Part shown: positions 1 through 64,000 of the stretch, in pieces
How the letters are laid out: each line of letters begins with the position of its first letter
How positions within the stretch are numbered: position 1 is the first letter of the stretch
Made by a program: the position numbers and the translations under genes
Assembly: GCA_026702755.1 (NCBI GenBank)
Contig: JAPPBX010000090.1
Span: 1-64,000 of the forward strand
Direction of reading: 5' to 3'
Source: Candidatus Poribacteria bacterium
GTDB lineage: Bacteria > Poribacteria > WGA-4E > WGA-3G
DNA length: 64,000 nt
Notes under the pieces: model-generated
What the model saw: only the letters and a program-made list of their open reading frames with translations
The model's database searches: none
Told to the model about the DNA's origin: nothing

Positions 1-50
1 ACGCCCGTCTACATCCCCAAGCTAAAGCATGGGGTTTTGACGGGTAGATT
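1..50 (+). mobile_element. IS200/IS605-like terminal hairpin at window edge
   Basis: A nested hairpin is visible: outer stem CCCGTC (4-9) with GACGGG (39-44), inner stem CCCCA (15-19) with TGGGG (30-34). The inner 20 bases (15-34) are the exact reverse complement of 35562-35581, the left-end hairpin of the IsrB element, and the nested architecture resembles that element's right-end hairpin at 34333-34374. In the + frame the bases at 2-25 could encode the last codons of a gene (RPSTSPS, then TAA at 23-25), much as isrB stops inside its own end hairpin. I infer the end of a related element lying mostly upstream of the window; this is not proven. Confidence 0.5.
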
Positions 51-85
51 GATAATATCTAATTTTGAAATATATTGCAACCGTT

Positions 86-1900
86 TTAAAAGATCCCATT
101 TATAAACAAAACAGCGCGCGTCAGGTCTCCTTCCTGAAAACCGGTGGCGTAGAGGACATTCGTTTCGTCAATATAGGTGTACCGATTCTTGCCGAAGAAA
201 TGTGTGATTTCAAAATTCAAGCGGAACGTCCGGCTTAAGTCATAATGTAAACCCGCGCCCCAATCGGAGAGATTCGCGTTGAAGTCAAAGAATCGGAGAT
301 TGAAAGGGTCGAGGGCATCGTTTATGAAATCGAGGCGGATGAGGCTGAAGTATGCAAATGCCCGCGCCTCGCGATAATTATAAAGGCGGTGATCGCGTAT
401 CCATGTAAAGTCAATCTGGATCCGGTCATCCCAAGAGTTTTCAGTTGCCCTGTCATCTTGATTGAATCGTCCGCGAAAGTCTTCAAAATCTCGGGCGCGA
501 TAATAACTCGTATCGGTCATCCGAACGTAAGTGAGTCGATTGGATAATGCGATGCGATACGCCTCATTGAAATCGTAAGAGAAGATTAAATTTGCGTATG
601 CAGCATCTCGAATAATCTGTTCATCAAAATCGGATTTGGTATAGAGATCCGCGTCTAAATCATCCTGATTGTCAATTTCAACGTCGTGCAGATCGCGTGT
701 GTAGCGAAGTTTAAGCTCCGTCTGGAACATCGAAGATATCAAGGATGTCGTCGGTGCGTACTTCCTAAACCGCAATTTTGCTGGGTTCAGATAATAAAGG
801 TTTCCACTTCCGTCAATCCCTTTGAGTTGGAGAGCAACATCGGTTTCAACTTCTCGCCGAAACGGGATAAGCAATTTTTGTGTATACACACCCTCTGTCG
901 TAAATCGTTGGATACGTCGTAACCGGTAGCGAAACAACTTTGCATCATTACCATAGTATCGTATCGGATCGTCAAGTCGCCTCGGAAGCGTAGAAACGAA
1001 ATCCTTCAGGTACTTCGCCGTGTCAGCGACAAGGAGTGTTCCATCTGTCAATGCTGTTATTCGGAAAGGTGCTATAAATTTTCCAGATGCATCTCCGTAT
1101 TCACCGAAAGCGTTTAAGAACTTTCCATCGGAACTATATTTCAACACCCGATGCCCCTTCTCATCAACAATATACAGATTTCCGACTTTATCCACCGTCA
1201 TATCCGCCGGATGCATGAGGTGTCCCACCCCGGGTTGGGCGAGAGGGTATTGGGCAATCCGTTTGCCGTTCGCATCCAGTTTGACAACGGTTTTATTCGG
1301 GACATCGCTGTCGCAAACATAGAGATTGTCGTGAGCATCTATTGCTAACAAAAATGTCCGTTTCGTGTCGCCTTGTGGAATAATGAGCGCATAATTGCCA
1401 TCGGCATCCAAGCCGGGTGCAGCGGTTTCAAGTGTTTTTATTCGCTGGCTCAAATCTTGAATCGGGTAACTTGCGACAAATACGCCGTGTGCGTCAAATT
1501 TATGGATACACGGACCGTAGTTAAAGATTTTGGGCCCCGATGTTGTTTGGAGGTTAGGGTCCGAAATCTGCACGAACATCCAATCCATTACATAGATACT
1601 GCTATCCATGCCGACAGCAATAGCGGTAGGATTAATGAACCGAAACTCACTTCCCTTCTCCATCTGGATGTCAAATACAAATCTCCCAATTTCATTGAAC
1701 TTCTGAATTCGGAAGTTATCCGTATCCGTCACGTAGACGGCACCGTCAGGTCCAAATGCCATGAACAAGGTTTTCGCGAACTGTGCTTTGCTTTCCCCTT
1801 TTTCACCGAACTCGCCAACAAATTTGTATTCTTGTGCAGCAGGTACGTACACTGGAACAAGGAACAGCAGACAAAACGTTAGGTTTTTTAGGTTAAACAT
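86..1900 (-). CDS. Secreted NHL-repeat beta-propeller protein with C-terminal barrel-like region
   Basis: A 604-residue protein with a signal peptide (about 1-22, hydrophobic core then PAAQ). Residues about 25-340 hold NHL-type propeller blades, recognisable by repeated units of the form 'DGAVYVTDTDNFRIQKF', 'GNLYIVDEKGHRVLKY' and 'DNLYVCDSD'. From about residue 385 to the end the sequence alternates aromatic and polar residues and finishes in Phe, as outer-membrane beta-barrels do. I infer an extracellular or periplasmic propeller attached to an outer-membrane barrel. No ligand can be assigned. It lies 72 bases downstream of nusB on the same strand and has no clear Shine-Dalgarno sequence. 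Confidence 0.75.
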   Translation of the reverse strand: MFNLKNLTFCLLFLVPVYVPAAQEYKFVGEFGEKGESKAQFAKTLFMAFGPDGAVYVTDTDNFRIQKFNEIGRFVFDIQMEKGSEFRFINPTAIAVGMDSSIYVMDWMFVQISDPNLQTTSGPKIFNYGPCIHKFDAHGVFVASYPIQDLSQRIKTLETAAPGLDADGNYALIIPQGDTKRTFLLAIDAHDNLYVCDSDVPNKTVVKLDANGKRIAQYPLAQPGVGHLMHPADMTVDKVGNLYIVDEKGHRVLKYSSDGKFLNAFGEYGDASGKFIAPFRITALTDGTLLVADTAKYLKDFVSTLPRRLDDPIRYYGNDAKLFRYRLRRIQRFTTEGVYTQKLLIPFRREVETDVALQLKGIDGSGNLYYLNPAKLRFRKYAPTTSLISSMFQTELKLRYTRDLHDVEIDNQDDLDADLYTKSDFDEQIIRDAAYANLIFSYDFNEAYRIALSNRLTYVRMTDTSYYRARDFEDFRGRFNQDDRATENSWDDRIQIDFTWIRDHRLYNYREARAFAYFSLIRLDFINDALDPFNLRFFDFNANLSDWGAGLHYDLSRTFRLNFEITHFFGKNRYTYIDETNVLYATGFQEGDLTRAVLFINGIF

Positions 1901-1972
1901 TTGCTGGTTTCTACGCGCCTTTGGCCTTTCTTATTTTTTTTCGACATGCGGTCTGTTCTGTAATCAGATATT

Positions 1973-2392
1973 TTAGTCCTCAGGAACATCCGGTTGTTTT
2001 TTCCGTATACCGTCCAAGACACCGTTGATGAATTTTGGCGAATCCGGGGTGCTGTAGGATTTGGCAATTTCAATAGCCTCGTTAATTGAGGTCGCCGCAT
2101 CAATGTCACTGACATAGAGGATTTCATAGGTTGCACATCGTAGGATAGAAAGATCTACGACAGGCATTCGGTGGAGCTTCCAATTTTTGGATGTGTTTTG
2201 AAGTACTGTATCAATTGTTTCCAGATGGGCGGTGGTGCCCTCAACGAGTTGCGCTACAAATGGACGGAGGTCTACTGACGTGTCCTGGCTCTGCCAAAAC
2301 CGCTCAATGACAATTGACACCGGTGCGTCGGTGAGTTGAATTTGATACAGCATTTGCATCGCAACGATGCGAGATTGTCTACGAGAAGACAT
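1973..2392 (-). CDS. nusB: Transcription antitermination factor NusB
   Basis: 139 residues, the usual length for NusB, an RNA-binding all-helical protein that joins the NusB-S10-NusA-NusG antitermination complex on rRNA leaders. The N-terminal arginine-rich stretch (SSRRQSRIVAMQMLYQ) and the C-terminal signature region (ATSINEAIEIAKSY, then KFINGVLDGI) are characteristic. It stands alone with no ribH/ribE neighbour, unlike the common ribH-nusB arrangement. The next gene upstream (ggt) is divergent. Confidence 0.93.
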   Translation of the reverse strand: MSSRRQSRIVAMQMLYQIQLTDAPVSIVIERFWQSQDTSVDLRPFVAQLVEGTTAHLETIDTVLQNTSKNWKLHRMPVVDLSILRCATYEILYVSDIDAATSINEAIEIAKSYSTPDSPKFINGVLDGIRKKQPDVPED

Positions 2393-2785
2393 TACGAGTC
2401 CTGACTTTTCAAATCTAAATTGTTAACGTGTGAAGGATTTCCACTATAGACGCTCCCTGTATTATACAAGATTTTAGAGCGGATGTCAAACAAAAATAAT
2501 GGAAGAGACAGTCAGCCATCCGTGAGTAACCCCCTAAAGGAAAGCGTCTATCAATGGTAAATCGGAGCCAAGGAAAACCGAATAGTTCTTGAAAAATGTC
2601 GAAGTGGACAAAACTTCAAGTATAATCGCTGGTGAGATTTGAAAATCCACAAGAAAAAAGACGTTTTAATTGCAGATTTTACTGGTAAGTAAAAAAAAAG
2701 CAGATGCAATGTCTGAAATACTTGACAATTCTGTCAAAAACTTTTAAAATGCCACGTATTAGCCTTCAACGAAAGGAAAGGACTT
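2393..2785. other. Intergenic region between nusB and ggt
   Basis: 393 bases between divergent genes. The right end carries the ggt promoter (2722-2750). In the rest (2393-2715) I see AT-rich sequence without a convincing open frame, RNA gene or repeat; the nusB promoter should lie in its left part but no clear hexamer pair stands out. Confidence 0.6.
2722..2750 (+). promoter_or_regulatory. Sigma70-type promoter of ggt with overlapping palindrome
   Basis: TTGACA at 2722-2727, exactly 17 bases of spacer, then TAAAAT at 2745-2750; the GTG start of ggt follows 35 bases later. The -35 box forms one arm of a perfect palindrome TTGACA-ATTC-TGTCAA (2722-2737), which could be an operator. The regulator is unknown. 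Confidence 0.75.
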
Positions 2786-4387
2786 GTGAATTCATACAAA
2801 AAAGACTATGGTACTGTTGCTGGACCACACCCTCGCACCGCACAGGCAGGGTTTGAAATGCTGCTTGCCGGTGGGAACGCCGTTGATGCCGCTGTGGCTG
2901 CTGCCTTTACGGAGGGTGTCGTGGAACCTTCGCATAACGGTATAGCGGGATACGGTGGTTGCGCGCTTATCTATCGCAGGAAAACGGAAGATGTCATCGC
3001 TATAGATTACAACACAGCAGCACCTGCTGCTGCCTCCGAAGATATGTTTACGATCGAAAATGCTCCCGATGTACCCGCAGGTTACCGAGTGCCGGGCCGC
3101 GTAAACGTTCACGGTCCATTATCTATCGGGGTGCCGGGCGTTGTTGCTGGCTTGTGTTTGGCATTAGAGGAGTTTGGGAGTCTGCCTCTCGCGGATGTAC
3201 TCCGCCCTGCTATCAACTCTGCACGCCACGGCTATGCACCGAACAGTGCGAACCGCGGTGGGATAGCAGGGAATGCGGAACGATGGAAACAGGACTTCCC
3301 AGAAACGGCACGGGTTTTTCTCAAAAATGGGAAACCACCGCAGAAAGGGGAAAGACTCACCAATCCTGAACTTGCTCGAACTTTGGAGGCGGTCGCTGAA
3401 GGTGGATCTGCTGCGTTCTATGAAGGCGCAATTGCCGAAACAATCGCAAATCACATTCAGGAACTCGGCGGATGTTTAACCTCGGATGATCTGCAGAATT
3501 ACCGTCCTTTTACCACACAACCTTACAAAATCGAGTATCGCGGCTACTCGGTCTATACAGCACCGCTCGGTGCCGGTGGACTGACGACCCTACAGATGCT
3601 CCGATTAATAGAGGAATTTGATCTGACGGCGATGTCCCTTCCTGAAAGGTTTCACCTCTTTGCTGAAGCGATGAAAGTTTGCTGGCCCGAAAGGCTCCGT
3701 CGATTCGGTGACCCGCGCGTCGTTGACATAGACATTGAAACAGAACTCTCGGATAGTCTCACGGCTACACTCAGCGCAAAACTGAAGGCGGGACTTGAAT
3801 CCCCGCAACCCGGAGAAGTCGTCTATCATGAACCGATGAATTGCACAAGTCATATCTCCACGGCGGATGCACAAGGGAATATGGTATCGCTAACGCAAAC
3901 GCACGGTGGCGGATTCGGTTCAATGGTGACGGTACCAGGAACAGGTTTGCTCTTCGGACACGGTGTTGGACGCTTTGACCCAAGACCTGGACTTGCGAAC
4001 TCTGTCGGACCTGGAAAACGCCCGCTCCATAATATGGCTCCGTTTCTCGCCACGCGAGAGGGTATGCCTTTTGCTACCTACGGTATACCGGGTGGCAGGA
4101 CCATTCCAAATAACCAGCTTAACATCAGCGTCAGTCTTTTTGACCTACAAGTGCCAATCCAAAAGGCATTAGACGCACCGAGACTTCATACCGATGGTGC
4201 TGAACCGATCCAGGTCGAACCACGTGCGGGTGAAGAAACGCTGAAAGCATTGCGGGACTTGGGGCACGAAATCACAGCAAGTGCGGGGATCGGTGGACCG
4301 GGACACGGTATTCGTCTCTGGGAAAATGGGACTTACCAAGATGGCGGCACGGATCCACGAGGCGAAGGAAAAGTGATGGCGAAATAA
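2786..4387 (+). CDS. ggt: Gamma-glutamyltransferase family protein
   Basis: 533 residues, N-terminal-nucleophile hydrolase fold. GGTs are made as a precursor that cleaves itself before a Thr, which then transfers or hydrolyses gamma-glutamyl groups (for example of glutathione). The region CTSHISTADAQGNMVSLTQT matches the small-subunit start, placing the nucleophile at about Thr354. The N-terminal GGNAVDAAVAAAF and GYGGCALIY blocks fit the family. No signal peptide is visible, unlike periplasmic E. coli Ggt, so a cytoplasmic acylase-type homologue is possible. The start is GTG with AAAGGAAAGGA upstream. First gene of a forward cluster; the SDR follows 14 bases later. Confidence 0.9.
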   Translation: MNSYKKDYGTVAGPHPRTAQAGFEMLLAGGNAVDAAVAAAFTEGVVEPSHNGIAGYGGCALIYRRKTEDVIAIDYNTAAPAAASEDMFTIENAPDVPAGYRVPGRVNVHGPLSIGVPGVVAGLCLALEEFGSLPLADVLRPAINSARHGYAPNSANRGGIAGNAERWKQDFPETARVFLKNGKPPQKGERLTNPELARTLEAVAEGGSAAFYEGAIAETIANHIQELGGCLTSDDLQNYRPFTTQPYKIEYRGYSVYTAPLGAGGLTTLQMLRLIEEFDLTAMSLPERFHLFAEAMKVCWPERLRRFGDPRVVDIDIETELSDSLTATLSAKLKAGLESPQPGEVVYHEPMNCTSHISTADAQGNMVSLTQTHGGGFGSMVTVPGTGLLFGHGVGRFDPRPGLANSVGPGKRPLHNMAPFLATREGMPFATYGIPGGRTIPNNQLNISVSLFDLQVPIQKALDAPRLHTDGAEPIQVEPRAGEETLKALRDLGHEITASAGIGGPGHGIRLWENGTYQDGGTDPRGEGKVMAK

Positions 4388-4401
4388 TAGGAGATCTAAC
4401 A

Positions 4402-5190
4402 ATGGTTTTTCGCGAGGATGCCCTCGCAGGAGTGCATATCGTAATTTCGGGTGGGTGTGGTGCGATTGGGCTTGGAATCGTCAAAAAATTGATGGCACAC
4501 GGGGCGGACGTAACGGTAAACGACATTCTGTCAAATCAACAGGCAACAGACCGGCTCGGTCAAAACGGCCTTGACATAGAGAAAATAAACTACGTTAAGG
4601 CAGATCTAACGGACACCGATGAAACCGACATGTTGGTAAATGGCGCACGCGAAAGGTTCGGACCTATCCATGTCGCGTTGTGTCATATCGGTATGGTAAT
4701 TCCGAAACCCTTGTTGGAATACAGAGCAGAAGAGTGGGATGAGACAATGGCGGTCAATGCCCGAACGGCGTTTTTATTCGGCAGTGCTGCATCCCGTTCA
4801 ATGCTTGAAGATGGTGTTAAAGGACAACTCATTTTTACGACATCTTGGGTTGCTGATGTGCCGTGGCCAGAGATTGGCCCCTATAACGCAAGCAAGGCTG
4901 CGATGAAACAGTTAATGCGCTCCTTTGCGCGTGAATTAGCAGACAAAGGCATTCGCGCAAATGCGGTCGCGCCGGGAATCGTCAGCGTTGGACTTGCAAA
5001 ACAACAGTGGGATACGGATCCAATCTACCGCGCCCGGGCACAGAAAGCGATTCCACTCGGCGTTATGCAACCGCTTGATTCGGTGGCAAACGCCTTTCTA
5101 TTTTTGTGTAGTCCTGCTGCAGATTATATGACTGGGACAACGCTGCTCGTAGATGGCGGCTGTAGCCTGTACCCAATGGATGACGCATAG
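4402..5190 (+). CDS. Short-chain dehydrogenase/reductase
   Basis: 262 residues, classical SDR. The NAD(P)-binding glycine motif GGCGAIGLG lies at residues 17-25, the active-site Tyr-x3-Lys at Tyr161/Lys165 (YNASK), and the Ser/Thr of the catalytic set in FTTSW before it. The C-terminal MTGTTLLVDGG is typical. An upstream GGAGATCT acts as ribosome-binding site. Being 14 bases after ggt, it is probably co-transcribed. The substrate (sugar, polyol or hydroxy acid) cannot be read from sequence. Confidence 0.9.
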   Translation: MVFREDALAGVHIVISGGCGAIGLGIVKKLMAHGADVTVNDILSNQQATDRLGQNGLDIEKINYVKADLTDTDETDMLVNGARERFGPIHVALCHIGMVIPKPLLEYRAEEWDETMAVNARTAFLFGSAASRSMLEDGVKGQLIFTTSWVADVPWPEIGPYNASKAAMKQLMRSFARELADKGIRANAVAPGIVSVGLAKQQWDTDPIYRARAQKAIPLGVMQPLDSVANAFLFLCSPAADYMTGTTLLVDGGCSLYPMDDA

Positions 5191-5394
5191 GTATCATACA
5201 GGATAAGTAAAACAAATTTTTCGTGTGATTTAGCAAGTGGGCTTCGGTGCCAGATGGTTCTGGTTTATTCCGAAACCAAAGCCTGGGGCCGAACTCCTTC
5301 AGAAGTGATGGCACCAATCGGAAAATTTCAGGAGCGTTTTCTGATACGATTTCAATTTTGTGTTTTGTAAGAGACACGAAAAAATGGAGACATT

Positions 5395-5721
5395 ATGTCA
5401 CAATTTGTAAAAGCCGCGACAACCGACCAGATTCAGCCCGGTAAATGTCTCGGTGTGAAAGTTGAAGGCGTTTTCATCGGCATCTACAATGTAAAGGGTG
5501 AATACTACGCCATGAACAATATCTGCCCTCACCTCGGTGGTGTTTTGAGTTACGGCTTTTTAGACAATAACTGTGTTACCTGTCCACTTCACATGTGGGA
5601 ATTCGACGTGACAACAGGTGAATGCGTGTGGCCAGGTGAAGAAAAATTACCCACCTATGCTGTTAAGGTAGAGGGTGAAGATATTCTCGTAGATGTCGAA
5701 ACACCTCTCCAAGCGAGTTAG
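5395..5721 (+). CDS. Rieske [2Fe-2S] domain protein (ferredoxin/NirD-like)
   Basis: 108 residues forming a single Rieske domain. The cluster ligands are CPH (in NICPHLGG) and CPLH (in VTCPLHMWEFD), giving the C-x-H...C-x2-H pattern. Such small soluble proteins serve as electron carriers for ring- or alkyl-hydroxylating oxygenases or as nitrite reductase small subunits. No oxygenase or nirB is next to it here, so its partner is unknown. It sits between the SDR and an epimerase in the same direction. Confidence 0.9.
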   Translation: MSQFVKAATTDQIQPGKCLGVKVEGVFIGIYNVKGEYYAMNNICPHLGGVLSYGFLDNNCVTCPLHMWEFDVTTGECVWPGEEKLPTYAVKVEGEDILVDVETPLQAS

Positions 5722-5736
5722 CACTATTTGGATAAG

Positions 5737-5760
5737 GGGCGCGGTCGTGCGATCGCGCCC
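5737..5760 (+). terminator. Strong intergenic hairpin after the Rieske gene
   Basis: GGGCGCGGTC (5737-5746), loop GTGC, GATCGCGCCC (5751-5760): a 10-bp stem with one G-U pair. There is no T-run, so it is more likely an mRNA-stabilising or attenuating hairpin between the Rieske gene and the epimerase than a complete intrinsic terminator. Confidence 0.5.
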
Positions 5761-5782
5761 ATTGAAGAAAAGGAGAAAAATT

Positions 5783-6730
5783 ATGGCGTATCTGCTCACC
5801 GGTGGCATGGGATGCATCGGTACTTATGTCATCCGCGACCTGTTGGCAGCCGGTGAAAAGGTAGTTGTTTACGATTTTGCTTACGACCTAACCATTCCAA
5901 AGATGGTCCTCACGGACGAACAGATTGAAGGGTTCACCTTTGTGCAGGGTGACATTACGGACCTACCGCACATCTTACGGACTATCCAAGAACACGAAAT
6001 TGATCAAGTTATTCATCTCGCCTCATGGCAGGTACCGGCGTGCAATGCAAATCCACCGGAAGCGTTAAAGGTAGTCTGTGAAGGCACGATCAATATATTG
6101 GAAGCGGCGCGTATTTTCAAACTCAAACGTGTTGTTTGGGCAAGTAGCGTCGCTGTCTTCGGCGCACCAGAGGATTACAATCACGAACAAATCCTCAACG
6201 ATGCCCCACACTATCCTAAGTTCATCTACGGTGCGTGTAAATCCCTCAATGAAAAATACGCGACGCACTATTTCGATGCTTATGGCGTTGATTCAATCGG
6301 ACTTCGGTTTACTGCTGTCTATGGTGTCGGTAGAACGCGCGGAATGAGTTCGTTCACGACACAGATGATCGAGGCGGTGGCAATGGGTGAACCACATACG
6401 TGTCCATTTGGTGATGATGCAGTGGATTGGCAGTATGTGGAGGATGTCTCCCGTTCAATCGTCATGGCATGCACCTGCCCGACAACACAGACACGCGTTT
6501 TCAACGTAAAGGGTGGCATCCGACCGGTCAAAGAAGGGGTGGCATATCTCAAAACGCTGGTCCCAGATGCTGAAATTACGTTAGAACCCGGTGTGTTCGG
6601 CATCTCATGGGATTATGACGCAACACCTATTGCTGAAGAAGTGGGATTTGTTCCGGCTTACACTATGGAACAGGGGATTCTGAAAACGTTGAACCGTTTT
6701 AGAGAGCGGGCAGGATTAGCACAGATATGA
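5783..6730 (+). CDS. NAD-dependent epimerase/dehydratase (extended SDR)
   Basis: 315 residues from the ATG at 5783, chosen because AAGGAG lies 7 bases upstream; an open frame extends further but the Rossmann motif starts right after this Met (LLTGGMGCIGTYV). The active site has Ser in WASSVAVFG and Tyr-x3-Lys in YGACKSLNEK. These match UDP-glucose 4-epimerase-like enzymes acting on nucleotide sugars or related substrates. Last gene of the forward cluster, ended by a hairpin at 6736. Confidence 0.88.
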   Translation: MAYLLTGGMGCIGTYVIRDLLAAGEKVVVYDFAYDLTIPKMVLTDEQIEGFTFVQGDITDLPHILRTIQEHEIDQVIHLASWQVPACNANPPEALKVVCEGTINILEAARIFKLKRVVWASSVAVFGAPEDYNHEQILNDAPHYPKFIYGACKSLNEKYATHYFDAYGVDSIGLRFTAVYGVGRTRGMSSFTTQMIEAVAMGEPHTCPFGDDAVDWQYVEDVSRSIVMACTCPTTQTRVFNVKGGIRPVKEGVAYLKTLVPDAEITLEPGVFGISWDYDATPIAEEVGFVPAYTMEQGILKTLNRFRERAGLAQI

Positions 6731-6735
6731 TTGTA

Positions 6736-6754
6736 GGGCGGAACATGTCCGCCC
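6736..6754 (+). terminator. Hairpin downstream of epimerase
   Basis: GGGCGGA / TCCGCCC with a five-base loop ends the forward cluster and faces the convergent gene at 6795. It lacks a T-run. A similar GGGCGGAC hairpin with a T-run occurs at 22506. Confidence 0.5.
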
Positions 6755-6794
6755 ATTAAGCAATGAAAAATGCTTGTGCTGTCTGATTCTCAAA

Positions 6795-7484
6795 CTAATA
6801 ATACTTTTTCATCTGTGCCCAAGTGACAGCCAATTTTCCTCGAGCATCAACAGATAGAACCCGTTCCCAAGGAATATTATTCCCCTTGGAATCCGCTTGG
6901 TGTATATCATCAAAGTTCGGATGTCCCCATCCGCCGCTGTTGTTATCAATAACAACGATTTGAGCCGTCTTACCTTTAAATTCAGAGACATCCCATTCTT
7001 TCCGAGTCATTGTTTCGGTAGCATTCCCAGTTGCGGTCAGTACAACCTTGCCTTTAATTTCAAGATTAACACAACATGGAGCAGGGGCTTTATCCCAAGG
7101 ATGGTTTCCACCACCAATAAGGAAATTCATCGTTTCGCCTATAATGGTGAACTCAATTGAGGTCAGGGTGCCCTGAGGTCCATCGCCTTGCGTTTGACCT
7201 GGATTCTGTCCGAGTTTCTTCCCTTTATCCGGTCCCTGGAACTTTTCATACAAACCTAACCACCAATCTCCCTGATGTTGAGAGGGTTGCCCACGGTTTC
7301 GTGCCGTTGGATTATCTCCCCAAGTGGGTTGGAAATCGAATGCCTCTCCTTCTTTCTCCCAATCGGTGAGGTCTCCTGTCTCAAAATCGTTGTTAAACGC
7401 TCGTGCCGAGGCGATGTCAATAGGCAGAGCGAACAGTATCAGGAAGATGGACGGAACCATGAATAAGAAACATATTTTTTTCAT
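6795..7484 (-). CDS. Secreted protein with conserved GKLxxTW C-terminal tail
   Basis: 229 residues from the ATG at 7484 (AGAAGGAGA upstream), starting with a clear signal peptide (MKKICFLF, hydrophobic core, SARA cleavage site). The mature part starts FNNDFETGDLTDWEKEG and contains GGWGHPNFDDIH, typical of carbohydrate-binding-like jelly-roll domains in secreted proteins. It ends with the tail GKLAVTWAQMK, which recurs in two other secreted proteins here (29330-30785 and 48135-48917). Function unknown; probably an exported, surface-associated binding protein. Confidence 0.75.
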   Translation of the reverse strand: MKKICFLFMVPSIFLILFALPIDIASARAFNNDFETGDLTDWEKEGEAFDFQPTWGDNPTARNRGQPSQHQGDWWLGLYEKFQGPDKGKKLGQNPGQTQGDGPQGTLTSIEFTIIGETMNFLIGGGNHPWDKAPAPCCVNLEIKGKVVLTATGNATETMTRKEWDVSEFKGKTAQIVVIDNNSGGWGHPNFDDIHQADSKGNNIPWERVLSVDARGKLAVTWAQMKKYY

Positions 7485-7633
7485 AAGATGTGTCTCCTTC
7501 TGTTTCTGAAAAATTGTATGCTTCAGGCTATTCGCGCTCACCTGTGAACATACGTTTGAAAGTCGAACAACATCATCGTTTTTCATGATACACTATTATG
7601 CAAACAAGGTCAAGAAGATTGCGAGTTTAGGCA

Positions 7634-8311
7634 TCACGAAAAGATGTCCCACAGAATCCCAAAAATTCCTCCTAAAATCGAAACAACCCCAACAATCAGG
7701 GTACACTTTCCAACGAACTCTTCCATTGAAGTAGCAGCCAATTTCCTAATGACGAGACGTGCCCAAGTTGTTAATGCACAACCGTTCAAAAGAAATTCCA
7801 TTGCCTGTTCCCAGTCTGCGATTTCGCGAGTTACACCGAAAACGAGGGCATCCCTTATTGCAAGGGCATCAGAAGTGAGCGAATACCCAGCCGCAGCAGC
7901 GACGAGAATTGCGCTAATAGACAAAGAACGGGTTACAGGAGATATGTTCAGGACAATGTAAACCCATATTAAAATTGCCAGATTCTCGAAAGCCGAAGGT
8001 AACCACTGGACCCACTCCCATTGACTCACATCTGGAAAATTGGGGAACTGACGTTCTAATAGGTTAGCCAGCCCCACCCCTCCAATACCACACCCTAAAA
8101 CAAACATAACATAGCAACCAAAAAATACAGAACGAGGCACACGCGGAATACCGAGCACCATTAAACCTGAAAAAGCCACGGCAACACCAGTGCAAATCAA
8201 TAAGAAAGCACTGTCGCTATCCGATGGAATTGCCATAGTCCCGAAAATCAATGGATTCAGGACTATTGTTTTCCATGTTATTTTCGATACTTTTTCTATC
8301 TTATCAAACAT
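7634..8311 (-). CDS. Hypothetical multi-pass membrane protein
   Basis: 225 residues with about five to six hydrophobic segments (for example AFLLICTGVAVAFSGLMVLGI and the C-terminal LIVGVVSILGGIFGILW). No known motif recognised. It stands alone on the reverse strand between the secreted protein and the methyltransferase. The coding frame is supported by length and regular hydrophobic patterning only. Confidence 0.6.
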   Translation of the reverse strand: MFDKIEKVSKITWKTIVLNPLIFGTMAIPSDSDSAFLLICTGVAVAFSGLMVLGIPRVPRSVFFGCYVMFVLGCGIGGVGLANLLERQFPNFPDVSQWEWVQWLPSAFENLAILIWVYIVLNISPVTRSLSISAILVAAAAGYSLTSDALAIRDALVFGVTREIADWEQAMEFLLNGCALTTWARLVIRKLAATSMEEFVGKCTLIVGVVSILGGIFGILWDIFS

Positions 8312-8424
8312 TGCGTTTCTTTTACCGAAAAGTTACTGCATCAATTAGTCATGGTTATTGACATCTTTTTTAAATCTGCAGCGTACAGTGTTTCAAGTCT
8401 TATGCGGAAAACACACCTGAATAT

Positions 8425-9015
8425 CTAAAACAGATTAGTACTTTGTCTCGCGAAAATTAACCCGACAACGCAGACGATCGCCGTTAAGGTCCGCTTTTCA
8501 CTTTTTATAGCGCGTGCGAAACAAAAATCGTGTGGAGACGCATCTGGATAGGAATGAAACTGAGGGATCAAGCGAGGCACACGTTCCTGATATGTTTGAT
8601 AGATGGGTCCACAAGACTCCAGCAAATATGCCTCTTCGACAGCAATAATCGGGAGATATTGGAAGAAATAACCAACAATCAGCACGGCAACAAGCCAATA
8701 GACATTCGCGACGAGACAGACACCGAGGCTGAGCAGGAAGTTACCGAGATAAAGGGGGTTACGGACGTATGAATATGGACCCGTTGTGACGAGGTCGCGG
8801 GCAGCACCGAGGGTTCTGGCACGGGTGGATGCACCCGCATATCCGACTGCCCATATCCGAAGAAATTCACCTGCAGCAATAAAAAGCAAGCCAGTTGCGA
8901 CCGTGTACCACACCGGAGCTGCGAAATAGAGCAGGGCAAAAATAAAGGGAATAGGCGTAAAACTGCGGATTTTGAAGAAAAAGTTGCCGATTTTTCTAAT
9001 TTTCCTTGTTCCCAC
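8425..9015 (-). CDS. Isoprenylcysteine carboxyl methyltransferase/PEMT-family membrane methyltransferase
   Basis: 196 residues with several membrane spans. The block GPYSYVRNPLYLGNFLL, followed by EEAYLLESCGPIYQTYQERVPR, is the SAM-binding signature shared by ICMT and phospholipid/isoprenoid methyltransferases. Substrate in bacteria is usually unknown; a lipid is likely. The start is 3 bases after the stop of the LptG-like gene, so it is co-transcribed with two LPS-transport permeases, which favours a role in envelope lipid modification (inference). Confidence 0.82.
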   Translation of the reverse strand: MGTRKIRKIGNFFFKIRSFTPIPFIFALLYFAAPVWYTVATGLLFIAAGEFLRIWAVGYAGASTRARTLGAARDLVTTGPYSYVRNPLYLGNFLLSLGVCLVANVYWLVAVLIVGYFFQYLPIIAVEEAYLLESCGPIYQTYQERVPRLIPQFHSYPDASPHDFCFARAIKSEKRTLTAIVCVVGLIFARQSTNLF

Positions 9016-9018
9016 ATC

Positions 9019-10080
9019 TTATTTCGGTGTGCGCCAGATCATGATACCGCCGACGACAGCATATAGGATGTTTGGTCCCCAACTGGCAAGAAAGGGGTGG
9101 AGTTTGCCCCCCTCACTTAATCCTTGGAGCGTTGCGAAGGAAAGTGCCCAATAGATAAAAGAGAGGAAAAAAGCAATCACTAAGCCTGCAAAAAAACCCG
9201 ATCTACCAAGGCGAATGGCAATGGGCGCGCCAAGCATAACAACGACAACAGCGGCGAACGGATATGCTGTGTTGTGATACAACTTAACCTGTTCCTTGCG
9301 TGAAATCTGACCGGCTTCTTGTTTGTAGGAGATCTGCTCACGAAGTTCCTTGATAGTCATCGCCCTGGGATCCTTTTCACTTCCGACAAAACGGGCAGGA
9401 TCCTCGTAGCGTTCAATAGCATGCGTTTCAAAATCCTCATAACCGACCTCAATGCCTTTCTCAAAATGCCGGATGTAGCCATTGGCGAGTTTCCATTGTG
9501 TAGGTGTCCATGTTGCCGATTTTGCGAATGTTATGCGAGCGAGTTCCTCTTCTGCGTTATACTCATAGATAGTGAGCTGCTGGATTTCACGATCATCTAA
9601 GTTAATCCGCTGCGAATAAAAGAGGCGGTTGTTTTTACCTTTGAAAACAATGTTCCTACCGTAACGCGGTCTTACTTTATTTTGCAAGAGCTGCGCTTCA
9701 TGAAAAGCGGGTGCTGCAACGCGATTGTAAAAGACAGCAAAGAGTCCACAGATAAGAAGTGTCACAATTAAGACGGGTGCGAGGAGCCGGTAAACGCTCA
9801 TACCGCCCGCCTTCATCGCATCGAATTCGTTGCTTTGGATCATCCTACCGAGCACAAAAAAAACAGCCACAAACGCTGCAACAGGCACGACTTCCATAAT
9901 CCGGCGCGGTGCTTGAAAAAGAACAATTTTAACAGCGGTCATGTAAGCGACATCATCATCAAACTTCTTGATGTCCTTATCCAATAAACGCACGACAATC
10001 AGTAAGGCTATAAAGAACAGAAGTCCAACAAGAAAAGCTTTGAGGTATTCACGAAGCAGATACCGATCTAAAATATTCAA
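9019..10080 (-). CDS. lptG: LptF/LptG family LPS-export permease
   Basis: 353 residues, YjgP/YjgQ family. Three N-terminal membrane segments begin at MNILDRYLLREYLKAF, a periplasmic beta-jellyroll region spans about residues 125-255, and three C-terminal segments follow. In the family LptF and LptG form the inner-membrane dimer driven by the LptB ATPase that pulls lipopolysaccharide out of the membrane. It lies 74 bases downstream of its paralogue. Assignment as G rather than F rests only on order. lptB, lptC and lptA are not in the window. Confidence 0.88.
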   Translation of the reverse strand: MNILDRYLLREYLKAFLVGLLFFIALLIVVRLLDKDIKKFDDDVAYMTAVKIVLFQAPRRIMEVVPVAAFVAVFFVLGRMIQSNEFDAMKAGGMSVYRLLAPVLIVTLLICGLFAVFYNRVAAPAFHEAQLLQNKVRPRYGRNIVFKGKNNRLFYSQRINLDDREIQQLTIYEYNAEEELARITFAKSATWTPTQWKLANGYIRHFEKGIEVGYEDFETHAIERYEDPARFVGSEKDPRAMTIKELREQISYKQEAGQISRKEQVKLYHNTAYPFAAVVVVMLGAPIAIRLGRSGFFAGLVIAFFLSFIYWALSFATLQGLSEGGKLHPFLASWGPNILYAVVGGIMIWRTPK

Positions 10081-10154
10081 GGTGTGTCCTAAAATAAAAT
10101 ATCTTCGATTTTACAGGGTTGAAAATTGCGTTTGTACACGACGGGAGGTCTCGT

Positions 10155-11357
10155 TTACGATTCGGCTTTCCTATTAACAACAATGGGTAACTTTCTATCG
10201 CGATCGCGCCAAGTGCGCAGTTTCCCTTCGCCCATCACACGGATGCTTAGCGCAATACCGAACACACCGATAACGATATTTGGAAGCCACATAGCAAGGA
10301 CAGGAGACAGTATACCATTCAAACCTGTGCTTTGACCGACCTGAAGCAACAAATAATAAACCAAAATCACAACTAAACCGATGCCAAATCCAATCATTTT
10401 TCCACTCTGTTTCACCATCAATCCGAGAGGTATCCCCATTAATCCAAATGCCAGACATGCGAAGGGAATAGAGAATTTTTTATGATACTCAACCTGTGCA
10501 AAACGGAGTTTCTTAAGGGTAAATTCGGGATTTTTGCTCGTTTGTAGCGCACCTTCTAACGTATCGACGAATGCCCCAAGTTGAGCGATACGCATTGATC
10601 GTGGTGTTTGGTTCTGAAATGTGCCGCGTTCGAGATCTTCAGTCAACTGAAGAGCGAGGTTCTGCTGCTGGAATTTTGTTACGCGATATCCGTCTGAATT
10701 ATCGGTTGTGGGTTCGTAAGTGCGTCCATCATAAAGCGTAAGCATTGCCCTACCATTTTCAAAACCGAGGGTGGCTTCTTGTGCATGGCTGAACCGAGGG
10801 CGCCCGCCCCAAATACCATCCCATATTTTGACGTTCTGCATGCGTCCACTCTTTCGATCTGTGGATTCGTACATCCACAGCTTGCCTTCTGTTTCCAACT
10901 CTTTCATGACAGTGGCTTCTTCTAAAACGAAGGCTGGATTGTGCCTTTGGATATCGCGTTTGAGCGCAGCGTAAGCAAGGTTTGCCTGTGGTAGGGCATA
11001 GTCCATCAATACAAGATCAACGATGCTCAATAGCCCAACAACGACTAAAAAGGGTAGCATGAGATGATGGAAAGCGACACCGTGCGCTTTCATGGCGATG
11101 ATTTCATTATTGGTAGACAATCTTCCAAGTGCGAGCAAAATCGCGACCAAAGCCGCCATCGGAAGAGAGAGTACAATCGTCGCTGGCATCACATAGATGA
11201 GCAATTCAACGAGGTAAAGCGGACTTATCCCCTTCTTGACAAAAAGATTCGTCAATCGGAAAAGATCATCAAAGATGAGGATAAAGGTAAAACAGATAAG
11301 TGCTATTATGAAAGGTGGAAAAAATTCTTTAAGTATATACCGTGCTAATATTCTCAT
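10155..11357 (-). CDS. lptF: LptF/LptG family LPS-export permease
   Basis: 400 residues with the same layout as its neighbour: MRILARYILKEFFPPFI start, three membrane segments, a long periplasmic domain (about 130-300), then three membrane segments. The NNEIIAMKAHGVAFHHLM segment is the conserved cytoplasmic loop also seen as SNEFDAMKAGGMSVYRLL in the partner. First gene of the reverse operon lptF-lptG-methyltransferase; divergent from the gene at 11528. Confidence 0.88.
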   Translation of the reverse strand: MRILARYILKEFFPPFIIALICFTFILIFDDLFRLTNLFVKKGISPLYLVELLIYVMPATIVLSLPMAALVAILLALGRLSTNNEIIAMKAHGVAFHHLMLPFLVVVGLLSIVDLVLMDYALPQANLAYAALKRDIQRHNPAFVLEEATVMKELETEGKLWMYESTDRKSGRMQNVKIWDGIWGGRPRFSHAQEATLGFENGRAMLTLYDGRTYEPTTDNSDGYRVTKFQQQNLALQLTEDLERGTFQNQTPRSMRIAQLGAFVDTLEGALQTSKNPEFTLKKLRFAQVEYHKKFSIPFACLAFGLMGIPLGLMVKQSGKMIGFGIGLVVILVYYLLLQVGQSTGLNGILSPVLAMWLPNIVIGVFGIALSIRVMGEGKLRTWRDRDRKLPIVVNRKAES

Positions 11358-11492
11358 GGCCTTGGTGCAGCTGTCAACATTCCGTGGCAGGTATGCCAGT
11401 CAATAGGTTTCAAAAAATTATTGATTTACTATAAGCCGATATTGCTCTCTTATTCTATGAGTTGACTTTTATCGGAAAAATCTTCATTTAAT

Positions 11493-11521
11493 TTGAAATT
11501 TCGTTACAGAGATGTTATTAT
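11493..11521 (+). promoter_or_regulatory. Promoter giving a near-leaderless transcript
   Basis: TTGAAA (11493-11498), 17 bases, TATTAT (11516-11521). The ATG of the next gene is at 11528, so transcription starting 6-8 bases after the -10 box would begin at or beside the start codon. No Shine-Dalgarno sequence is present in the bases before this ATG. Confidence 0.5.
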
Positions 11522-11527
11522 ATCTAT

Positions 11528-11998
11528 ATGGAACTTACGTTGGAATCCATTCAACTCACAACCGACGATCTGACTGATGTAGCAGCACGCCATGCTTCTG
11601 CCCAAGAACTTTATTCTCCAACAGCCCCGAAGCCGCCTACAGCGCACTTGGGTTGGCGCGACAGATGGTGGTTGAATAACACAGCAGCGCAGCAGGTTGC
11701 CATTAACTACTGGTTCTTCGAGTCACACGATGAGGCATGCACGGCGGCTGATGAAGGCAGATTTCGGCTTTCAGCACAGACTGTGATGAAATTGGGTGGA
11801 CGCGATTCTATCTATCAACCTCCGCCGAACAACAAACACGGACTGGGTAACGTTGTGTGGCAGGCTGGAGCGAATTTCCTGTTCGTCCACCAGACTGTCG
11901 TTGTGCTGGTCGCGGAAGTCGGAGGGCGGGTTCCCGAGGAAACAACCCTCCGTATTGCGAAAAAAATCTTTAAGAAGATTGAAAATGCCGCGCCATGA
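11528..11998 (+). CDS. Hypothetical protein
   Basis: 156 residues, soluble, no signal peptide. Not recognised. Visible features are a Trp/Asn-rich stretch (GWRDRWWLNN) and a central alpha/beta-like pattern ending KKIFKKIENAAP. It is the only forward gene between two reverse-strand operons, divergent from lptF. The start is supported by a promoter placed immediately upstream. Confidence 0.6.
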   Translation: MELTLESIQLTTDDLTDVAARHASAQELYSPTAPKPPTAHLGWRDRWWLNNTAAQQVAINYWFFESHDEACTAADEGRFRLSAQTVMKLGGRDSIYQPPPNNKHGLGNVVWQAGANFLFVHQTVVVLVAEVGGRVPEETTLRIAKKIFKKIENAAP

Positions 11999-12031
11999 AA
12001 ACGACGTTAACCCAACGAGTGTTAATACTGC

Positions 12032-13096
12032 CTAATAATCTTGGTACCACGTTGCGGACTGCTTGGCAACCTGAACGTTTTGGACACCACCGAACTGGCG
12101 ATGTTTAAACCACGGCAACGCATTCTCCGCTGCGGCGTTTGCGTTCTCGAAATTTGTCGTCGCCTCATTTTCAAGGAACTGTGTGACCGCACCGGTATCA
12201 GGATAGTATTGAACAGCATCTTTCCAGATTGCCCTTCCGCAGAGGAAACCGCTTGCCCCAGCCCCAGCTGCGAGGTTGACGTTTTCGATAAACTCTTCAA
12301 TATCCACGCCAGCACTCAAAATGACCCAGGGTAGTGTTGAGGTTTCATCCAATTTCTGGCAGACTTCCTTCACTTCAGCGAGTTCGTACGCCGAATCTCC
12401 CGCATAAAAATTAGCATCCTGATAATCTGCTGTGTATTTCAGATCGGCAGGAAATTCTAATTTCAGGATGTCAACCTTGTAACTCGGATCTGTGAATTCA
12501 GCGACGCTCCTAATCACAAGATCGGGTTTCTGTTTTGCGAAGGCGACGCTTTTCGTAGTGCCTTCAAGGGCGTAACTGACTAATTCTAACAAAAAGGGCA
12601 AATCCTGTTTTTCACACTCATCTCCGACGTGGCGCACAAAGGCTTGTTGGTGCTTGAGGGTTTCCGAAGAGGCATCAGGATGGTAATAAGCAAGGAGTTT
12701 AATCGCATCTGCTCCGGCGCGCTGTGCTTTAGCAATGCTCCAGTTTGCGATCGGATTAGAGAGGCGTTCGTTTTCGCCAACGCCTTCACTGACATAACCC
12801 GATTCTTCATAAGCCAGCAGCAATGCGACATCCCGCGGTATCTCGGTGATAGAGTAGGGGTGTCCGTAGATAGGATCGGTAAGAACCGCGGTGGCGTTCG
12901 GGGAAAGGACGCGGGTTATCAAAGTTTTGAGTGCTGCGACATCGTCGTAGTGAACATCACCTTTGTCCTTATCCAGTGCATCTGCAAGGGCTTGTACCAT
13001 AGAACCGCGCTGGTCAATCGCCATCATTTTAAACCGACCATTCGCATCGGCGAGTTTCATGATACCCCGCAATTTTCCAGAGGAAATATCGTTCAT
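12032..13096 (-). CDS. Tagatose 1,6-bisphosphate aldolase-like class I aldolase (LacD family)
   Basis: 354 residues. The start KLRGIMKLADANGRFKMMAIDQRGS is the LacD/YihT-family hallmark. The family forms a Schiff base through a Lys on a TIM barrel and cleaves ketose phosphates to dihydroxyacetone phosphate and an aldehyde; members act on tagatose 1,6-bisphosphate or 6-deoxy-6-sulfofructose 1-phosphate. ADAIKLLAYYHPD and LPFLLELVSY fit the barrel core. The exact substrate cannot be decided. AAAAGGAGAAG precedes the ATG. Monocistronic, with a palindromic repeat immediately upstream. Confidence 0.82.
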   Translation of the reverse strand: MNDISSGKLRGIMKLADANGRFKMMAIDQRGSMVQALADALDKDKGDVHYDDVAALKTLITRVLSPNATAVLTDPIYGHPYSITEIPRDVALLLAYEESGYVSEGVGENERLSNPIANWSIAKAQRAGADAIKLLAYYHPDASSETLKHQQAFVRHVGDECEKQDLPFLLELVSYALEGTTKSVAFAKQKPDLVIRSVAEFTDPSYKVDILKLEFPADLKYTADYQDANFYAGDSAYELAEVKEVCQKLDETSTLPWVILSAGVDIEEFIENVNLAAGAGASGFLCGRAIWKDAVQYYPDTGAVTQFLENEATTNFENANAAAENALPWFKHRQFGGVQNVQVAKQSATWYQDY

Positions 13097-13120
13097 TAAT
13101 TAACTTCTCCTTTTTCAATA

Positions 13121-13263
13121 GTCATCAGTTTGCTTCGCAGTGAGAATTCGGTTTTTCTGCGAAAAACCTTTCAGTTTTCAGTTAAGAGATAATGTGTAGT
13201 AGTGACAACGTATCTGCCCGCCACAAGAACGTGACTGAAAACTGACAACCGAAAACCGATGAC
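13121..13263. repeat. Dispersed palindromic repeat, copy 1
   Basis: Begins GTCATCAGTTTGCTTCGCAG and ends with AACCGATGAC, so the ends are inverted copies of GTCATC(A/G)GTTT. Related starts occur at 25702 and 35612. All three lie in reverse-strand intergenic gaps. Probably a miniature non-autonomous repeat family; boundaries approximate. Confidence 0.45.
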
Positions 13264-13266
13264 CAT

Positions 13267-14367
13267 TTAGTATTCACGTTCAACGAAAAAACGAATTAAA
13301 GAGAAAAATAGCTGCTTCGCCCGTCCATCAGGGAGATGGGCAAAATTGTTTTTAAAACGTCCAGCGGCTTCCTGTAAGAGTGCTTGAGACCGCTGTTGTG
13401 CGTAGGTAATTGATTTATATTTCTGCATGAGGTGGAGGACACTTTCGACTTCTGCCTCGGTTTTCTCATCACGCGGACGCGCCATGATGTCAATTATATG
13501 CTGAGCCTCAGCAGCACTACAGGCATTGATAAGATGAATGAGAACAAGGGTCCGTTTGCCTTCACTAATGTCCCCAGCAATCTCTTTTCCGTATCTGCCA
13601 ACATCGCCGATGAGGTTAAGGACATCGTCCTGAATTTGAAAAGCGACTCCGATCTCTTTGCCGAGTTCTACGAGTCCATCTATTTCCGTCTCATTTGCGC
13701 CACCGATGATTGCCCCAACCCTGCACGGCGTGATACAGGTATACCACGCAGTTTTCTGGACACACATCGTCAGGTAGTCATCCTCATCAAGATTCCAGCG
13801 GTTATCGTTCACCCAACTTAACTCAATATGTTGTCCCTCAACGACCTGGTTACTGAGTTGTATGAATTCAGATAAAATGCGAAAGGCGAGTTGATGTCCG
13901 AGAATGTCAGTGTTCCGATGGAGCATCTCCCACATCTTACAATGAAGGGCATCGCCGACGTTGATCGCCATCGGGATACCGTGCTTTTGATGGAGACACG
14001 GTTCACCCCTGCGGAGTTCGGAACCATCTTCAATATCATCGTGGATCAGGAGCCAATTCTGGAGGAGTTCAAGTGAAGCGGCGGTGTTAACGGCGCGCTG
14101 GGTATCCCCACCGAACGCCTCACACATGAGCATGCAGAGAGCAGGACGCAACCCTTTTGCGGCGCGGCGTGGGTAATCTAACATCATCTGGTACAACTGA
14201 TGTACATCCGGGTGCTCGTGGTCGGTCGGTAAGAACTCGAAAATACAGGCATCAACTTTATTTTTAACATCGCTGAGGTATTCTGTAACAAGGTGCTTCG
14301 TGGGTGAGGGTTCTTGTTCAGTCTTCTGCATCGCTTTCCTTACGTTTTGCGCCGTTTTTTGCTTCAC
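13267..14367 (-). CDS. Polyprenyl (geranyl/farnesyl/geranylgeranyl) diphosphate synthase
   Basis: 366 residues of trans-prenyltransferase. The first aspartate-rich motif is in LIHDDIEDGSELRRGEPCLH and the second in FQIQDDVLNLIGD; both bind Mg-diphosphate during head-to-tail condensation of isopentenyl diphosphate. GQHIELSW and the lid region KRTLVLIHLIN also match. A roughly 30-residue N-terminal extension precedes the usual start. Product chain length cannot be fixed reliably by eye. A strong promoter lies at 14450-14478. Confidence 0.88.
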   Translation of the reverse strand: MKQKTAQNVRKAMQKTEQEPSPTKHLVTEYLSDVKNKVDACIFEFLPTDHEHPDVHQLYQMMLDYPRRAAKGLRPALCMLMCEAFGGDTQRAVNTAASLELLQNWLLIHDDIEDGSELRRGEPCLHQKHGIPMAINVGDALHCKMWEMLHRNTDILGHQLAFRILSEFIQLSNQVVEGQHIELSWVNDNRWNLDEDDYLTMCVQKTAWYTCITPCRVGAIIGGANETEIDGLVELGKEIGVAFQIQDDVLNLIGDVGRYGKEIAGDISEGKRTLVLIHLINACSAAEAQHIIDIMARPRDEKTEAEVESVLHLMQKYKSITYAQQRSQALLQEAAGRFKNNFAHLPDGRAKQLFFSLIRFFVEREY

Positions 14368-14449
14368 TCAGCCCTGTCATAGTTTCATCGGATTCCTAAG
14401 CACGGACATCAGGCTTCATCAAGCGTTGACTTCCAAATTTTGCTTTAAA

Positions 14450-14478
14450 ATTATACCATATAATGGGGTGAAAATCAA
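14450..14478 (-). promoter_or_regulatory. Promoter of polyprenyl synthase gene
   Basis: On the reverse strand TTGATT (14478-14473), 17-base spacer, TATAAT (14455-14450). It lies 83 bases before the start codon at 14367 and fits the hexamer pattern seen elsewhere in this window. Confidence 0.7.
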
Positions 14479-14566
14479 ATTTTTGTTGAATAGGATTCGA
14501 TCCCATTACGCCTCGCAAGAAGTAAACAATTGAAAACCACAGTAGAGATTACCGACTGCTCATACT

Positions 14567-14803
14567 TTACAATTCATCCAAATCGAGTGCGACGAAACGG
14601 AACCCAAATGGTTTTATCCGCTCCACTAAGGTTTCCCGCAATTGAAGGGCACGTTCAAATTGGGCATCCGAGACCTGTATACGTAGAACAGGCGCATGGT
14701 CAAAGAGTGAAACGTCTTCCAGTTTGAATTCGTGTAGGATCTGCTCAACTTCCACCAATGCTGCGGAACTTTCGGCTTGCGCCATGTCGGCATCTTTTTC
14801 CAT
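14567..14803 (-). CDS. Small protein resembling the C-terminal domain of LarE
   Basis: 78 residues from the ATG at 14803, one base after the TAA of the SDR gene, so translation is probably coupled. The half from VEQILHEFKL to the end, especially LRIQV and RIKPFGFRFVALDLDEL, resembles the C-terminal tail of LarE, the sulfur-donor enzyme of nickel-pincer cofactor synthesis (LarE ends with a GFxYVTLDL-type segment). The N-terminal ATP-pyrophosphatase domain of LarE is absent. It may be a free-standing domain or a truncated relic; function unknown. Confidence 0.55.
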   Translation of the reverse strand: MEKDADMAQAESSAALVEVEQILHEFKLEDVSLFDHAPVLRIQVSDAQFERALQLRETLVERIKPFGFRFVALDLDEL

Positions 14804-14804
14804 C

Positions 14805-15611
14805 TTAGGACTGTCGCCTCCAGTCACTACCTGCCATGAACCCGCCATCAACGAAGACCATTTGTCCAGTAACAAAGTCGGAGGCATTAGACGCAAAAAA
14901 GATTGTCAAGCCAGCCAAGTCTTCAGGCTCACCCCATCGATCTGCCGGAGTGCGATTGAGAATCCACCGGTTTCGATTGTCCTCGCGTGCGGGGGCAGTC
15001 ATCTCGGTTCGGATGAAACCGGGTGCGATACCGTTGACCTGAATGTTGTGTTCCGCCCACTCTACCGCAAGCAGTTTTGTCAATTGGAGGAGTCCGCCCT
15101 TCGCTGCTGTATAGGCGACACTCGTCGGCAGCCCAATCGCTGAGGTAAGCGATAACGTGTTGATGACCTTCCCCGATTTTTGCCGCTGCATTACATTCCC
15201 GCAGGCTTTCGCGAGAAAGAACGCACCTTTCAGATTAACATCTGTAACGAAATCCCAATCCGCCTCAGTGAATTCGAGCGCAGGGTTACGTATATTGACA
15301 CCGGCGTTGTTGACGAGCACATCAAGTCTACCGAAAGTTTCCACTGTCTGGGCAACGAGGGCATCAATTTCGTTAAGGTTGCTGACATCTGCCTGAATTG
15401 GGAGGACGTTTCTGCCAGTCTCACCAGCAATCTGTTCAGCGATGGGGGTTAGTGTCTCTATTTTCCTACCCACGATGACGAGTTCAGAACCTGCACCTGC
15501 AAGCCCTTCCGCCATCGCAAGCCCAATGCCACGACTTGCCCCGGTGACGAGGCTCACCTTGCCTTCCAACTGAAATTGTTGGACAGTGGCTATAGCGGAT
15601 TTTTGATTCAT
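14805..15611 (-). CDS. Short-chain dehydrogenase (gluconate 5-dehydrogenase-like)
   Basis: 268 residues, classical SDR: TGASRGIGLA nucleotide motif near residue 20, NNAG (LVNNAGVNIRN), active-site Tyr in SVAYTAAKGG, and C-terminal VTGQMVFVDGG. Closest by eye to gluconate 5-dehydrogenase/3-oxoacyl-ACP-reductase-like members; the exact substrate is unknown. Followed one base later by the LarE-tail-like gene. Confidence 0.88.
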   Translation of the reverse strand: MNQKSAIATVQQFQLEGKVSLVTGASRGIGLAMAEGLAGAGSELVIVGRKIETLTPIAEQIAGETGRNVLPIQADVSNLNEIDALVAQTVETFGRLDVLVNNAGVNIRNPALEFTEADWDFVTDVNLKGAFFLAKACGNVMQRQKSGKVINTLSLTSAIGLPTSVAYTAAKGGLLQLTKLLAVEWAEHNIQVNGIAPGFIRTEMTAPAREDNRNRWILNRTPADRWGEPEDLAGLTIFFASNASDFVTGQMVFVDGGFMAGSDWRRQS

Positions 15612-15648
15612 ATTTCACTCCGATTAATCAGGTTTATTCCGCCCAATC

Positions 15649-16053
15649 TTATTTGTTGTCTGTGGCGCGTGCCATATCGGGTTTGATACCCTTTGGTGGT
15701 GCAATCCGGGTATCCACACCGACACGCGCTGAATGAAAATCTGTGTTCTCTATGGGTTCAATTGAAAGCCGATATCCAAGCGCGGCAAGAATAGTTAGGA
15801 ACATATCAACGCGCGGTGCCGCCTCACCCGAAAGTGCGTCCAAGAGCGTTTGTGGATCCATTCCGGTTTGCTTGGTAAGTTCCGGGATTCCTCCTTGTGC
15901 GTCTATAACTGCCTGGAGCGCGCTCATCAACGCGGCAGAGTCCCCGTATATTTGATAATCCGCTAATACTGCTTGAAGAAATCCAATTGCAGCCTCGTGG
16001 TCGGCGGTAAGGTCTTCAATGAGAACATCGCGCCATTTTCTTAGTTTTCTCAC
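15649..16053 (-). CDS. Antitoxin-like (HigA/addiction-module) protein without a neighbouring toxin
   Basis: 134 residues from a GTG at 16053, chosen because the sequence from there (VRKLRKWRDVLIEDL) aligns start-to-start with the antitoxin at 19746 (MRKYRKWRDIVVEQL); a longer frame reaches 16110 but overlaps the VWA gene. The shared region continues with GDSAALMSAL, GGIPELTKQTGMDPQTLLDALSGE and FLTILAALGYRLSIEP, an XRE-type helix-turn-helix pattern. It carries a unique 30-residue C-terminal tail. No toxin gene adjoins it; upstream is the VWA gene, 28 bases away. Confidence 0.68.
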   Translation of the reverse strand: MRKLRKWRDVLIEDLTADHEAAIGFLQAVLADYQIYGDSAALMSALQAVIDAQGGIPELTKQTGMDPQTLLDALSGEAAPRVDMFLTILAALGYRLSIEPIENTDFHSARVGVDTRIAPPKGIKPDMARATDNK

Positions 16054-16081
16054 GTGTGTGCCTCGTTGTACTTCGGCTAAT

Positions 16082-17281
16082 CTACTCCGGTAAACCTTCG
16101 GACTCCGCATATTGACGCAATAGGTCTGTATTAACCACCTTTATTTTTCCGTTGTGCTCTTCAATGAGAGAAACAAGCAGCTGCGCACCCGGGGAACGTT
16201 TCAAGTCAATCTCAAGTGCGACGACATAAATAGCGGCATTATTCCGGTTATGCTCGCGCATAGCATCAAGAATCTTCTCCGTGTTTGTTTCAATTGAAGA
16301 TCCCTTGACTGTGGTGGGAAGCCCATCCGTCACTAAAACAATCACAGAAGAATCAAGCGCGAGTGCCGCTTGAAGTGCCGCAAGAATATTTGTTCCAACA
16401 TTTCCGTGAATGCGCTCAGGCCTAAATTTATCAAGGTATTTCAAGGTGCGTTTCATATTCTCGGCGTTCGCCGGTAGCATCTCTTTGTGCATAGCTTGCG
16501 CCTGTGTAGAAAAGGCTACTACGTTTAACGTATCGTGGCTGCCAAGCATTAGCACGGAGTCCTTAATAGAGTTAACAGCCAATTCGAGTTTGTTAAGTCC
16601 TGCAGCCTGCATACTTGCGGAAATATCAAGACAGTAAACGACATCTTTGGGGCCTCCAAATTCATCAAGGAAATCAATGATGCCGAGTCGATCTGCGATA
16701 CCGCTACTTCCACCACCGCCGAGGAGTCCATCGCCACCACCCTGTCCATCACCACGGAATCTGCCCATTCCATCTCCGCGTGCCCGGACTCTGCCGGTAA
16801 CGAGGCCGCGTCCATCGGTGCGTCCGGGTTGTGCGATTAATCTACTGAGGTTCGAGGCTTCGGCTTCGCGCAATTTTGCATCCGTCATAACATCGGGAAC
16901 GAACTCACTCAAGGGTGCTTTGTTAACTTCCACATCTTCAATCACAACACGTGGACTGAATTTAACAACTTCATCTACTTTGTTCCGAGCGGTTTCAATC
17001 TTCTTATCCATCGCATCTCTGGCGAGCTGCTGATTGGGATCATACATTTTTTTCGTGAGGGGTGGTTTCGGCTTCGGTTTCCGCTTTCTGGGAGCCTCTG
17101 CGTCGTTAATCAAGTCAACAGCAAGTGCGTCTGCCTGTTCTTGATTGAGCTGATTTATCGGGAGAAAAAGGTAAGTAATAGCAAAAATCATGTGTAAGAT
17201 AAGGGATAACAGGATAACTGAGCGCGTGCGGTTTCTACGTCGTTTTGCATCAACACCCCAATTCAGCAGATGATTTAACAT
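16082..17281 (-). CDS. Membrane-anchored von Willebrand factor A domain protein
   Basis: 399 residues. One membrane segment at about 23-41 (VILLSLILHMIFAITYLFL) is followed by a basic/Pro-rich linker (RKRKPKPKPP) like TonB-type periplasmic spacers, a Gly-rich stretch (about 170-200), then a VWA domain from about 210 with a MIDAS metal site DISAS and TDGLP. I infer an inner-membrane protein exposing a protein-binding VWA domain in the periplasm. No MoxR-type ATPase is adjacent. Likely co-transcribed with the antitoxin-like gene. Confidence 0.78.
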   Translation of the reverse strand: MLNHLLNWGVDAKRRRNRTRSVILLSLILHMIFAITYLFLPINQLNQEQADALAVDLINDAEAPRKRKPKPKPPLTKKMYDPNQQLARDAMDKKIETARNKVDEVVKFSPRVVIEDVEVNKAPLSEFVPDVMTDAKLREAEASNLSRLIAQPGRTDGRGLVTGRVRARGDGMGRFRGDGQGGGDGLLGGGGSSGIADRLGIIDFLDEFGGPKDVVYCLDISASMQAAGLNKLELAVNSIKDSVLMLGSHDTLNVVAFSTQAQAMHKEMLPANAENMKRTLKYLDKFRPERIHGNVGTNILAALQAALALDSSVIVLVTDGLPTTVKGSSIETNTEKILDAMREHNRNNAAIYVVALEIDLKRSPGAQLLVSLIEEHNGKIKVVNTDLLRQYAESEGLPE

Positions 17282-17374
17282 GATAAAGCCCTCCGAGTTT
17301 CGTTTCTCTTTTTAGCCGTCCGTTTTGAAATTATAGATTTATTTACAAGTAATAAGTTTTGTAATTTTGAATGC

Positions 17375-17893
17375 CTACGCTTCTGACGCAGCTTGTTGAT
17401 TTTCAAAAGCCTGAATCCACGTTTTGCCTTCAGGTGTCAGTTCATAATAGGTATGGTTGCGATGTTTGATCCATTTGCCCTTGACGATATTCTTGCGATA
17501 GTGGATAATCCGTCCTTCAACGCGCTTCAAACCACCGAGGTCCCGTAATTTGCGATGTCGCTGGTGCATCTCCTCCAACGGAATCCTTAAAGTTTCAGCC
17601 ACAACAATAGAGTAGTCCATTCCCAATTCTTGATGGTGTTTCAGTATAAAGTAATCGGTTTCATCAAGCTCAGCAAATTCGGGTGGGAGTGCGTCTGAAT
17701 CCGCTGACATCTCGGTTTTTTGAATCTCATCCCACGTTACATTCAGTAATCGTTCTGTTCGGAAACCTTGTACTGCGTTACACGTAGCATCATGGACAGT
17801 AATGGTGCCGTCCTCTTTGAAATAACCGGTAATTGCATCGTCCTCTTGTGGTGCGCAACACTTCGCAATTTTGTACGTTAATGCATCTACCAT
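17375..17893 (-). CDS. RelA/SpoT-type cysteine (zinc-finger/RIS) domain joined to a winged-helix-like region
   Basis: 172 residues. The N-terminal part, AKCCAPQEDDAITGYF, TITVHDATCNAV and ERLLNVTWDE, matches the conserved Cys-rich segment that precedes the ACT domain in RelA/SpoT stringent-response enzymes (CC...G(D)xIxG(Y/F)...VHxxxC). Here it stands alone without HD, synthetase or TGS domains. Residues about 80-165 look like a helix-rich transcription-regulator-type region (TDYFILKHHQELGMDY, LGGLKRVEGRIIHYRKN, YYELTPEGKTW), resembling winged-helix proteins. A stand-alone regulator is inferred. Confidence 0.6.
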   Translation of the reverse strand: MVDALTYKIAKCCAPQEDDAITGYFKEDGTITVHDATCNAVQGFRTERLLNVTWDEIQKTEMSADSDALPPEFAELDETDYFILKHHQELGMDYSIVVAETLRIPLEEMHQRHRKLRDLGGLKRVEGRIIHYRKNIVKGKWIKHRNHTYYELTPEGKTWIQAFENQQAASEA

Positions 17894-17989
17894 CTCTTTG
17901 CCCCATTACAACACCATATATGAACCTAAGTTGCATTTTTTTATTTACATAGCACCACTATGCAGTACAACGAGAGTTATATCAACGTC

Positions 17990-19267
17990 TCAATCCCGTT
18001 CCAATGCGCGGTATCCGATGTCGTTCCGAAAATGTGCATCGGCAAATTGAATGGCAGAAACACCTTGATACGCCCGTTGAATAGCATCGTGCAATCCGCC
18101 TGCGACGGCAGTCACACCTAATACTCTACCACCATCTGTTACGATGTTTTCACCATCCCGTCCGGTCCCAGCATGAAAGACGTTCACACCCTCAATCGCA
18201 TCGGCATTTTCAAGCCCTTTAATAACCACTCCTGTTTGGTACGGATCAGGATACCCACCGGAAGCCATAACGACACACGCTGCAGCTTCGTCATGCCATT
18301 GCACGTCAGCGGCGTGCTGTTCAAGTGTTTCATCAATACATGCGATTAGCAAAGGGGCTAAGTCACTCTTGAGGCGAGGAAAGAGAACTTGTGCCTCTGG
18401 GTCTCCAAAGCGACAGTTGAATTCCACCACTTTCGGACCGGCATCGGTAATCATCAATCCGACATACAACACCCCTTTGAAGGGTCTTCCGATATCCGCC
18501 ATGCCGTTGACAGTCGGATAAACAATGCGCTGCATCACATCGTCGTGCAGTTCCGGCGTGATAACAGGTGCTGGTGAGTATGCTCCCATGCCCCCGGTGT
18601 TCTTACCAGTATCACCATCGTGGGACATCTTGTGGTCCTGCGAACTGACAAGCGGGAGACAGTAGGTCCCATCGGTAAGCACTGTGAAGGAGGCTTCCTC
18701 GCCGATGAGTTCTTCCTCAATCACGACACTATCCCCTGCGTCACCAAATGCTTTGTCCACCAAAATAGTTGTGACAGCTTGCAACGCCTCTTTGAAGGTA
18801 CGTCCGGGGATAACGCCCTTTCCTGCAGCGAGTCCATTTGCCTTGACGAAAACAGGTGCATTGTAATCCTCAATATAGGCCATCGCTTCTTCGGTATCTG
18901 TAAACGTACGGTGTGCAGCTGTCGGTATGTCATTTTTCACCATCAGCTGTTTGGCGAAATCCTTGCTTGCTTCAAGGCGTGCTGCACGCTTATCCGGTCC
19001 AAACGCTTTAAGTCCACGTTCGCGGAACGTATCAACGATCCCTTCAGCCAATGGAGCCTCGGGTCCAACAACAGTCAGCGCGATATTTTCGGATCCTGCC
19101 CATTCTGCCAATTCGGTGAACCGATCCGGCATTGGGATAGATTCCGCGATTTGAGCGATGCCGGGATTACCGGGCGCGCAATAGATTTTTTCAACGAGTG
19201 GGCTTTGGGCAAGTTTCCAGACGAGGGCGTGTTCACGCCCACCCTGCCCGATAACCAGAATTTTCAT
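17990..19267 (-). CDS. purD: Phosphoribosylamine-glycine ligase (GARS)
   Basis: 425 residues from the ATG at 19267, preceded by AAAAGGA at the right distance; another ATG two codons upstream is possible. PurD joins 5-phosphoribosylamine and glycine using ATP in purine synthesis. Family marks are KILVIGQGGREHAL at the start, the ATP-grasp segment NGLAAGKGV, VIEEELIGEEASF and the PurD signature FNCRFGDPEAQ. Length is normal. No other pur genes adjoin. Confidence 0.95.
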   Translation of the reverse strand: MKILVIGQGGREHALVWKLAQSPLVEKIYCAPGNPGIAQIAESIPMPDRFTELAEWAGSENIALTVVGPEAPLAEGIVDTFRERGLKAFGPDKRAARLEASKDFAKQLMVKNDIPTAAHRTFTDTEEAMAYIEDYNAPVFVKANGLAAGKGVIPGRTFKEALQAVTTILVDKAFGDAGDSVVIEEELIGEEASFTVLTDGTYCLPLVSSQDHKMSHDGDTGKNTGGMGAYSPAPVITPELHDDVMQRIVYPTVNGMADIGRPFKGVLYVGLMITDAGPKVVEFNCRFGDPEAQVLFPRLKSDLAPLLIACIDETLEQHAADVQWHDEAAACVVMASGGYPDPYQTGVVIKGLENADAIEGVNVFHAGTGRDGENIVTDGGRVLGVTAVAGGLHDAIQRAYQGVSAIQFADAHFRNDIGYRALERD

Positions 19268-19410
19268 TCGCATATCCTTTTTGATTGTATTGTATCATAA
19301 AATGTTCGGAAAATCAAAGGTTTTAAGTTAGGTGGAAAAATAACTACAGATGTGTTATACTTGATGCATCCATTTTAAACTGTTGGTTATGGAGAAACAA
19401 GAAATCAGCA

Positions 19411-19749
19411 ATGCGCAACACACGGGCACGAGAAATAGAAACTTACCGAATGCAAAACGGGCGTGAACCTTTCACGGAATGGTTTAACGCAATTCAAGAT
19501 ACAAGAACACAAACCAGAATTAGAGGACGACTTGACCGGCTTGAAAAAGGGAATTTTGGTGATTGCGAATCTGTTGGTGGTGGTGTGTTTGAGTTACGTC
19601 TCCACTTTGGAGCAGGCTACCGTATCTACTTTGGTGAAATGGATAGAACAATCGTCCTTTTGCTCTGTGGTGGAGATAAGTCAACGCAAACACGGGACAT
19701 CCAACGTGCAAAGACCTATTGGTTGGAACATAAGGAGGAACGAGGATGA
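19411..19749 (+). CDS. Type II toxin, RelE/Gp49 (HigB-like) family
   Basis: 112 residues. The pattern FTEWFNAIQDTRTQTRIRGRLDRLEKGNFGD, then GVFELRLHFGAGYRIYFGE, VLLLCGGDKSTQTRDIQRAKTYW is typical of the phage-derived Gp49-like/RelE toxin family, ribosome-dependent mRNA interferases. The stop overlaps the antitoxin start by four bases (ATGA), a toxin-first order usual for this family. The gene appears intact. Confidence 0.85.
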   Translation: MRNTRAREIETYRMQNGREPFTEWFNAIQDTRTQTRIRGRLDRLEKGNFGDCESVGGGVFELRLHFGAGYRIYFGEMDRTIVLLLCGGDKSTQTRDIQRAKTYWLEHKEERG

Positions 19750-20066
19750 GAAAGTATCGAAAATGGAGAGATATTGTAGTAGAGCAACTTGCTGCCAATT
19801 GGGATGAAGCACTTGACTATATCCAATTCGCAATTGAAGAATACCAAGTTGATGGTGATACCGCTGTACTTCTGTTATCACTCGAAACGTTTATAGCATC
19901 GCAAGGTGGAATTGAGGAAGTAGCCAAACGAACTGCCATAGCACCAGAAACACTGTTGAAAATCCTTTCAAGCAACGAGGGCCCTTATCTTGACACCTTT
20001 ACAACTATTCTCAATGCGCTTGGATGCAAACTCACAATTGAATCCCTAAAAGATGACAGCGAGTAA
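19746..20066 (+). CDS. Antitoxin of Gp49-type toxin-antitoxin pair
   Basis: 106 residues, HigA-like addiction-module antidote. The helix-turn-helix part is GGIEEVAKRTAIAPETLLKILSSNEGPYLDTFTTIL, with the last segment GCKLTIE typical of the family. It should neutralise the toxin and repress the shared promoter. A paralogue (15649-16053) shares its start and core. Its 3' end overlaps the next gene by 14 bases. Confidence 0.85.
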   Translation: MRKYRKWRDIVVEQLAANWDEALDYIQFAIEEYQVDGDTAVLLLSLETFIASQGGIEEVAKRTAIAPETLLKILSSNEGPYLDTFTTILNALGCKLTIESLKDDSE

Positions 20067-20358
20067 AATCAGAACACTCAATTTGGTGGCTTCAAGTTTC
20101 GGATCCGAGCTTCCGCAATTATTAACTTTTTTACTGCACGACCGTCAGTTAATCGGTACTTTACCGCCCAACCTTGGAGAAACCCCGGACCTTATATTCG
20201 GTGTGATTGCATTTGTGATCTCTGTTCTCTCTGGGGCAGTGTTATTGGTTGTTGCTTACTTCATAGCAGAAGAGATCAATGTATTGGCAAATATAGCGGA
20301 GAGTCTCAACAATATAGAGACGAAGTTAGTGGATGAGGAACCCGCTTCAGATAGTTGA
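20053..20358 (+). CDS. Hypothetical small membrane protein
   Basis: 101 residues overlapping the antitoxin gene by 14 bases, so probably the third gene of the module. It has one strong membrane segment at about 47-70 (LIFGVIAFVISVLSGAVLLVVAYF) and a C-terminal polar helix (IAESLNNIETKL). Not recognised. Its stop codon falls within the IS605-like end at 20355. Confidence 0.55.
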   Translation: MTASKIRTLNLVASSFGSELPQLLTFLLHDRQLIGTLPPNLGETPDLIFGVIAFVISVLSGAVLLVVAYFIAEEINVLANIAESLNNIETKLVDEEPASDS

Positions 20359-20387
20359 CATACTCCCCTCGCTAAGGCGTGGGATTC
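20355..20387. mobile_element. Solo IS200/IS605-type end hairpin
   Basis: TTGACATACTCCCCTCGCTAAGG...GGGATTC: a short hairpin with TCCC (20364-20367)/GGGA (20381-20384) and CGC/GCG arms. TTGACATACTCCCC...GGGATTC is the familiar terminal sequence of IS200/IS605 (IS1341-like) elements. No transposase or tnpB gene adjoins, so it looks like a solitary end or scar. Confidence 0.5.
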
Positions 20388-20418
20388 CGACAGTAAATTG
20401 ATAATGGAGGAATAAATA

Positions 20419-22428
20419 ATGGCAGAACAACATCACGAACTCGCCCACGTCTTTACTGATGCTTCACAAGGCGTTAGCGACGCACGCGGTGGCACGCCAC
20501 GCGACCTTAACACCGCCTACACCTTTCCGGGTTATACCAAAACGGAATGGACAGAAAAAGCTGCAGCCTTACGTCAACAGATTCGTGTTGCCAACGGTTT
20601 AGTGCCAACACACGAATCAACACCACTGAATGCCGAGATCTTCGGAAGAATTGAGCGAGAAGATTACAGCGTTGAAAAGGTCTATTTTGAGCCTCTGCCC
20701 GGATTCTTTACAACTGGAAACTTATATCGTCCGTTAGGGAAACAAGGTCCGTTCCCCGGGATCGTGAGTCCGCATGGACATTGGGGGCGCGGGAGACTTG
20801 AAAATATTGAACGCGGTTCAATCCCCGGTCGCTGCATCAACTTCGCCAAGCAAGGTTACGTCATCTTTGCCTATGATATGCTCGGTTACAACGACAGCGG
20901 TAAACAGATAGAACACGGCTATGGTGGTGCACACGAAGGACTGTGGGGACTTAGTGCGATGGGGCTTCAACTCCAGAACAGTATCAGTTCCATCGACTTT
21001 TTAGAGAGCCTACCGGATGTGGACAATGAACGCATCGGATGTACCGGAGCGTCGGGCGGCGGAACACAAACATTTATATTGACTGCTGTTGATGAACGCA
21101 TTAAGGTCTCAGCACCTGTCAACATGATTTCAGCGACGATGCAAGGCGGCTGTATCTGTGAGAACGCCCCAAACCTCCGTTTAGACGTAAGCAATATCGA
21201 AATTGGCGCGTTGATGGCACCACGCCCGCTCTTACTCGTTTCTGCGACAGGCGATTGGACAGTGAAGACACCAACAGTTGAATACCCTGCTATCCGAAGC
21301 ATCTACGCCCACTTCGATGCAGAAGACAGGGTGCATCAGGTGCAGGTGGACGCAGAGCATAACTACAACAAAGAGAGCCGCGAGGCGGTCTATGCTTGGT
21401 TTGCAAAATGGTTTTTGGGAGCAGAGGACACTTCGGCGTTTAAAGAGGTTGAATTTCAGGTTGAGCCAGACGAGGATCTGTTAGTCTTCTCGGAACGCGA
21501 GGTGCCAGGGCATGCGATGAAACAGGAAGAGTTTCTACCCGCTTGGGTCAACCGTTCTCAACAAGAGATCGAAAAACGGAAACCGACGAACGAAGCGGAA
21601 CTCCAGACATTCAACCAAGAGATGGGCAGTGGGTTGCAATATGCCCTCGGGTTACACATTCCCAAAAGGACAGACGTAACGCTTGTCGAACCGGAAGGCG
21701 CATTTCCGACGACCTACCATACGAATTTGTCTGCGAAACATCTTGTCATCAGTAGAAGGGATGTTGGGGACGCTATTCCTGCTGTTCTATTTAGTCCGGA
21801 ACCGCAGGTAGGGCACGACCCGGTAACACTCATCGTTCATCCGGGAGGTAAGGAAAATTTAATCAACTCGGAGACAGGCGAACCCTCCTCACTCATCACC
21901 GCCTTACTTGGTGCTGATCAGAAGGTTCTCATCATTGATGTGTTTGGCACAGGTGAACACGGTAACTACGAGAGATCAGAAGATACCAACTACTTCACCA
22001 CTTACAACCGCACAACCGCAGCCTTACGCGTGCAAGACATCGTAACGACGCTGCGCGGTTTTACAGGTAGAGGCGATGTGTCAGAGGTGAACTTGATTGG
22101 GATCGGTGAAGCGGGTTTATGGAGCCTACTGGCGGCGGGATTTACAGAAGTCAAAAATGTTGTTGTGGATGCCGCAGAATTTGGTAACAGCAGCGACGAT
22201 GCGTTTTTAGAGACCTTACCGATACCGAGTATCCGCCGCACAGGAGATTTTCGGACAGCTGGAACACTCGTCGCACCTCGTCGATTGATTATCCATAACA
22301 CCGGTGATACGTTTGATACGGAATGGATTGCTGAGGTTTATGGAAATATCGGGGCAAGTCAGCACCTACTTGTCGAAAAAGAAGGGTTGTCTGATGAAGA
22401 GATAGCGGCACAGGTAACGACAGCATAA
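20419..22428 (+). CDS. Large alpha/beta-hydrolase (acetyl-xylan-esterase/prolyl-oligopeptidase type) with duplicated hydrolase-like half
   Basis: 669 residues, ATG preceded by TGGAGGAATAAATA. The first half has an alpha/beta-hydrolase core: oxyanion region GIVSPHGHWG, nucleophile Ser in GCTGASGGGTQ, and candidate catalytic His in DAEHNYNKESRE. The second half (about 420-669) repeats a hydrolase-like pattern (VTLIVHPGGKENL, VLIIDVFGTGEHG, IGIGEAGLWSL, RRLIIHNTGDTFD) but has GEAGL in place of a GxSxG nucleophile elbow, so it may be inactive. No signal peptide. Probably a cytoplasmic esterase or deacetylase; substrate unknown. Confidence 0.78.
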   Translation: MAEQHHELAHVFTDASQGVSDARGGTPRDLNTAYTFPGYTKTEWTEKAAALRQQIRVANGLVPTHESTPLNAEIFGRIEREDYSVEKVYFEPLPGFFTTGNLYRPLGKQGPFPGIVSPHGHWGRGRLENIERGSIPGRCINFAKQGYVIFAYDMLGYNDSGKQIEHGYGGAHEGLWGLSAMGLQLQNSISSIDFLESLPDVDNERIGCTGASGGGTQTFILTAVDERIKVSAPVNMISATMQGGCICENAPNLRLDVSNIEIGALMAPRPLLLVSATGDWTVKTPTVEYPAIRSIYAHFDAEDRVHQVQVDAEHNYNKESREAVYAWFAKWFLGAEDTSAFKEVEFQVEPDEDLLVFSEREVPGHAMKQEEFLPAWVNRSQQEIEKRKPTNEAELQTFNQEMGSGLQYALGLHIPKRTDVTLVEPEGAFPTTYHTNLSAKHLVISRRDVGDAIPAVLFSPEPQVGHDPVTLIVHPGGKENLINSETGEPSSLITALLGADQKVLIIDVFGTGEHGNYERSEDTNYFTTYNRTTAALRVQDIVTTLRGFTGRGDVSEVNLIGIGEAGLWSLLAAGFTEVKNVVVDAAEFGNSSDDAFLETLPIPSIRRTGDFRTAGTLVAPRRLIIHNTGDTFDTEWIAEVYGNIGASQHLLVEKEGLSDEEIAAQVTTA

Positions 22429-22505
22429 TAAGGTAAAACCGAAAAATATATGAATTCCTCTGGTAGGTGGGATTTCAAACCGCATCTACAGCGGTGAAAA
22501 AAATT

Positions 22506-22533
22506 GGGCGGACACTAAGGTCCGCCCTTTTTT
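22506..22533 (+). terminator. Rho-independent terminator
   Basis: GGGCGGAC (22506-22513), loop ACTAAG, GTCCGCCC (22520-22527), then six T. A classical intrinsic terminator for the hydrolase gene; it lies 44 bases before the end of the convergent ammonium transporter. Confidence 0.9.
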
Positions 22534-22576
22534 CATTTATAGACGCGATTACAATCGCGGAAGATTACAAAACCCT

Positions 22577-23947
22577 CTATGAGAGGTTGTATCCACGTTC
22601 GTTGTGCTGTGATAGGTCGAGACCTTGGCGTTCGTCATCCTCTTCAACGCGTAAGCCGATTGTGGCATCCACAATTTTGAGGATAATAAACGAAAGCACA
22701 CCACTCCAAACAATCGTAACAGCGATACTAAGGAACTGCGCCCAGACCTGCATTCCAATGTTAGCCTTCGCCAATCCAGCACCACCTAAACTCTCTGCAG
22801 CAAAGATGCCAGTCAACAAAGCACCGACAATTCCACCGATGCCGTGAACACCGAACGCATCAAGAGAATCGTCATAACCGAGCTGAGATTTCAGACTGGT
22901 AGCACCCCAGAAACAGACAACACCAGAGACAAGCCCGATGACGAGGGCACCGATTGGACCAGCTGTGCCAGAAGCAGGTGTAATAGCAACCAAACCAGCA
23001 ACAGCACCTGTTACAATGCCTAAGACACTCGGTTTGCCATGTTTCGCCCACTCAACAAACATCCACGCAATAGCAGCAGTAGCCGTTGAAATCTGAGTGA
23101 CAAGCATCGCCATGCCCGCAGTGCCATCAGCAGCAAGTTCACTACCGGCATTGAAACCGAACCAGCCGACCCAAAGCATTGACGCACCAATGACAGTTAT
23201 TGTCAAACTGTGCGGTGGCATTGCCGTTGTCTGGTAGCCAAGCCGTTTACCGACCAAGATGGCAGCAACTAAGGCAGCGACCCCTGCGTTAATATGTACA
23301 ACGGTTCCGCCCGCAAAATCGAGAGCACCGATAATATCACCAAACAGTGAACCGTCGCCAGACCACGCCATGTGGCAGAGAGGTGCGTACACGATTATCG
23401 ACCACAGGACAGAGAAAACTAACATCGCCGAGAATTTCATCCGTTCAGCGAATGCCCCAGCGATCAGCGCGGGTGTAATAATCGCAAATGTCAACTGGAA
23501 GGTAAGAAAAACTGTTTCGGGAATAGTCCCCGAGACAGTATCTACACCAATACCGCGTAGGAACATTGTGCCAAGACCACCGACAAAAGACGTGACGGTG
23601 ATTTTCCCTGCCTCCATGCCAGCGGTGTTAAAGGCGAGGCTGTAGCCACAGACAACCCATACAATAGTAATCAACCCTGTCAATGCAAAACATTGCATAA
23701 GCACAGAGAGAACATTTTGGACGCGCACGAGTCCGCCATAGAAGAGGGCAAGCCCAGGAATCGTCATAAACAGCACGAGGGCGGTTGCGGTAAGCATCCA
23801 AGCGGTATCGCCGGAATCAGCCGTTGCGGTCTCTTGTGCAATCGCCAAACCCGGCACACCACACATTAATAAAATAACAATTAGCGTTCCAATTCGTGTA
23901 TAACCAGATCGCTTTTTTGTAGACTGTGATGCACATCGTTGTTGCAT
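22577..23947 (-). CDS. amt: Ammonium transporter
   Basis: 456 residues with a cleavable-type N-terminal signal (about 18-37) and eleven predicted membrane segments. Amt/MEP/Rh marks are FYGGLVRVQNVLS, FMTIPGLALFYGG, DFAGGTVVHINAGVAALV and GVHGIGGIVGALLTGIF; the pore His pair lies in VHINAG and GVHGIGG. Amt trimers pass ammonium across the inner membrane. The C-terminal tail is the site that PII proteins bind in the family. No glnB/glnK gene is next to it. A hairpin at 24181 separates it from its paralogue. Confidence 0.93.
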   Translation of the reverse strand: MQQRCASQSTKKRSGYTRIGTLIVILLMCGVPGLAIAQETATADSGDTAWMLTATALVLFMTIPGLALFYGGLVRVQNVLSVLMQCFALTGLITIVWVVCGYSLAFNTAGMEAGKITVTSFVGGLGTMFLRGIGVDTVSGTIPETVFLTFQLTFAIITPALIAGAFAERMKFSAMLVFSVLWSIIVYAPLCHMAWSGDGSLFGDIIGALDFAGGTVVHINAGVAALVAAILVGKRLGYQTTAMPPHSLTITVIGASMLWVGWFGFNAGSELAADGTAGMAMLVTQISTATAAIAWMFVEWAKHGKPSVLGIVTGAVAGLVAITPASGTAGPIGALVIGLVSGVVCFWGATSLKSQLGYDDSLDAFGVHGIGGIVGALLTGIFAAESLGGAGLAKANIGMQVWAQFLSIAVTIVWSGVLSFIILKIVDATIGLRVEEDDERQGLDLSQHNERGYNLS

Positions 23948-24180
23948 CGGAATCCTCCATAATATTTACAAGCAAATACTGCTTGTTCTGTTGTTTCCGT
24001 GAAGGCAGACAACTTCGTCCACCTCTCCAATTCCAATTTTGTAGGGACAAACTACTTTCGTCCTACCGATTATTTCCTGAAAAGAGAGCCTAATTCTGAG
24101 AAGCATTGATTCAGAATTTTAGCAGAATACTATAACAGTATCAAGTTTAAAACGATAGTAAGATACAGATAGCGAAAAAA

Positions 24181-24243
24181 GGGAACGCCCACAGCCGTGA
24201 AGTAAACTCAGGGATATAAGTGAAACTTCGTGCGGGCGGTCCC
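24181..24243 (-). terminator. Long imperfect hairpin between the two amt genes
   Basis: GGGAACGCCCACAGCCGTGAAGT pairs imperfectly with ACTTCGTGCGGGCGGTCCC across a short loop. It follows the upstream amt gene (ending at 24297) on the reverse strand, so a terminator or processing hairpin is likely. Confidence 0.55.
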
Positions 24244-24296
24244 TATTCGGTTTTTAGTCTCGATTCAGTTTGAATCAAAGACTACATGGAACAACT

Positions 24297-25673
24297 TTAA
24301 CGTATTGCGGAGACATTAAAGTCAGGATAGGCATTTGCACCGTGTTCTTCGTAATCAAGTCCTGCCTGTTCTTCCTCTTCCGTAACCCGCAAACCTGTAG
24401 CGGCTTTGATTCCGTAGAAGAGAATAAAGCCAGTAACGAGGCACCATGCGAAAACAGCAAGAACACCGATGACCTGTGCCCCGAGAAGTGCGAATCCACC
24501 ACCGGCGAAAACGCCACTTGAGCTGTCGAAAAATCCGACGAGGATTGTGCCTAAGGCACCACAGGTACCATGTACGGAAATAGCACCAACTGGGTCATCA
24601 ATGCGGAGTTTCTCAAACAACAGAACACTCAGAACAACAACAATACCACCGAGTGCACCAATAATCGCAGCGGATTCTGGCGTGACAGACGCACAACCTG
24701 CAGTGATGGCGACTAATCCGCCGAGTGCGCCGTTGAGTGCCATGCCTGCATCGGGTTTGCCGAGGATAAGCCATGCGGTAATCATTGCGAGAATCGCACC
24801 AGTGGCGGCTGCGAGGTTGGTCGTTATAGCGATACTGGAAATCGCTGCTGCATCCGCGCCCATTTGGCTACCGGGGTTAAATCCGAACCAACCGAGCCAC
24901 AAAATAAAGACCCCAAGTGCAGCAAGCGGAAGATTGTGTCCCGCAATCGGTCTGGGGTTTCCATCTCCATCGTATTTACCAATACGAGGTCCTAAAACAA
25001 TAGCACCTGTTAATGCGAGCCAACCGCCTGTGGAATGGACGACTGTTGAACCGGCAAAATCCGACATACCTACATCTGCCAACCAACCACCGCCCCAAAC
25101 CCAGTGTCCAACAACCGGATAGATAATACCTGTAATGAAGACACTGTAAATCAGATAACTTTTGAACTGTGTACGCTCCGCCATTGCACCGGAAACAATC
25201 GTCGCGGCAGTCGCAGCAAACACAAGTTGGAAGAGCCATGCTGCATAAGTCGGGACAGAACTCCACTCCAATGCGCTAAACACACTCGCATCAGTCGCTG
25301 CGCCTTCTGCGAGGGATTCAGAAGGAACGAACCAACCACTTGTTCCCATGAATGCATTACCGGCACCAAACATAATAGCAAAACCAATTGCCCAGTAAGC
25401 GACTGAACCCATTGAGAAGTCCATAAGGTTCTTCATGAGAATGTTGACGGCGTTCTTAGCACGCGTGAACCCAGACTCCACCATAGCGAATCCTGCCTGC
25501 ATAAAGAAAACAAGAAATGCAGCGACAAGCACCCACAATGTGTCTCCCATATACTTGGAAGTTTCAACCTTTTCGAGCTTGCCATCGGTATCTACCAATC
25601 CATTTAGCGCGAAAGCATTCAAACTCAGCAAGCAGGTGAGCACAAAAACTGTTATGATAACCTTTCTTTTCAT
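24297..25673 (-). CDS. amt: Ammonium transporter
   Basis: 458 residues with a signal sequence (KVIITVFVLTCLLSLNAFA) and Amt marks: FMQAGFAMVESGFTRAKNAVNILMKN, DFAGSTVVHSTGGWLALTGA and ISVHGTCGALGTILVG. It is a diverged paralogue of the gene downstream. Both end in a soluble tail with the family pattern GLRVTEEEEQAGLDYEEHG. Tandem amt genes can have different affinities; which does what is not readable here. Confidence 0.93.
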   Translation of the reverse strand: MKRKVIITVFVLTCLLSLNAFALNGLVDTDGKLEKVETSKYMGDTLWVLVAAFLVFFMQAGFAMVESGFTRAKNAVNILMKNLMDFSMGSVAYWAIGFAIMFGAGNAFMGTSGWFVPSESLAEGAATDASVFSALEWSSVPTYAAWLFQLVFAATAATIVSGAMAERTQFKSYLIYSVFITGIIYPVVGHWVWGGGWLADVGMSDFAGSTVVHSTGGWLALTGAIVLGPRIGKYDGDGNPRPIAGHNLPLAALGVFILWLGWFGFNPGSQMGADAAAISSIAITTNLAAATGAILAMITAWLILGKPDAGMALNGALGGLVAITAGCASVTPESAAIIGALGGIVVVLSVLLFEKLRIDDPVGAISVHGTCGALGTILVGFFDSSSGVFAGGGFALLGAQVIGVLAVFAWCLVTGFILFYGIKAATGLRVTEEEEQAGLDYEEHGANAYPDFNVSAIR

Positions 25674-25701
25674 TTGGGATATCTCCTTGTAGAACAGCAG
25701 T

Positions 25702-25800
25702 CAGTTATCAGTTTGCCTCGCAGTGAGAGTCGTCAGTGAAGAGAGATTGATACATCAAACATCTCTTGTTACCAATAACTTGTAACTAACAACTGATAGT
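25702..25800. repeat. Dispersed palindromic repeat, copy 2
   Basis: Starts AGTTATCAGTTTGCCTCGC and ends AACAACTGATAGTT, ends being imperfect inverted copies. The start matches copies at 13121 and 35612 (CAGTTTGC(C/T)TCGCAGTGAGA core). Fills the gap between two reverse-strand genes. Confidence 0.45.
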
Positions 25801-25808
25801 TCTCATCT

Positions 25809-26543
25809 TTACCAAGTGCGGACGAAAGTCATTCTGCCAGTAAGTCCTGTTTCATCGTCCCCTTTTTGGGTCTCAAAACCGACAAAAACACCCAGTGTGT
25901 TATTTTCGCCATAGCCGACATTGGCACGGAGACCAGGTGCCAGACTGCTAAGCCCCGTCTCGTCTTCTGGGTCGAGCGTTGCGAGGGTTAGTCCTACTTC
26001 TACTTGCGGACCAATAGCAACAGTGTCGTTGAGTGAATAGAGGATAAAGTTACGAGTGTAAATTGAATCATCATCGTAATCAAAGGGTGTGTTAAAGAAC
26101 CCTTGTATCCATGACTCAAAATAGATGGAACCTGCCGTGAGATAAGTAAATAATTGTGGGGCAATAAGAGAAGAAGGTCCATTCGCCGATTCATAGTCAA
26201 ATCCAATACCTACCATAGGGAGGAAACTGAGGGACAGCGAATCGCTATCAACGACCGGAATGCCGAGTCCGATATCTAACTCACCGAACGTCCCAACAAC
26301 GTAAATGTCGGTATCCAATGAGAGACCTCCGAGGAAACTTGGGGAATGGCTGGCACCGACCCAGATCTGCGTTCCTAAACTATCCGTATCGGTACGGAAC
26401 CAACCGGAAGCACCTGATGACTCTTCCTCTGCCATCTCTTCACCTGCTTCATGAGCGTCCGCGTAGACCATGGGGACACTACCAACTGCAAAAATACAAA
26501 CCAACATTAACAATCGAACCAACCAAAATTTATGCGTTTTCAT
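25809..26543 (-). CDS. Predicted outer-membrane beta-barrel protein
   Basis: 244 residues from the ATG at 26543 (CAAGAGGTAAAATA upstream; a longer frame from TTG at 26627 is less likely). Signal peptide followed by an acidic segment ADAHEAGEEMAEEESS, then amphipathic strands with many Gly/aromatic residues and a terminal Trp. Nearly the same plan and C-terminus (GYGENNTLGVFVGFETQK ... LTGRMTF) occur in the protein at 33571. Function not recognised; porin-like or structural. Confidence 0.7.
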   Translation of the reverse strand: MKTHKFWLVRLLMLVCIFAVGSVPMVYADAHEAGEEMAEEESSGASGWFRTDTDSLGTQIWVGASHSPSFLGGLSLDTDIYVVGTFGELDIGLGIPVVDSDSLSLSFLPMVGIGFDYESANGPSSLIAPQLFTYLTAGSIYFESWIQGFFNTPFDYDDDSIYTRNFILYSLNDTVAIGPQVEVGLTLATLDPEDETGLSSLAPGLRANVGYGENNTLGVFVGFETQKGDDETGLTGRMTFVRTW

Positions 26544-26981
26544 TATTTTACCTCTTGGAGTTTTACTCCAATTTTTCTGTTTCAAAATCAGATGTGGGAT
26601 CATTCCCCTGCTAATATGCGCGTCCAAAACGCGCCTACATGGTTATAACAAATTTAAGCAACGTACAATTATGGTGCAATCATGCCTGTCTGCGACTTTT
26701 ACGGAGAAAGAGAGCACTTGACTTTGGCACAAACCTGTGATATAGTGACTTTCGTCTGCGCACCTATTTTCATTTAAAGCAAAACGCGTGCCAATTGGCT
26801 ATCGGCAGTCAGGGCGTTCGCTACGCTCACTTTCGGCTGTCGGCTTATTTGCTATAGATTATCAACTGTCAGCAGGGCACCAGTGGCGGTTTCCAAGTTT
26901 ATGACCGCTCCAAACGGAAACCCTTTACGGGCAACCGTTGAGCGTTAACCATTAAGTGAGGAAACAGATCCCTAACAAAAA
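26544..26981. other. Intergenic region upstream of the GT39 gene
   Basis: 438 bases without a convincing gene. It contains repeat debris: a stretch around 26805-26850 with GCAGTCAGGGCGTTCGC and TCGGCTGTCGGC, a pattern often seen in decayed palindromic repeats, and fragments of mixed AT-rich sequence. Confidence 0.4.
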
Positions 26982-28388
26982 ATGCTGAAATTTTCGACAA
27001 AACATTGCCCAAAAAAGATGCAAATCGCGCTTCTGAGTGTCATTGTGCTGTTCGGGGTAGCACTCCGATTTTGGAACTTAGGGCAGTGGAGTTTTTGGAT
27101 TGATGAGGTCTTCACGGTTCGGGACGCGCAAAGCCTCTCATTTGAGAGTTGGCGGAACATTCCGAATCCGATCCCGTATCTTGCAGTGAAGTTGTCAATC
27201 TCGCTTGCTGGCAGTGACGAATGGGGAAGTCGTTTGATCCCCTGTCTCATCGGTATCATTTCTATCCCAGTAGTCTTCGGGTTAGGTAGGACACTCTTCA
27301 ACTGGCAGGTCGGACTTCTGAGTGGAGCATTTGTGGCATGCTCCAGTTGGCACCTGTTTTGGGCACAGAACGCTCGTTATCCTGTTTTCACCTTTCTGTT
27401 TGCGATATTGACAGCATGGTTTTTCTATTTGTCTCTTGAACGAGATTCAACGCTTTTGACAATAGGCGCGCTTGTTTCTTGCCTCTGTTTAATTCTCTCG
27501 CATACCCTCTCTGTAGTGATTGTTCCGGCTTTATCGGCTTATGCTATGATCTGCTTGTTAGAAAAATCTAACAGGAAGCGGTGGCTGAATTTGCTTATCT
27601 TTTTTATCCCGTTTGCGATTCCAGTGCTGGCTCTCGCGCTCCCAGATGTTCGGGGTTATCTCTTCTCCGGATGGGGACGCAACGTATGGCAGCGGAGTCC
27701 GCTCTACATTGTGCTAACGCTTGTCCAAGGTGTGAGCATCCCAGTTGCCGTCGCCGCCTTTTTCGGGTTCGTTGCGACACCTATCAACAAATCCACACGC
27801 TTTTTGCTCTGTTATGCCGGTGTCCCGTTGGTACTCTTCCTGATCGCCTCGCAGCTTCAAAATGTCGCTGGCTATTATCTATTCTGGACAACGCCCGCCT
27901 ATTTTATTCTTGCTGGTGTTGCATGTGAACGGGTCTGGAAAGCAATAGAGATGAAATCAGGAAGCACGCTTGGTGTACTCGTGCCGTGTGTGCTTCTGGT
28001 GACACTTCTATCACAAAACTATCTCTATTTTAGAATTGAAAATGGCGGGAGACCGAAATGGCGGGAGGCGTTTGAAGCCATCCGAACAGAGACGCAACCT
28101 ACCGATAAAGTGGTGCTTTCAGAACCTGAGATGGGTAGGTATTATCTTCCTGAATTGACACCTATTTATATCGGCGGACTGTTAGACAACTCGGAAGCGT
28201 TTGAAAAAGAATGGGAAACTTCGGGCAGAAAACGGTTATGGTTTCTGGTCGATGTGGCGAGTTTTAATGTTTTTGATGCAAATGAAAATGTCCGCAATTG
28301 GATTCGCCAACGCGGACATCTCATAAAAACGTTCCCTGCCTTCTCGCGGGCAAAAGACAGAACGATTCATGTTTATCTGTTAGAATAG
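26982..28388 (+). CDS. GT39/ArnT-like membrane glycosyltransferase
   Basis: 468 residues. After the first membrane segment comes WSFWIDEVFTVRDAQ, where the Asp-Glu pair in the first periplasmic loop is the catalytic signature of PMT/ArnT-type glycosyltransferases using polyprenyl-phosphate sugars. About ten further hydrophobic segments are followed by a C-terminal soluble domain (about 355-468). Substrate unknown; likely moves a sugar onto a protein or lipid in the periplasm. Confidence 0.8.
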   Translation: MLKFSTKHCPKKMQIALLSVIVLFGVALRFWNLGQWSFWIDEVFTVRDAQSLSFESWRNIPNPIPYLAVKLSISLAGSDEWGSRLIPCLIGIISIPVVFGLGRTLFNWQVGLLSGAFVACSSWHLFWAQNARYPVFTFLFAILTAWFFYLSLERDSTLLTIGALVSCLCLILSHTLSVVIVPALSAYAMICLLEKSNRKRWLNLLIFFIPFAIPVLALALPDVRGYLFSGWGRNVWQRSPLYIVLTLVQGVSIPVAVAAFFGFVATPINKSTRFLLCYAGVPLVLFLIASQLQNVAGYYLFWTTPAYFILAGVACERVWKAIEMKSGSTLGVLVPCVLLVTLLSQNYLYFRIENGGRPKWREAFEAIRTETQPTDKVVLSEPEMGRYYLPELTPIYIGGLLDNSEAFEKEWETSGRKRLWFLVDVASFNVFDANENVRNWIRQRGHLIKTFPAFSRAKDRTIHVYLLE

Positions 28389-28457
28389 AACGGAATTGGC
28401 TTTGCAGGCGTGGTTTAATGAATTAAGAATTTGATTCCGTAATGCCTAGCGTCCATT

Positions 28458-28500
28458 GTCTGAAGCAGGATTTACAGGATTCAAGAATTTTTCAGGATTA
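28458..28500. repeat. Short dispersed repeat, copy 1
   Basis: GTCTGAAGCAGGATTTACAG...TTCAAGAATTTTTCAGG closely matches 56135-56174 (GTCTGAACCAGGATTTACAA...TTCAAGGATTTTCAGG). Non-coding in both places. Confidence 0.6.
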
Positions 28501-28560
28501 GAGTCCGTTTGTAACTGATAACTGAAAATTATTAAGCTTGCTATCTGGGGCAAATTGTGG

Positions 28561-28590
28561 TAGACTACTCTCAATATCGAAGTGTATAAT
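28561..28590 (+). promoter_or_regulatory. Putative promoter of the decayed higBA module
   Basis: TAGACT (28561-28566), 18-base spacer, TATAAT (28585-28590), 46 bases before the higB start. Confidence 0.5.
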
Positions 28591-28636
28591 AAAAAAGGAC
28601 AATCTACCGCGGCTTAAATGTTACCTGTTGTACCTC

Positions 28637-28924
28637 ATGCATGTTATTACACGAAAACGCCTAAACAAGTTTGTCGAGAGACATCCGAATTCCCGAGTAT
28701 CACTTGAACATTGGTATCGCTTAATGAAACGAGGCCACTTCCTATCGTTTGCTGAGCTACGTACGGCGTTTCCTCATGCCGATCAAGTTGGAAAACTAAC
28801 GGTTTTCAACATTGGTGGCAACAAAGCACGGCTTATTGCTGCAATACACTACAATCGCTAAAAAGTCTATATTCGCGTAGTGCTAACACACGACGAATAT
28901 AACAAAAGCAAATGGAGAGAATGA
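28637..28924 (+). pseudogene. higB: HigB-family toxin with in-frame stop
   Basis: Starts MHVITRKRLNKFVERHP and matches the HigB mRNA-interferase family through LTVFNIGGNKARLIAAIHYNR. There TAA (28859-28861) interrupts the frame, but the same frame continues with KVYIRVVLTHDEYNKSKWRE and a stop at 28922, which is the normal HigB C-terminus. A CAA-to-TAA change (a Gln fits the position) would explain it. The last ~20 residues, which include the conserved VxTHxEYDK tail, would be lost. Three bases separate the original stop from the antitoxin start. Confidence 0.8.
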
Positions 28925-28927
28925 ACC

Positions 28928-29155
28928 ATGGTAACGGAAGTACAAACTGCGCAAAATGTATGGCCCCTACTAACAAAGGTTGTATTTGTTCCGCATGCAC
29001 AAAGTGAATACCAACGACTTACGGAGGTATTAGACAATTTAATCGATGTCGTAGGTGAAGATGAAGATCATCCGTTAGCTTCCCTGATGGAAGTCATCGG
29101 TGTGTTGATAGAAAAATATGAAGACGAACACGTCCCAGAACTGACAGCAATATAA
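28928..29155 (+). pseudogene. higA: HigA-type antitoxin, N-terminal part only
   Basis: 75 residues containing the HigA N-terminal domain (VVGEDEDHPLASLMEVIGVLIEKYEDEHVPEL). Full HigA antitoxins of this type continue with an XRE helix-turn-helix of about 50-60 residues; here a stop follows VPELTAI and no helix-turn-helix remnant is evident in the following 170 bases. With higB also broken the whole module looks inactive. A partial MITE-like end (AGGACTTACATAATT, 29225-29239) follows. Confidence 0.7.
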
Positions 29156-29329
29156 CTTGTTGGGAATCAACGCCGAATGCTCGTTTGGCATTCCAAAGGG
29201 GTGAAACTGATCTGAAGAGAGGTTAGGACTTACATAATTGGTCATCAAAATAGTAGACACACGGCGTGTATTGTTCCGCGCGGACAAACGACGGGGTCTA
29301 TTACTTTTACCTAACTCTTATCGGTATAA

Positions 29330-30785
29330 TTACTCTTGCAGTTTCAAAGTGCCCCACCTTGTGGTAAGTTTGCCGCTCGCCGACACAAGCCCTCTCATAC
29401 GGACGGTGGCTAACTTTTTGCGAACCCCAACATGAGAGATGTCCTCTATCTGATAATAATAAGCGACATTGGGTTTAGCAGTAGTATCTTTCCACGTGTA
29501 GTCATGCTGTTCACTTGTAGTACCTGCGCCTTGAATGAGTTGCGGATTGACGACCTTGAACTCACCATCCTTTGTTTCACTGCGAAGGATATTGAACCCC
29601 GCATTGTCCAATTCTGATTCGGTAGTCCATTTAAGCACAACACCTGCCTCAACACGCTCAGACCGAAAATGGGATAAAGTAACAGGCAGTGGACCTCCAA
29701 CACGCTGCCCGGGGTTGCTAAGGTCGGTCGGATGTCCGTAGTAAGTACTGGTGCTGAGTAATTTAGTATCGGCAAGGATCCAACTTGTTGATTTGGTGCC
29801 ATCTAAAGGAACGCCATTTTTGTATCTACGAATTCCGGAGGCGGCAGGGCAGAGGTGACATCAATCGGGAAGCTACGCTGTATGTAGTTACCAGACTTAT
29901 CAACAATCCGAAGCGATGTGTCAGTTACAGAACCTGCAATTAGTTTAGTCGTAACAAATTCAACAGTATTGCTTTGACCGTTTATGGACTGACAAGCAAT
30001 CACGCCAAAATCATCATGCAACTGTGCTTGATGGAGTCCATCAGGGTCGGTTACCTCAAAGCGAAGGCGAATGGCATTAGGTGGAGAGGCAAGAGGTGGA
30101 AGCATTTGAACTGTTGTATTTTGGTTGAAAGGGGCTTGGTTATCGTTGAAGTACGGATGGACATCCAACCATTCGGCTGCACAGAAAGACCTGGCTATTG
30201 GATCTTCGGTGTACACAGACAAGGTTATTTTTGCATCTTCGTTATAATCATGACTCAATCCAAAGGCGTGTCCCAGTTCATGAATAGCAACGCCAACATT
30301 GAAAAAAGACCAGACGCTGGGACGACTGCAAATCCACCCCTGGAATCTATTCTTCCGCCGTGCGGATTCCAATTTTTATGACCGGCAATGCTCGTATCCA
30401 GGAACATGATATAGATATTCTTTGATCTATCAAACCCGTTACCAATTTCCTCCCAGGCACTCCCCGGGGATTGATTATAATACATATTGTTAAATTTTCC
30501 TTTGACATGATGTATTACAACCTCACCGCTTGCATCGGTTTCCAGTCTGAAAGTTTTTCTGTTAAATCCATGACTTTCCATCTGATCGGCGTAAAATTGC
30601 TGCGAGTCTTTCATTAGTGTATCTAACTTCGCATCTATGTCGGACTGTGCCTGACGGTCATTCGGAAGAAAATAAATCACTCGCACCACGTACTCAGGTG
30701 ATACCTCTTGAGCAAAACTATTCGGTAGAGCGAAGAGTGTAACAAACGCGAGTAGTGTTATTACGGCATATAACTTTGTTTTCAT
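29330..30785 (-). pseudogene. Secreted metzincin-type metalloprotease split by two frameshifts
   Basis: Three consecutive reverse frames make one protein. Frame 1 (30785 down to about 30318): signal peptide MKTKLYAVITLLAFVTLFA and the start of the protease. Frame 2 (about 30318 to 29815): zinc motif AIHELGHAFGLSHD (HExxHxxGxxH). Frame 3 (about 29815 to 29330): NGVPLDGTKSTSWIL, a fibronectin-like segment LPVTLSHFRSERVEAG / LKWTTESELDNAGFNILRS and the tail GKLTTRWGTLK. The junctions fall in a T6 run near 30318 and an A5 run near 29815; each would be repaired by one extra base. Real decay, slippage or assembly error cannot be told apart here. Confidence 0.72.
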
Positions 30786-30902
30786 AAATGGTTTTCCTCT
30801 TTTTGAAGTTTGAGGACTCAGGTATTTCTATCCGTCTCGACCTAAGCATGAGAATTCTTAAAAATTGTCCAAAGTTTAGTTATTGTTTAACGTGAGTTCG
30901 AT

Positions 30903-33110
30903 CTATTGAAAGCGGATTGACTGACGCACGAGCGTTATGAGCTCATCTTGCTGTTCTGTCCGTTGATGTGTGAAAGGAAAAATACCTTCAAGCGTCTGCT
31001 CTACAGCGTTCAAGCTGCCTTGTAGTGCCCAGTAGCTGCCGCGAAGGATTTCTGCGAATTCCGCGACAGTGGCAGCAAGTTGAAATGAAGTGGAGGCTTC
31101 TTCAAATGTCCCTTTAAGTTCGTCAGCAAAGATATCCTGACTGACTTCCGTAACATTACCAGTGTCCGGGTCTTCGTGACGGATGAAAACGGTCGCGAGT
31201 TTGCCGACAACTTCTTCTTCATGGAGTTTAATCTCATAGAGCGCGGTGACACTGTGTCCTGAACCAATTTCGCCTGCATCAACATCGTCATCGCGGAAGT
31301 CCTCTTGTGCAAGGCGGCGGTTCTCATAGCCGAGAAGACGAAATCGACTGACTGTCTGCGGATTGAATTCAACCTGGACCTTGGAATCTTTTGCGATGAC
31401 TTGCAACGTGCCGGTCAAATTCTCCACAAAGATACGCTCTGCCTCTTTGACGGTATCCACATAGGCGTAACTTCCGTTGCCCTTGTTTGCGAGCTGCTCC
31501 ATGAGAATGTCGTTGTAATTGCCCATCCCAAACCCGACTGTCGTTAGCAGAATGCCATCCTTGACATAGTTCCCAATTTCTGTAAGAATCGCGTCTGGTC
31601 CCGTCTGTCCAACATTCGCGACACCATCCGAACAGAGAATCACGCGGTTGATATAATCGGGTCCAAAATTCTGGAGAGCGAGTTCATATCCGAGTCGTAG
31701 CCCATGCTCTGCATTCGTTGCGCCACCGGGCGAAAGCGAATGGATTGCCGCTAAGATGTGCTCGCGGTTAACATTTCGCGTATGTGGCAGCACGACTTGG
31801 GCAGTAGAACCGTAAATGACGATGCCGATCTCGTCTGTAGGTCGAAGTTGGTCAACAAGGAGGGTCAAGGCACGTTTCACCAACTCTAATCGGTTTTCTC
31901 TATTCATTGAACCAGAGACATCGATTACAAACGTCAGCTTCGCGTCTTTCCGGTCTCTGTCCGGTACAATGTACCCTTGAATGCCGATTCGCAACAATTG
32001 CAGCCGTTTGCCCTCGCCAAATTTGGAAGGTGCGCCTTCAAGATGGATAGCAAATGTTTCATCAGACGGGGGTGTATAATTGTAATCAAACGCGTTGACA
32101 AATTCCTCAACGCGTACTGCCTCTGGAGGCGGCAGATACCCGTCTCGGAGATAACGGCGCGTGATGGCATAGGACGCGGTATCTACATCCATGCCAAACG
32201 TCGAAAAAGCGTCATCCTCCGTATCAATAAATGGGTTCGTCCCATGTGCCTGAAAGAAAACATCGTCAAACGCAGCACTGTTGGGAGGATTAAATTCAAC
32301 GTCCCATGGATTGACTACAACTGGACTGGGGACAGGCGGCACTATGCCGGCTTGAGGGACAGCAGGGCTTGCTGCCTCAGCTGTAGCAACAGCATCTAAC
32401 GCAATATTTGGTGGCACAATAGGTGTAGGAACAACAGGTTCAGTAGGTGGTATTACCTCACCAAAGTTTTGTGAAACAAGCACCATGTCTAAAATATTAA
32501 CGTTTCCGTCTCCATTGACATCAACGCGCGGGTTAGCTGTCGCGGGTGTCCCTAAATTCTGAGCCACCAGCGTCAAATCAACGATATTTACCGTTCCATC
32601 TTGATTGACATCCACTGCAAGTAAAAGCGTTGCCACGACCGTTCCATCTACAGTCATGACTGGCAGTGGCATCGCTGCACTATCAAAGAGCGTCACATCC
32701 ACTAACTGAATGGTAGAAGACTTTACTGCCACAACCTCAAATTTTACAGTCGTAAGCGTGCCGTTTTCCAATGAGGCAACACCTGTCGGGGCAGTCGCTG
32801 CGACGGAGACCCCGTTCGCAGAGGGAACTATTGAGGAGACAAACGTCCCCGTGGGGAGGTAGTCCCCATTTGTACTATCAATGTAGCGGAGTGCAGTCGG
32901 ATCAAAACCAATGGTTAGTTTATAACCGGCAACACCTTTTGCCCCTGTTATTTCAATGCTGAACTCCAACTGTTCACCGACTGCTGGCGATGAAATTTGA
33001 TCGGGCGTTACAGAGACGACCGCTGCGCCGTAACTCATTGCTGTGAATCCTAATCCTATAAGAACAACGAAACTACTGAAAAGGAGGTTTTTCTTAAACA
33101 CTTTCTTCAT
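30903..33110 (-). CDS. Secreted cohesin-dockerin protein with YfbK-type VWA domain
   Basis: 735 residues. Signal peptide 1-29; cohesin-like domain about 31-160 (VTPDQISSPAVGEQLEFSIE ... GYKLTIGFDPTALRYID); two dockerin type I calcium repeats about 166-220 (DVNQDGTVNIVDLTLVAQNL and DVNGDGNVNILDMVLVSQNF); Pro-rich linker to about 265; YfbK-type N-terminal region (FSTFGMDVDTASYAITRRYL); VWA domain from about 391 with MIDAS at DVSGS (Asp397); C-terminal YfbK-associated domain. Cohesin and dockerin normally bind each other, so self- or cross-assembly is possible (inference). Monocistronic. Confidence 0.85.
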   Translation of the reverse strand: MKKVFKKNLLFSSFVVLIGLGFTAMSYGAAVVSVTPDQISSPAVGEQLEFSIEITGAKGVAGYKLTIGFDPTALRYIDSTNGDYLPTGTFVSSIVPSANGVSVAATAPTGVASLENGTLTTVKFEVVAVKSSTIQLVDVTLFDSAAMPLPVMTVDGTVVATLLLAVDVNQDGTVNIVDLTLVAQNLGTPATANPRVDVNGDGNVNILDMVLVSQNFGEVIPPTEPVVPTPIVPPNIALDAVATAEAASPAVPQAGIVPPVPSPVVVNPWDVEFNPPNSAAFDDVFFQAHGTNPFIDTEDDAFSTFGMDVDTASYAITRRYLRDGYLPPPEAVRVEEFVNAFDYNYTPPSDETFAIHLEGAPSKFGEGKRLQLLRIGIQGYIVPDRDRKDAKLTFVIDVSGSMNRENRLELVKRALTLLVDQLRPTDEIGIVIYGSTAQVVLPHTRNVNREHILAAIHSLSPGGATNAEHGLRLGYELALQNFGPDYINRVILCSDGVANVGQTGPDAILTEIGNYVKDGILLTTVGFGMGNYNDILMEQLANKGNGSYAYVDTVKEAERIFVENLTGTLQVIAKDSKVQVEFNPQTVSRFRLLGYENRRLAQEDFRDDDVDAGEIGSGHSVTALYEIKLHEEEVVGKLATVFIRHEDPDTGNVTEVSQDIFADELKGTFEEASTSFQLAATVAEFAEILRGSYWALQGSLNAVEQTLEGIFPFTHQRTEQQDELITLVRQSIRFQ

Positions 33111-33160
33111 AAATTATCTCCTGGAGGGGTTTTATAAATCGTATTTGTAATAGTAACCTT

Positions 33161-33287
33161 TTACAACACCAAAGTATGCGTCAACGGTTCCCAACCGAGC
33201 AGTCGTTTTGCTTTTGAGAGGTTAATTTCTTTCTGTTCATGGTCTCCTGCAATAAAGAAAGCGTCAAAGCCTTCATGTTCGACCGAA
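33161..33287 (-). pseudogene. C-terminal remnant of an NAD-dependent epimerase
   Basis: A reverse frame of about 40 codons ending at TAA (33161) reads EHEGFDAFFIAGDH and LSKAKRLLGWEP, the typical C-terminus of extended-SDR sugar epimerases/dehydratases. The rest of the gene is missing. A relic in the gap upstream of the cohesin-VWA gene. Confidence 0.6.
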
Positions 33288-33423
33288 CAATTATATCATG
33301 ACAATATTAATATTTAAAGACACATTTTTTTCCCAAAACCTTACATCACGTGAAAAAAATATTTTGTTAGGCAATGATTTACGACTGTAGAAGGGTCTCC
33401 AATACGGATTTTACAGCAGCAAA

Positions 33424-33480
33424 AAACTCCTTGTAGCATAATAAGGCAAGCGAACCTTTGCCACAAGGAGTTCTCTTTTT
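33424..33480. terminator. Bidirectional hairpin terminator
   Basis: ACTCCTTGT (33425-33433) pairs with ACAAGGAGT (33462-33470), with an inner GGCAA/TTGCC stem. T-runs follow on both strands. On the reverse strand it ends the barrel gene at 33571. The remaining parts of the 33111-33570 gap hold the epimerase remnant and otherwise nothing recognisable. Confidence 0.7.
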
Positions 33481-33570
33481 TACATCAAATCCACTCTTTC
33501 CACACTGAATTCACGTTCTCAGAAATAATTCTTTGATCGTGAATCTTGAGGATGGGAAAATAATAATATG

Positions 33571-34323
33571 TTACCATCTACGCGTAAAATTCATTCTACC
33601 CGTAAGTCCGGTTTCACCTTCATCTTTTTTGGTTTCATACCCGACATATATGCCGAGTGTGTTATTCTCGCCATAACCGAGGTTCAAACGTCCACCGAAA
33701 TTCATTGCCCACAGTCCACCGCCATCGCCAAGACCCAGGACTGTTTCAAACTGTGGACCCACCGCGACAGTTTCGTTTAAGGCATACGTAAGGTAAGTTC
33801 GGTTGTAGACTTCATTCAGACTTTCGCTATCAAATATGGTTTTGATTGTGCTGATTGTCCAGTGGAAACCGAAGATTTTACCGGCGGGGAGGATAGCAAA
33901 GATTTGGGGGTATAAGGCATAGGGACCGTCTGGAGTGGTATACTCGAACCCAACGCCGAGCATCGGGGTTAGTAGCAGTGCCATGCTGTCATTCGCGATA
34001 ACAGGGAATGAAATACCCATATCAAACTCGCCCAAATGATCGTTCACATAGATATTAGAATCAAATGAAATGCCACCGCTGAGTGGATGACTTGCACCAA
34101 CCAAAAAATAGGTGCCTAAACTATCGACATCAATCTGAAACCATCCGGTAATCTTTGGTTTTTCTTCCATCGGTTTCTCTTCTGCCTCTTCACCTTCCAT
34201 TTCATGAGCATCGGCGAAGGCAGTAGAAAAACTAACAAAAGACATCATACAAATCATTAAGATAACAACTAATTTAAAGAGGTTGTTGAAAATCTGTAGA
34301 GGACATACGAGAAGGTTATTCAT
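33571..34323 (-). CDS. Predicted outer-membrane beta-barrel protein, paralogue of 25809-26543
   Basis: 250 residues: hydrophobic export segment (about 14-37), acidic post-cleavage segment ADAHEMEGEEAEEKPMEEKP, then barrel-like strands. WF(R/Q)xDxDSLGT near the start and GYGENNTLGIYVGYETKK / GLTGRMNFTRRW at the end match the paralogue 8 kb away. Terminal Trp. Function not recognised. Its start lies 30 bases from the IsrB gene end, i.e. against the right end of that mobile element. Confidence 0.7.
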   Translation of the reverse strand: MNNLLVCPLQIFNNLFKLVVILMICMMSFVSFSTAFADAHEMEGEEAEEKPMEEKPKITGWFQIDVDSLGTYFLVGASHPLSGGISFDSNIYVNDHLGEFDMGISFPVIANDSMALLLTPMLGVGFEYTTPDGPYALYPQIFAILPAGKIFGFHWTISTIKTIFDSESLNEVYNRTYLTYALNETVAVGPQFETVLGLGDGGGLWAMNFGGRLNLGYGENNTLGIYVGYETKKDEGETGLTGRMNFTRRW

Positions 34324-34332
34324 GCTAATCTT

Positions 34333-34374
34333 CGGGCAGGAGACCCCATCCTTTAGGTTGGGGTGGAATGCCCG
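34333..34374 (-). mobile_element. Right-end hairpin of the IsrB element
   Basis: Nested hairpin: outer CGGGCA (34333-34338)/TGCCCG (34369-34374), inner ACCCCA (34343-34348)/TGGGGT (34359-34364). The isrB stop codon (34353-34355) lies in its loop. The architecture matches the hairpin at positions 4-44 of the window and IS200/IS605-type ends. Confidence 0.7.
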
Positions 34375-35381
34375 CTCCTATAGTTAAAGTTAAGCCGTGT
34401 TAAAACTTTGAAACTGTTTTCCTTCGCATTTGTTGTTAATCGTTTTCCGTCAAGGTTATAGAGAGAAAACAACCTTTTTGCGTTTATGCCTGCCAAACGT
34501 GTTAATCCATGTTTCGCATGCTTGACCAGTGTATGCTTTATGAGCCCATTTGCTAATACTGTTCCACCATACCTTGACCGAATACCGCCCTTTTTCGGTT
34601 GTTCTCTGTGGAGAGTTCTTCGCTGGATAGGTATAGGCGATAGACAGAATATATCCGTGTTATCCACTTTAGCAGTGCCACCGATAGTGTAATGTGCCAG
34701 ACACCAACTATCTACACAATGCGCGTCAAACGTTTCTGAAAGTTTCTTGGAGGATTTCTTCAGTCCAAGTCTATCCCGAATCTCTTTTATTTGCCAACCT
34801 TGTAAAGTTCGCAACTCCCAACGTTTCTCTATTTCAGCATAGAACCATTGTTTGCCAACTTCAAGTGGGGAAAAAGAAGTGTTCCACTTCTTGGCATGCT
34901 CTACTGTTCGTGCCTTAATATCCTCAACACATATATGTGTAATAGGATATAACTTTGAAAACCAATCAAGTATTCGTAGTTTCCAATCCCATCTCGCACG
35001 TGTGCCAGCAGGAATACGTTCCTTGTTAGCAAGACGATTCGCTCTGTTTTTTCGGTTTGGACACTTCCGAGAACGCCTGCCTCTACGAAGTTCGCGACGC
35101 TTTTCAACTTTCTGGCATACCTTGTTATGGGCATCTGCCTGCACATTGAAATACGTATGTGATTCCGATTTGACGGTAAAGCCCTCTTTTTGGCTGCCGG
35201 GGTCTACTCCGACAGCAATCTCTTGATTATATCGTTTTGAAGGCTCTCTGTTGAGTCGGACACAGAATACACCGTTGCTCCAAAACGGAGTTGCCTTCCC
35301 TGATTTTATCCACTTCGCTGCCCTGGAAGGACGTGTAGGCATCAATGGCTTTTGATTCTTATCGACAACTGGGACAAACAT
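34353..35381 (-). CDS. isrB: IsrB-like RNA-guided nuclease (IscB relative lacking HNH)
   Basis: 342 residues from the ATG at 35381, where the family's conserved start (MFVPVVDKNQKPLMPT, a PLMP domain) begins; the frame is open 15 codons further. RuvC-I: AVGVDPGS (Asp60). Arg-rich bridge helix about 93-120 (EKRRELRRGRRSRK), the RRXRR region. RuvC-II: HICVEDIKA (Glu153). RuvC-III: DAHCVDSWCLA (Asp224). Only about 65 residues separate RuvC-II and RuvC-III and none form an HNH motif, so it matches IsrB, a nickase guided by omega-RNA, rather than IscB. The C-terminal part (about 265-342) would hold the target-recognition region. No tnpA transposase adjoins. Confidence 0.85.
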   Translation of the reverse strand: MFVPVVDKNQKPLMPTRPSRAAKWIKSGKATPFWSNGVFCVRLNREPSKRYNQEIAVGVDPGSQKEGFTVKSESHTYFNVQADAHNKVCQKVEKRRELRRGRRSRKCPNRKNRANRLANKERIPAGTRARWDWKLRILDWFSKLYPITHICVEDIKARTVEHAKKWNTSFSPLEVGKQWFYAEIEKRWELRTLQGWQIKEIRDRLGLKKSSKKLSETFDAHCVDSWCLAHYTIGGTAKVDNTDIFCLSPIPIQRRTLHREQPKKGGIRSRYGGTVLANGLIKHTLVKHAKHGLTRLAGINAKRLFSLYNLDGKRLTTNAKENSFKVLTRLNFNYRSGHSTPT

Positions 35382-35590
35382 AGTTTGTAACTTCCTTGCG
35401 GATATGTATTTCCCCATCCAGATCACAGTATCCGAGAGGAATCAGACTTGGGGAGCATCCGAAACGTCGTGCTGGCTGCCACACCAAGATACCGCGATAT
35501 TTTACTGTAGTCAATCGTTTAACCTGTGGGTCCCCGTGTGGCTACGGATATTCACAGGTTCCCCCATGCTTTAGCTTGGGGTTATTGACG
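35382..35590 (-). ncRNA. Putative omega-RNA and left end of the IsrB element
   Basis: The roughly 200 bases upstream of isrB on the same strand are rich in structure. Near the far end is the hairpin CCCCAAGCTAAAGCATGGGG (35581-35562), then a stem AACCTGTG/CACAGGTT enclosing CCGT...ACGG (about 35560-35521), then CTTGG/CCAAG pairing nearer the gene. IscB/IsrB elements encode the omega-RNA in this position, with its guide taken from DNA flanking the left end. RNA ends and guide are not determinable by eye. Confidence 0.6.
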
Positions 35591-35611
35591 CTAATCTCCT
35601 TGTTAATGGTT

Positions 35612-35750
35612 GTTGGTTATCGGTTTGCCTCACAGTGAGAGTTAAGAGGCGAGTTTGTAACAATCAATCCCAGCCAGTGTGGAATATTCCAAAGTGCTGT
35701 GGCGTGTTACCGAAAAACCTCTTAACCGAAGCCTGATTACTGACAGCTAT
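35612..35750. repeat. Dispersed palindromic repeat, copy 3
   Basis: Begins GTTGGTTATCGGTTTGCCTC followed by ACAGTGAGAGTTAAGAG, matching the starts at 13121 and 25702, and ends near CTGATTACTGACAGC, an imperfect inverted copy. Lies between the IsrB left end and the trpF-like gene; right boundary approximate. Confidence 0.4.
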
Positions 35751-35753
35751 TTT

Positions 35754-36506
35754 TCAACCAGCTTGCTCAATTTGTTCCATAAGGCGTTTCAGTTTACTCG
35801 GATCTTTGATACCTTTCGATGCCTCAACACCGGAACAGAGATCGATACCTTGCGGACGGATTGTTTCAATAGCAGCCCTGACATTTTCCGGACGGATTCC
35901 GCCTGCAAAGAATACAGGCAGCGGACTGTCTGTGATAAGCTCGGCGGCAACATTCCAATCGCAGGTTTTTCCTGTGCCACCGTATCTCGGTTTCTCAAGA
36001 CTCATATCCACACTATCAAACAAGAGAAAATCCGCACCGGCATCACGATACGCCTTCATCTCGTCCTGGACTGCAGGCACATCCACATTTTCAGGGCTTC
36101 CGGCAGGTAGGTAGACCGATTTCCAGAGCTGACACGCTACGGTGCGCTTCAGTGCTTCAACCTGTTGTGGTGATTCCTGTCCAAGGAGTTGAACAGCAAA
36201 CGGGTGCGTTTGCGACACCACTTCTTGGATGTCAGATGTCGAGCGATTGTATAGCAGAAGTACGGCTGGAATGGGGCTTGCACTCGCAATTTCGGACGCT
36301 TCGGCGGTAGAACGTGTCCGTTCAGATACGGCAACATCAACTAACACACCAATGTAGTCCGCACCTGCATTAGCAGCAAGTTGAGCATCATGGATAGAGG
36401 TAATGCCACAGATTTTAACACTGCAGGGGGATTCTTGAGTATTAGATTTAATGATTTGCTTACGCAGAGTTTTAGGTAAAGATTGTGCTTTCTTTTGTTT
36501 ATTCAT
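35754..36506 (-). CDS. trpF: Phosphoribosylanthranilate isomerase
   Basis: 250 residues. TIM-barrel enzyme of tryptophan synthesis that rearranges phosphoribosylanthranilate. Marks are VKICGIT near residue 30, YGGTGKTCDWNVAAEL (phosphate binding), VFFAGGIRPENV and GIDLCSGVEASKGIKD. The first ~28 residues (NKQKKAQSLPKTLRKQ) are a basic extension; since the barrel's first strand holds the catalytic Cys (KICG), a start closer to it is possible. No other trp genes adjoin. Confidence 0.88.
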   Translation of the reverse strand: MNKQKKAQSLPKTLRKQIIKSNTQESPCSVKICGITSIHDAQLAANAGADYIGVLVDVAVSERTRSTAEASEIASASPIPAVLLLYNRSTSDIQEVVSQTHPFAVQLLGQESPQQVEALKRTVACQLWKSVYLPAGSPENVDVPAVQDEMKAYRDAGADFLLFDSVDMSLEKPRYGGTGKTCDWNVAAELITDSPLPVFFAGGIRPENVRAAIETIRPQGIDLCSGVEASKGIKDPSKLKRLMEQIEQAG

Positions 36507-36881
36507 TTTGGAATTCCTTTTTGAGAGCAGACTTTATTTTAGGTTTTAGTTAATCTGACATTTCTCAAAACGTCTGAGAAGTCAGTATCCATCAACGAAC
36601 TCTGAATATATCCTTATGAAAATGCGAATTGAAAAGTCTCTTTTATTTCAGAGATACTCCTGATTTTCGCCTCAAAACGGTATTAGACTGCCAATGAGGA
36701 GAGAAATTCCTACTGAAACTACGTCGAAAATCTTCAGAGGGCCTCCGCATTTTCATGTAAGTATAGGTGGTTTGCGTTGATGATTATTAGGTTCGGAACA
36801 ATTATGAAAAATCCCAGTTAATTTACTTTAATTAAGATGTTGGCCGTTGTCTTTTTTACTAGAAAATCTCGAAAAGTTAAA
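36507..36881. other. Intergenic region with a possible 141-bp inverted-repeat element
   Basis: The gap holds ATGAAAATGCG (36616-36626) and its exact reverse complement CGCATTTTCAT (36746-36756), bracketing 141 bases without a gene, as in a miniature inverted-repeat element. Nothing else is recognised in the remaining AT-rich sequence. Confidence 0.4.
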
Positions 36882-38918
36882 CTAAGATTCTGCATAGGCA
36901 TCTTTGGCATTGGCCAGAACTTCATCAATTTTAACCTTGGATCCAGTCAAGATCGCATTGGCTAGACTTGCACCGTCTAAGATAGATTCCGTAGTATATG
37001 CTTTCGCCAACACCTCAGTTAGGACGTTAGATAAAGATTTCACTTCAGCGATTTGATCGCAGCAAGCATTTGTGAAGTGCTCACCAATTTTGGGTTCAAT
37101 TTTACTAGCCGAGGCTAATGCCTTAACTAAGTAAGCTTGGACTTCGGCTAAGTCCGCTTTGGTCTGAGTTTCGGCAGCTTCAACTAAGGCTTTGACGGCA
37201 ACAGTTTTGGCATTAGTTTCCGTTTCAATGGCTTCAGTTAAGTCCATTTTTGCTTTCGCTTGGGCAGCTTCAACTAAAGCAGTCTCAGCCTCGGTTAATG
37301 CCTTAACTTTAGCTGCTTCGGCTGCTATCAGTGCTTCAGTTTCAGTTAAGACTGTGAACGTTAAATCTACAGTTAAGGTGCTAACTTTGATTTTGGCATC
37401 GTCTAAGGCATTTATAGCTGCCGTTAAAGCATCTCTAGCTTCTTCGGCTGCAGCTAAGGCAGATTCAGCCTCTTCGGCTGCTGACAATGCTCTGGCTTCT
37501 TTAGCAAAAATTCGGAATGATTTTTCGCGGCATTCCTTAAGGACTGATATAGGGCAACTTAATTCATTGGTGAGTTTGGCTAAGTGCTTCTCGGCTTTGG
37601 TTGAGGTAACTTCGGCTAAGATTAACGCTAGAGCTTCCGCTAAAACCATAGTTTCGGCATTAGCTTTGGTTAAAGAAACCTTGGCTAATGTTTCTGCCTC
37701 AGTTTCGGTTAAGACTGCAAAAGTTAAACCTACGCTTGAGGCATTGTCCTTGTCTCCAACTTCGGCTAAGACTGTTTTAGCTTCAGCTAAGGTTTTATAA
37801 GTTTTGGTTTCCGATTCAGATCGGAATTGGAATTTCTCGAATATCCCCAAAATTGAGTCTTGTTCTAATTTGGTATTGGCTAATGTAGATACTTCAGTAT
37901 TCATAATATGGTCCCTTTCCTCCACAATTTCAGGTGCGCGTCCTTCAATATTCATGATAGCTTCGTACATAGCCGCTATTGCTCCTATTTCGTTTGAGAT
38001 GTCGTGTGCCTCAATCCCTTGATTTTTCATCTGTTCTGCCGAAACTTCAACTTTGGTTTCTGTTTTGGTTCTAGCTCCTATATCAATTCTAGCTTTCGTC
38101 ACATCGGCTTCTGTTAAGGTTAAGGCATTCTTGATTTCGGTTTTTACTTCTGCATTGACTATGGCGTCTTTCGCCTCCACATCAGCTAAGGTGGCTTTGG
38201 CTTTGGTTAAGTCAATTTTCGCATCTGCTAAGACAACTTTAACTTGGATTAACGCGGTTTTTACTTCAATTAGGTCATGATCCTCTTCGTCATAGCGCAG
38301 GAGGTGAAATTGGACCAAAGCATCTACAGCATCAACTAAAGTGGATTTGGCTTCTTCAGCTGCTACCAAGGTAGCATGGGCTTTAGATATAGCTTCTTCT
38401 ACATCGGCTAAGGAGGATTTAGTTTCTTCTTTGACTTTGACTTTAGCCGGCGCATCAACTGTAGATTTGTCCAAGACTAAGGCAGCTCGTACTTCACTTA
38501 AAGCAGCCTTGGCTTTAGCTGCTGCCAAGATAGCTTTGCTTGATGCTATAGCGGTTGCAGCATTTGCGCTGGTTTGGGCTTCTTTGTGGAATTCTTCGGC
38601 TGCGGCTAAAGCTGCTCCCATGGCTAATTCGTTTTCGTAATCGGCTTGGGCTGCAGCTTCCTGCGCCTCGGTTAACTCATAATGGCAAGAACAATTATTA
38701 ACCCCACAACTCGGGCAATAAGGTTCATCAGCGCACGGAGCATAATAAGCTTCATCTTCATCAACTTCATCAACTCTAACATCAGGGTTTGCACTAATTT
38801 TGGCTTCTTCTTCATAGAAAGCTTCTTCAAGCCGTTGATAGTAATTATCATCAGGTTCACCAAAATGGTCAAGATAAGCAAGCCAAGCATCCTGATCTGG
38901 TTCAGGCCAGTCTCGCAT
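36882..38918 (-). CDS. Ala/Lys/Glu-rich repetitive coiled-coil protein with N-terminal Cys cluster
   Basis: 678 residues from the ATG at 38918 (ACGGAGGAATTCT upstream). Residues about 1-55 are acidic and aromatic (MRDWPEPDQDAWLAYLDHFG); about 58-75 is a Cys cluster CADEPYCPSCGVNNCSCH that could bind a metal. From about residue 95 to the end the sequence is a long degenerate repeat of Ala, Lys, Glu, Thr and Val (units like ALVEAAQAKAKMDLTEA), predicted long helix or coiled coil, resembling LEA-like or filament proteins. No signal peptide or membrane segment. The repetitive DNA also leaves long open frames on the opposite strand, which I treat as shadows. Confidence 0.7.
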   Translation of the reverse strand: MRDWPEPDQDAWLAYLDHFGEPDDNYYQRLEEAFYEEEAKISANPDVRVDEVDEDEAYYAPCADEPYCPSCGVNNCSCHYELTEAQEAAAQADYENELAMGAALAAAEEFHKEAQTSANAATAIASSKAILAAAKAKAALSEVRAALVLDKSTVDAPAKVKVKEETKSSLADVEEAISKAHATLVAAEEAKSTLVDAVDALVQFHLLRYDEEDHDLIEVKTALIQVKVVLADAKIDLTKAKATLADVEAKDAIVNAEVKTEIKNALTLTEADVTKARIDIGARTKTETKVEVSAEQMKNQGIEAHDISNEIGAIAAMYEAIMNIEGRAPEIVEERDHIMNTEVSTLANTKLEQDSILGIFEKFQFRSESETKTYKTLAEAKTVLAEVGDKDNASSVGLTFAVLTETEAETLAKVSLTKANAETMVLAEALALILAEVTSTKAEKHLAKLTNELSCPISVLKECREKSFRIFAKEARALSAAEEAESALAAAEEARDALTAAINALDDAKIKVSTLTVDLTFTVLTETEALIAAEAAKVKALTEAETALVEAAQAKAKMDLTEAIETETNAKTVAVKALVEAAETQTKADLAEVQAYLVKALASASKIEPKIGEHFTNACCDQIAEVKSLSNVLTEVLAKAYTTESILDGASLANAILTGSKVKIDEVLANAKDAYAES

Positions 38919-39133
38919 AGAATTCCTCCGTTTAGATATAAAAAAACCAGTATCAACTGAATTTTGCAATTATGTGTCGAAATCGTATCTATTTCGACAC
39001 ATCAGTGTTAAAAAGAAAGTATGGTAATGTTGTAATACCACAGATTTTTACACTATATTGTGATTTTTTGGCCATCTGTGCAATAATCCTATTAGCAGTC
39101 CGAGGTACGGAGGTTTAGTCTTCCATCATCATT

Positions 39134-39493
39134 TTACTCTTCAAAGACAGTTTGTCGGTCGGCATCCGAATAACAGATAATCATGGTTACAGGTTGCCAG
39201 CCGGTGTTGACGGCGTTATGTTTGACATTACGCGGAATACGCAACATCATTCCTGGTCTGAGCGGGATAACCTCATCTCCTAATTTGTGGTCGCATTCAC
39301 CAGAGAGGACATAGATAAGCTCTTCACAGTTAGGGTGGTAGTGGGTAGGATTGCCTTCACCGGCGTTAATGTAGACGACTCCGAATGTCATTTCAGCCTC
39401 TGGGTCAATCTGATCGTTACAGAGCCATTTAATCGCGCCCCACGGAAATTCAAGAGCACCGGCATCGTTACTATTGGTTAAGGTTACTTCCAT
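39134..39493 (-). CDS. Cupin-domain protein
   Basis: 119 residues from the ATG at 39493 (GAAAGGAAACA upstream). Single cupin barrel: first motif GEGNPTHYHPNCEELIYVLSGE (metal-binding His/His/Glu), second motif MLRIPRNVKHNAVN (His). Small metal-binding cupins act as isomerases, dioxygenases or sensors; function not assignable. It is 30 bases downstream of the phosphoesterase gene, probably one operon. Confidence 0.85.
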   Translation of the reverse strand: MEVTLTNSNDAGALEFPWGAIKWLCNDQIDPEAEMTFGVVYINAGEGNPTHYHPNCEELIYVLSGECDHKLGDEVIPLRPGMMLRIPRNVKHNAVNTGWQPVTMIICYSDADRQTVFEE

Positions 39494-39523
39494 AGTTGTT
39501 TCCTTTCTATTTTCCGAATTCAA

Positions 39524-40360
39524 TTATACTTGAAAACAAGTCAAACATTGTGCTGCATACGCCTGCAATCCCATGGTAGGTTCTTCGTGTAGATAACCGA
39601 TAGGAGCGGAAATAGCCCGGACACTGCGAACTTGTATATCCAGTGCCCGATGCGTATGTCCGAAGAGAGCATGTGTGACAAGCGGCTCCTGCAAGCACTG
39701 TGTACCGAGATGTTTGCTACCCATAAACGCACGAAAGAAATCCCACGGTAATTCGCCGCGGTATCGGATACACTCTCGAAACGGGACGTGATGTGTGACC
39801 ACAATTATACGTGATACATCGTCCCGAATAGCAGCGATTTGCGTCTCAAGCTCCGCTTCAAAACGCCGAGCAATAGCAAGGTCGGTGTCTGCCCACTTGG
39901 CGTATCGCTTATCGTTCCAAACTGCGCCCATCAACTCTTTTTCCGCATACTGTGCATCGGAAAAGTCATAATCTTCTGGTGCGAAACTATAATCGTACCA
40001 ACCGATAGTCCCACAGAAACCTACCCTCTCCTTGATGAAGGGTACATCCATGAGTGGATGAAAACCGCACTCACGGCAGAGTTCTGAAATGATACTGCAT
40101 TTCTGTTCGCTTGTGACATTAGGTGTCTCAATTGCCCAGATGTCGTGGTTACCCGGAACGAACAATTTCTCACACGCCAGATCTGCGAGTTGAAAGGCAT
40201 TGAGCGTTTCAGAAAGTTGGACTAAGTGCCGTGCGAGATCGCCTGCCAGTACGAAAACGTCAAGTTCTGCTGCCCTCACAGCATCAATGAGATGTGGCAC
40301 GAGCTGCTTGTTCAAGGACGTAACATCTGTGTGCAGGTCTGAAACGAGTCCAACTTTCAT
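39524..40360 (-). CDS. Calcineurin-like metallophosphoesterase
   Basis: 278 residues with the full metal-ligand set: SDLH (N-terminus), VLAGDLA, VPGNHDIW, VVTHHVP and FGHTH. Such enzymes hydrolyse phosphoesters with a two-metal centre. Substrate unknown. In a reverse-strand run with the HEAT lipoprotein (8 bases upstream) and the cupin. Confidence 0.9.
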   Translation of the reverse strand: MKVGLVSDLHTDVTSLNKQLVPHLIDAVRAAELDVFVLAGDLARHLVQLSETLNAFQLADLACEKLFVPGNHDIWAIETPNVTSEQKCSIISELCRECGFHPLMDVPFIKERVGFCGTIGWYDYSFAPEDYDFSDAQYAEKELMGAVWNDKRYAKWADTDLAIARRFEAELETQIAAIRDDVSRIIVVTHHVPFRECIRYRGELPWDFFRAFMGSKHLGTQCLQEPLVTHALFGHTHRALDIQVRSVRAISAPIGYLHEEPTMGLQAYAAQCLTCFQV

Positions 40361-40368
40361 TCAACCAC

Positions 40369-41814
40369 TTACATCGATCCGTTGTCCAAGCTTTTGAAAA
40401 CCTCGTCTAAAAAGATGCGTATCCCACTGTCATCATCTTGCTGATACTGTTGGCGTTGACGCTCCAATGCTTGGATTGAAGGCACATCGCCAATTTTGGC
40501 AATAGCATCAACAAGCGTGAGTTGAATAGCGGGTTCACTGTTATGTTCCAGTGCATTAATCAACCGATCTCGCGCCTTCGCTCCACCGATGCCGCCAAGT
40601 GCTGAAGCAGCGATATCCTTCGTGCTTGCATTCCCTTTTTCAAATGCGGCGATGAGCGCGTCAACAGCGGGCTGACCGATCTGGCTGAGTGCCAACCCTG
40701 CTTGGAAGCGAATACCGGGTATTTCTGCTGGGTTTTCAAGAACAGCGATAAGGGCATCAATAGCAGAAACAGGTTTAAGAATTCCGAGTATTGAAAGGCA
40801 GGCACGTCGAATTTCCTGTTCCGGTTCCACCGAAATCTGGATATATTCCTGAGCAAGTTCAGCGAGTTGCCCCTCGTTAATCTTCTCATAGAGCCTTTCG
40901 GATCTGTGTCTGAATTGCGTCCCGAAGGGGGCTTTGAGGGTAGCAGTATTCTCGATTCTGTCTACAGTAAGCAAACCGAGAATCGCAGCGGATTCCAACT
41001 GCTGCGGTTGAAGACCATCGGTTGGGAGCTGATCCACATTGGCACTCTGGAACTGCTGGAAAAGCTCGTTTAGAACGCTCAATTCCACAAGACGCTGAAG
41101 ACTACTAATTGACGCCTTTCGGAGTGAGAATTCCGGGCTACTCTTGAAGAGGTCCACGAGAGGCTCAATTGCCCGGATATCGCCTAAATCGCCAAGTGCG
41201 GTCACAGCGGCAATCTTCACACCTATCAATTCAGAGGTTCGGAAGGTAACCTGCTTTTCAGAGAGTTTTCCGAGTACCTTCTTGTAGTCATCAATGCTGT
41301 AAATTTTGCGCTCATCAACAATCTTCTCAACAATGTCTCCTACCTGAATATCAGTATTTGCTGCGGGGGTGCCGTGCTGAATCTCTTTGACGCGCACGGT
41401 GCCGTTTCCTTCAACATTCAGTCCGACCTTATCTCCCTGTCTTCGGAGAGCGATACGGAGCGGCGGCTTGTCTTTCAAATAGAGAATAAGGTTATTATCC
41501 TCATCAAGTGCCTTCTTCATGGCACTTTTAAAGTCCCCGGCACTTCGGACTGGATACTCAGCAATGACATAAGAGATAAGTTCGCCTGTCCCAAGTTGCG
41601 CTTTATGTGCCGGTCCATTGGGTGTGGTATTTAAAACAACGACACCGCTTGTCGACCAGCGGTTTTTGAGGTCGCTGTCCAATTGCTGCACCTGCATCTT
41701 CAGGCGGTCATCGTGATACTGATTGTCACATCCGAGTCCGAGTATCAGTACGAAAAGCAACACAATAGACACGTAACAGTGGGGTCTGCTAAACCGCGTT
41801 ATTTTTTTTAGCAT
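40369..41814 (-). CDS. Lipoprotein with PDZ-like and HEAT repeats
   Basis: 481 residues. Lipobox LGLGC at about residues 25-29 predicts a lipid-anchored envelope protein. Two PDZ-like segments follow (TTPNGPAHKAQLGTGELISYV and IQHGTPAANTDIQVGDIVEKI), then HEAT/PBS-lyase-type helical repeats (ALGDLGDIRAIEPLVDLF, ALSQIGQPAVDALIAAF, ALGGIGGAKARDRLINAL). Both are binding scaffolds, so a protein-interaction role in the periplasm is inferred. A related HEAT lipoprotein follows upstream. Confidence 0.8.
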   Translation of the reverse strand: MLKKITRFSRPHCYVSIVLLFVLILGLGCDNQYHDDRLKMQVQQLDSDLKNRWSTSGVVVLNTTPNGPAHKAQLGTGELISYVIAEYPVRSAGDFKSAMKKALDEDNNLILYLKDKPPLRIALRRQGDKVGLNVEGNGTVRVKEIQHGTPAANTDIQVGDIVEKIVDERKIYSIDDYKKVLGKLSEKQVTFRTSELIGVKIAAVTALGDLGDIRAIEPLVDLFKSSPEFSLRKASISSLQRLVELSVLNELFQQFQSANVDQLPTDGLQPQQLESAAILGLLTVDRIENTATLKAPFGTQFRHRSERLYEKINEGQLAELAQEYIQISVEPEQEIRRACLSILGILKPVSAIDALIAVLENPAEIPGIRFQAGLALSQIGQPAVDALIAAFEKGNASTKDIAASALGGIGGAKARDRLINALEHNSEPAIQLTLVDAIAKIGDVPSIQALERQRQQYQQDDDSGIRIFLDEVFKSLDNGSM

Positions 41815-41838
41815 ACAGAATCCTTTTCATTTAATCAT

Positions 41839-41929
41839 AGGACTTACGCAATTTTCTCATGAGACCTACACATTATGCGCCGTTGGCGAGGTTACAAACC
41901 TCGCCAGCAAAGGAGTGTGCGTAAATCCT
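41839..41929. mobile_element. MITE-like palindromic element, copy 1
   Basis: 91 bp with terminal inverted repeats AGGACTTACGCA / TGCGTAAATCCT (11 of 12 match) and a central palindrome TGGCGAGGT-tacaa-ACCTCGCCA. The reverse complement of 61789-61880 aligns over its whole length. No coding capacity. Confidence 0.75.
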
Positions 41930-41971
41930 GAATAAGTTTTCGGCTTGTAAGCAGCGCGAACGGATCGCAGT

Positions 41972-42856
41972 TCAATTAAGAGGAATGACGACCTCTCGAC
42001 TGCTCTGTTCCTTCAAAGCATCTAAGAGGGGTTCCACAACTTTTTCGTCACCGAGTATAGCCAAAGCGCGGATGGCATCAACACGCAGCGATGAACCCTT
42101 GTTCTGTACAATCTTGACTAACTCAGGAACAGCAGCACCTCCAATTTTTCCGAGTGCTTCCACAGCGAGTTGCCGAACCTCAGGTTCTTCCCGGTCACGT
42201 TCCCATTTCGCAGAACCGGACTCAATCAGTGCAGCGAGTGCTGGAATAGCCTCTTCGCTTCCGGCTTCTCCGAGTGCTTTGACAACATTCAAACGAGTTT
42301 CCATTCTCCCATGATCCAAAAGTTTTACCAAAATAGGAACAACTGTTCCCGGGTCATCCTTACCGAGGTGCCCCAAAACCCAATGCGCATTATGCCTATC
42401 GCGATTGTCTTTGGACTTAAGTGCCTTTTGGAGCTGGTTGAGGAGCCGTTTCCGGTCGCCTTTCTTATAGATCTGTTTTAGCGCGTCAAGTGCCGCATTT
42501 TGGACATCAAGATCGTCATCGCGGAGTGTCTCAAAAACGAGTCTTTCAAGATATTTACCCTGTTCCGCTTGATACGCGAGGAACATTTGCTCGCCGCGCG
42601 CAGCAATTGATGCTTCCTGCCAATCCGTGGTGTCAGGTTCGTAGAATTCCTGAGAGTTGTAAAACCCGAGCAGATAGTGTGCCTCGGCATTGTCAGTCGG
42701 TTGCTGGAGTGCGAGTTTAAATTCTCGGACAGCGCGTTCCTCTTTGCGGCGCTTATCCGATTTAATTAATTCTTTTCCCTTCGCGAGGTTCTCGTTCTGG
42801 GTGCCGCACCCCACAACAAAGAGGACAAGTGTGAGAGCAAGCCAGATTTTTTTCAT
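41972..42856 (-). CDS. HEAT-repeat lipoprotein
   Basis: 294 residues. Lipobox VVGCG near residue 17; a TPR-like helical pair (about 35-75, DNAEAHYLLGFYNS), then HEAT repeats (VLGHLGKDDPGTVVPILVKLL, ALGEAGSEEAIPALAALI, ALGKIGGAAVPELVKIV, ALAILGDEKVVEPLLDAL). Same architecture type as the upstream-located gene at 40369. Likely a periplasmic scaffold. Confidence 0.8.
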   Translation of the reverse strand: MKKIWLALTLVLFVVGCGTQNENLAKGKELIKSDKRRKEERAVREFKLALQQPTDNAEAHYLLGFYNSQEFYEPDTTDWQEASIAARGEQMFLAYQAEQGKYLERLVFETLRDDDLDVQNAALDALKQIYKKGDRKRLLNQLQKALKSKDNRDRHNAHWVLGHLGKDDPGTVVPILVKLLDHGRMETRLNVVKALGEAGSEEAIPALAALIESGSAKWERDREEPEVRQLAVEALGKIGGAAVPELVKIVQNKGSSLRVDAIRALAILGDEKVVEPLLDALKEQSSREVVIPLN

Positions 42857-42966
42857 AGTTCATTCTCCTACGCGGTCATGCATGGTAGGAACGAACCGCT
42901 CCACAGAAGCATTGTTGGGACGGTTCACTCCGATACCAAATTAGATTGAACAGGACCTACGTGCCG

Positions 42967-43521
42967 TTAGGTGCCAAGGAGTTCCTGCTGTTCTGCGCCC
43001 GTCTCAGCAGCTTCATTCTCCTCTGCGCTTGCCTCTTCTACTTCTACTTCTTCCTCTTCCTCTTCTTCTTCAGAATCACCAAGTGCTTTCTGAAGGATAA
43101 CAAGCGGTTTTTCAGAAAATCCCCAGTCTTTATATCGCTGGATGACATTTGTTTCTGAGGACGGAAGTTCAATTTCAAGGGTTTTCGCGCCATCTCCAGC
43201 AGCGGTATCTTCAGCGGCTTTCATAAGATGATCTGCTACCCCTAACTGTCGGAAGGGACCGGACACTGCGAGGTTTCCGACTTCTGCGCTGTCGGGATCG
43301 GCTGCATTCCGCTTCACGGTAATCTGTCCAATCGGGTATCCACTGGCTTCCGCAACGAGTCGATGTGTTCCACTATCCGCTTCCAAGTCGGCTTGCAGTT
43401 CTTCTGTAACTTCCGCTTTGGTTTTTTCAGGGAAACAATACGCGTGTAAATGTGCCGCATCATCTTCTTCAGCCGGACGTACCTTGAGGGCACCGGCTAA
43501 GTCAAAGTCTTGATTTGCCAT
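42967..43521 (-). CDS. GNAT acetyltransferase with acidic tail
   Basis: 184 residues. The N-terminal ~145 residues form a GNAT fold: VRPAEEDDAAHLHAY, LVAEASGYPIGQITV, NLAVSGPFRQLGVADHLMKAAE (acetyl-CoA-binding block) and VIQRYKDWGFSEKPLVI. The last ~35 residues are strongly acidic (a run of eight Glu in SEEEEEEEEVEVEE), unusual for the family. Acceptor unknown. Promoter at 43628-43656. Confidence 0.85.
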   Translation of the reverse strand: MANQDFDLAGALKVRPAEEDDAAHLHAYCFPEKTKAEVTEELQADLEADSGTHRLVAEASGYPIGQITVKRNAADPDSAEVGNLAVSGPFRQLGVADHLMKAAEDTAAGDGAKTLEIELPSSETNVIQRYKDWGFSEKPLVILQKALGDSEEEEEEEEVEVEEASAEENEAAETGAEQQELLGT

Positions 43522-43627
43522 ATATGGTTCTCCTTTATTTTTTTAACTTACCGAGGGGTGTTGGTATCTTCGCACACTGAATAGTACTGCGTCTGGATAG
43601 CCAGTATTTACACCCATTTATTACACG

Positions 43628-43656
43628 ATTGTAATATAATTTATTCCACATTACAA
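43628..43656 (-). promoter_or_regulatory. Promoter of the GNAT gene
   Basis: On the reverse strand TTGTAA (43656-43651), 17 bases, TACAAT (43633-43628), about 107 bases before the start codon. Confidence 0.55.
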
Positions 43657-43692
43657 GCAATTTTCAGAGCGTTACGATCTAAAAGTAACTTC

Positions 43693-46155
43693 CTAAGAAA
43701 GTGAAGTTCGATCCTCCGCTTCAACATCATCGGAATTCTCAAGCGCAACAAGCGGGGGGTGTTCAATATTGACAACATCTTCTTCTGTCGTTCCATCAAG
43801 TTCCTCTTGCGCAATACGCAATTGCCGTTCCGCATCCACAACGTCCCTGTTAATCTTGGCAATACATCGGTTAAGTTTATCAACAAGAGTCGCGTGGCCA
43901 GCCATAGCACGGCGAATCTGACGGAGTTGATCAATGACGAGTCGAAAGGTGCGGACGAAATCACCGGCATCTAAACGGGCATAGTTTTCGAGCGTATCAA
44001 AGTCACAACCACGACTCCAGGCGAGCATCGCCGTACAAAGTCGAAGTTCTAACATAGGCGTGCCTTCCGTTACATTGTGCTGACCCTCTAAATACTGGAT
44101 TACTGAAATTTCGGAACTCACCTCAGAGAGGATATCCAAGAAGCGATCACCCTTAAGAGGTTTAAAATATCCATCTTTACGCGGTTCGGAGACAATCGCC
44201 ACCATGAGACAGTTAATTTCGTCCTCCGTGAGCCGTTCAAAAAAACCGCTGAATAGGAGTTGGGTCAACGGGATCTCATACCCGTAGATATGAGCTGCAG
44301 TACTCCCGCGTGGTAGAAGCGTTTGTGCTTCAATGTAGCCGAGCTCTTCAAGCACCTTAAGACGTGCTGCTATCTGCCGCCTTGGGACATTCTCAATTCG
44401 TGTCGTCCTTTTTTTGAGTTTCTGAATTTGCTCTTCCGTGTTGCGAATGGTTTGGTATCTTCCAGTGCATGTGTGTAAGTGTTCACATCCGTGACAAAGA
44501 CTCTGCTCGGCCTCCCTTTGAAGAAGTATAATCTTTTTGTGAATAGCATTCAATCTTTTAACGCGTTCTTTTTGCTTCTTTTTCTTCCGCGTTTCTGATT
44601 TGACCTGTTCTTTCTCTACATGGAAACGCTGAATACTTTTTTCACGATTCCGCTTATCACGATAATGCTTTTGGATTTGTTCGGTTCCATCAATACCTTC
44701 GTGAATACATTCAGGTTTAGGTAGTGTCTCAAGTTTCTCCGCTTTCGCCTCAATTTGATTATTGAGGTTAGTGACGCGCGTCCGGTTTTGATGATTATTC
44801 AAACTCATCGTATAGACATCGTAAATGTCATCACCATATTTTTCATAAAGATTGAGAATACTCGAATAGGAAAGATTAAACTGACTCTCTATAGGTTCTA
44901 TCTTCTCAGAAACAACATCTCGAACCTCGCTTGAATCGACATACGCGGGTTCAATTTGGGCATAGACATAGCCGATGGTGTCAATACCACGCCTGCCAGC
45001 ACGTCCTGCCATCTGGTGATATTCGCGGGTCTTGAGGTATCGAAATCCGATGCCATCAAATTTTTCGAGGCTGTCAAAAACCACTGAGCAGGCTGGCATA
45101 TTAATACCGACAGCGAAAGTTTCCGTGGTAAAGAGGAGCTGAATCAATCCAGAAGTAAACAACCTTTCAACAACCTCTTTAAGCGTCGGTAGCATGCCAG
45201 CGTGGTGATAAGCAATCCCGCAGCTAACTAACCTACGAAATTCGGTAATCTTCTTTTCTTCAACAATATCAAATTGGTGACACAGTTCATCAAACTGCCT
45301 CAAAATTTGTGTTTTTTGTTTTTCATCAAGCAGCTGTAGCTGCGTTCCGTATACTAATGACGTAGCGTTCTCTTCACAACCTTTGCGGCTAAAGCAGAAA
45401 TAGAGGCAGGGGAGCTGCTTTTTTCGGCGCAGATGCGGAATAAGCCTTGTTTCTGTAAAGTCAGCGGGGAGTGCCTTATTTGTGTTATCATCAGGCGATT
45501 TGGGTTTCCGTTTACGCGCATCGCGTTTCGATATATTGCGAAGCGCAGCGATATGCGCCACACTACCGACACCGTAATCTTTAAAATAGAGATGATGCTC
45601 CAACGGGACCGGACGTTTCAATTCCTCAACGACCTCAATGTCAATATCTCGCACGCTCTGCATCCACTCTGCGAATGGATTAATGTTGGGAATCGTGGCA
45701 CTCAGACAAACAAATTTGATGTGCTGAGGTGCGAAGATGAGACTCTCTTCCCAAACAGTGCCGCGCTCAATATCATTAATATAATGGATTTCGTCAAAGA
45801 TAACGTAAGAGACATCTTGTAGTTTTTCAATGTTGTCAAAGATGGTATTCCTAAAAATCTCCGTCGTCATCAACAGGACTTGGGCATACGGATTGAGTAC
45901 AACATCACCTGTGACAATACCAATCTTCTCGCCGTATTCGGCGTAAAAGTCCCTATACTTTTGGTTACTCAAGGCTTTGATCGGGGCGGTATAGATAACG
46001 CGGTGGTCCTCCCGAATACACTTTTCGACAGCGTACTCAGCAATGACAGTTTTACCTGCCCCTGTCGGCGCGGTGACGATCACCGAGGTATCCCGGTTAA
46101 TCGCGTCTATCGCTTCCTCCTGAAACGGATCCAATTTTAAGCCCTTGTAAAGCAT
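43693..46155 (-). CDS. Ski2/Mtr4-like DEAD/DEAH-box RNA helicase
   Basis: 820 residues. Walker A APTGAGKT (residues 29-36), TAPIKALSNQKY, DEIH Walker B (121-124), SAT (LSATIPN) and the arginine-finger motif HQMAGRAGRRG define a superfamily 2 Ski2-like helicase. The C-terminal half has coiled-coil arms, a Cys cluster CHGCEHLHTC (possible metal site), and a DSHCT-like end (FSGFFERLTEDE). Bacterial relatives (HelY type) are thought to act in RNA processing or decay. Strong promoter at 46225-46253. Confidence 0.88.
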   Translation of the reverse strand: MLYKGLKLDPFQEEAIDAINRDTSVIVTAPTGAGKTVIAEYAVEKCIREDHRVIYTAPIKALSNQKYRDFYAEYGEKIGIVTGDVVLNPYAQVLLMTTEIFRNTIFDNIEKLQDVSYVIFDEIHYINDIERGTVWEESLIFAPQHIKFVCLSATIPNINPFAEWMQSVRDIDIEVVEELKRPVPLEHHLYFKDYGVGSVAHIAALRNISKRDARKRKPKSPDDNTNKALPADFTETRLIPHLRRKKQLPCLYFCFSRKGCEENATSLVYGTQLQLLDEKQKTQILRQFDELCHQFDIVEEKKITEFRRLVSCGIAYHHAGMLPTLKEVVERLFTSGLIQLLFTTETFAVGINMPACSVVFDSLEKFDGIGFRYLKTREYHQMAGRAGRRGIDTIGYVYAQIEPAYVDSSEVRDVVSEKIEPIESQFNLSYSSILNLYEKYGDDIYDVYTMSLNNHQNRTRVTNLNNQIEAKAEKLETLPKPECIHEGIDGTEQIQKHYRDKRNREKSIQRFHVEKEQVKSETRKKKKQKERVKRLNAIHKKIILLQREAEQSLCHGCEHLHTCTGRYQTIRNTEEQIQKLKKRTTRIENVPRRQIAARLKVLEELGYIEAQTLLPRGSTAAHIYGYEIPLTQLLFSGFFERLTEDEINCLMVAIVSEPRKDGYFKPLKGDRFLDILSEVSSEISVIQYLEGQHNVTEGTPMLELRLCTAMLAWSRGCDFDTLENYARLDAGDFVRTFRLVIDQLRQIRRAMAGHATLVDKLNRCIAKINRDVVDAERQLRIAQEELDGTTEEDVVNIEHPPLVALENSDDVEAEDRTSLS

Positions 46156-46224
46156 TCAACCCTCCCTTGCACTCCAACCTCCTTCGCGTAACGTGTCGTC
46201 ACTTGAGGCGTACTGTTAGAGATA

Positions 46225-46253
46225 ATTGTAATAGACGCGTTATTTTTTGTCAA
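46225..46253 (-). promoter_or_regulatory. Promoter of the helicase gene
   Basis: On the reverse strand TTGACA (46253-46248), 17 bases, TACAAT (46230-46225); 70 bases upstream of the ATG. Confidence 0.75.
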
Positions 46254-46315
46254 GTGATTTTTTCAAGGCACCCTCGTACTCAATGTTTATTATGACCTCT
46301 GCGCGCCGTTTAAAC

Positions 46316-46345
46316 TTGACATCTGTCCGATTTACATGTTACCAT
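46316..46345 (+). promoter_or_regulatory. Promoter upstream of the secreted 169-residue protein
   Basis: TTGACA (46316-46321) with 18 bases to TACCAT (46340-46345), which is preceded by TG-N, an extended -10 pattern. The ATG follows at 46397. Confidence 0.55.
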
Positions 46346-46396
46346 GATATAAGAGTATCCAACCACGTTCCATACCAAAGTTAGGGGTGAGTACTT

Positions 46397-46906
46397 ATGC
46401 AAGCAGTTAAAGGGACACAAAACCAGTACCGACATATCCGGATAAAATACATCGTAGGTATCCTGATATGCGTTTTGCTTTGTGGCATCATCGCATGGGC
46501 ACAAAAGAATGGCAGTGAAAACAAACAGGAGCAAACCCTTGAAGACCTCGGCGTAACAGAAGCACAGCAAACACAACTGAAAGCACTGTGGGACCTGAAA
46601 CGACAAAAGTATATTCAAGCGGTTGACGACTTGAAAACCCTAAATCGATTTGCAAAGGATTCACTTGCTGAAGACGCGGAGATCCAAGAAACTTTGGACA
46701 AATTTCGAGCGAAACGGAAGGAAATACAGGAACAAATTGATGGGATTGAGGAAGGGTTAATTCAGACTTTGCCGACACAGGCACAACTCCATCTAACACT
46801 TTTAGGTGTGCTGGATAACGGCGTCCCTCGCAGAACAATGAAGGCGCAAACTGGAAAGAAGAAAGACGAAACACCTACGCCGTCTTCGGAGCAGCGGACA
46901 AAATAA
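46397..46906 (+). CDS. Exported helical protein, Spy/LTXXQ-like
   Basis: 169 residues. A hydrophobic export segment (about 17-34, YIVGILICVLLCGIIAW) precedes a helical region LEDLGVTEAQQTQLKALWDLKRQKY and a long charged helix, the pattern of Spy/CpxP-type periplasmic chaperone-like proteins (LTxxQ motif: here VTEAQQTQL). Lys/Pro-rich tail. Stands alone before the tRNA gene, which is on the opposite strand. Confidence 0.65.
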   Translation: MQAVKGTQNQYRHIRIKYIVGILICVLLCGIIAWAQKNGSENKQEQTLEDLGVTEAQQTQLKALWDLKRQKYIQAVDDLKTLNRFAKDSLAEDAEIQETLDKFRAKRKEIQEQIDGIEEGLIQTLPTQAQLHLTLLGVLDNGVPRRTMKAQTGKKKDETPTPSSEQRTK

Positions 46907-46911
46907 AAAAG

Positions 46912-46984
<73 letters not shown>

Positions 46985-47054
46985 ACATAAAGATTGTCTT
47001 AATTATACAATATATTTTTCGGGAATGCAAGAAAAATATATTTTTTTTGGAAAA

Positions 47055-47891
47055 ATGACAAAAAAATCGCAAACAGACCTATTTTTCTCCTTCGCGAACC
47101 TTGATACCGGCGAAACACAACTCGCAACAGGTGCCTTGCTTATTGCGCAAAGCGAGTATTGTGAACTTAATATTGGCAGCTACCTCGACCAACTGGATGA
47201 GATGGCAGAGGTCGTCCGAGAACGGATTCAAGGGGTAACGCTGCCCGAGCAACACATCGCCGAACTGAACCGTTACCTCTTTGAAGAGAAAGGGTTCACA
47301 GGAAATACCGATAACTATTACGCCTTAGGTAACAATTTTCTGAACTTTGTCATCGACAAAAAGATGGGTATTCCGATTACGCTGGGCGTTGTCTATATCG
47401 AAGTGGGTAGGCGCGCGGGTTTGCCTCTCGTCGGTGTCAATTTCCCAGGGCATTTCCTTGTGAAATACCAGTCTGAACATTTGGATATTCTGCTTGACGT
47501 GTTTGAAAATGGGGCATTCATGACTGAGGATACGCTTCGGGCAAAACTCCAATCAAATTTCGACGAAGTGGTGGTATTAGCACCGAATATGTTAGCCGAA
47601 GCAACGGACAAGGAAATTTTAGCACGCATTCTGCGGAACCTAACGCGTGCCTATACACTCCTTGAGAACTATGACAAAGCACTTACCGCGACTGAACGCA
47701 TCACTTGGTTGCTGCCGAACGTCGCAGCCGATTACCGCCTGCTCGGTTATCTATACTACAAAAATCACGCATATAGTGAGGGTATCACTGCCTTTGAGAA
47801 GTACCTTCAACTTGCAGAAACACCACCGGATGCCACAGCAGTGGAACGAAACATACAACATCTCGAAAAATTGCTGTCGTGTTTGAATTAA
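47055..47891 (+). CDS. SirB1-family (transglutaminase-like/TPR) protein
   Basis: 278 residues from the ATG at 47055 (TTGGAAAA just upstream). The N-terminal domain carries LNRYLFEEKGFTGNTDNYYALGNNFLNFVIDKKMGIPITLGVVYIEVGRRAGLPLVGVNFPGHFLVKY, matching the SirB1/transglutaminase-like fold, here without obvious catalytic Cys. The C-terminal third is TPR-like (LTRAYTLLENYDKALTATERI). Function unknown; in proteobacteria the gene neighbours prmC and kdsA, not seen here. Confidence 0.82.
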   Translation: MTKKSQTDLFFSFANLDTGETQLATGALLIAQSEYCELNIGSYLDQLDEMAEVVRERIQGVTLPEQHIAELNRYLFEEKGFTGNTDNYYALGNNFLNFVIDKKMGIPITLGVVYIEVGRRAGLPLVGVNFPGHFLVKYQSEHLDILLDVFENGAFMTEDTLRAKLQSNFDEVVVLAPNMLAEATDKEILARILRNLTRAYTLLENYDKALTATERITWLLPNVAADYRLLGYLYYKNHAYSEGITAFEKYLQLAETPPDATAVERNIQHLEKLLSCLN

Positions 47892-48134
47892 GATTGGGAC
47901 GACACACGCATTACCGCCCATAGAAAAATAGATATTCCCAAAAATACGACGCTTTTTCCCGGACGTTATGCACTGAGTCCGGATATTATAATTGTTAGCG
48001 GATGCACGCTGTGAGGCAAATTACTGTTTCCAAATCCGTGGCAGTCCGCAAGATCGATAGAGGCAAACACTGTATTTGAATTTCAGCGGTCTTTGGAAAA
48101 ATCTCAACCCAAATTAACAATGGAGGAGATAATC

Positions 48135-48917
48135 ATGAAGGACCTGAAACACTATTGCACCTGGATGTGCTCGGTGCTGCTCCTGCTCAACGTATCAATA
48201 CCGGTGTTCGGACAGGCGGAAAAGGCAGACACACTTGTTGGACACTGGACATTTGAGAAAGGCGTTGAACTGGAAGATCTTACGGGTAACTTTGCCGACA
48301 TCACACTCATGGGTGCTGAGATCAAGGATGGGCAATTGAATGTCGATCTCGGTAAGTGGGCAATCGCCAGTGGGTATGACGGTCCCGATATCGGAGAAAA
48401 GACGTTGGTGTCGTGGGCTATTATGGATGACCTTGACGTTCAGAAAGGCTCGATATTGACGATCGACCGCCTCTCCGATCCCACATTTGATGCAATTGTC
48501 TTTGGAGAACGCCAGCATCATCGTTGGATGGCAGGTAGCGGATGGTTTCACCGCACCAAGGACCCGGAACCCGGGTTTGAGGAAAAGAAGGCGGGTGAGT
48601 TGATTATGATGGCTATCTCGTATGAAGATGATGGTGGAACGGCACGCGTGAGAATATATCGTAACGGGGACGAAATTGGCGATTACACATTCGGTCAATT
48701 TGTCACTTTTGATAATAATGATGCTGAAGCAATTTGGGGCAAGCGTCACGGCGGTTTGGGCGGCGGTCCCGGTGATCTTGACGCTCACATCGAAGATTCA
48801 CGAATCTACGCCTCCGTTCTCAGTCAGGCAGAGATTAAAAAGTTGCTGCCAGACACGCTTGATGTGGAGGCATCTGGTAAACTTGCCACGACTTGGGCAA
48901 GGGTAAAAATGGAGTAG
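48135..48917 (+). CDS. Secreted LamG/concanavalin-like protein with GKLATTW tail
   Basis: 260 residues from the ATG at 48135 (TGGAGGAGATAATC upstream). Signal peptide (MCSVLLLLNVSIPVFGQ). The body GHWTFEKGVELEDLTGNFADITLMG, VSWAIMDDLD, RIYRNGDEIGDYTFG and HIEDSRIYASVLSQAEIKKL is a LamG-like carbohydrate-binding fold. It ends GKLATTWARVK, the tail also found at 6795 and 29330. Function inferred as extracellular binding. Confidence 0.8.
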   Translation: MKDLKHYCTWMCSVLLLLNVSIPVFGQAEKADTLVGHWTFEKGVELEDLTGNFADITLMGAEIKDGQLNVDLGKWAIASGYDGPDIGEKTLVSWAIMDDLDVQKGSILTIDRLSDPTFDAIVFGERQHHRWMAGSGWFHRTKDPEPGFEEKKAGELIMMAISYEDDGGTARVRIYRNGDEIGDYTFGQFVTFDNNDAEAIWGKRHGGLGGGPGDLDAHIEDSRIYASVLSQAEIKKLLPDTLDVEASGKLATTWARVKME

Positions 48918-48949
48918 ATATTTGGAAAGCACGTTTTCGTGTTAAATTT

Positions 48950-48975
48950 CCCGAAGGGCTTGAAAACCCTTCGGG
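48950..48975 (+). terminator. Hairpin after the LamG-like gene
   Basis: CCCGAAGGG (48950-48958), 8-base loop, CCCTTCGGG (48967-48975): a perfect 9-bp stem, without a long T-run. Confidence 0.65.
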
Positions 48976-49018
48976 ACTTCCATAACGAAGATTAAACACC
49001 TATTACAGTGGTTAAGGA

Positions 49019-50440
49019 GTGATTACCAAAAATATGTTAACCAAAGCCAGTATTGAACATGAAAAATTAAAAATAGACTCTCCATTTTTTAAGGATGCCC
49101 TTGCACCGACTCGCGATGAAGCGACCCTTCTGTCTTTACTTGATAATCTCGGTAAGTTACCATCAGGATTTAATGGTGAACTATTCATCCCCTTGTTCAC
49201 GCATACAAACCCAAAAATCCGTATGCTCGCAGCAAAAAATGTAGGCAAACTCAAAGATGAAAAATTCTTAACAGAACTTTCACAATTCGCAGCTAATGAA
49301 AATAATACGTTTGCCCGCCGCGAGGCGATTTCCGCTATCGGGCGCATGAGAAGTGAAAAGGCAATACCTATTTTGATGCGCTACCTTACCGATAAGGATC
49401 CGAAAGTTATTCTACAATCTGTGCGCGCCCTACTATACTTTAAGGAGAAATCTGAAATTCAAACTGCGTTAGATTCGCTACGTGAACACCCAAATGAACT
49501 TATCCGAGAACATCTTGTTAATGAGATAGAGGACAAAAAATCGCGACAGCAAAACACAAGAAAAGATCCTCATCATCCGACTAGCCCAGATGCTCTCAAG
49601 AATGTGATCGCCCATGCCGACGTGAAAGAAGCACTAAAGGTAATTCCAGATGAGTCAATCCACCTCACTTTTACGTCTCCGCCCTATTACAATGCACGTG
49701 ATTACACGATCTACCAGAGTTATGAAGCATACCTTGATTTCCTAACTGCTATTTTCAAAGAGACGCACCGCATTACTAAAGAAGGACGGTTCTTTGTGCT
49801 TAACACGTCCCCTGTTATTGTGCCGCGTATTAGTCGGGCGCATTCGAGCAAGCGGTACGCCATTCCTTATGACATGCACCCGCGTCTCACTGATATAGGG
49901 TGGGAGTTTATTGATGACATCGTTTGGACGAAACCGGACTATGCGGCAAAGAACAGAAACGGAGGCTTTTTTCAACATCGTAAGCCCCTCGGTTACAAAG
50001 CGAATTCTGTCACCGAAAGCGTTATGGTATACCGAAAGAAAACAGATAAGTTGATTGACTGGAATATTCGGCAATATGACGATGAAACGGTTGAGGCAAG
50101 TAAGGTTATGGGAGAGTATGAAAAAACGAACCTATGGCATATTAATCCCGCAACAGACAAAGTTCACCCCGCAGTCTTTCCTCCTGAATTAGCAACACGT
50201 GTCGTTCAGTTTTATTCGTTTAAAGGCGATCTTGTCTTTGATCCGTTTGGGGGCAGTGGGACTGTTGGATACGTTGCCTTGACGCATGACAGGTATTTTC
50301 TTCTTTGTGAAAAGGAAGTAGAGTATGTTGAACGCGCAAAACAGCTGCTTGATGTCAACTTGTTCACCGATGTAAAGCCCCGGTCTCTATCGCTCTACGA
50401 ATTAAAATCTGGACTTCCCGAAAGGAACCAAAATCTATGA
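49019..50440 (+). CDS. Type II DNA methyltransferase with N-terminal HEAT repeats
   Basis: 473 residues from GTG at 49019; an ATG five codons in (49034) is an alternative. Residues about 25-180 are HEAT-like (KIRMLAAKNVGKLKDEKFL, ARREAISAIGRMRSEKAI, KVILQSVRALLYF). From about 190 comes an N4-cytosine/N6-adenine methyltransferase of the beta type: catalytic TSPPY, then SAM-binding DPFGGSGT near the end. The stop overlaps the next gene's ATG by four bases (ATGA). With the endonuclease it forms a restriction-modification unit. A fused HEAT domain is unusual and may aid DNA binding. Confidence 0.87.
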   Translation: MITKNMLTKASIEHEKLKIDSPFFKDALAPTRDEATLLSLLDNLGKLPSGFNGELFIPLFTHTNPKIRMLAAKNVGKLKDEKFLTELSQFAANENNTFARREAISAIGRMRSEKAIPILMRYLTDKDPKVILQSVRALLYFKEKSEIQTALDSLREHPNELIREHLVNEIEDKKSRQQNTRKDPHHPTSPDALKNVIAHADVKEALKVIPDESIHLTFTSPPYYNARDYTIYQSYEAYLDFLTAIFKETHRITKEGRFFVLNTSPVIVPRISRAHSSKRYAIPYDMHPRLTDIGWEFIDDIVWTKPDYAAKNRNGGFFQHRKPLGYKANSVTESVMVYRKKTDKLIDWNIRQYDDETVEASKVMGEYEKTNLWHINPATDKVHPAVFPPELATRVVQFYSFKGDLVFDPFGGSGTVGYVALTHDRYFLLCEKEVEYVERAKQLLDVNLFTDVKPRSLSLYELKSGLPERNQNL

Positions 50441-51426
50441 CTGTTACCGGTATTGTCATCAAGAATATCATTCGCAAACTTCTCGCAGGACAGGACTACC
50501 GATCCGAAGTTCTGACTCTGATCGATGCTGAGTTTTTGCAATATGTTGTTGACTTTTTCAAGCGGATAGCTTGGGCGAAGTTGGATAACCAGAACGTGAC
50601 AGCCGACTGGTACAAAAAGGAACTACTTTGTTCAGATTCGCTTACTAAAGAGGAAGTTGCTGTTCATTCAGGGTTGAACATGAAAACAATCTCAAATACC
50701 TATAATTCAACCCGCAAACAAATTGTGTTGGAAGCATCCTTAGAACATTACGATACACTTTACGATGCCATTAACAGTTTGACTGAACAAGGCGGTATTG
50801 ATGTAGCACTCACAATAAAATTTCGGGATGTAAGTGTTGACTTGAACATCAACGAAAGTTTGATCGTAATCAATACACTCGCGGTGAAACGTTCAGCACT
50901 TCGGGGCGGATTGTGGAGCACAACTGGAAAACAGGTTGAAAAACCTTTAATGATCGCCCTTTGTGCCCTTTTCCAAGTACCGAAAAAATACTTTGACCAG
51001 AGAAATCTTCCAGAATCACAACGTGAATCCGATTTTTACCTGTTTGATGACACTGGAAAGGATTATCCTGGTGAAGTGAAGTTGATGGGAAAAGGCAATC
51101 CTGAAAGTGCCGACGCGGTTTATGCGCGAGATAGTCGTTTTCTCGTTGCTAATAAACTTTCTGACACCAATAAACAACAAATGGATTCAGAAGGTATTCT
51201 CTGGGTTGAACTCCAAACCGAAAATGGATATAAACGATTTGAAGAGGTCTTAAAGACCTTGTCTATTCCTTACCAACCTTTTACAGGAGATTTACAAAGC
51301 ACATTAGATAAAATTTTGCCCGTTATCCTATCTGATGATGTCCAAGATTCCGTAACTCCAGAGGTCGTCTTAATTGAAAGTGAGCAGAGTAATGACTCTG
51401 GCTCGGAATTGTTAGTTGAATTCTAA
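50437..51426 (+). CDS. Restriction endonuclease, CfrBI-like
   Basis: 329 residues. The region LRGGLWSTTGKQVEKPLM, ESDFYLFDDTGKDYPGEVKLMGKGNPESADAVYARDS and VANKLSDTNKQQMDSEGILWVELQ resembles CfrBI-family endonucleases, with a PD-(D/E)xK-type active site (Asp in ESDFYL, Glu-x-Lys in GEVKLM). CfrBI cuts C^CWWGG in the described system, whose methylase is N4-cytosine-type; specificity here is not proven. Paired with the upstream methyltransferase; its stop TAA overlaps the ATG of tsaB by one base. Confidence 0.75.
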   Translation: MTVTGIVIKNIIRKLLAGQDYRSEVLTLIDAEFLQYVVDFFKRIAWAKLDNQNVTADWYKKELLCSDSLTKEEVAVHSGLNMKTISNTYNSTRKQIVLEASLEHYDTLYDAINSLTEQGGIDVALTIKFRDVSVDLNINESLIVINTLAVKRSALRGGLWSTTGKQVEKPLMIALCALFQVPKKYFDQRNLPESQRESDFYLFDDTGKDYPGEVKLMGKGNPESADAVYARDSRFLVANKLSDTNKQQMDSEGILWVELQTENGYKRFEEVLKTLSIPYQPFTGDLQSTLDKILPVILSDDVQDSVTPEVVLIESEQSNDSGSELLVEF

Positions 51427-52106
51427 TGAAAATTTTAGGTATTGACACCTCAACTCCCATAGGGAGTGTCGCCTTAATAGATGGTGAAAACTTAGTTGCT
51501 GAGCATACGCTCAATATTGTCCAAGCACACTCCTCCAGACTCATGCCCGCTATTGATAGTGTCTTGAAGTGGGGGAACATCACTGCAGATGCTTTAGACG
51601 GATGTGCTGTCGGTATTGGTCCCGGGTCGTTCACCGGTATCCGTATCGGTGTGGCGACGATCAAATCCCTCTGCTACGCTCTCGATAAACCGATTGTCGG
51701 GATATCAACTCTGGAAGCAATCGCCTATAATCTCCGATGGACAAACGCTGTTATCTGTCCACTTTTGGATGCACGACGGAGTGAAATCTATGGTGCAATT
51801 TTTGAAGCGAACACAAAATGGCAACGTCTCAGCGAAGACCTCTGCTTATCGATTGATGCCTTCCTGGATCAACTCGATACATACGCACCCTCAAATTGTC
51901 CTATTAATTTCGTTGGCGATGGACTTGCAACTTACGGGGATGCAGTCCGAGAAAGGCTTGGCGAGAGAGTCCACTTTGTAGACGCTATTTTCAACGTCCC
52001 GCGCGGCGCGACTATTGCCCACCTTGGGGCACAACACCTGAAGAATGGCGATATTGATGACTATTGGACCTTGGTCCCGAACTACGTTAGAGTGGGATTA
52101 TACTAA
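51426..52106 (+). CDS. tsaB: tRNA threonylcarbamoyladenosine synthesis protein TsaB
   Basis: 226 residues. ASKHA-fold paralogue of TsaD needed for t6A37 in ANN-decoding tRNAs, forming the TsaBDE complex. MKILGIDTSTPIGSVALI, QAHSSRLMPAIDSVL and GIGPGSFTGIRIGVATIKSLCYAL are signature blocks. The start overlaps the restriction gene's stop, so an essential gene depends on read-through or coupling from the RM genes. tsaE begins at the right edge of this window, about 11.7 kb away. Confidence 0.93.
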   Translation: MKILGIDTSTPIGSVALIDGENLVAEHTLNIVQAHSSRLMPAIDSVLKWGNITADALDGCAVGIGPGSFTGIRIGVATIKSLCYALDKPIVGISTLEAIAYNLRWTNAVICPLLDARRSEIYGAIFEANTKWQRLSEDLCLSIDAFLDQLDTYAPSNCPINFVGDGLATYGDAVRERLGERVHFVDAIFNVPRGATIAHLGAQHLKNGDIDDYWTLVPNYVRVGLY

Positions 52107-52212
52107 CCTGAAACGTTTCGGAAAATCCATTAATCAACAAAGAAAGTAAACTGAAACAACCCTACATATAAGGATTTTCTCTACAATTGGAGTGGTAAAG
52201 TATAGCAATTAG

Positions 52213-53646
52213 ATGAACCGTATCTTTAAGAATACGACCTCTCTTTTTAGTGCGCACCTTATCGGCCGCCTCGGCTCACTCGTGATAACAGTCTGGCTCA
52301 TGCCGCGTTATTTCTCAGAAAGTGAGTTCGGCGGTTATTTTGTTGCAATCGCGCTCACTAATCTGGTGGCAAGCCTGACAGAACTCGGCATACAAAATCC
52401 GCTCATCCGAGAGATGACGTTGCATCTACAACAGACTCGACATTACCTCGGCAACGCGCTTATCGTGCGTTGTATCCTTTCTATTATCGCTTATGGCATC
52501 ATGATTGTCAGCGGTATATCCCTCTACACCCCGATCATCGTAGAGATGATAGTTTTCTTAGGTCTCGCAGAGATTGCGAATTCCTTAGCGCAATTATACA
52601 GATGCGTCTTTCGCGCACACGAGGAGATGAAATATGAAGCTTTGACCGTAATAGCCGAGCGCGCCGGATTTCTCTTAATCGGTGGCGGCGCGATTCTGTT
52701 TGACTATGGACTGGTGGCTGTCTGTCAAGCAACGTTGATAGCGAGTTGCATTAACCTCATCTTGAGCGTTGGGTTCACCCGCTTTCGATTTACACCACTC
52801 CGGTTCAAACTGAGTCAAGAGACAGTAAAGGTGCTGATGCAGCAGGCATTGCCGTTTGCGATTGGCAACCTCTTTCATCTGCTCTATTTTCGCGTTGATG
52901 CGATTCTGCTGTCAAAACTGAGTCCAGACGGGGTAGATGCCAATGCGTGGTACGGCTTAGCGTATACGATTGCCACCGCCTTCACAATTCTGCCAGGAGC
53001 GTTCATGATGGGTGCGATGTTCCCCGTGCTGTCCCGTGCGTGGGAAAGGGAAAAAGGGAGATTTCCGGGAGCATATACGTTCGGCATGCGATGGATGGTA
53101 CTGAGTGGACTTCCGCTCGCGGTTGGACTTTCAATACTGTCTCCCGAAATCACGACAGTGTTACTTCCGCGGACCTATACACTGGACGAACTCAATAAAG
53201 TGGCGAAAGCCCTTCAATGGCTCAGTTGGGCAGGAGGACTCATCTTCCTAACGACAGCAGTGTTGTCGGTGCTTCGGGCAACAGACAAACGCCGTGCTTT
53301 CTCGGTTCTCATGGGTGCAACCGCACTCCTGAACATCTGTCTGAACCTATATCTGATTCCGCGTTCCAGCCACGTCGGGGCAGCAATAGCAATGGTTATA
53401 AGTGAGGCATTTCTACTCATCTTTGGGATCGGCTACATCTCAAGAAACATTGTCAAGTTCCGAGAAACGCCTCTTATATTCCGCACTCTTTTGAAAGCAG
53501 GAATCCTCTCCGGTGTAATGGGCATTGGTTTGACACTATTGAAAGGATTTCTTTCTATTTGGGTGTTGATTCCGTTGGCGGTGCTGTTCTACGGCGGAGG
53601 AATCACTATTTTAGGGGAATTCCGAGAGAGACTTCGGTTTGATTAG
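52213..53646 (+). CDS. Polysaccharide (Wzx-type) flippase
   Basis: 477 residues, about 12-14 membrane helices, MATE/MVF-like RfbX family that flips lipid-linked sugar repeat units. N-terminal RIFKNTTSLFSAHLIGRLGSLVITVWLMPRYFSESEFGGYFVAIAL and FRVDAILLSKLSPDGVDANAWYGLAYTIATAF are typical. No polysaccharide cluster adjoins in this window. Confidence 0.87.
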   Translation: MNRIFKNTTSLFSAHLIGRLGSLVITVWLMPRYFSESEFGGYFVAIALTNLVASLTELGIQNPLIREMTLHLQQTRHYLGNALIVRCILSIIAYGIMIVSGISLYTPIIVEMIVFLGLAEIANSLAQLYRCVFRAHEEMKYEALTVIAERAGFLLIGGGAILFDYGLVAVCQATLIASCINLILSVGFTRFRFTPLRFKLSQETVKVLMQQALPFAIGNLFHLLYFRVDAILLSKLSPDGVDANAWYGLAYTIATAFTILPGAFMMGAMFPVLSRAWEREKGRFPGAYTFGMRWMVLSGLPLAVGLSILSPEITTVLLPRTYTLDELNKVAKALQWLSWAGGLIFLTTAVLSVLRATDKRRAFSVLMGATALLNICLNLYLIPRSSHVGAAIAMVISEAFLLIFGIGYISRNIVKFRETPLIFRTLLKAGILSGVMGIGLTLLKGFLSIWVLIPLAVLFYGGGITILGEFRERLRFD

Positions 53647-53764
53647 TCCTTGGCACGGGACCGCATTTCACCATCACGACTTGCCGTGTTGCATCAAAAT
53701 CTCCCACCCTGAACTGTAAAAAAATAAACAGAAAATCCTACTCTAAACAACCCCGGTAAAAAAC

Positions 53765-55036
53765 TCAGACGTACAACTCTTCAAGCACTTCAAAATAATT
53801 CGGAAACGTCTTGCTGACGCACTCAGGATCATTAATCTGAATCCCGGGTGTTTTTAAGCCGACAAGCGAGAACGCCATCGCCATCCGATGGTCTTCGTAG
53901 GTATCAATCGCAGCGGGGGTAATAGAGGCGGGTGAAATTTCGAGTCCGTCTTGGTGTTCAACGACAGGCACGCCTAACTTCCGCAGTTCCGTCACCATCG
54001 CATGAATCCGATCGGTCTCTTGCCAGCGTGTGTGTTCAATGTTTCGGATGGTTACTTTGCTATCAGCGAACGGCGCGATCGCTGCGAGGGTCAGGGAAGT
54101 GTCTGAAATCGTCCTCATATCTACATTAATCCCTTTCAATTGGCGCGGTCCGGTAACAGTAATACCTATATCAGAAGTAGTGACCTGACATCCCATCTGT
54201 TCTAAGAGATGTACAAATCCAAGGTCACCTTGTGCAGAATCCAAGTGTAGGTGTTGGACAGTAACACGTCCACCGGTAAGTGCAGCAGCGGCGAAAAAGT
54301 ATGAGGCGTTAGACGCATCGGGTTCAATGTTATAGACGCGCGGTTGGTATTGTTGTCCGCCTTCAATCCGAAAATACTTATAGTCTTCGTTGATAACCTG
54401 AACACCAAACGCCTCCATGACCGCCAGCGTAATGTCAATATAGGGCATTTCGCGAGCACCCACGACCTCAATCTCCATACCGTTTCTGGCACACGGCGCG
54501 ATGAGCAGCAACGCAGTTAAGAATTGACTGCTCTTACTGACATCAAGTCGAGTTTTTCCACCCTTAAACCCATTCGCTTCAACGATGACAGGGAGATGTC
54601 CGTTCTCAAATTGCGAGCGCGCTGAAATCCCAATTTGTCTCAGGGCATCCAGTAAATCAGAGATAGGACGACCGCGTCGCATCGGTTCATCGCCATCAAT
54701 GACAAATTTTCCATGTCCGAGTGAAACATAAGCGGTAAGAGAACGTGATGTCGTGCCTGAGTTCCCGATATAGAGTTCAGCACCCGAAACCGGAATACTG
54801 CCACCATTTCCGTGGACATTGAACGTTGCCCGCTTCCCATCAGCCTCAATCCCAACACCGAGCTTTCGTAGTGATGCAGACATATAACGCGTATCATCGC
54901 TGAAGAGGGCACCGGTCACTGTTGAAGCACCGCGTGCCATCGCAGCTACCAACAACGCCCGATTCGTATAACTTTTGGAACCGGGTACCTCTATAGTAGC
55001 ATCGAGCGGTTTCAGAAGCGGTTGTATTTCAATCAT
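53765..55036 (-). CDS. aroA: 3-phosphoshikimate 1-carboxyvinyltransferase (EPSP synthase)
   Basis: 423 residues. Shikimate-pathway enzyme joining PEP to shikimate 3-phosphate. GSKSYTNRALLVAA (substrate binding), GNSGTTSRSL, DSAQGD and the C-terminal DTYEDHRMAMAFSL / DPECVSKTFPNYF match. Its start overlaps the dapA-family gene stop by four bases, so the two are co-transcribed. Confidence 0.94.
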   Translation of the reverse strand: MIEIQPLLKPLDATIEVPGSKSYTNRALLVAAMARGASTVTGALFSDDTRYMSASLRKLGVGIEADGKRATFNVHGNGGSIPVSGAELYIGNSGTTSRSLTAYVSLGHGKFVIDGDEPMRRGRPISDLLDALRQIGISARSQFENGHLPVIVEANGFKGGKTRLDVSKSSQFLTALLLIAPCARNGMEIEVVGAREMPYIDITLAVMEAFGVQVINEDYKYFRIEGGQQYQPRVYNIEPDASNASYFFAAAALTGGRVTVQHLHLDSAQGDLGFVHLLEQMGCQVTTSDIGITVTGPRQLKGINVDMRTISDTSLTLAAIAPFADSKVTIRNIEHTRWQETDRIHAMVTELRKLGVPVVEHQDGLEISPASITPAAIDTYEDHRMAMAFSLVGLKTPGIQINDPECVSKTFPNYFEVLEELYV

Positions 55037-55932
55037 TCAGTAATACCCTCGTCCGCCAGCAATTGTCGAAGTTCGGCTTTCGCAGATTCACTCACAGGGA
55101 GCAACGGACTTGTCGTCTGTGCGCTACAGACTCCTAAAATTTCGAGACACGCCTTCATTCCGCTGACACCCTGTCCATACGTATACATTTTGCTGAGTCG
55201 GAGTAACAACTTCTGCAACCGATCGACTTCATCAATATCACGTGCCTTCGCAGCATTGTAGAGCGCGACCGATTCTTTCGGCGCGACGTTTGCGATTGAG
55301 ACAACACCACCGTCCGCACCAAACAGGACAGCTGCGCCGAGCGCAACATGCGAACCGAGGAAGATAGAGAAATCTGTTCTATCACCCAGCAATGCTATGA
55401 GATTGAGGGAGTTCGTCCAATCACCGGTACTGTCCTTAACCCCGACGATATTCTCACAGGTTTCCGCGAGTTCGACGACGATCTGCGGCTTAATAAAGGT
55501 TTTAACGGTGGAGGGAATATTATAGATGAAAACCGGGAGTCTCGTACTCGCGGCGACTGTCTGATAAAATTCGATCAGATCCGCATCATCGGTGGAGGGA
55601 TAGTAGTAGCCCGGTGTCGCAGCGACTGCATCAACACCAAACTGTTCGGCGATTTCAATGTTTTGGATAACGCGTTGGGTGCTTGTATCCATTACACAAC
55701 AGATAACCGGGACACGACCGCCAATTGCTTTGAGAGCGATGTCCATTGCACGTTCGCGTTCTGTGTTTGTTAACGTCGTAAATTCACCTGAACTCCCGAG
55801 TAGATAGATACCGTGAACACCGCTGTTAATTAGTCGGTTAAGTTGATTGACGAACCCGCGTTCATTGACGCGCTCTTTTTCGTCAAGCGGTGTTACTGTC
55901 GGTGTAAAAATGCCTTTGAATTGAATACTCAT
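55033..55932 (-). CDS. DapA-family (dihydrodipicolinate synthase/N-acetylneuraminate lyase) aldolase
   Basis: 299 residues, TIM barrel. Schiff-base Lys166 in VGVKDSTG, Tyr137 in VFIYNIP, pyruvate-carboxylate loop GSSGE (46-50). Could be genuine dapA in lysine synthesis or another member (keto-deoxy sugar aldolase); the SSGEF loop and non-lysine neighbours do not decide. Overlaps aroA by four bases. The ATG is preceded by CAGGAGGTATTC. Confidence 0.87.
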   Translation of the reverse strand: MSIQFKGIFTPTVTPLDEKERVNERGFVNQLNRLINSGVHGIYLLGSSGEFTTLTNTERERAMDIALKAIGGRVPVICCVMDTSTQRVIQNIEIAEQFGVDAVAATPGYYYPSTDDADLIEFYQTVAASTRLPVFIYNIPSTVKTFIKPQIVVELAETCENIVGVKDSTGDWTNSLNLIALLGDRTDFSIFLGSHVALGAAVLFGADGGVVSIANVAPKESVALYNAAKARDIDEVDRLQKLLLRLSKMYTYGQGVSGMKACLEILGVCSAQTTSPLLPVSESAKAELRQLLADEGITE

Positions 55933-56320
55933 GAATACCTCCTGTGAGGAGCAATTGTAATCTTTCTCGCTACTATGGGACCTGTAAGGAACGCCTTACA
56001 CATCTGTCAGTCTTAAGATTTCAGTTTAGCAGAATTTGATTTAGATGTCAAAGAAATATACGTAATTAAACAGGTATTCAGTCTTTGGTTTTCAGTTGTT
56101 AGTAGTTGCAGGTTCATAAAGCGGAAATCGTAATTGTCTGAACCAGGATTTACAAGATTCAAGGATTTTCAGGTTCACAGAATATTACAAATCCTCACTT
56201 GTCAGTTACGCCAAAACATGCTATCATTATATCAGAATTTGACTTCCATTATATATAGATTGTCGGCTATGTATTTAGGTTGCGAGGGAATAGCATCGAG
56301 CACTGAAGGACGTATCACAA
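55933..56320. other. Intergenic region with a dispersed repeat and kinase promoter
   Basis: 388 bases. 56135-56174 is the second copy of the repeat also at 28458. 56199-56227 carries a promoter. The rest is AT-rich and includes a GTATTCAGTCTTTGGTTTTCAG stretch like other decayed repeats; no gene seen. Confidence 0.6.
56199..56227 (+). promoter_or_regulatory. Promoter of the histidine kinase gene
   Basis: TTGTCA (56199-56204), 17 bases, TATCAT (56222-56227), with the ATG 94 bases further on. Confidence 0.6.
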
Positions 56321-58150
56321 ATGAACATTCGTACACAACAGACCCTCAGGTACATAGGCATTGTGCTTTTGGTGATGCTCGCCATGTATTTCTATCTCGG
56401 CACAATGCTCAAAGACTCCATGAGCAAGCGAATCACCAGTGAATTGGAAATTCAGGCAGCACTGACCACAGAATTCTTCATCGACAAACTCCCCGCCGAG
56501 GCTAACTTTAGTTACGATGCAATAGATCCTCTCGTTGATAGACTCGGAAAGACCGAAAAAGTTCGGGTGACCTTCATCGGGACGGATGGAACTGTCTGGG
56601 GTGATACAGAACGGGATGGACAAGCATTACGAGCGATGGACAACCACCTTGCACGTCCAGAGGTCCAAGCGGCTCTTAAAAACGAGGTTGGGATTCGGGA
56701 TCGGTACAGCGATACGACGCAGACGGAATTTCGTTACTTCGCGATGCCCATATATCGCAACGCTGACACAGAAGATTCGTCAAATGAAAAAGGAACCTTG
56801 ATTGGCATCTGCCGTGTCGCGCTCCCGATGGAAGCCGTCAATACAGCCATCGGTAATCTCCGACAGATGGTTCTAATTGCGAGTGTGGTAGGACTTATCC
56901 TGGCAATCGTGTTTAGTGTTCTTAGCACCGGTGCCATCATAAAACCGATTGAGAAATTAACACAGATGACCCAATCGTTTGCCGCTGGCAACATAAACTC
57001 ACGCGTCCCTGTCGATTCAAGGAATGAATTGGGACAACTCTCCCAGAATTTCAACCTAATGGCTGACAGGTTACAGGAACAGATCGACAAAATTTCAGAA
57101 GAACACCGACGCTCGGAAACCATCTTAACGAACATGGGCGAAGGTGTACTACTCGTGAACGGGGCATCTGAGATTACCTATGCCAACCCGACGGCTATCT
57201 CCATGTTGGAGCTGCCGGATGATTATGTGGGTAAAGCATTGATCGAAATCAACCGAATTCCTGAACTCCAAGCACTGCTGCAGAAGGCAGAACAGGCAGA
57301 AACCGTCGCGTTCGCAGAAATCCGTCTCGGCAACCTAACGGAACCGGAGGTAGAGGTCACGGTCGTGCCTGTCTCTGCCGGTCAAGAGTACATTATCGTT
57401 ATCCATGATGTCACCAGGGAACGGCAATTAGAGCGAATTCGCGCCGATTTTGTGGCGAATGTCTCACATGAACTCCGGACACCACTCACAACAATTCGAG
57501 GGTACGCCGAAACGCTACTCGGTGAGGATTCCGTTCGGACGAAGACGGGTGAACAATTTATTGTGAAAATCCTCAATCATTCAACGCGACTTTCAAGGTT
57601 GGTTTCGGACCTGTTGGAACTCTCTCGGTTGGAGTTAGGTGAAGTGAAATTGAAACGCTCGCCGCATCACCTCAATACCTTCTACGAACCAATCTTAGAC
57701 GTGTTTGAACCGCTATTAGAGGAATCGGGACTGGCTTTAAAATGGGAGATTCCTGATGAACTTCCAGAGGTCAACGTAGATCAGCAACTTTTCATGCAGA
57801 TTTTTGTAAATCTGATTGATAATGCGATTAAATATACACCAGATGGCGGCACCATCACGGTCTCGGCAGAAACTGACCTAAGCGACGTATTTGACGGACT
57901 CAACATGAGCATGAAAGAAGTTATCGTGCACGTAAGAGATACAGGCATCGGTATCCCAATGGAATCCCAGTCTCGCGTGTTTGAGCGATTTTACCGAGTG
58001 GACAAAGGACGCGCGCAGGAAATGGGAGGAACCGGCTTAGGACTCGCGATCGCTAAACACATTGTACTCCGTCATAACGGGAGGATATGGCTGGACAGCG
58101 TTTTAGGGCAAGGGAGCGTATTCCATGTTGCCGTGCCGCTATCAGACTAA
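56321..58150 (+). CDS. PhoR-like membrane sensor histidine kinase, orphan
   Basis: 609 residues. TM1 about 10-30, periplasmic sensor about 31-180, TM2 about 185-207, HAMP to about 257 (KLTQMTQSFAAGNINSRVPVDSRNELG), PAS domain about 265-365 (NMGEGVLLVNGASEITYANPTA), H-box FVANVSHELRTPLTT with His383, N-box NLIDNAIKYTP, G1/G2 DTGIGIP and GTGLGLAIAKHIV. All catalytic boxes are intact. No response regulator flanks it, so its partner is elsewhere or it is upstream of a separate regulator. Confidence 0.92.
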   Translation: MNIRTQQTLRYIGIVLLVMLAMYFYLGTMLKDSMSKRITSELEIQAALTTEFFIDKLPAEANFSYDAIDPLVDRLGKTEKVRVTFIGTDGTVWGDTERDGQALRAMDNHLARPEVQAALKNEVGIRDRYSDTTQTEFRYFAMPIYRNADTEDSSNEKGTLIGICRVALPMEAVNTAIGNLRQMVLIASVVGLILAIVFSVLSTGAIIKPIEKLTQMTQSFAAGNINSRVPVDSRNELGQLSQNFNLMADRLQEQIDKISEEHRRSETILTNMGEGVLLVNGASEITYANPTAISMLELPDDYVGKALIEINRIPELQALLQKAEQAETVAFAEIRLGNLTEPEVEVTVVPVSAGQEYIIVIHDVTRERQLERIRADFVANVSHELRTPLTTIRGYAETLLGEDSVRTKTGEQFIVKILNHSTRLSRLVSDLLELSRLELGEVKLKRSPHHLNTFYEPILDVFEPLLEESGLALKWEIPDELPEVNVDQQLFMQIFVNLIDNAIKYTPDGGTITVSAETDLSDVFDGLNMSMKEVIVHVRDTGIGIPMESQSRVFERFYRVDKGRAQEMGGTGLGLAIAKHIVLRHNGRIWLDSVLGQGSVFHVAVPLSD

Positions 58151-58155
58151 ATTTT

Positions 58156-58824
58156 TCACGCTTCTTGTGTGTAAGCCATCTCCCAAAAGAGGTATTCATA
58201 ACGGCTACTCATCAAGAAGTAGTTTTTAATCCGTTCTTTTTCGGAAGGACTATACGCCACTACGAGATTGTTGAGTAGATCGCGTAACCACTCGCCGAGT
58301 GAGAGGAACTCCGGGGAGGCATACATATCAATCCACTCCTGATAGAGCGGTTCCGGTGAGCCACCTTGTCCGGCAAGCGTTGTACCGATCTCAGCATAGC
58401 CCCACTGACAGGGCAAAACACCCGCAACGAGATCCGCCAAAGTACCGACTTCCGCCACATTGAGCAGATGTCGGGTGTAAGCATGCGTTGTAGGTGCAAT
58501 CGGTGCGGCTTCCATCTCAGCGGCAGAGATACCAAATTTCTCGCAATATCCACGATGCAAATCCATTTCGGTATTCAGCGTCGCGTTGAGAAGCTCCGCA
58601 AACATCGCCATCGTGGCTTCATCGTGAGCCTTGATAACACCGTGTGCAAACACACGACTATAGTCCAATAGGAAGAGATAATCCTGAATAAGGTAGAACT
58701 TGAACTTCTCCGTGGGGAGACTTCCATCAGCAATACCGCGAACAAACGGGTGTTTAAGATCGGCTTCCCAAATCGGTGCAGCAGTGAGTCTGAGTTCATC
58801 GGTAAATTTTTTATTTTCTGCCAT
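58156..58824 (-). CDS. tenA: Thiaminase II/TenA family protein
   Basis: 222 residues from the ATG at 58824. TenA salvages thiamin pyrimidine moieties (aminopyrimidine aminohydrolase). Catalytic Cys in LPCQWGYAEIG and Glu in YEYLFWEMAY; YLIQDYLFL and the all-helical pattern fit. No other thi genes adjoin. Convergent with the histidine kinase. Confidence 0.92.
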   Translation of the reverse strand: MAENKKFTDELRLTAAPIWEADLKHPFVRGIADGSLPTEKFKFYLIQDYLFLLDYSRVFAHGVIKAHDEATMAMFAELLNATLNTEMDLHRGYCEKFGISAAEMEAAPIAPTTHAYTRHLLNVAEVGTLADLVAGVLPCQWGYAEIGTTLAGQGGSPEPLYQEWIDMYASPEFLSLGEWLRDLLNNLVVAYSPSEKERIKNYFLMSSRYEYLFWEMAYTQEA

Positions 58825-58901
58825 AGGTATTATCAAAACTCCTTAGAAATATATGATAATCTTAGGTATATATCATACTTTAAGACGCAAAGGATGTCAA
58901 A

Positions 58902-59792
58902 ATGTTTGAGAAACTCGGAATTGTAACCAATATCTGGTCCCAAGAGGTAGAAAAAGGGGCACGCTTCGATGAACTGATGGTGGAATTCGGCGCAAACGGG
59001 TTCAAGGATATGGAAGTACGCGAAGGCGATTACCTCCGCAATTCTGCATTCGGCGAACTCGTTCAACAACTGGAATCTGCAATGCTTGAATATACCGATG
59101 CCGAATTCAAAACCATCTGTGATGCTGTCTGGACCGGTCAGTCTTACGAAACGAAGCACTCCACGCTTTTTGAAGAGGGCGCACGCTTCGCCGAAAAAGC
59201 ATCTGGACTCACCTTGAGTTATGCAATGTCTCACCCTTGGCTTTCGGCACCAAACGACACAGAAGCAGACACGCAACAGATCATTAGTGCGAAGAAACTG
59301 GCATATCTACTCTGTCCAACGCGACCTCGCCTCCGCCTTGTCGATCTCGACAGCGAAGGAGACATCGACGAATCCGCTGCTATTGCGAACCTAAAGCGTT
59401 ACAAAGCACTCTTACCGGACTACCCAATGATTTTCGCCGTAGAAAATGCCCGACAAACCGCCACACTAACCTTAAAGTTAGCAGTCGCGGGCGGTGCTAA
59501 ACTCACGTACGACGAGACGAATACATATCGCGCTGATAGGACAACCGTGAATTCACCGGACGAATTCTGGGGTACCGTTAAAATGGAGGATCTCACGTCG
59601 GTACACTTCAAGCAGAAAACGGAGGACGGGGTTCTCTCAGAAGTGAGCAATGGGTTCGTTGACTTCCGTGCGATCGCGGAACATCTGAAAACACGGCACT
59701 ATACCGGCGATCTGCTCCTCGAGAACACACCGACTGCGCATTCGCTACAGGATGCCTTGCGGAGCCGAGAGTATCTACAGCGCGTCTCATAA
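58902..59792 (+). CDS. Sugar phosphate isomerase/epimerase-like TIM-barrel protein
   Basis: 296 residues, xylose-isomerase-like barrel: MFEKLGIVTNIWSQ, NGFKDMEVREGDY, FAVENARQT, KLTYDETNTY, VHFKQKT and DLLLENTPT supply a likely divalent metal site. No EC number can be given. Ended by a terminator. Confidence 0.8.
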   Translation: MFEKLGIVTNIWSQEVEKGARFDELMVEFGANGFKDMEVREGDYLRNSAFGELVQQLESAMLEYTDAEFKTICDAVWTGQSYETKHSTLFEEGARFAEKASGLTLSYAMSHPWLSAPNDTEADTQQIISAKKLAYLLCPTRPRLRLVDLDSEGDIDESAAIANLKRYKALLPDYPMIFAVENARQTATLTLKLAVAGGAKLTYDETNTYRADRTTVNSPDEFWGTVKMEDLTSVHFKQKTEDGVLSEVSNGFVDFRAIAEHLKTRHYTGDLLLENTPTAHSLQDALRSREYLQRVS

Positions 59793-59829
59793 ATAGTTTG
59801 AGAGTATTGTTCAATTATCATAAAAATTG

Positions 59830-59875
59830 CTCCGCTGCTGGTGTGGTCTGAAACCGTGCCAACAGCGGAGTTTGT
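59830..59875 (+). terminator. Rho-independent terminator
   Basis: CTCCGCTG (59830-59837) pairs with CAGCGGAG (59863-59870), followed by TTTGTTGTT; serves the isomerase-like gene. Confidence 0.75.
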
Positions 59876-59896
59876 TGTTAGTTTATAAAGTAGAAA

Positions 59897-60742
59897 CTAA
59901 AAGGGGGAGTCTTGCGTTTGTGCGGTTTCTGCCTGACCGTCACTGGAAGGTACAGTTTCCTGATTCGCGGATTCCTCAGATGCCGGAACGTCACTTTCCT
60001 GTGCAGCTGCCGTTAATTGCTTAATTCGCTCGCACAATTCATCCAGCAACTTTGGTGCTGTTTCCGCTGCTTTTAGTTCAGCGGAAAGTTGGGTCCATTG
60101 CATTTCACTCATATCGTTCCGGGATTCCACACTGTATTTACGTTTGATGTAATTCCAGAGGTCTGCCTTAGTAATGCCCTTCTCTCCAAGAGGTCCTTCC
60201 AGATTGTTTGCAATCGCGAAGGCAGCCTTCTGTGCGTTAGCGATATTTCCATCACTCTGTTGTGGCAGTGGTTGTTGTGTTGCATTACCGCTCCCTGCTT
60301 TTCGGTGCAGATAGAAATTCAGCACCTCACGGATAACCGGCACAGGTATTAACTGTTTAATTGCGTTACGTTGTGCTTTGTGAATTGCTTTGGTGAAAGC
60401 GAACGGATCGGGACGGTTCCCAGCCAACTTCGATTGTTCATACGCGCCATAGCGAGACGAACCCGTGATTGTATCAACAGCTTTGGCAGTCGCAATCCAA
60501 GAATGTTCGCGTTCCTCATAATCTATCTCTTCAATCTGGATACCGCCGCGGCGGTTTGCGGCTTCGTTAATGCCCGCTAAGGTCAATCCCTCAACGGTGC
60601 GTCCGCCTTGTTTAAAGGAATAGACATAATCCTGAATTGTCTGTCCAGTCATCAATTCAATGATAGCCTGATCGTCCACCTGATCAACGACTTCGTATTC
60701 AGCCGTAACCGGTACCATTTCGTCCTTTTTTTCTTCAGCCAT
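59897..60742 (-). CDS. Unrecognised soluble protein, possibly DNA-metabolism related
   Basis: 281 residues. Three parts: about 1-155 a mixed alpha/beta domain (TLAGINEAANRRGG, SWIATAKAVDTITGSSRYGAYEQSK), with KAIHKAQRNAIKQLIPVPVIREVLNFYLHRK, which resembles segments of phage recombination/annealing proteins (KAxRNAI...LIP); a helical middle; and a Gln/Ser/Glu-rich tail ending PSSDGQAETAQTQDSPF, whose acidic-aromatic end (DSPF) resembles SSB-like protein-interaction tails. I do not recognise the family; a DNA-binding role is a guess. Confidence 0.5.
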   Translation of the reverse strand: MAEEKKDEMVPVTAEYEVVDQVDDQAIIELMTGQTIQDYVYSFKQGGRTVEGLTLAGINEAANRRGGIQIEEIDYEEREHSWIATAKAVDTITGSSRYGAYEQSKLAGNRPDPFAFTKAIHKAQRNAIKQLIPVPVIREVLNFYLHRKAGSGNATQQPLPQQSDGNIANAQKAAFAIANNLEGPLGEKGITKADLWNYIKRKYSVESRNDMSEMQWTQLSAELKAAETAPKLLDELCERIKQLTAAAQESDVPASEESANQETVPSSDGQAETAQTQDSPF

Positions 60743-60935
60743 AACATCCTCCGATTTCTAAATACATCAGATTTCTAAACATATAATTAGTATAACATAT
60801 TTTTAGATATATATCAAAGAAAAAATGCGATTTTGTTAGTTCATAGTTTGTTTTATCTTCAAGATACGCAACGCACGATATGGGGTGTATGATACCATCC
60901 TATACCCAATTTTTCAAGTCAATAATTCGTCTACA

Positions 60936-61745
60936 TTAATCGTCGGCAATGCCTGTAGTGATCTCAACCTGTTTTCCCTCTGTCACGATCCTTTCAATGT
61001 AGAGTGTGAACGTATATGTTTGATGATTCTTGTATTTTTGAAGGTTTGAAGGAAAGGAACTGTCTGCTGCAACATCATCTATAACCCAAAATGTCACATT
61101 TCTACTGTTTGTGGCAAGTGTCATTGCCCCTGAATAAACCTTTACCAATTCCGGGTCCACATCATCTCGAATGCCCAGCAGCTCATTTAATCTATCAAGT
61201 GCAACGGTCGCTTGAAGGCGCACTGTTTCGCCAGCATATCTTTGACCACCAGCCACAATCTGTTCAAGCGTCGTGTCAATAACCTCAATATCCGCTTTCC
61301 CGGTGTGTTCGGGGACATCAGACCGGATGATAAAGAAATGATCTCCGTGTATAGTTGTGTCTTCGGAAATATCTTTTATATGAGATGTGAAGGTGTAGGT
61401 TGTATAACTCCGAATATGTGCCAGATCACTTTCCATGTAGTTTGTATAATAGTGATTGTGCACAGACTTAGCGTCTGAATCCGTGATAAAAAAATGTACT
61501 TTATTGTGATGCGTAAACAATTCTAAGGTTGGAGGATCTCCATCAGCACTCGGATAAATTCTGCCAGCAGCTGTAATTGTAACCTTCTGTCCTTTGTATT
61601 TTGAGCCGGCTCCGTGCTTTGCAACATCGGTGACAATATCAGTGAGGGTAGCAGATTCGATGCTGCGGGTTCTCAGGGGAGATTTTGCACACCCACCAAA
61701 GATCGTAATAGCAAGGCAGGTAACTAAAGACGTAAAAAGTTTCAT
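60936..61745 (-). CDS. Lipoprotein with two repeated domains
   Basis: 269 residues. Lipobox FGGC near residue 19. The two halves resemble each other: TLTDIVTDVAKHGAGSKYKGQKVTITAAG and TLEQIVAGGQRYAGETVRLQATVAL, each followed by VHFFITDSD / VTFWVIDDV and TYTF. This suggests a duplicated small beta domain (OB-fold-like by eye). Function unknown. Confidence 0.72.
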   Translation of the reverse strand: MKLFTSLVTCLAITIFGGCAKSPLRTRSIESATLTDIVTDVAKHGAGSKYKGQKVTITAAGRIYPSADGDPPTLELFTHHNKVHFFITDSDAKSVHNHYYTNYMESDLAHIRSYTTYTFTSHIKDISEDTTIHGDHFFIIRSDVPEHTGKADIEVIDTTLEQIVAGGQRYAGETVRLQATVALDRLNELLGIRDDVDPELVKVYSGAMTLATNSRNVTFWVIDDVAADSSFPSNLQKYKNHQTYTFTLYIERIVTEGKQVEITTGIADD

Positions 61746-61788
61746 GTAAGGATCCTTTCACAGAGGTAATATCGGTATCAAATTAGTT

Positions 61789-61880
61789 AGGATTTACGCA
61801 GCGTCCTTTGCTGGCGAGGTTTAAAACCTCGCCAGCGGCGTGCAGGTCGTGGGTACTCGTCAGTAAATTGTGTAAGTCTT
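61789..61880. mobile_element. MITE-like palindromic element, copy 2
   Basis: 92 bp. Ends AGGATTTACGCA and TGTGTAAGTCTT, inverted; centre GCTGGCGAGGT-ttaaa-ACCTCGCCAGC. It lies in the opposite orientation to the copy at 41839-41929, and the two align along their length. Both sit upstream of reverse-strand lipoprotein genes' start. Confidence 0.75.
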
Positions 61881-61981
61881 ATGTTGTCAACAAAACAGTT
61901 TCTATATGAAAATCATAATGATTCTGATTTGATTATGTCAAATTAAATTTGTAAAACATATTTAAACATCGTTCCATAAAC

Positions 61982-62010
61982 TTGATTTCGATCCTGAATT
62001 CTGCTATAAT
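61982..62010 (+). promoter_or_regulatory. Promoter of the sugar ABC ATPase gene
   Basis: TTGATT (61982-61987), 17 bases, TATAAT (62005-62010); the GTG start follows at 62045. Confidence 0.75.
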
Positions 62011-62044
62011 AGCAAAAAACCGAGTATCGGAGCATTGACAAACA

Positions 62045-63724
62045 GTGACAGCCCCACTTCTCCAGATGCAGGCAATTACCAAAGACTTTCCCGGGGTGCG
62101 TGCCCTTGATAACGTTTCTTTCGAGGTGCGTCCGGGTGAAATCCATGCGCTGTGTGGAGAAAACGGCGCAGGTAAATCGACGCTGATTAAGATTCTCGGT
62201 GGCGTTTATCCGTCCGGAACCTATGAAGGGCAACTGTACATCAATGGGAGCGAACAGCAATTCCACACCGTGCGCGACGCAGAACGTGCCGGGATCGCGA
62301 TTATTCATCAAGAACTGGCACTCATTCCAGAGATGACGGTCGCGGAGAATATCTATCTCGGTAAGGAACCTTGTCAATTCGGAACTATTGACAGGCATCG
62401 CCTCTATCATGAAGCAGGCGAACTCCTTTCACAGTTTGGATTGACGATTCCACTCCATAAACCTGTCCACGAACTCGGTATCGGACAACAACAACTCGTA
62501 GAAATCGCGAAGGCTTTAGGGCGCAGCTTGCAAGCCCATATACAGCAGCGGCGCAGCTTGCAAGCCCATATACAGCAGCGGCGCAGCTTGCAAGCCCATA
62601 TACAGCAGCGGCGCAGCTTGCAAGCCCATATACAGCAGCGGCACAGCTTGCAGTCTGGTAATGCTCTGTTACTCGTATTGGACGAACCGACAGCCGCTTT
62701 GACCGAAAGCGAAGTGGAGATCCTTCGCCAGATTCTGACCCAACTCCGAGAGAAAGGTGTCGCCTGTATCTATATCACTCATAAACTCAAGGAGATCTTT
62801 CAAATCGCTGATCGGGTGACAGTGCTACGAGATGGTAAAACGGTCGCGACACAATCCGTTGAATCACCTGAATGTACCGAAGAAGCACTCATCTCTCAAA
62901 TGGTCGGGCGAGAGTTAACAGCACTCTTTCCGAAACGAAGAACAAACCCTACTGCTGAAAATGGAGCGAGCCAAGAAGAGATAGCACTTCGGGTAAAAAA
63001 CTTAAGCACTTATCCGCCAGAACCCCCGCGCCTTAAAGACATCAGTTTCGAGGTGCAGCGCGGTGAAATCCTCGGCATCGCAGGCTTGATGGGTGCTGGA
63101 AGAACAGAATTGATTAGCACTATCTTCGGTGCTTATGACAGCAAATGGAACGGAGAAATCATTATAGACGGAAGTGCTGTTCAGATTCATTCGCCGTGGG
63201 AAGCGATACAACACGGGATGGCACTCGTCAGTGAGGATCGGAAACGCTACGGATTACTTTTAGATGTGGATGTCGTCCGCAACATGACGCTTGCGAGTCT
63301 CGGTTTAGCGTCAGATATTACATCTTATGGGTTAATTGACCAAAACACGGCGTTTCAAAAAAGCGAACACTATGTGGATTCCCTGCAGATTAAGACGACT
63401 TCGCTGAATGTTCCGGTGAATCATCTCAGCGGTGGAAATCAGCAGAAAGTTGTATTAGGTAAATGGTTGATGACACACCCGAAAGTGCTGTTTCTTGACG
63501 AACCGACCCGCGGCATTGATGTGGGTGCGAAAGCAGAAATCCACGCGCTGATGGCAAAACTCGCGGAAGAGGGTGTCGCCATCGTGTTTGTATCCTCCGA
63601 ACTCCCAGAAATCTTGGGCATGAGCGATAGGGTTTTGGTGTTACATGAAGGCGAAATTACAGGCGAATTTCTCAACGATAATTTGACACAAGAAGACATT
63701 TTAAGGTGTGCAGCTGGGACTTGA
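62045..63724 (+). CDS. Sugar ABC transporter ATP-binding protein (RbsA/MglA type) with inserted repeats
   Basis: 559 residues, about 500 in normal members. First NBD: Walker A GENGAGKST, signature region LGIGQQQLVEIAKAL, then an insertion of about 45 residues (four 10-residue units RRSLQAHIQQ plus a partial fifth, about 159-205), then Walker B LLLVLDEPTAAL. Second NBD: GLMGAGRTE, signature LSGGNQQKVVLGKWL and VLFLDEPTRGID. The family uses paired NBDs with a ribose/galactose-type permease and binding protein; neither partner is in the window. GTG start at 62045; a Met at codon 8 is an alternative. A promoter precedes. Confidence 0.85.
   Translation: MTAPLLQMQAITKDFPGVRALDNVSFEVRPGEIHALCGENGAGKSTLIKILGGVYPSGTYEGQLYINGSEQQFHTVRDAERAGIAIIHQELALIPEMTVAENIYLGKEPCQFGTIDRHRLYHEAGELLSQFGLTIPLHKPVHELGIGQQQLVEIAKALGRSLQAHIQQRRSLQAHIQQRRSLQAHIQQRRSLQAHIQQRHSLQSGNALLLVLDEPTAALTESEVEILRQILTQLREKGVACIYITHKLKEIFQIADRVTVLRDGKTVATQSVESPECTEEALISQMVGRELTALFPKRRTNPTAENGASQEEIALRVKNLSTYPPEPPRLKDISFEVQRGEILGIAGLMGAGRTELISTIFGAYDSKWNGEIIIDGSAVQIHSPWEAIQHGMALVSEDRKRYGLLLDVDVVRNMTLASLGLASDITSYGLIDQNTAFQKSEHYVDSLQIKTTSLNVPVNHLSGGNQQKVVLGKWLMTHPKVLFLDEPTRGIDVGAKAEIHALMAKLAEEGVAIVFVSSELPEILGMSDRVLVLHEGEITGEFLNDNLTQEDILRCAAGT
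62521..62640 (+). repeat. Tandem 30-bp minisatellite inside the ABC ATPase gene
   Basis: Four identical 30-base units (GCGCAGCTTGCAAGCCCATA + TACAGCAGCG) from 62521 to 62640, then a partial fifth unit (GCACAGCTTGCA). Each unit includes the palindrome GCTTGCAAGC. The unit is a multiple of three, so any copy number keeps the reading frame. Confidence 0.97.
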
Positions 63725-63769
63725 ATCCCTTGATTTGATAAAAAACAGAAACGACAGTACAAAAATCAG

Positions 63770-64000
63770 ATGAAAAACAGAAACGAAATTTTTAAAACAG
63801 AGAACCCTAAAGAGACACAAGCACTCGGCGAAAAACTCGGTAAGACGCTCAAACAGGGGGATGTCATCGCTCTCATCGGCGACCTCGGCACCGGCAAAAC
63901 CTGCTTGACACAAGGCATTGCGCGCGGCATCGGCATTGCACCGGATGAGGTCGTCAGTAGTCCCTCCTACATCCTGATTAACGAATATAAAGGGAAGGTG
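63770..64000 (+). CDS. tsaE: tRNA threonylcarbamoyladenosine synthesis ATPase TsaE (partial, runs off window)
   Basis: The first 77 residues, open to the window end. P-loop GDLGTGKT (38-45) and CLTQGIARGIGI, SSPSYILINEY are TsaE hallmarks; this small ATPase works with TsaB and TsaD in t6A formation. Start ATG at 63770 with no strong ribosome-binding site. It follows the ABC ATPase by 45 bases. The C-terminal half lies outside the window. Confidence 0.9.
   Translation, partial: MKNRNEIFKTENPKETQALGEKLGKTLKQGDVIALIGDLGTGKTCLTQGIARGIGIAPDEVVSSPSYILINEYKGKV

What the first reader, a model, noticed from the sequence alone, without database searches (positions are those of the whole stretch)
34333..35590. 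Compact IsrB element: HNH-less IscB relative with structured upstream RNA
The sequence shows PLMP start, RuvC-I Asp60, Arg-rich bridge, RuvC-II Glu153 and RuvC-III Asp224, with no HNH between the last two. IsrB-type nickases with omega-RNA are known as an IS200/IS605-associated family, but few are characterised. Here the element is about 1.25 kb, with hairpins at both ends, stop codon in the right-end loop, and no transposase.
Basis: partly seen in the sequence, partly recalled or inferred. Interest (0 to 1): 0.82.

Follow-up and report, generated by a model that had tools for sequence, protein, structure and literature searches.

The report
IsrB element inserted at start codon
A small jumping DNA element in a sponge-symbiont bacterium carries an intact RNA-guided DNA-nicking enzyme (IsrB, a relative of the Cas9 ancestor) and its guide RNA; it and many of its relatives sit exactly at the start codons of host genes, so the guide copies the host gene's ribosome-binding site and the gene stays readable.

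Summary
Confirmed. Minus strand 34324-35589 (1,266 bp) is an IS200/IS605-type OMEGA element encoding a full-length HNH-less IsrB (ATG 35381; DtIsrB 8DMB, E=1.2e-34). D60, E153 and D224 are invariant in 101 homologues; median dN/dS is about 0.1. The upstream 208 nt is an omega-RNA: nine helices, two pseudoknots included, hold across 62 relatives (93.3% of cells paired; 295 both-side changes against 74 in shuffles), with the group A wiring published for IsrB. The host is a Poribacterium; 45 of 98 related genomes carry homologues, up to 21 copies. None of 115 loci encodes its own TnpA. A relative's empty site is seamless: AACAAGGAGATTAGC|ATGAATAACC. New here: the target/TAM ATGA (or GTGA) is usually a host start codon (57/100 distinct flanks open an ORF of at least 100 codons, against 16% of control sites), and guides often carry the host Shine-Dalgarno (40% against 6%). 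Published IsrB TAMs (NTG, NTGA, NTGG) fit start codons. Four of 8 inspected cyanobacterial plasmid and phage relatives do the same. Side finding: ORF-less companion elements pair a complete omega-RNA with a conserved domain resembling SRP RNA helix 8. No activity or expression was tested.

The parts
34324..35589 (-). Whole element, 1,266 bp (coding orientation 5'-GTCAATAACC...CCGAAGATTAGC-3')
   Evidence: Ends from near-identical copies at unrelated sites and an empty allele in a relative
34353..35381 (-). isrB, 343 codons including stop; PLMP, RuvC-I D60, Arg-rich bridge, RuvC-II E153, RuvC-III H221/D224, C-terminal region; no HNH
   Evidence: Pfam RRXRR 2.3e-33; 8DMB DtIsrB 1.2e-34 over residues 17-344 of the 357-aa reading; catalytic residues invariant in 101 homologues
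35382..35589 (-). omega-RNA scaffold, 208 nt
   Evidence: 51 pairs in 9 helices, 93.3% paired in 62 sequences; HEARO RF02033 full-length match 35387-35589, 25.5 bits, below the gathering score of 83
35590..35609 (-). Predicted guide (host flank): CCATTAACAAGGAGATTAGC, containing the host gene's Shine-Dalgarno AAGGAG
   Evidence: Position relative to the omega-RNA 5' end; the same sequence precedes the ATG in the empty allele of G001. Guide length of 20 nt taken from DtIsrB (PMC9581776)
34320..34323 (-). ATGA: target site / predicted TAM, and start codon of the downstream host gene
   Evidence: Constant next to the 3' end in relatives (90 ATGA, 11 GTGA among 101 scored); start of ORF 33571-34323
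35562..35581 (-). Terminal hairpin at the omega-RNA end, CCCCAAGCTAAAGCATGGGG, also SL1 of the omega-RNA
   Evidence: Sequence; 7 of 8 pairs show both-side changes
34344..34363 (-). Terminal hairpin at the 3' end of the gene, CCCCAACCTAAAGGATGGGG; the isrB stop codon is in its loop
   Evidence: Sequence; same hairpin in relatives
35510..35515 (-). 3' strand of stem S1, pairing with 35584-35589
   Evidence: helix 1; pair 6 has CG 23, UA 22, UG 13, GC 2
35478..35481 (-). Adaptor pseudoknot strand TGGC (SL4 loop), pairing with GCCA (SL2) at about 35539-35542
   Evidence: helix 4, 96.4% paired; GC 36 / AU 22 at one pair
35412..35415 (-). Nexus pseudoknot strand GGGG, pairing with CCCC of the SL5 loop (35450-35453)
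   Evidence: helix 8, 98.8% paired but nearly invariant
33571..34323 (-). Host gene whose start codon abuts the element (250 aa, no Pfam match, homologues in all 38 genomes searched in the genus)

Best explanation
This is a non-autonomous IS200/IS605-type OMEGA element. Shown by sequence: a full-length IsrB with intact RuvC residues under purifying selection; an adjacent omega-RNA with a conserved fold; seamless insertion at ATGA without target duplication; many copies in related genomes; no transposase of its own. Inferred: a Y1 transposase (TnpA) from another IS200/IS605 element moves it in trans as single-stranded DNA, inserting 3' of TCAT on the transposon top strand, that is, just before ATGA or GTGA in gene orientation. 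Because ATGA/GTGA are often start codons, the element lands between a gene's ribosome-binding site and its start codon with isrB in the same direction. Transcripts from the host promoter then run through the gene's leader (which becomes the 5' guide), the omega-RNA, isrB and into the host gene, whose start codon survives. The insertion splits guide from TAM, so the occupied allele is not a target. An empty allele (excision product, sister chromosome or incoming relative) has guide plus ATGA contiguous; IsrB nicks its non-target strand, favouring repair from the occupied copy and so retention or spread of the element.
For: Protein; dN/dS median 0.095. RNA; topology (SL2 with SL4, SL5 with the S2-SL7 linker) matches group A of PMC9581776. 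Ends, target and empty sites; second empty site at a tnpA start codon, L198 against L072. Start codons: 57/100 distinct flanks open an ORF of at least 100 codons against 16.2% of 3,030 control [AG]TGA sites (p=2e-20); before de-duplication 58/101, with other frames 0 and 5; Shine-Dalgarno-like motif in 37/93 guides against 6.2% background (p=9e-21), associated with having an ORF (p=0.0013). DtIsrB prefers TTGA and its relatives use NTG or NTGG (PMC9581776), which agrees with ATGA/GTGA. Multi-copy in the genus. No own TnpA: 0 of 115 loci. Y1 transposases are present in the host, and tnpA elements in related genomes share the end architecture CTAATCTTC-stem-hairpin.
Against: No transcription, nicking or transposition data. 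No TnpA with exactly matching TCAT ends was found in the host bin (draft, 96% complete). In 25 of 62 omega-RNAs two of the six S1 pairs are broken (TTTTC for TTGAC). Some copies elsewhere have in-frame stops or are truncated. The start-codon excess could reflect survival of harmless insertions rather than targeting.
Confidence: 0.82

Rival explanations
1. A domesticated RNA-guided regulator: IsrB and its guide bind near start codons to control host genes, with mobility secondary or lost.
For: Position at start codons with guides covering ribosome-binding sites; one 2-mismatch match of the guide end plus ATGA exists elsewhere in the genome at C87:95708.
Against: The insertion itself destroys the matching target in cis; RuvC residues are invariant rather than lost; copies in related genomes sit at many unrelated sites, some near-identical and so recent.
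Confidence: 0.07
2. A decayed IscB that lost its HNH domain secondarily.
For: NCBIfam guided_IscB matches the N-terminal half below cutoff; Rfam HEARO, the IscB-type RNA, matches weakly.
Against: Full-length best match is DtIsrB; 101 homologues share the same 335-361 aa architecture; dN/dS about 0.1; the adaptor pseudoknot, stated to be conserved in IsrB and degenerate in IscB (PMC9581776), is present.
Confidence: 0.04
3. The terminal hairpins are only transposase binding sites; there is no guide RNA.
For: Both ends carry the same kind of hairpin, as IS200/IS605 ends must.
Against: Eight further helices, two of them pseudoknots, are supported between the element end and the start codon; most show both-side changes, and the structure far exceeds shuffled and slid controls.
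Confidence: 0.02

Closest known systems
DtIsrB (Desulfovirgula thermocuniculi, PDB 8DMB) and its omega-RNA
   Same: About 350 aa, PLMP-RuvC without HNH, aligned nearly end to end; RNA directly upstream; NTGA-type TAM; adaptor and nexus pseudoknots; SL7 next to the start codon
   Different: Group A pseudoknot wiring rather than DtIsrB group B; scaffold 208 nt against 262 nt; the residue aligned with TAM-reading Q326 is T in this protein, R323 is kept (read from the alignment)
CsIsrB, K2IsrB, BbIsrB (group A IsrBs of PMC9581776)
   Same: Pseudoknot topology SL2 with SL4 and SL5 with the S2-SL7 linker; NTG/NTGG TAMs
   Different: Their sequences were not compared here; host and insertion context of those loci not examined
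IscB/HEARO (Rfam RF02033)
   Same: omega-RNA at the same place with the same 5' GUCAA start; weak full-length covariance match
   Different: IscB carries HNH; the Rfam score is below the gathering threshold
IS605 tnpA-tnpB elements of Poribacteria (L072, L198, L204)
   Same: Similar end hairpins and, in L204/L205, the same CTAATCTTC left end
   Different: Encode TnpA (and TnpB in L072); target reads TTAT rather than TCAT where it can be read

Membership tests
IsrB OMEGA system | About 350-aa protein with PLMP and split RuvC, no HNH | tested here: met
   342 aa; RRXRR; full-length DtIsrB alignment
IsrB OMEGA system | RuvC catalytic residues intact | tested here: met
   D60, E153, D224, H221 invariant in 101 homologues
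IsrB OMEGA system | Structured omega-RNA upstream with guide adaptor stem, nexus and adaptor pseudoknots | tested here: met
   group A wiring; the nexus pseudoknot is nearly invariant, so it shows little covariation
IsrB OMEGA system | Guide from transposon flank, 3' TAM of NTG type | tested here: met
   Flank-guide position and ATGA/GTGA boundary in copies and empty sites; met by sequence only, the TAM was not assayed
IsrB OMEGA system | RNA-guided nicking of the non-target strand | not testable with these tools
   Needs biochemistry
IS200/IS605 superfamily element | Terminal imperfect palindromes, insertion 3' of a short target, no target duplication | tested here: met
IS200/IS605 superfamily element | Encodes a Y1 transposase | tested here: not met
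   0 of 115 loci; filed as a non-autonomous derivative, presumably moved in trans
IscB | HNH domain between RuvC-II and RuvC-III | tested here: not met
   Only 70 residues lie between E153 and D224

The most novel reading that the evidence does not exclude
Poribacterial genomes hold a SINE-like companion of IsrB: ORF-less 430-490 bp elements with IsrB-type ends and a complete omega-RNA, in which isrB is replaced by a conserved RNA domain that mimics the Ffh-binding helix 8 of signal recognition particle RNA (CAGG/AGCA symmetric loop), followed by what reads as a covarying pseudoknot. They would borrow IsrB and TnpA in trans, and the SRP-like part might bring the RNA to ribosomes or to Ffh, as Alu RNA does for LINE-1.
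Probability: 0.3. Interest if true: 0.88.

Novelty: new member of a known kind. Interest (0 to 1): 0.62.

Why it matters
IsrB is the minimal relative of the Cas9 lineage and few systems are characterised. This clade supplies well over a hundred diverse natural copies with their guides, which helps omega-RNA design and TAM prediction. The start-codon rule suggests what the NTG-type TAM is in nature, how an inserted element can be tolerated, and how the guide RNA could be transcribed: the host promoter and leader supply both. I found no report of this in the searched library, which lacks most subscription journals. The ORF-less companions would, if the SRP likeness is functional, be a bacterial parallel to SRP-derived SINEs.

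Tried and rejected
Rfam at gathering threshold over the whole window found only a tRNA; the HEARO match needed the permissive search. A look for a TnpA with matching TCAT ends in the host bin found Y1 genes with other ends. A covariance model was abandoned after a structure string of the wrong length; pair counts sufficed. Rfam found no SRP match in the ORF-less elements; single-sequence folding of their extra domain was no better than shuffles, so that case rests on covariation and motif conservation only. Paper searches for IsrB or IS605 with start codon, and for HEARO with ATGA, gave nothing relevant. From memory and not verified: Weinberg et al. 2009 noted ATGA/GTGA next to HEARO elements. 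AlphaFold was not run because sequence alignment to a solved IsrB was decisive. Considered and rejected: decayed IscB, transposase-binding hairpins only, domesticated regulator (see rivals).

Full report
1. Observation. On the minus strand, 34353-35426 is an open frame of 357 codons from GTG; the ATG at 35381 gives 342 residues plus stop and starts MFVPVVDKNQKPLMP. The residues before that ATG are read from the 3' part of the omega-RNA (the conserved GATCTGGATGGGG reads IWMG), so the ATG is the likelier start. Pfam finds only RRXRR (2.3e-33) and NCBIfam a partial sub-cutoff match to IscB. Against solved structures the best hit is IsrB of Desulfovirgula thermocuniculi (8DMB, 1.2e-34, residues 17-344), followed by IscBs that match only the N-terminal part. 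D60, E153, H221 and D224 are invariant in 101 full-length homologues, and the 70 residues between E153 and D224 leave no room for an HNH domain. Median dN/dS against 43 homologues is 0.095 (synonymous divergence is high, so the ratio is rough).

2. Ends and host. The genome is a Poribacterium (inferred from the named relatives). The window's bin has three copies, the window copy and two at 75% and 73% protein identity. Of 98 related genomes 45 have homologues, up to 21 each. Two sets of near-identical copies at unrelated sites fix the ends: 5'-GTCAATAACC at the omega-RNA end and GAAGATT(n)GATGA at the other. For the window copy this gives 34324-35589, with ATGA at 34320-34323 as target. Joining the two flanks retrieves an empty allele in genome G001 at 92% over the full 379 bases, with the exact junction AACAAGGAGATTAGC|ATGAATAACC and no target duplication; G007 spans the junction as well. 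A second empty site is the tnpA start codon in L198, occupied in L072.

3. RNA. From 35589 to 35382 lies a 208-nt scaffold. With 62 non-redundant relatives I tested a structure of 51 pairs in nine helices: S1, SL1, SL2, an 11-bp stem, SL4, SL5, SL7 and two pseudoknots. 93.3% of cells pair (shuffles 83.4%), 30 pairs show both-side changes (shuffles 19.9) and 295 cells do (shuffles 74.4); sliding partners by one to three columns drops pairing to 32-45%. The structure was drawn from these sequences, so pairing percentage alone leans in its favour; the both-side changes are the stronger evidence. The SL2-SL4 pseudoknot (GCCA with TGGC) swaps GC for AU in 22 sequences; the SL5-linker pseudoknot (CCCC with GGGG) is nearly invariant. 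This wiring is group A of the published IsrB RNAs (PMC9581776). Rfam HEARO aligns end to end at 35589-35387 with 25.5 bits, E=0.0076, below its gathering score of 83. Two of six S1 pairs are broken in 25 sequences, the one systematic departure.

4. Start codons. At 101 scorable 3' ends the boundary tetranucleotide is ATGA (90) or GTGA (11); ends were picked by a pattern that allows only these two, and 14 further loci did not fit it. 58 of the 101 open a frame of at least 100 codons, against 16.2% of 3,030 control [AG]TGA sites in the same flanks; the other two frames give 0 and 5. With duplicate flanks removed it is 57 of 100 (p=2e-20). Shine-Dalgarno-like motifs occur in 37 of 93 guides against 6.2% of background, and go with open frames (28 of 51 against 9 of 42, p=0.0013). 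The p-values treat sites as independent, which related genomes are only in part. In the window the guide CCATTAACAAGGAGATTAGC contains AAGGAG, a few bases before the ATG in the empty allele; the downstream gene (33571-34323) has homologues in all 38 genomes searched in the genus. In distant relatives with independent annotation, the element ends exactly at the annotated start of the next gene in 4 of 8 inspected annotated loci: Leptolyngbya and Stanieria plasmids, a Dolichospermum plasmid and Microcystis phage Ma-LMM01. Published IsrB TAMs are NTG, NTGA (TTGA at 60 C) and NTGG (PMC9581776), which start codons satisfy.

5. Mechanism. Inferred: TnpA acts in trans (no IsrB locus of 115 encodes one; Y1 genes are common; some tnpA elements share the left-end architecture). 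The host leader becomes the guide and the start codon the TAM. The occupied allele separates them and is safe; the empty allele restores the target and can be nicked, which would favour copying the element back. Whether start codons are preferred at insertion or are merely where insertions survive cannot be decided from sequence: an insertion there keeps the gene intact, so selection alone could produce the pattern.

6. Companion elements. Searching for the omega-RNA in four genomes gave matches with no isrB. They are 430-490 bp elements with the same ends, a complete omega-RNA (S1, SL1, SL2, the GCCA-TGGC pseudoknot, nexus CCCC-GGGG) and, instead of isrB, a conserved 3' domain. The domain was found in 20 of 38 genus genomes by DNA similarity, not in the window's genome. 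It contains GNGUCAGGU..GAAGCAGCNC, the helix 8 signature of SRP RNA; the SRP RNA of a genome in the same genus reads CCGUCAGGUCCGGAAGGAAGCAGCGG. The exact pattern occurs 37 or so times in 17 of 73 genomes of the order and never in the reversed control. The one position left free on both sides is T-A 14, G-C 12, G-U 1 in 27 distinct sequences. A motif drawn from these elements must of course match them; the informative parts are its absence elsewhere (0 in 1.7 Mb of other held DNA, both strands), the compensatory change and the agreement with SRP. Against: Rfam does not call it SRP, the apical stem is about 30 nt instead of a tetraloop, and single-sequence folds are no better than shuffles. These elements too sit at start codons (8 of 15 distinct, p=0.001). 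Standalone omega-RNAs acting with IscB are known (PMC9581776 cites them); the SRP-like domain I have not seen described.

7. Verdict. The assigned finding is a genuine, well-preserved IsrB system, a new member of a known kind. The start-codon context is a property of the group that I found in no paper of the searched library, and the companion elements are the most novel lead.

Noticed in passing
L212-L217 and L218-L247 (e.g. L213:773-1260, L217:774-1258): ORF-less 430-490 bp elements with a complete IsrB-type omega-RNA and IsrB-type ends, plus a conserved 3' RNA domain with an SRP helix-8-like symmetric loop and what reads as a covarying H-type pseudoknot; in 20 of 38 genus genomes, absent from the window's own genome.
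   Followed up: partly
window 34324-34331 and 35590-35597: The 8-bp sequence GCTAATCT occurs just inside the low end of the element and just outside the high end (AGATTAGC in gene orientation). The empty allele has one copy; the other copies inspected show no such repeat. Unexplained: chance, microhomology or gene conversion.
   Followed up: partly
L263, L264, L265, L269: IsrB homologues on cyanobacterial plasmids and Microcystis phage Ma-LMM01 also end exactly at the annotated start codon of the next gene.
   Followed up: partly
L054 (G017) and L222 (G025): An IsrB element and an ORF-less element occupy the start codon of what look like orthologous genes (MSQEEKKESEETKDEEKN / MSEKEKNESEETEDEEKD) in different species.
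   Followed up: no
L083, L149: IsrB copies ending in TTAG|ATAA with a different left-end stem, resembling the tnpA elements L204/L205 whose target reads TTAT: possible co-evolution of ends with different TnpAs.
   Followed up: partly
alignment A1 columns 104-105: In 25 of 62 omega-RNAs the S1 3' strand reads TTTTC instead of TTGAC, breaking the same two pairs each time.
   Followed up: no
window 36882-38969 (-): 695-aa ORF dominated by Ala/Lys/Glu/Thr near-repeats (AEAKTALAEV-like), probably coiled coil; function unknown.
   Followed up: no
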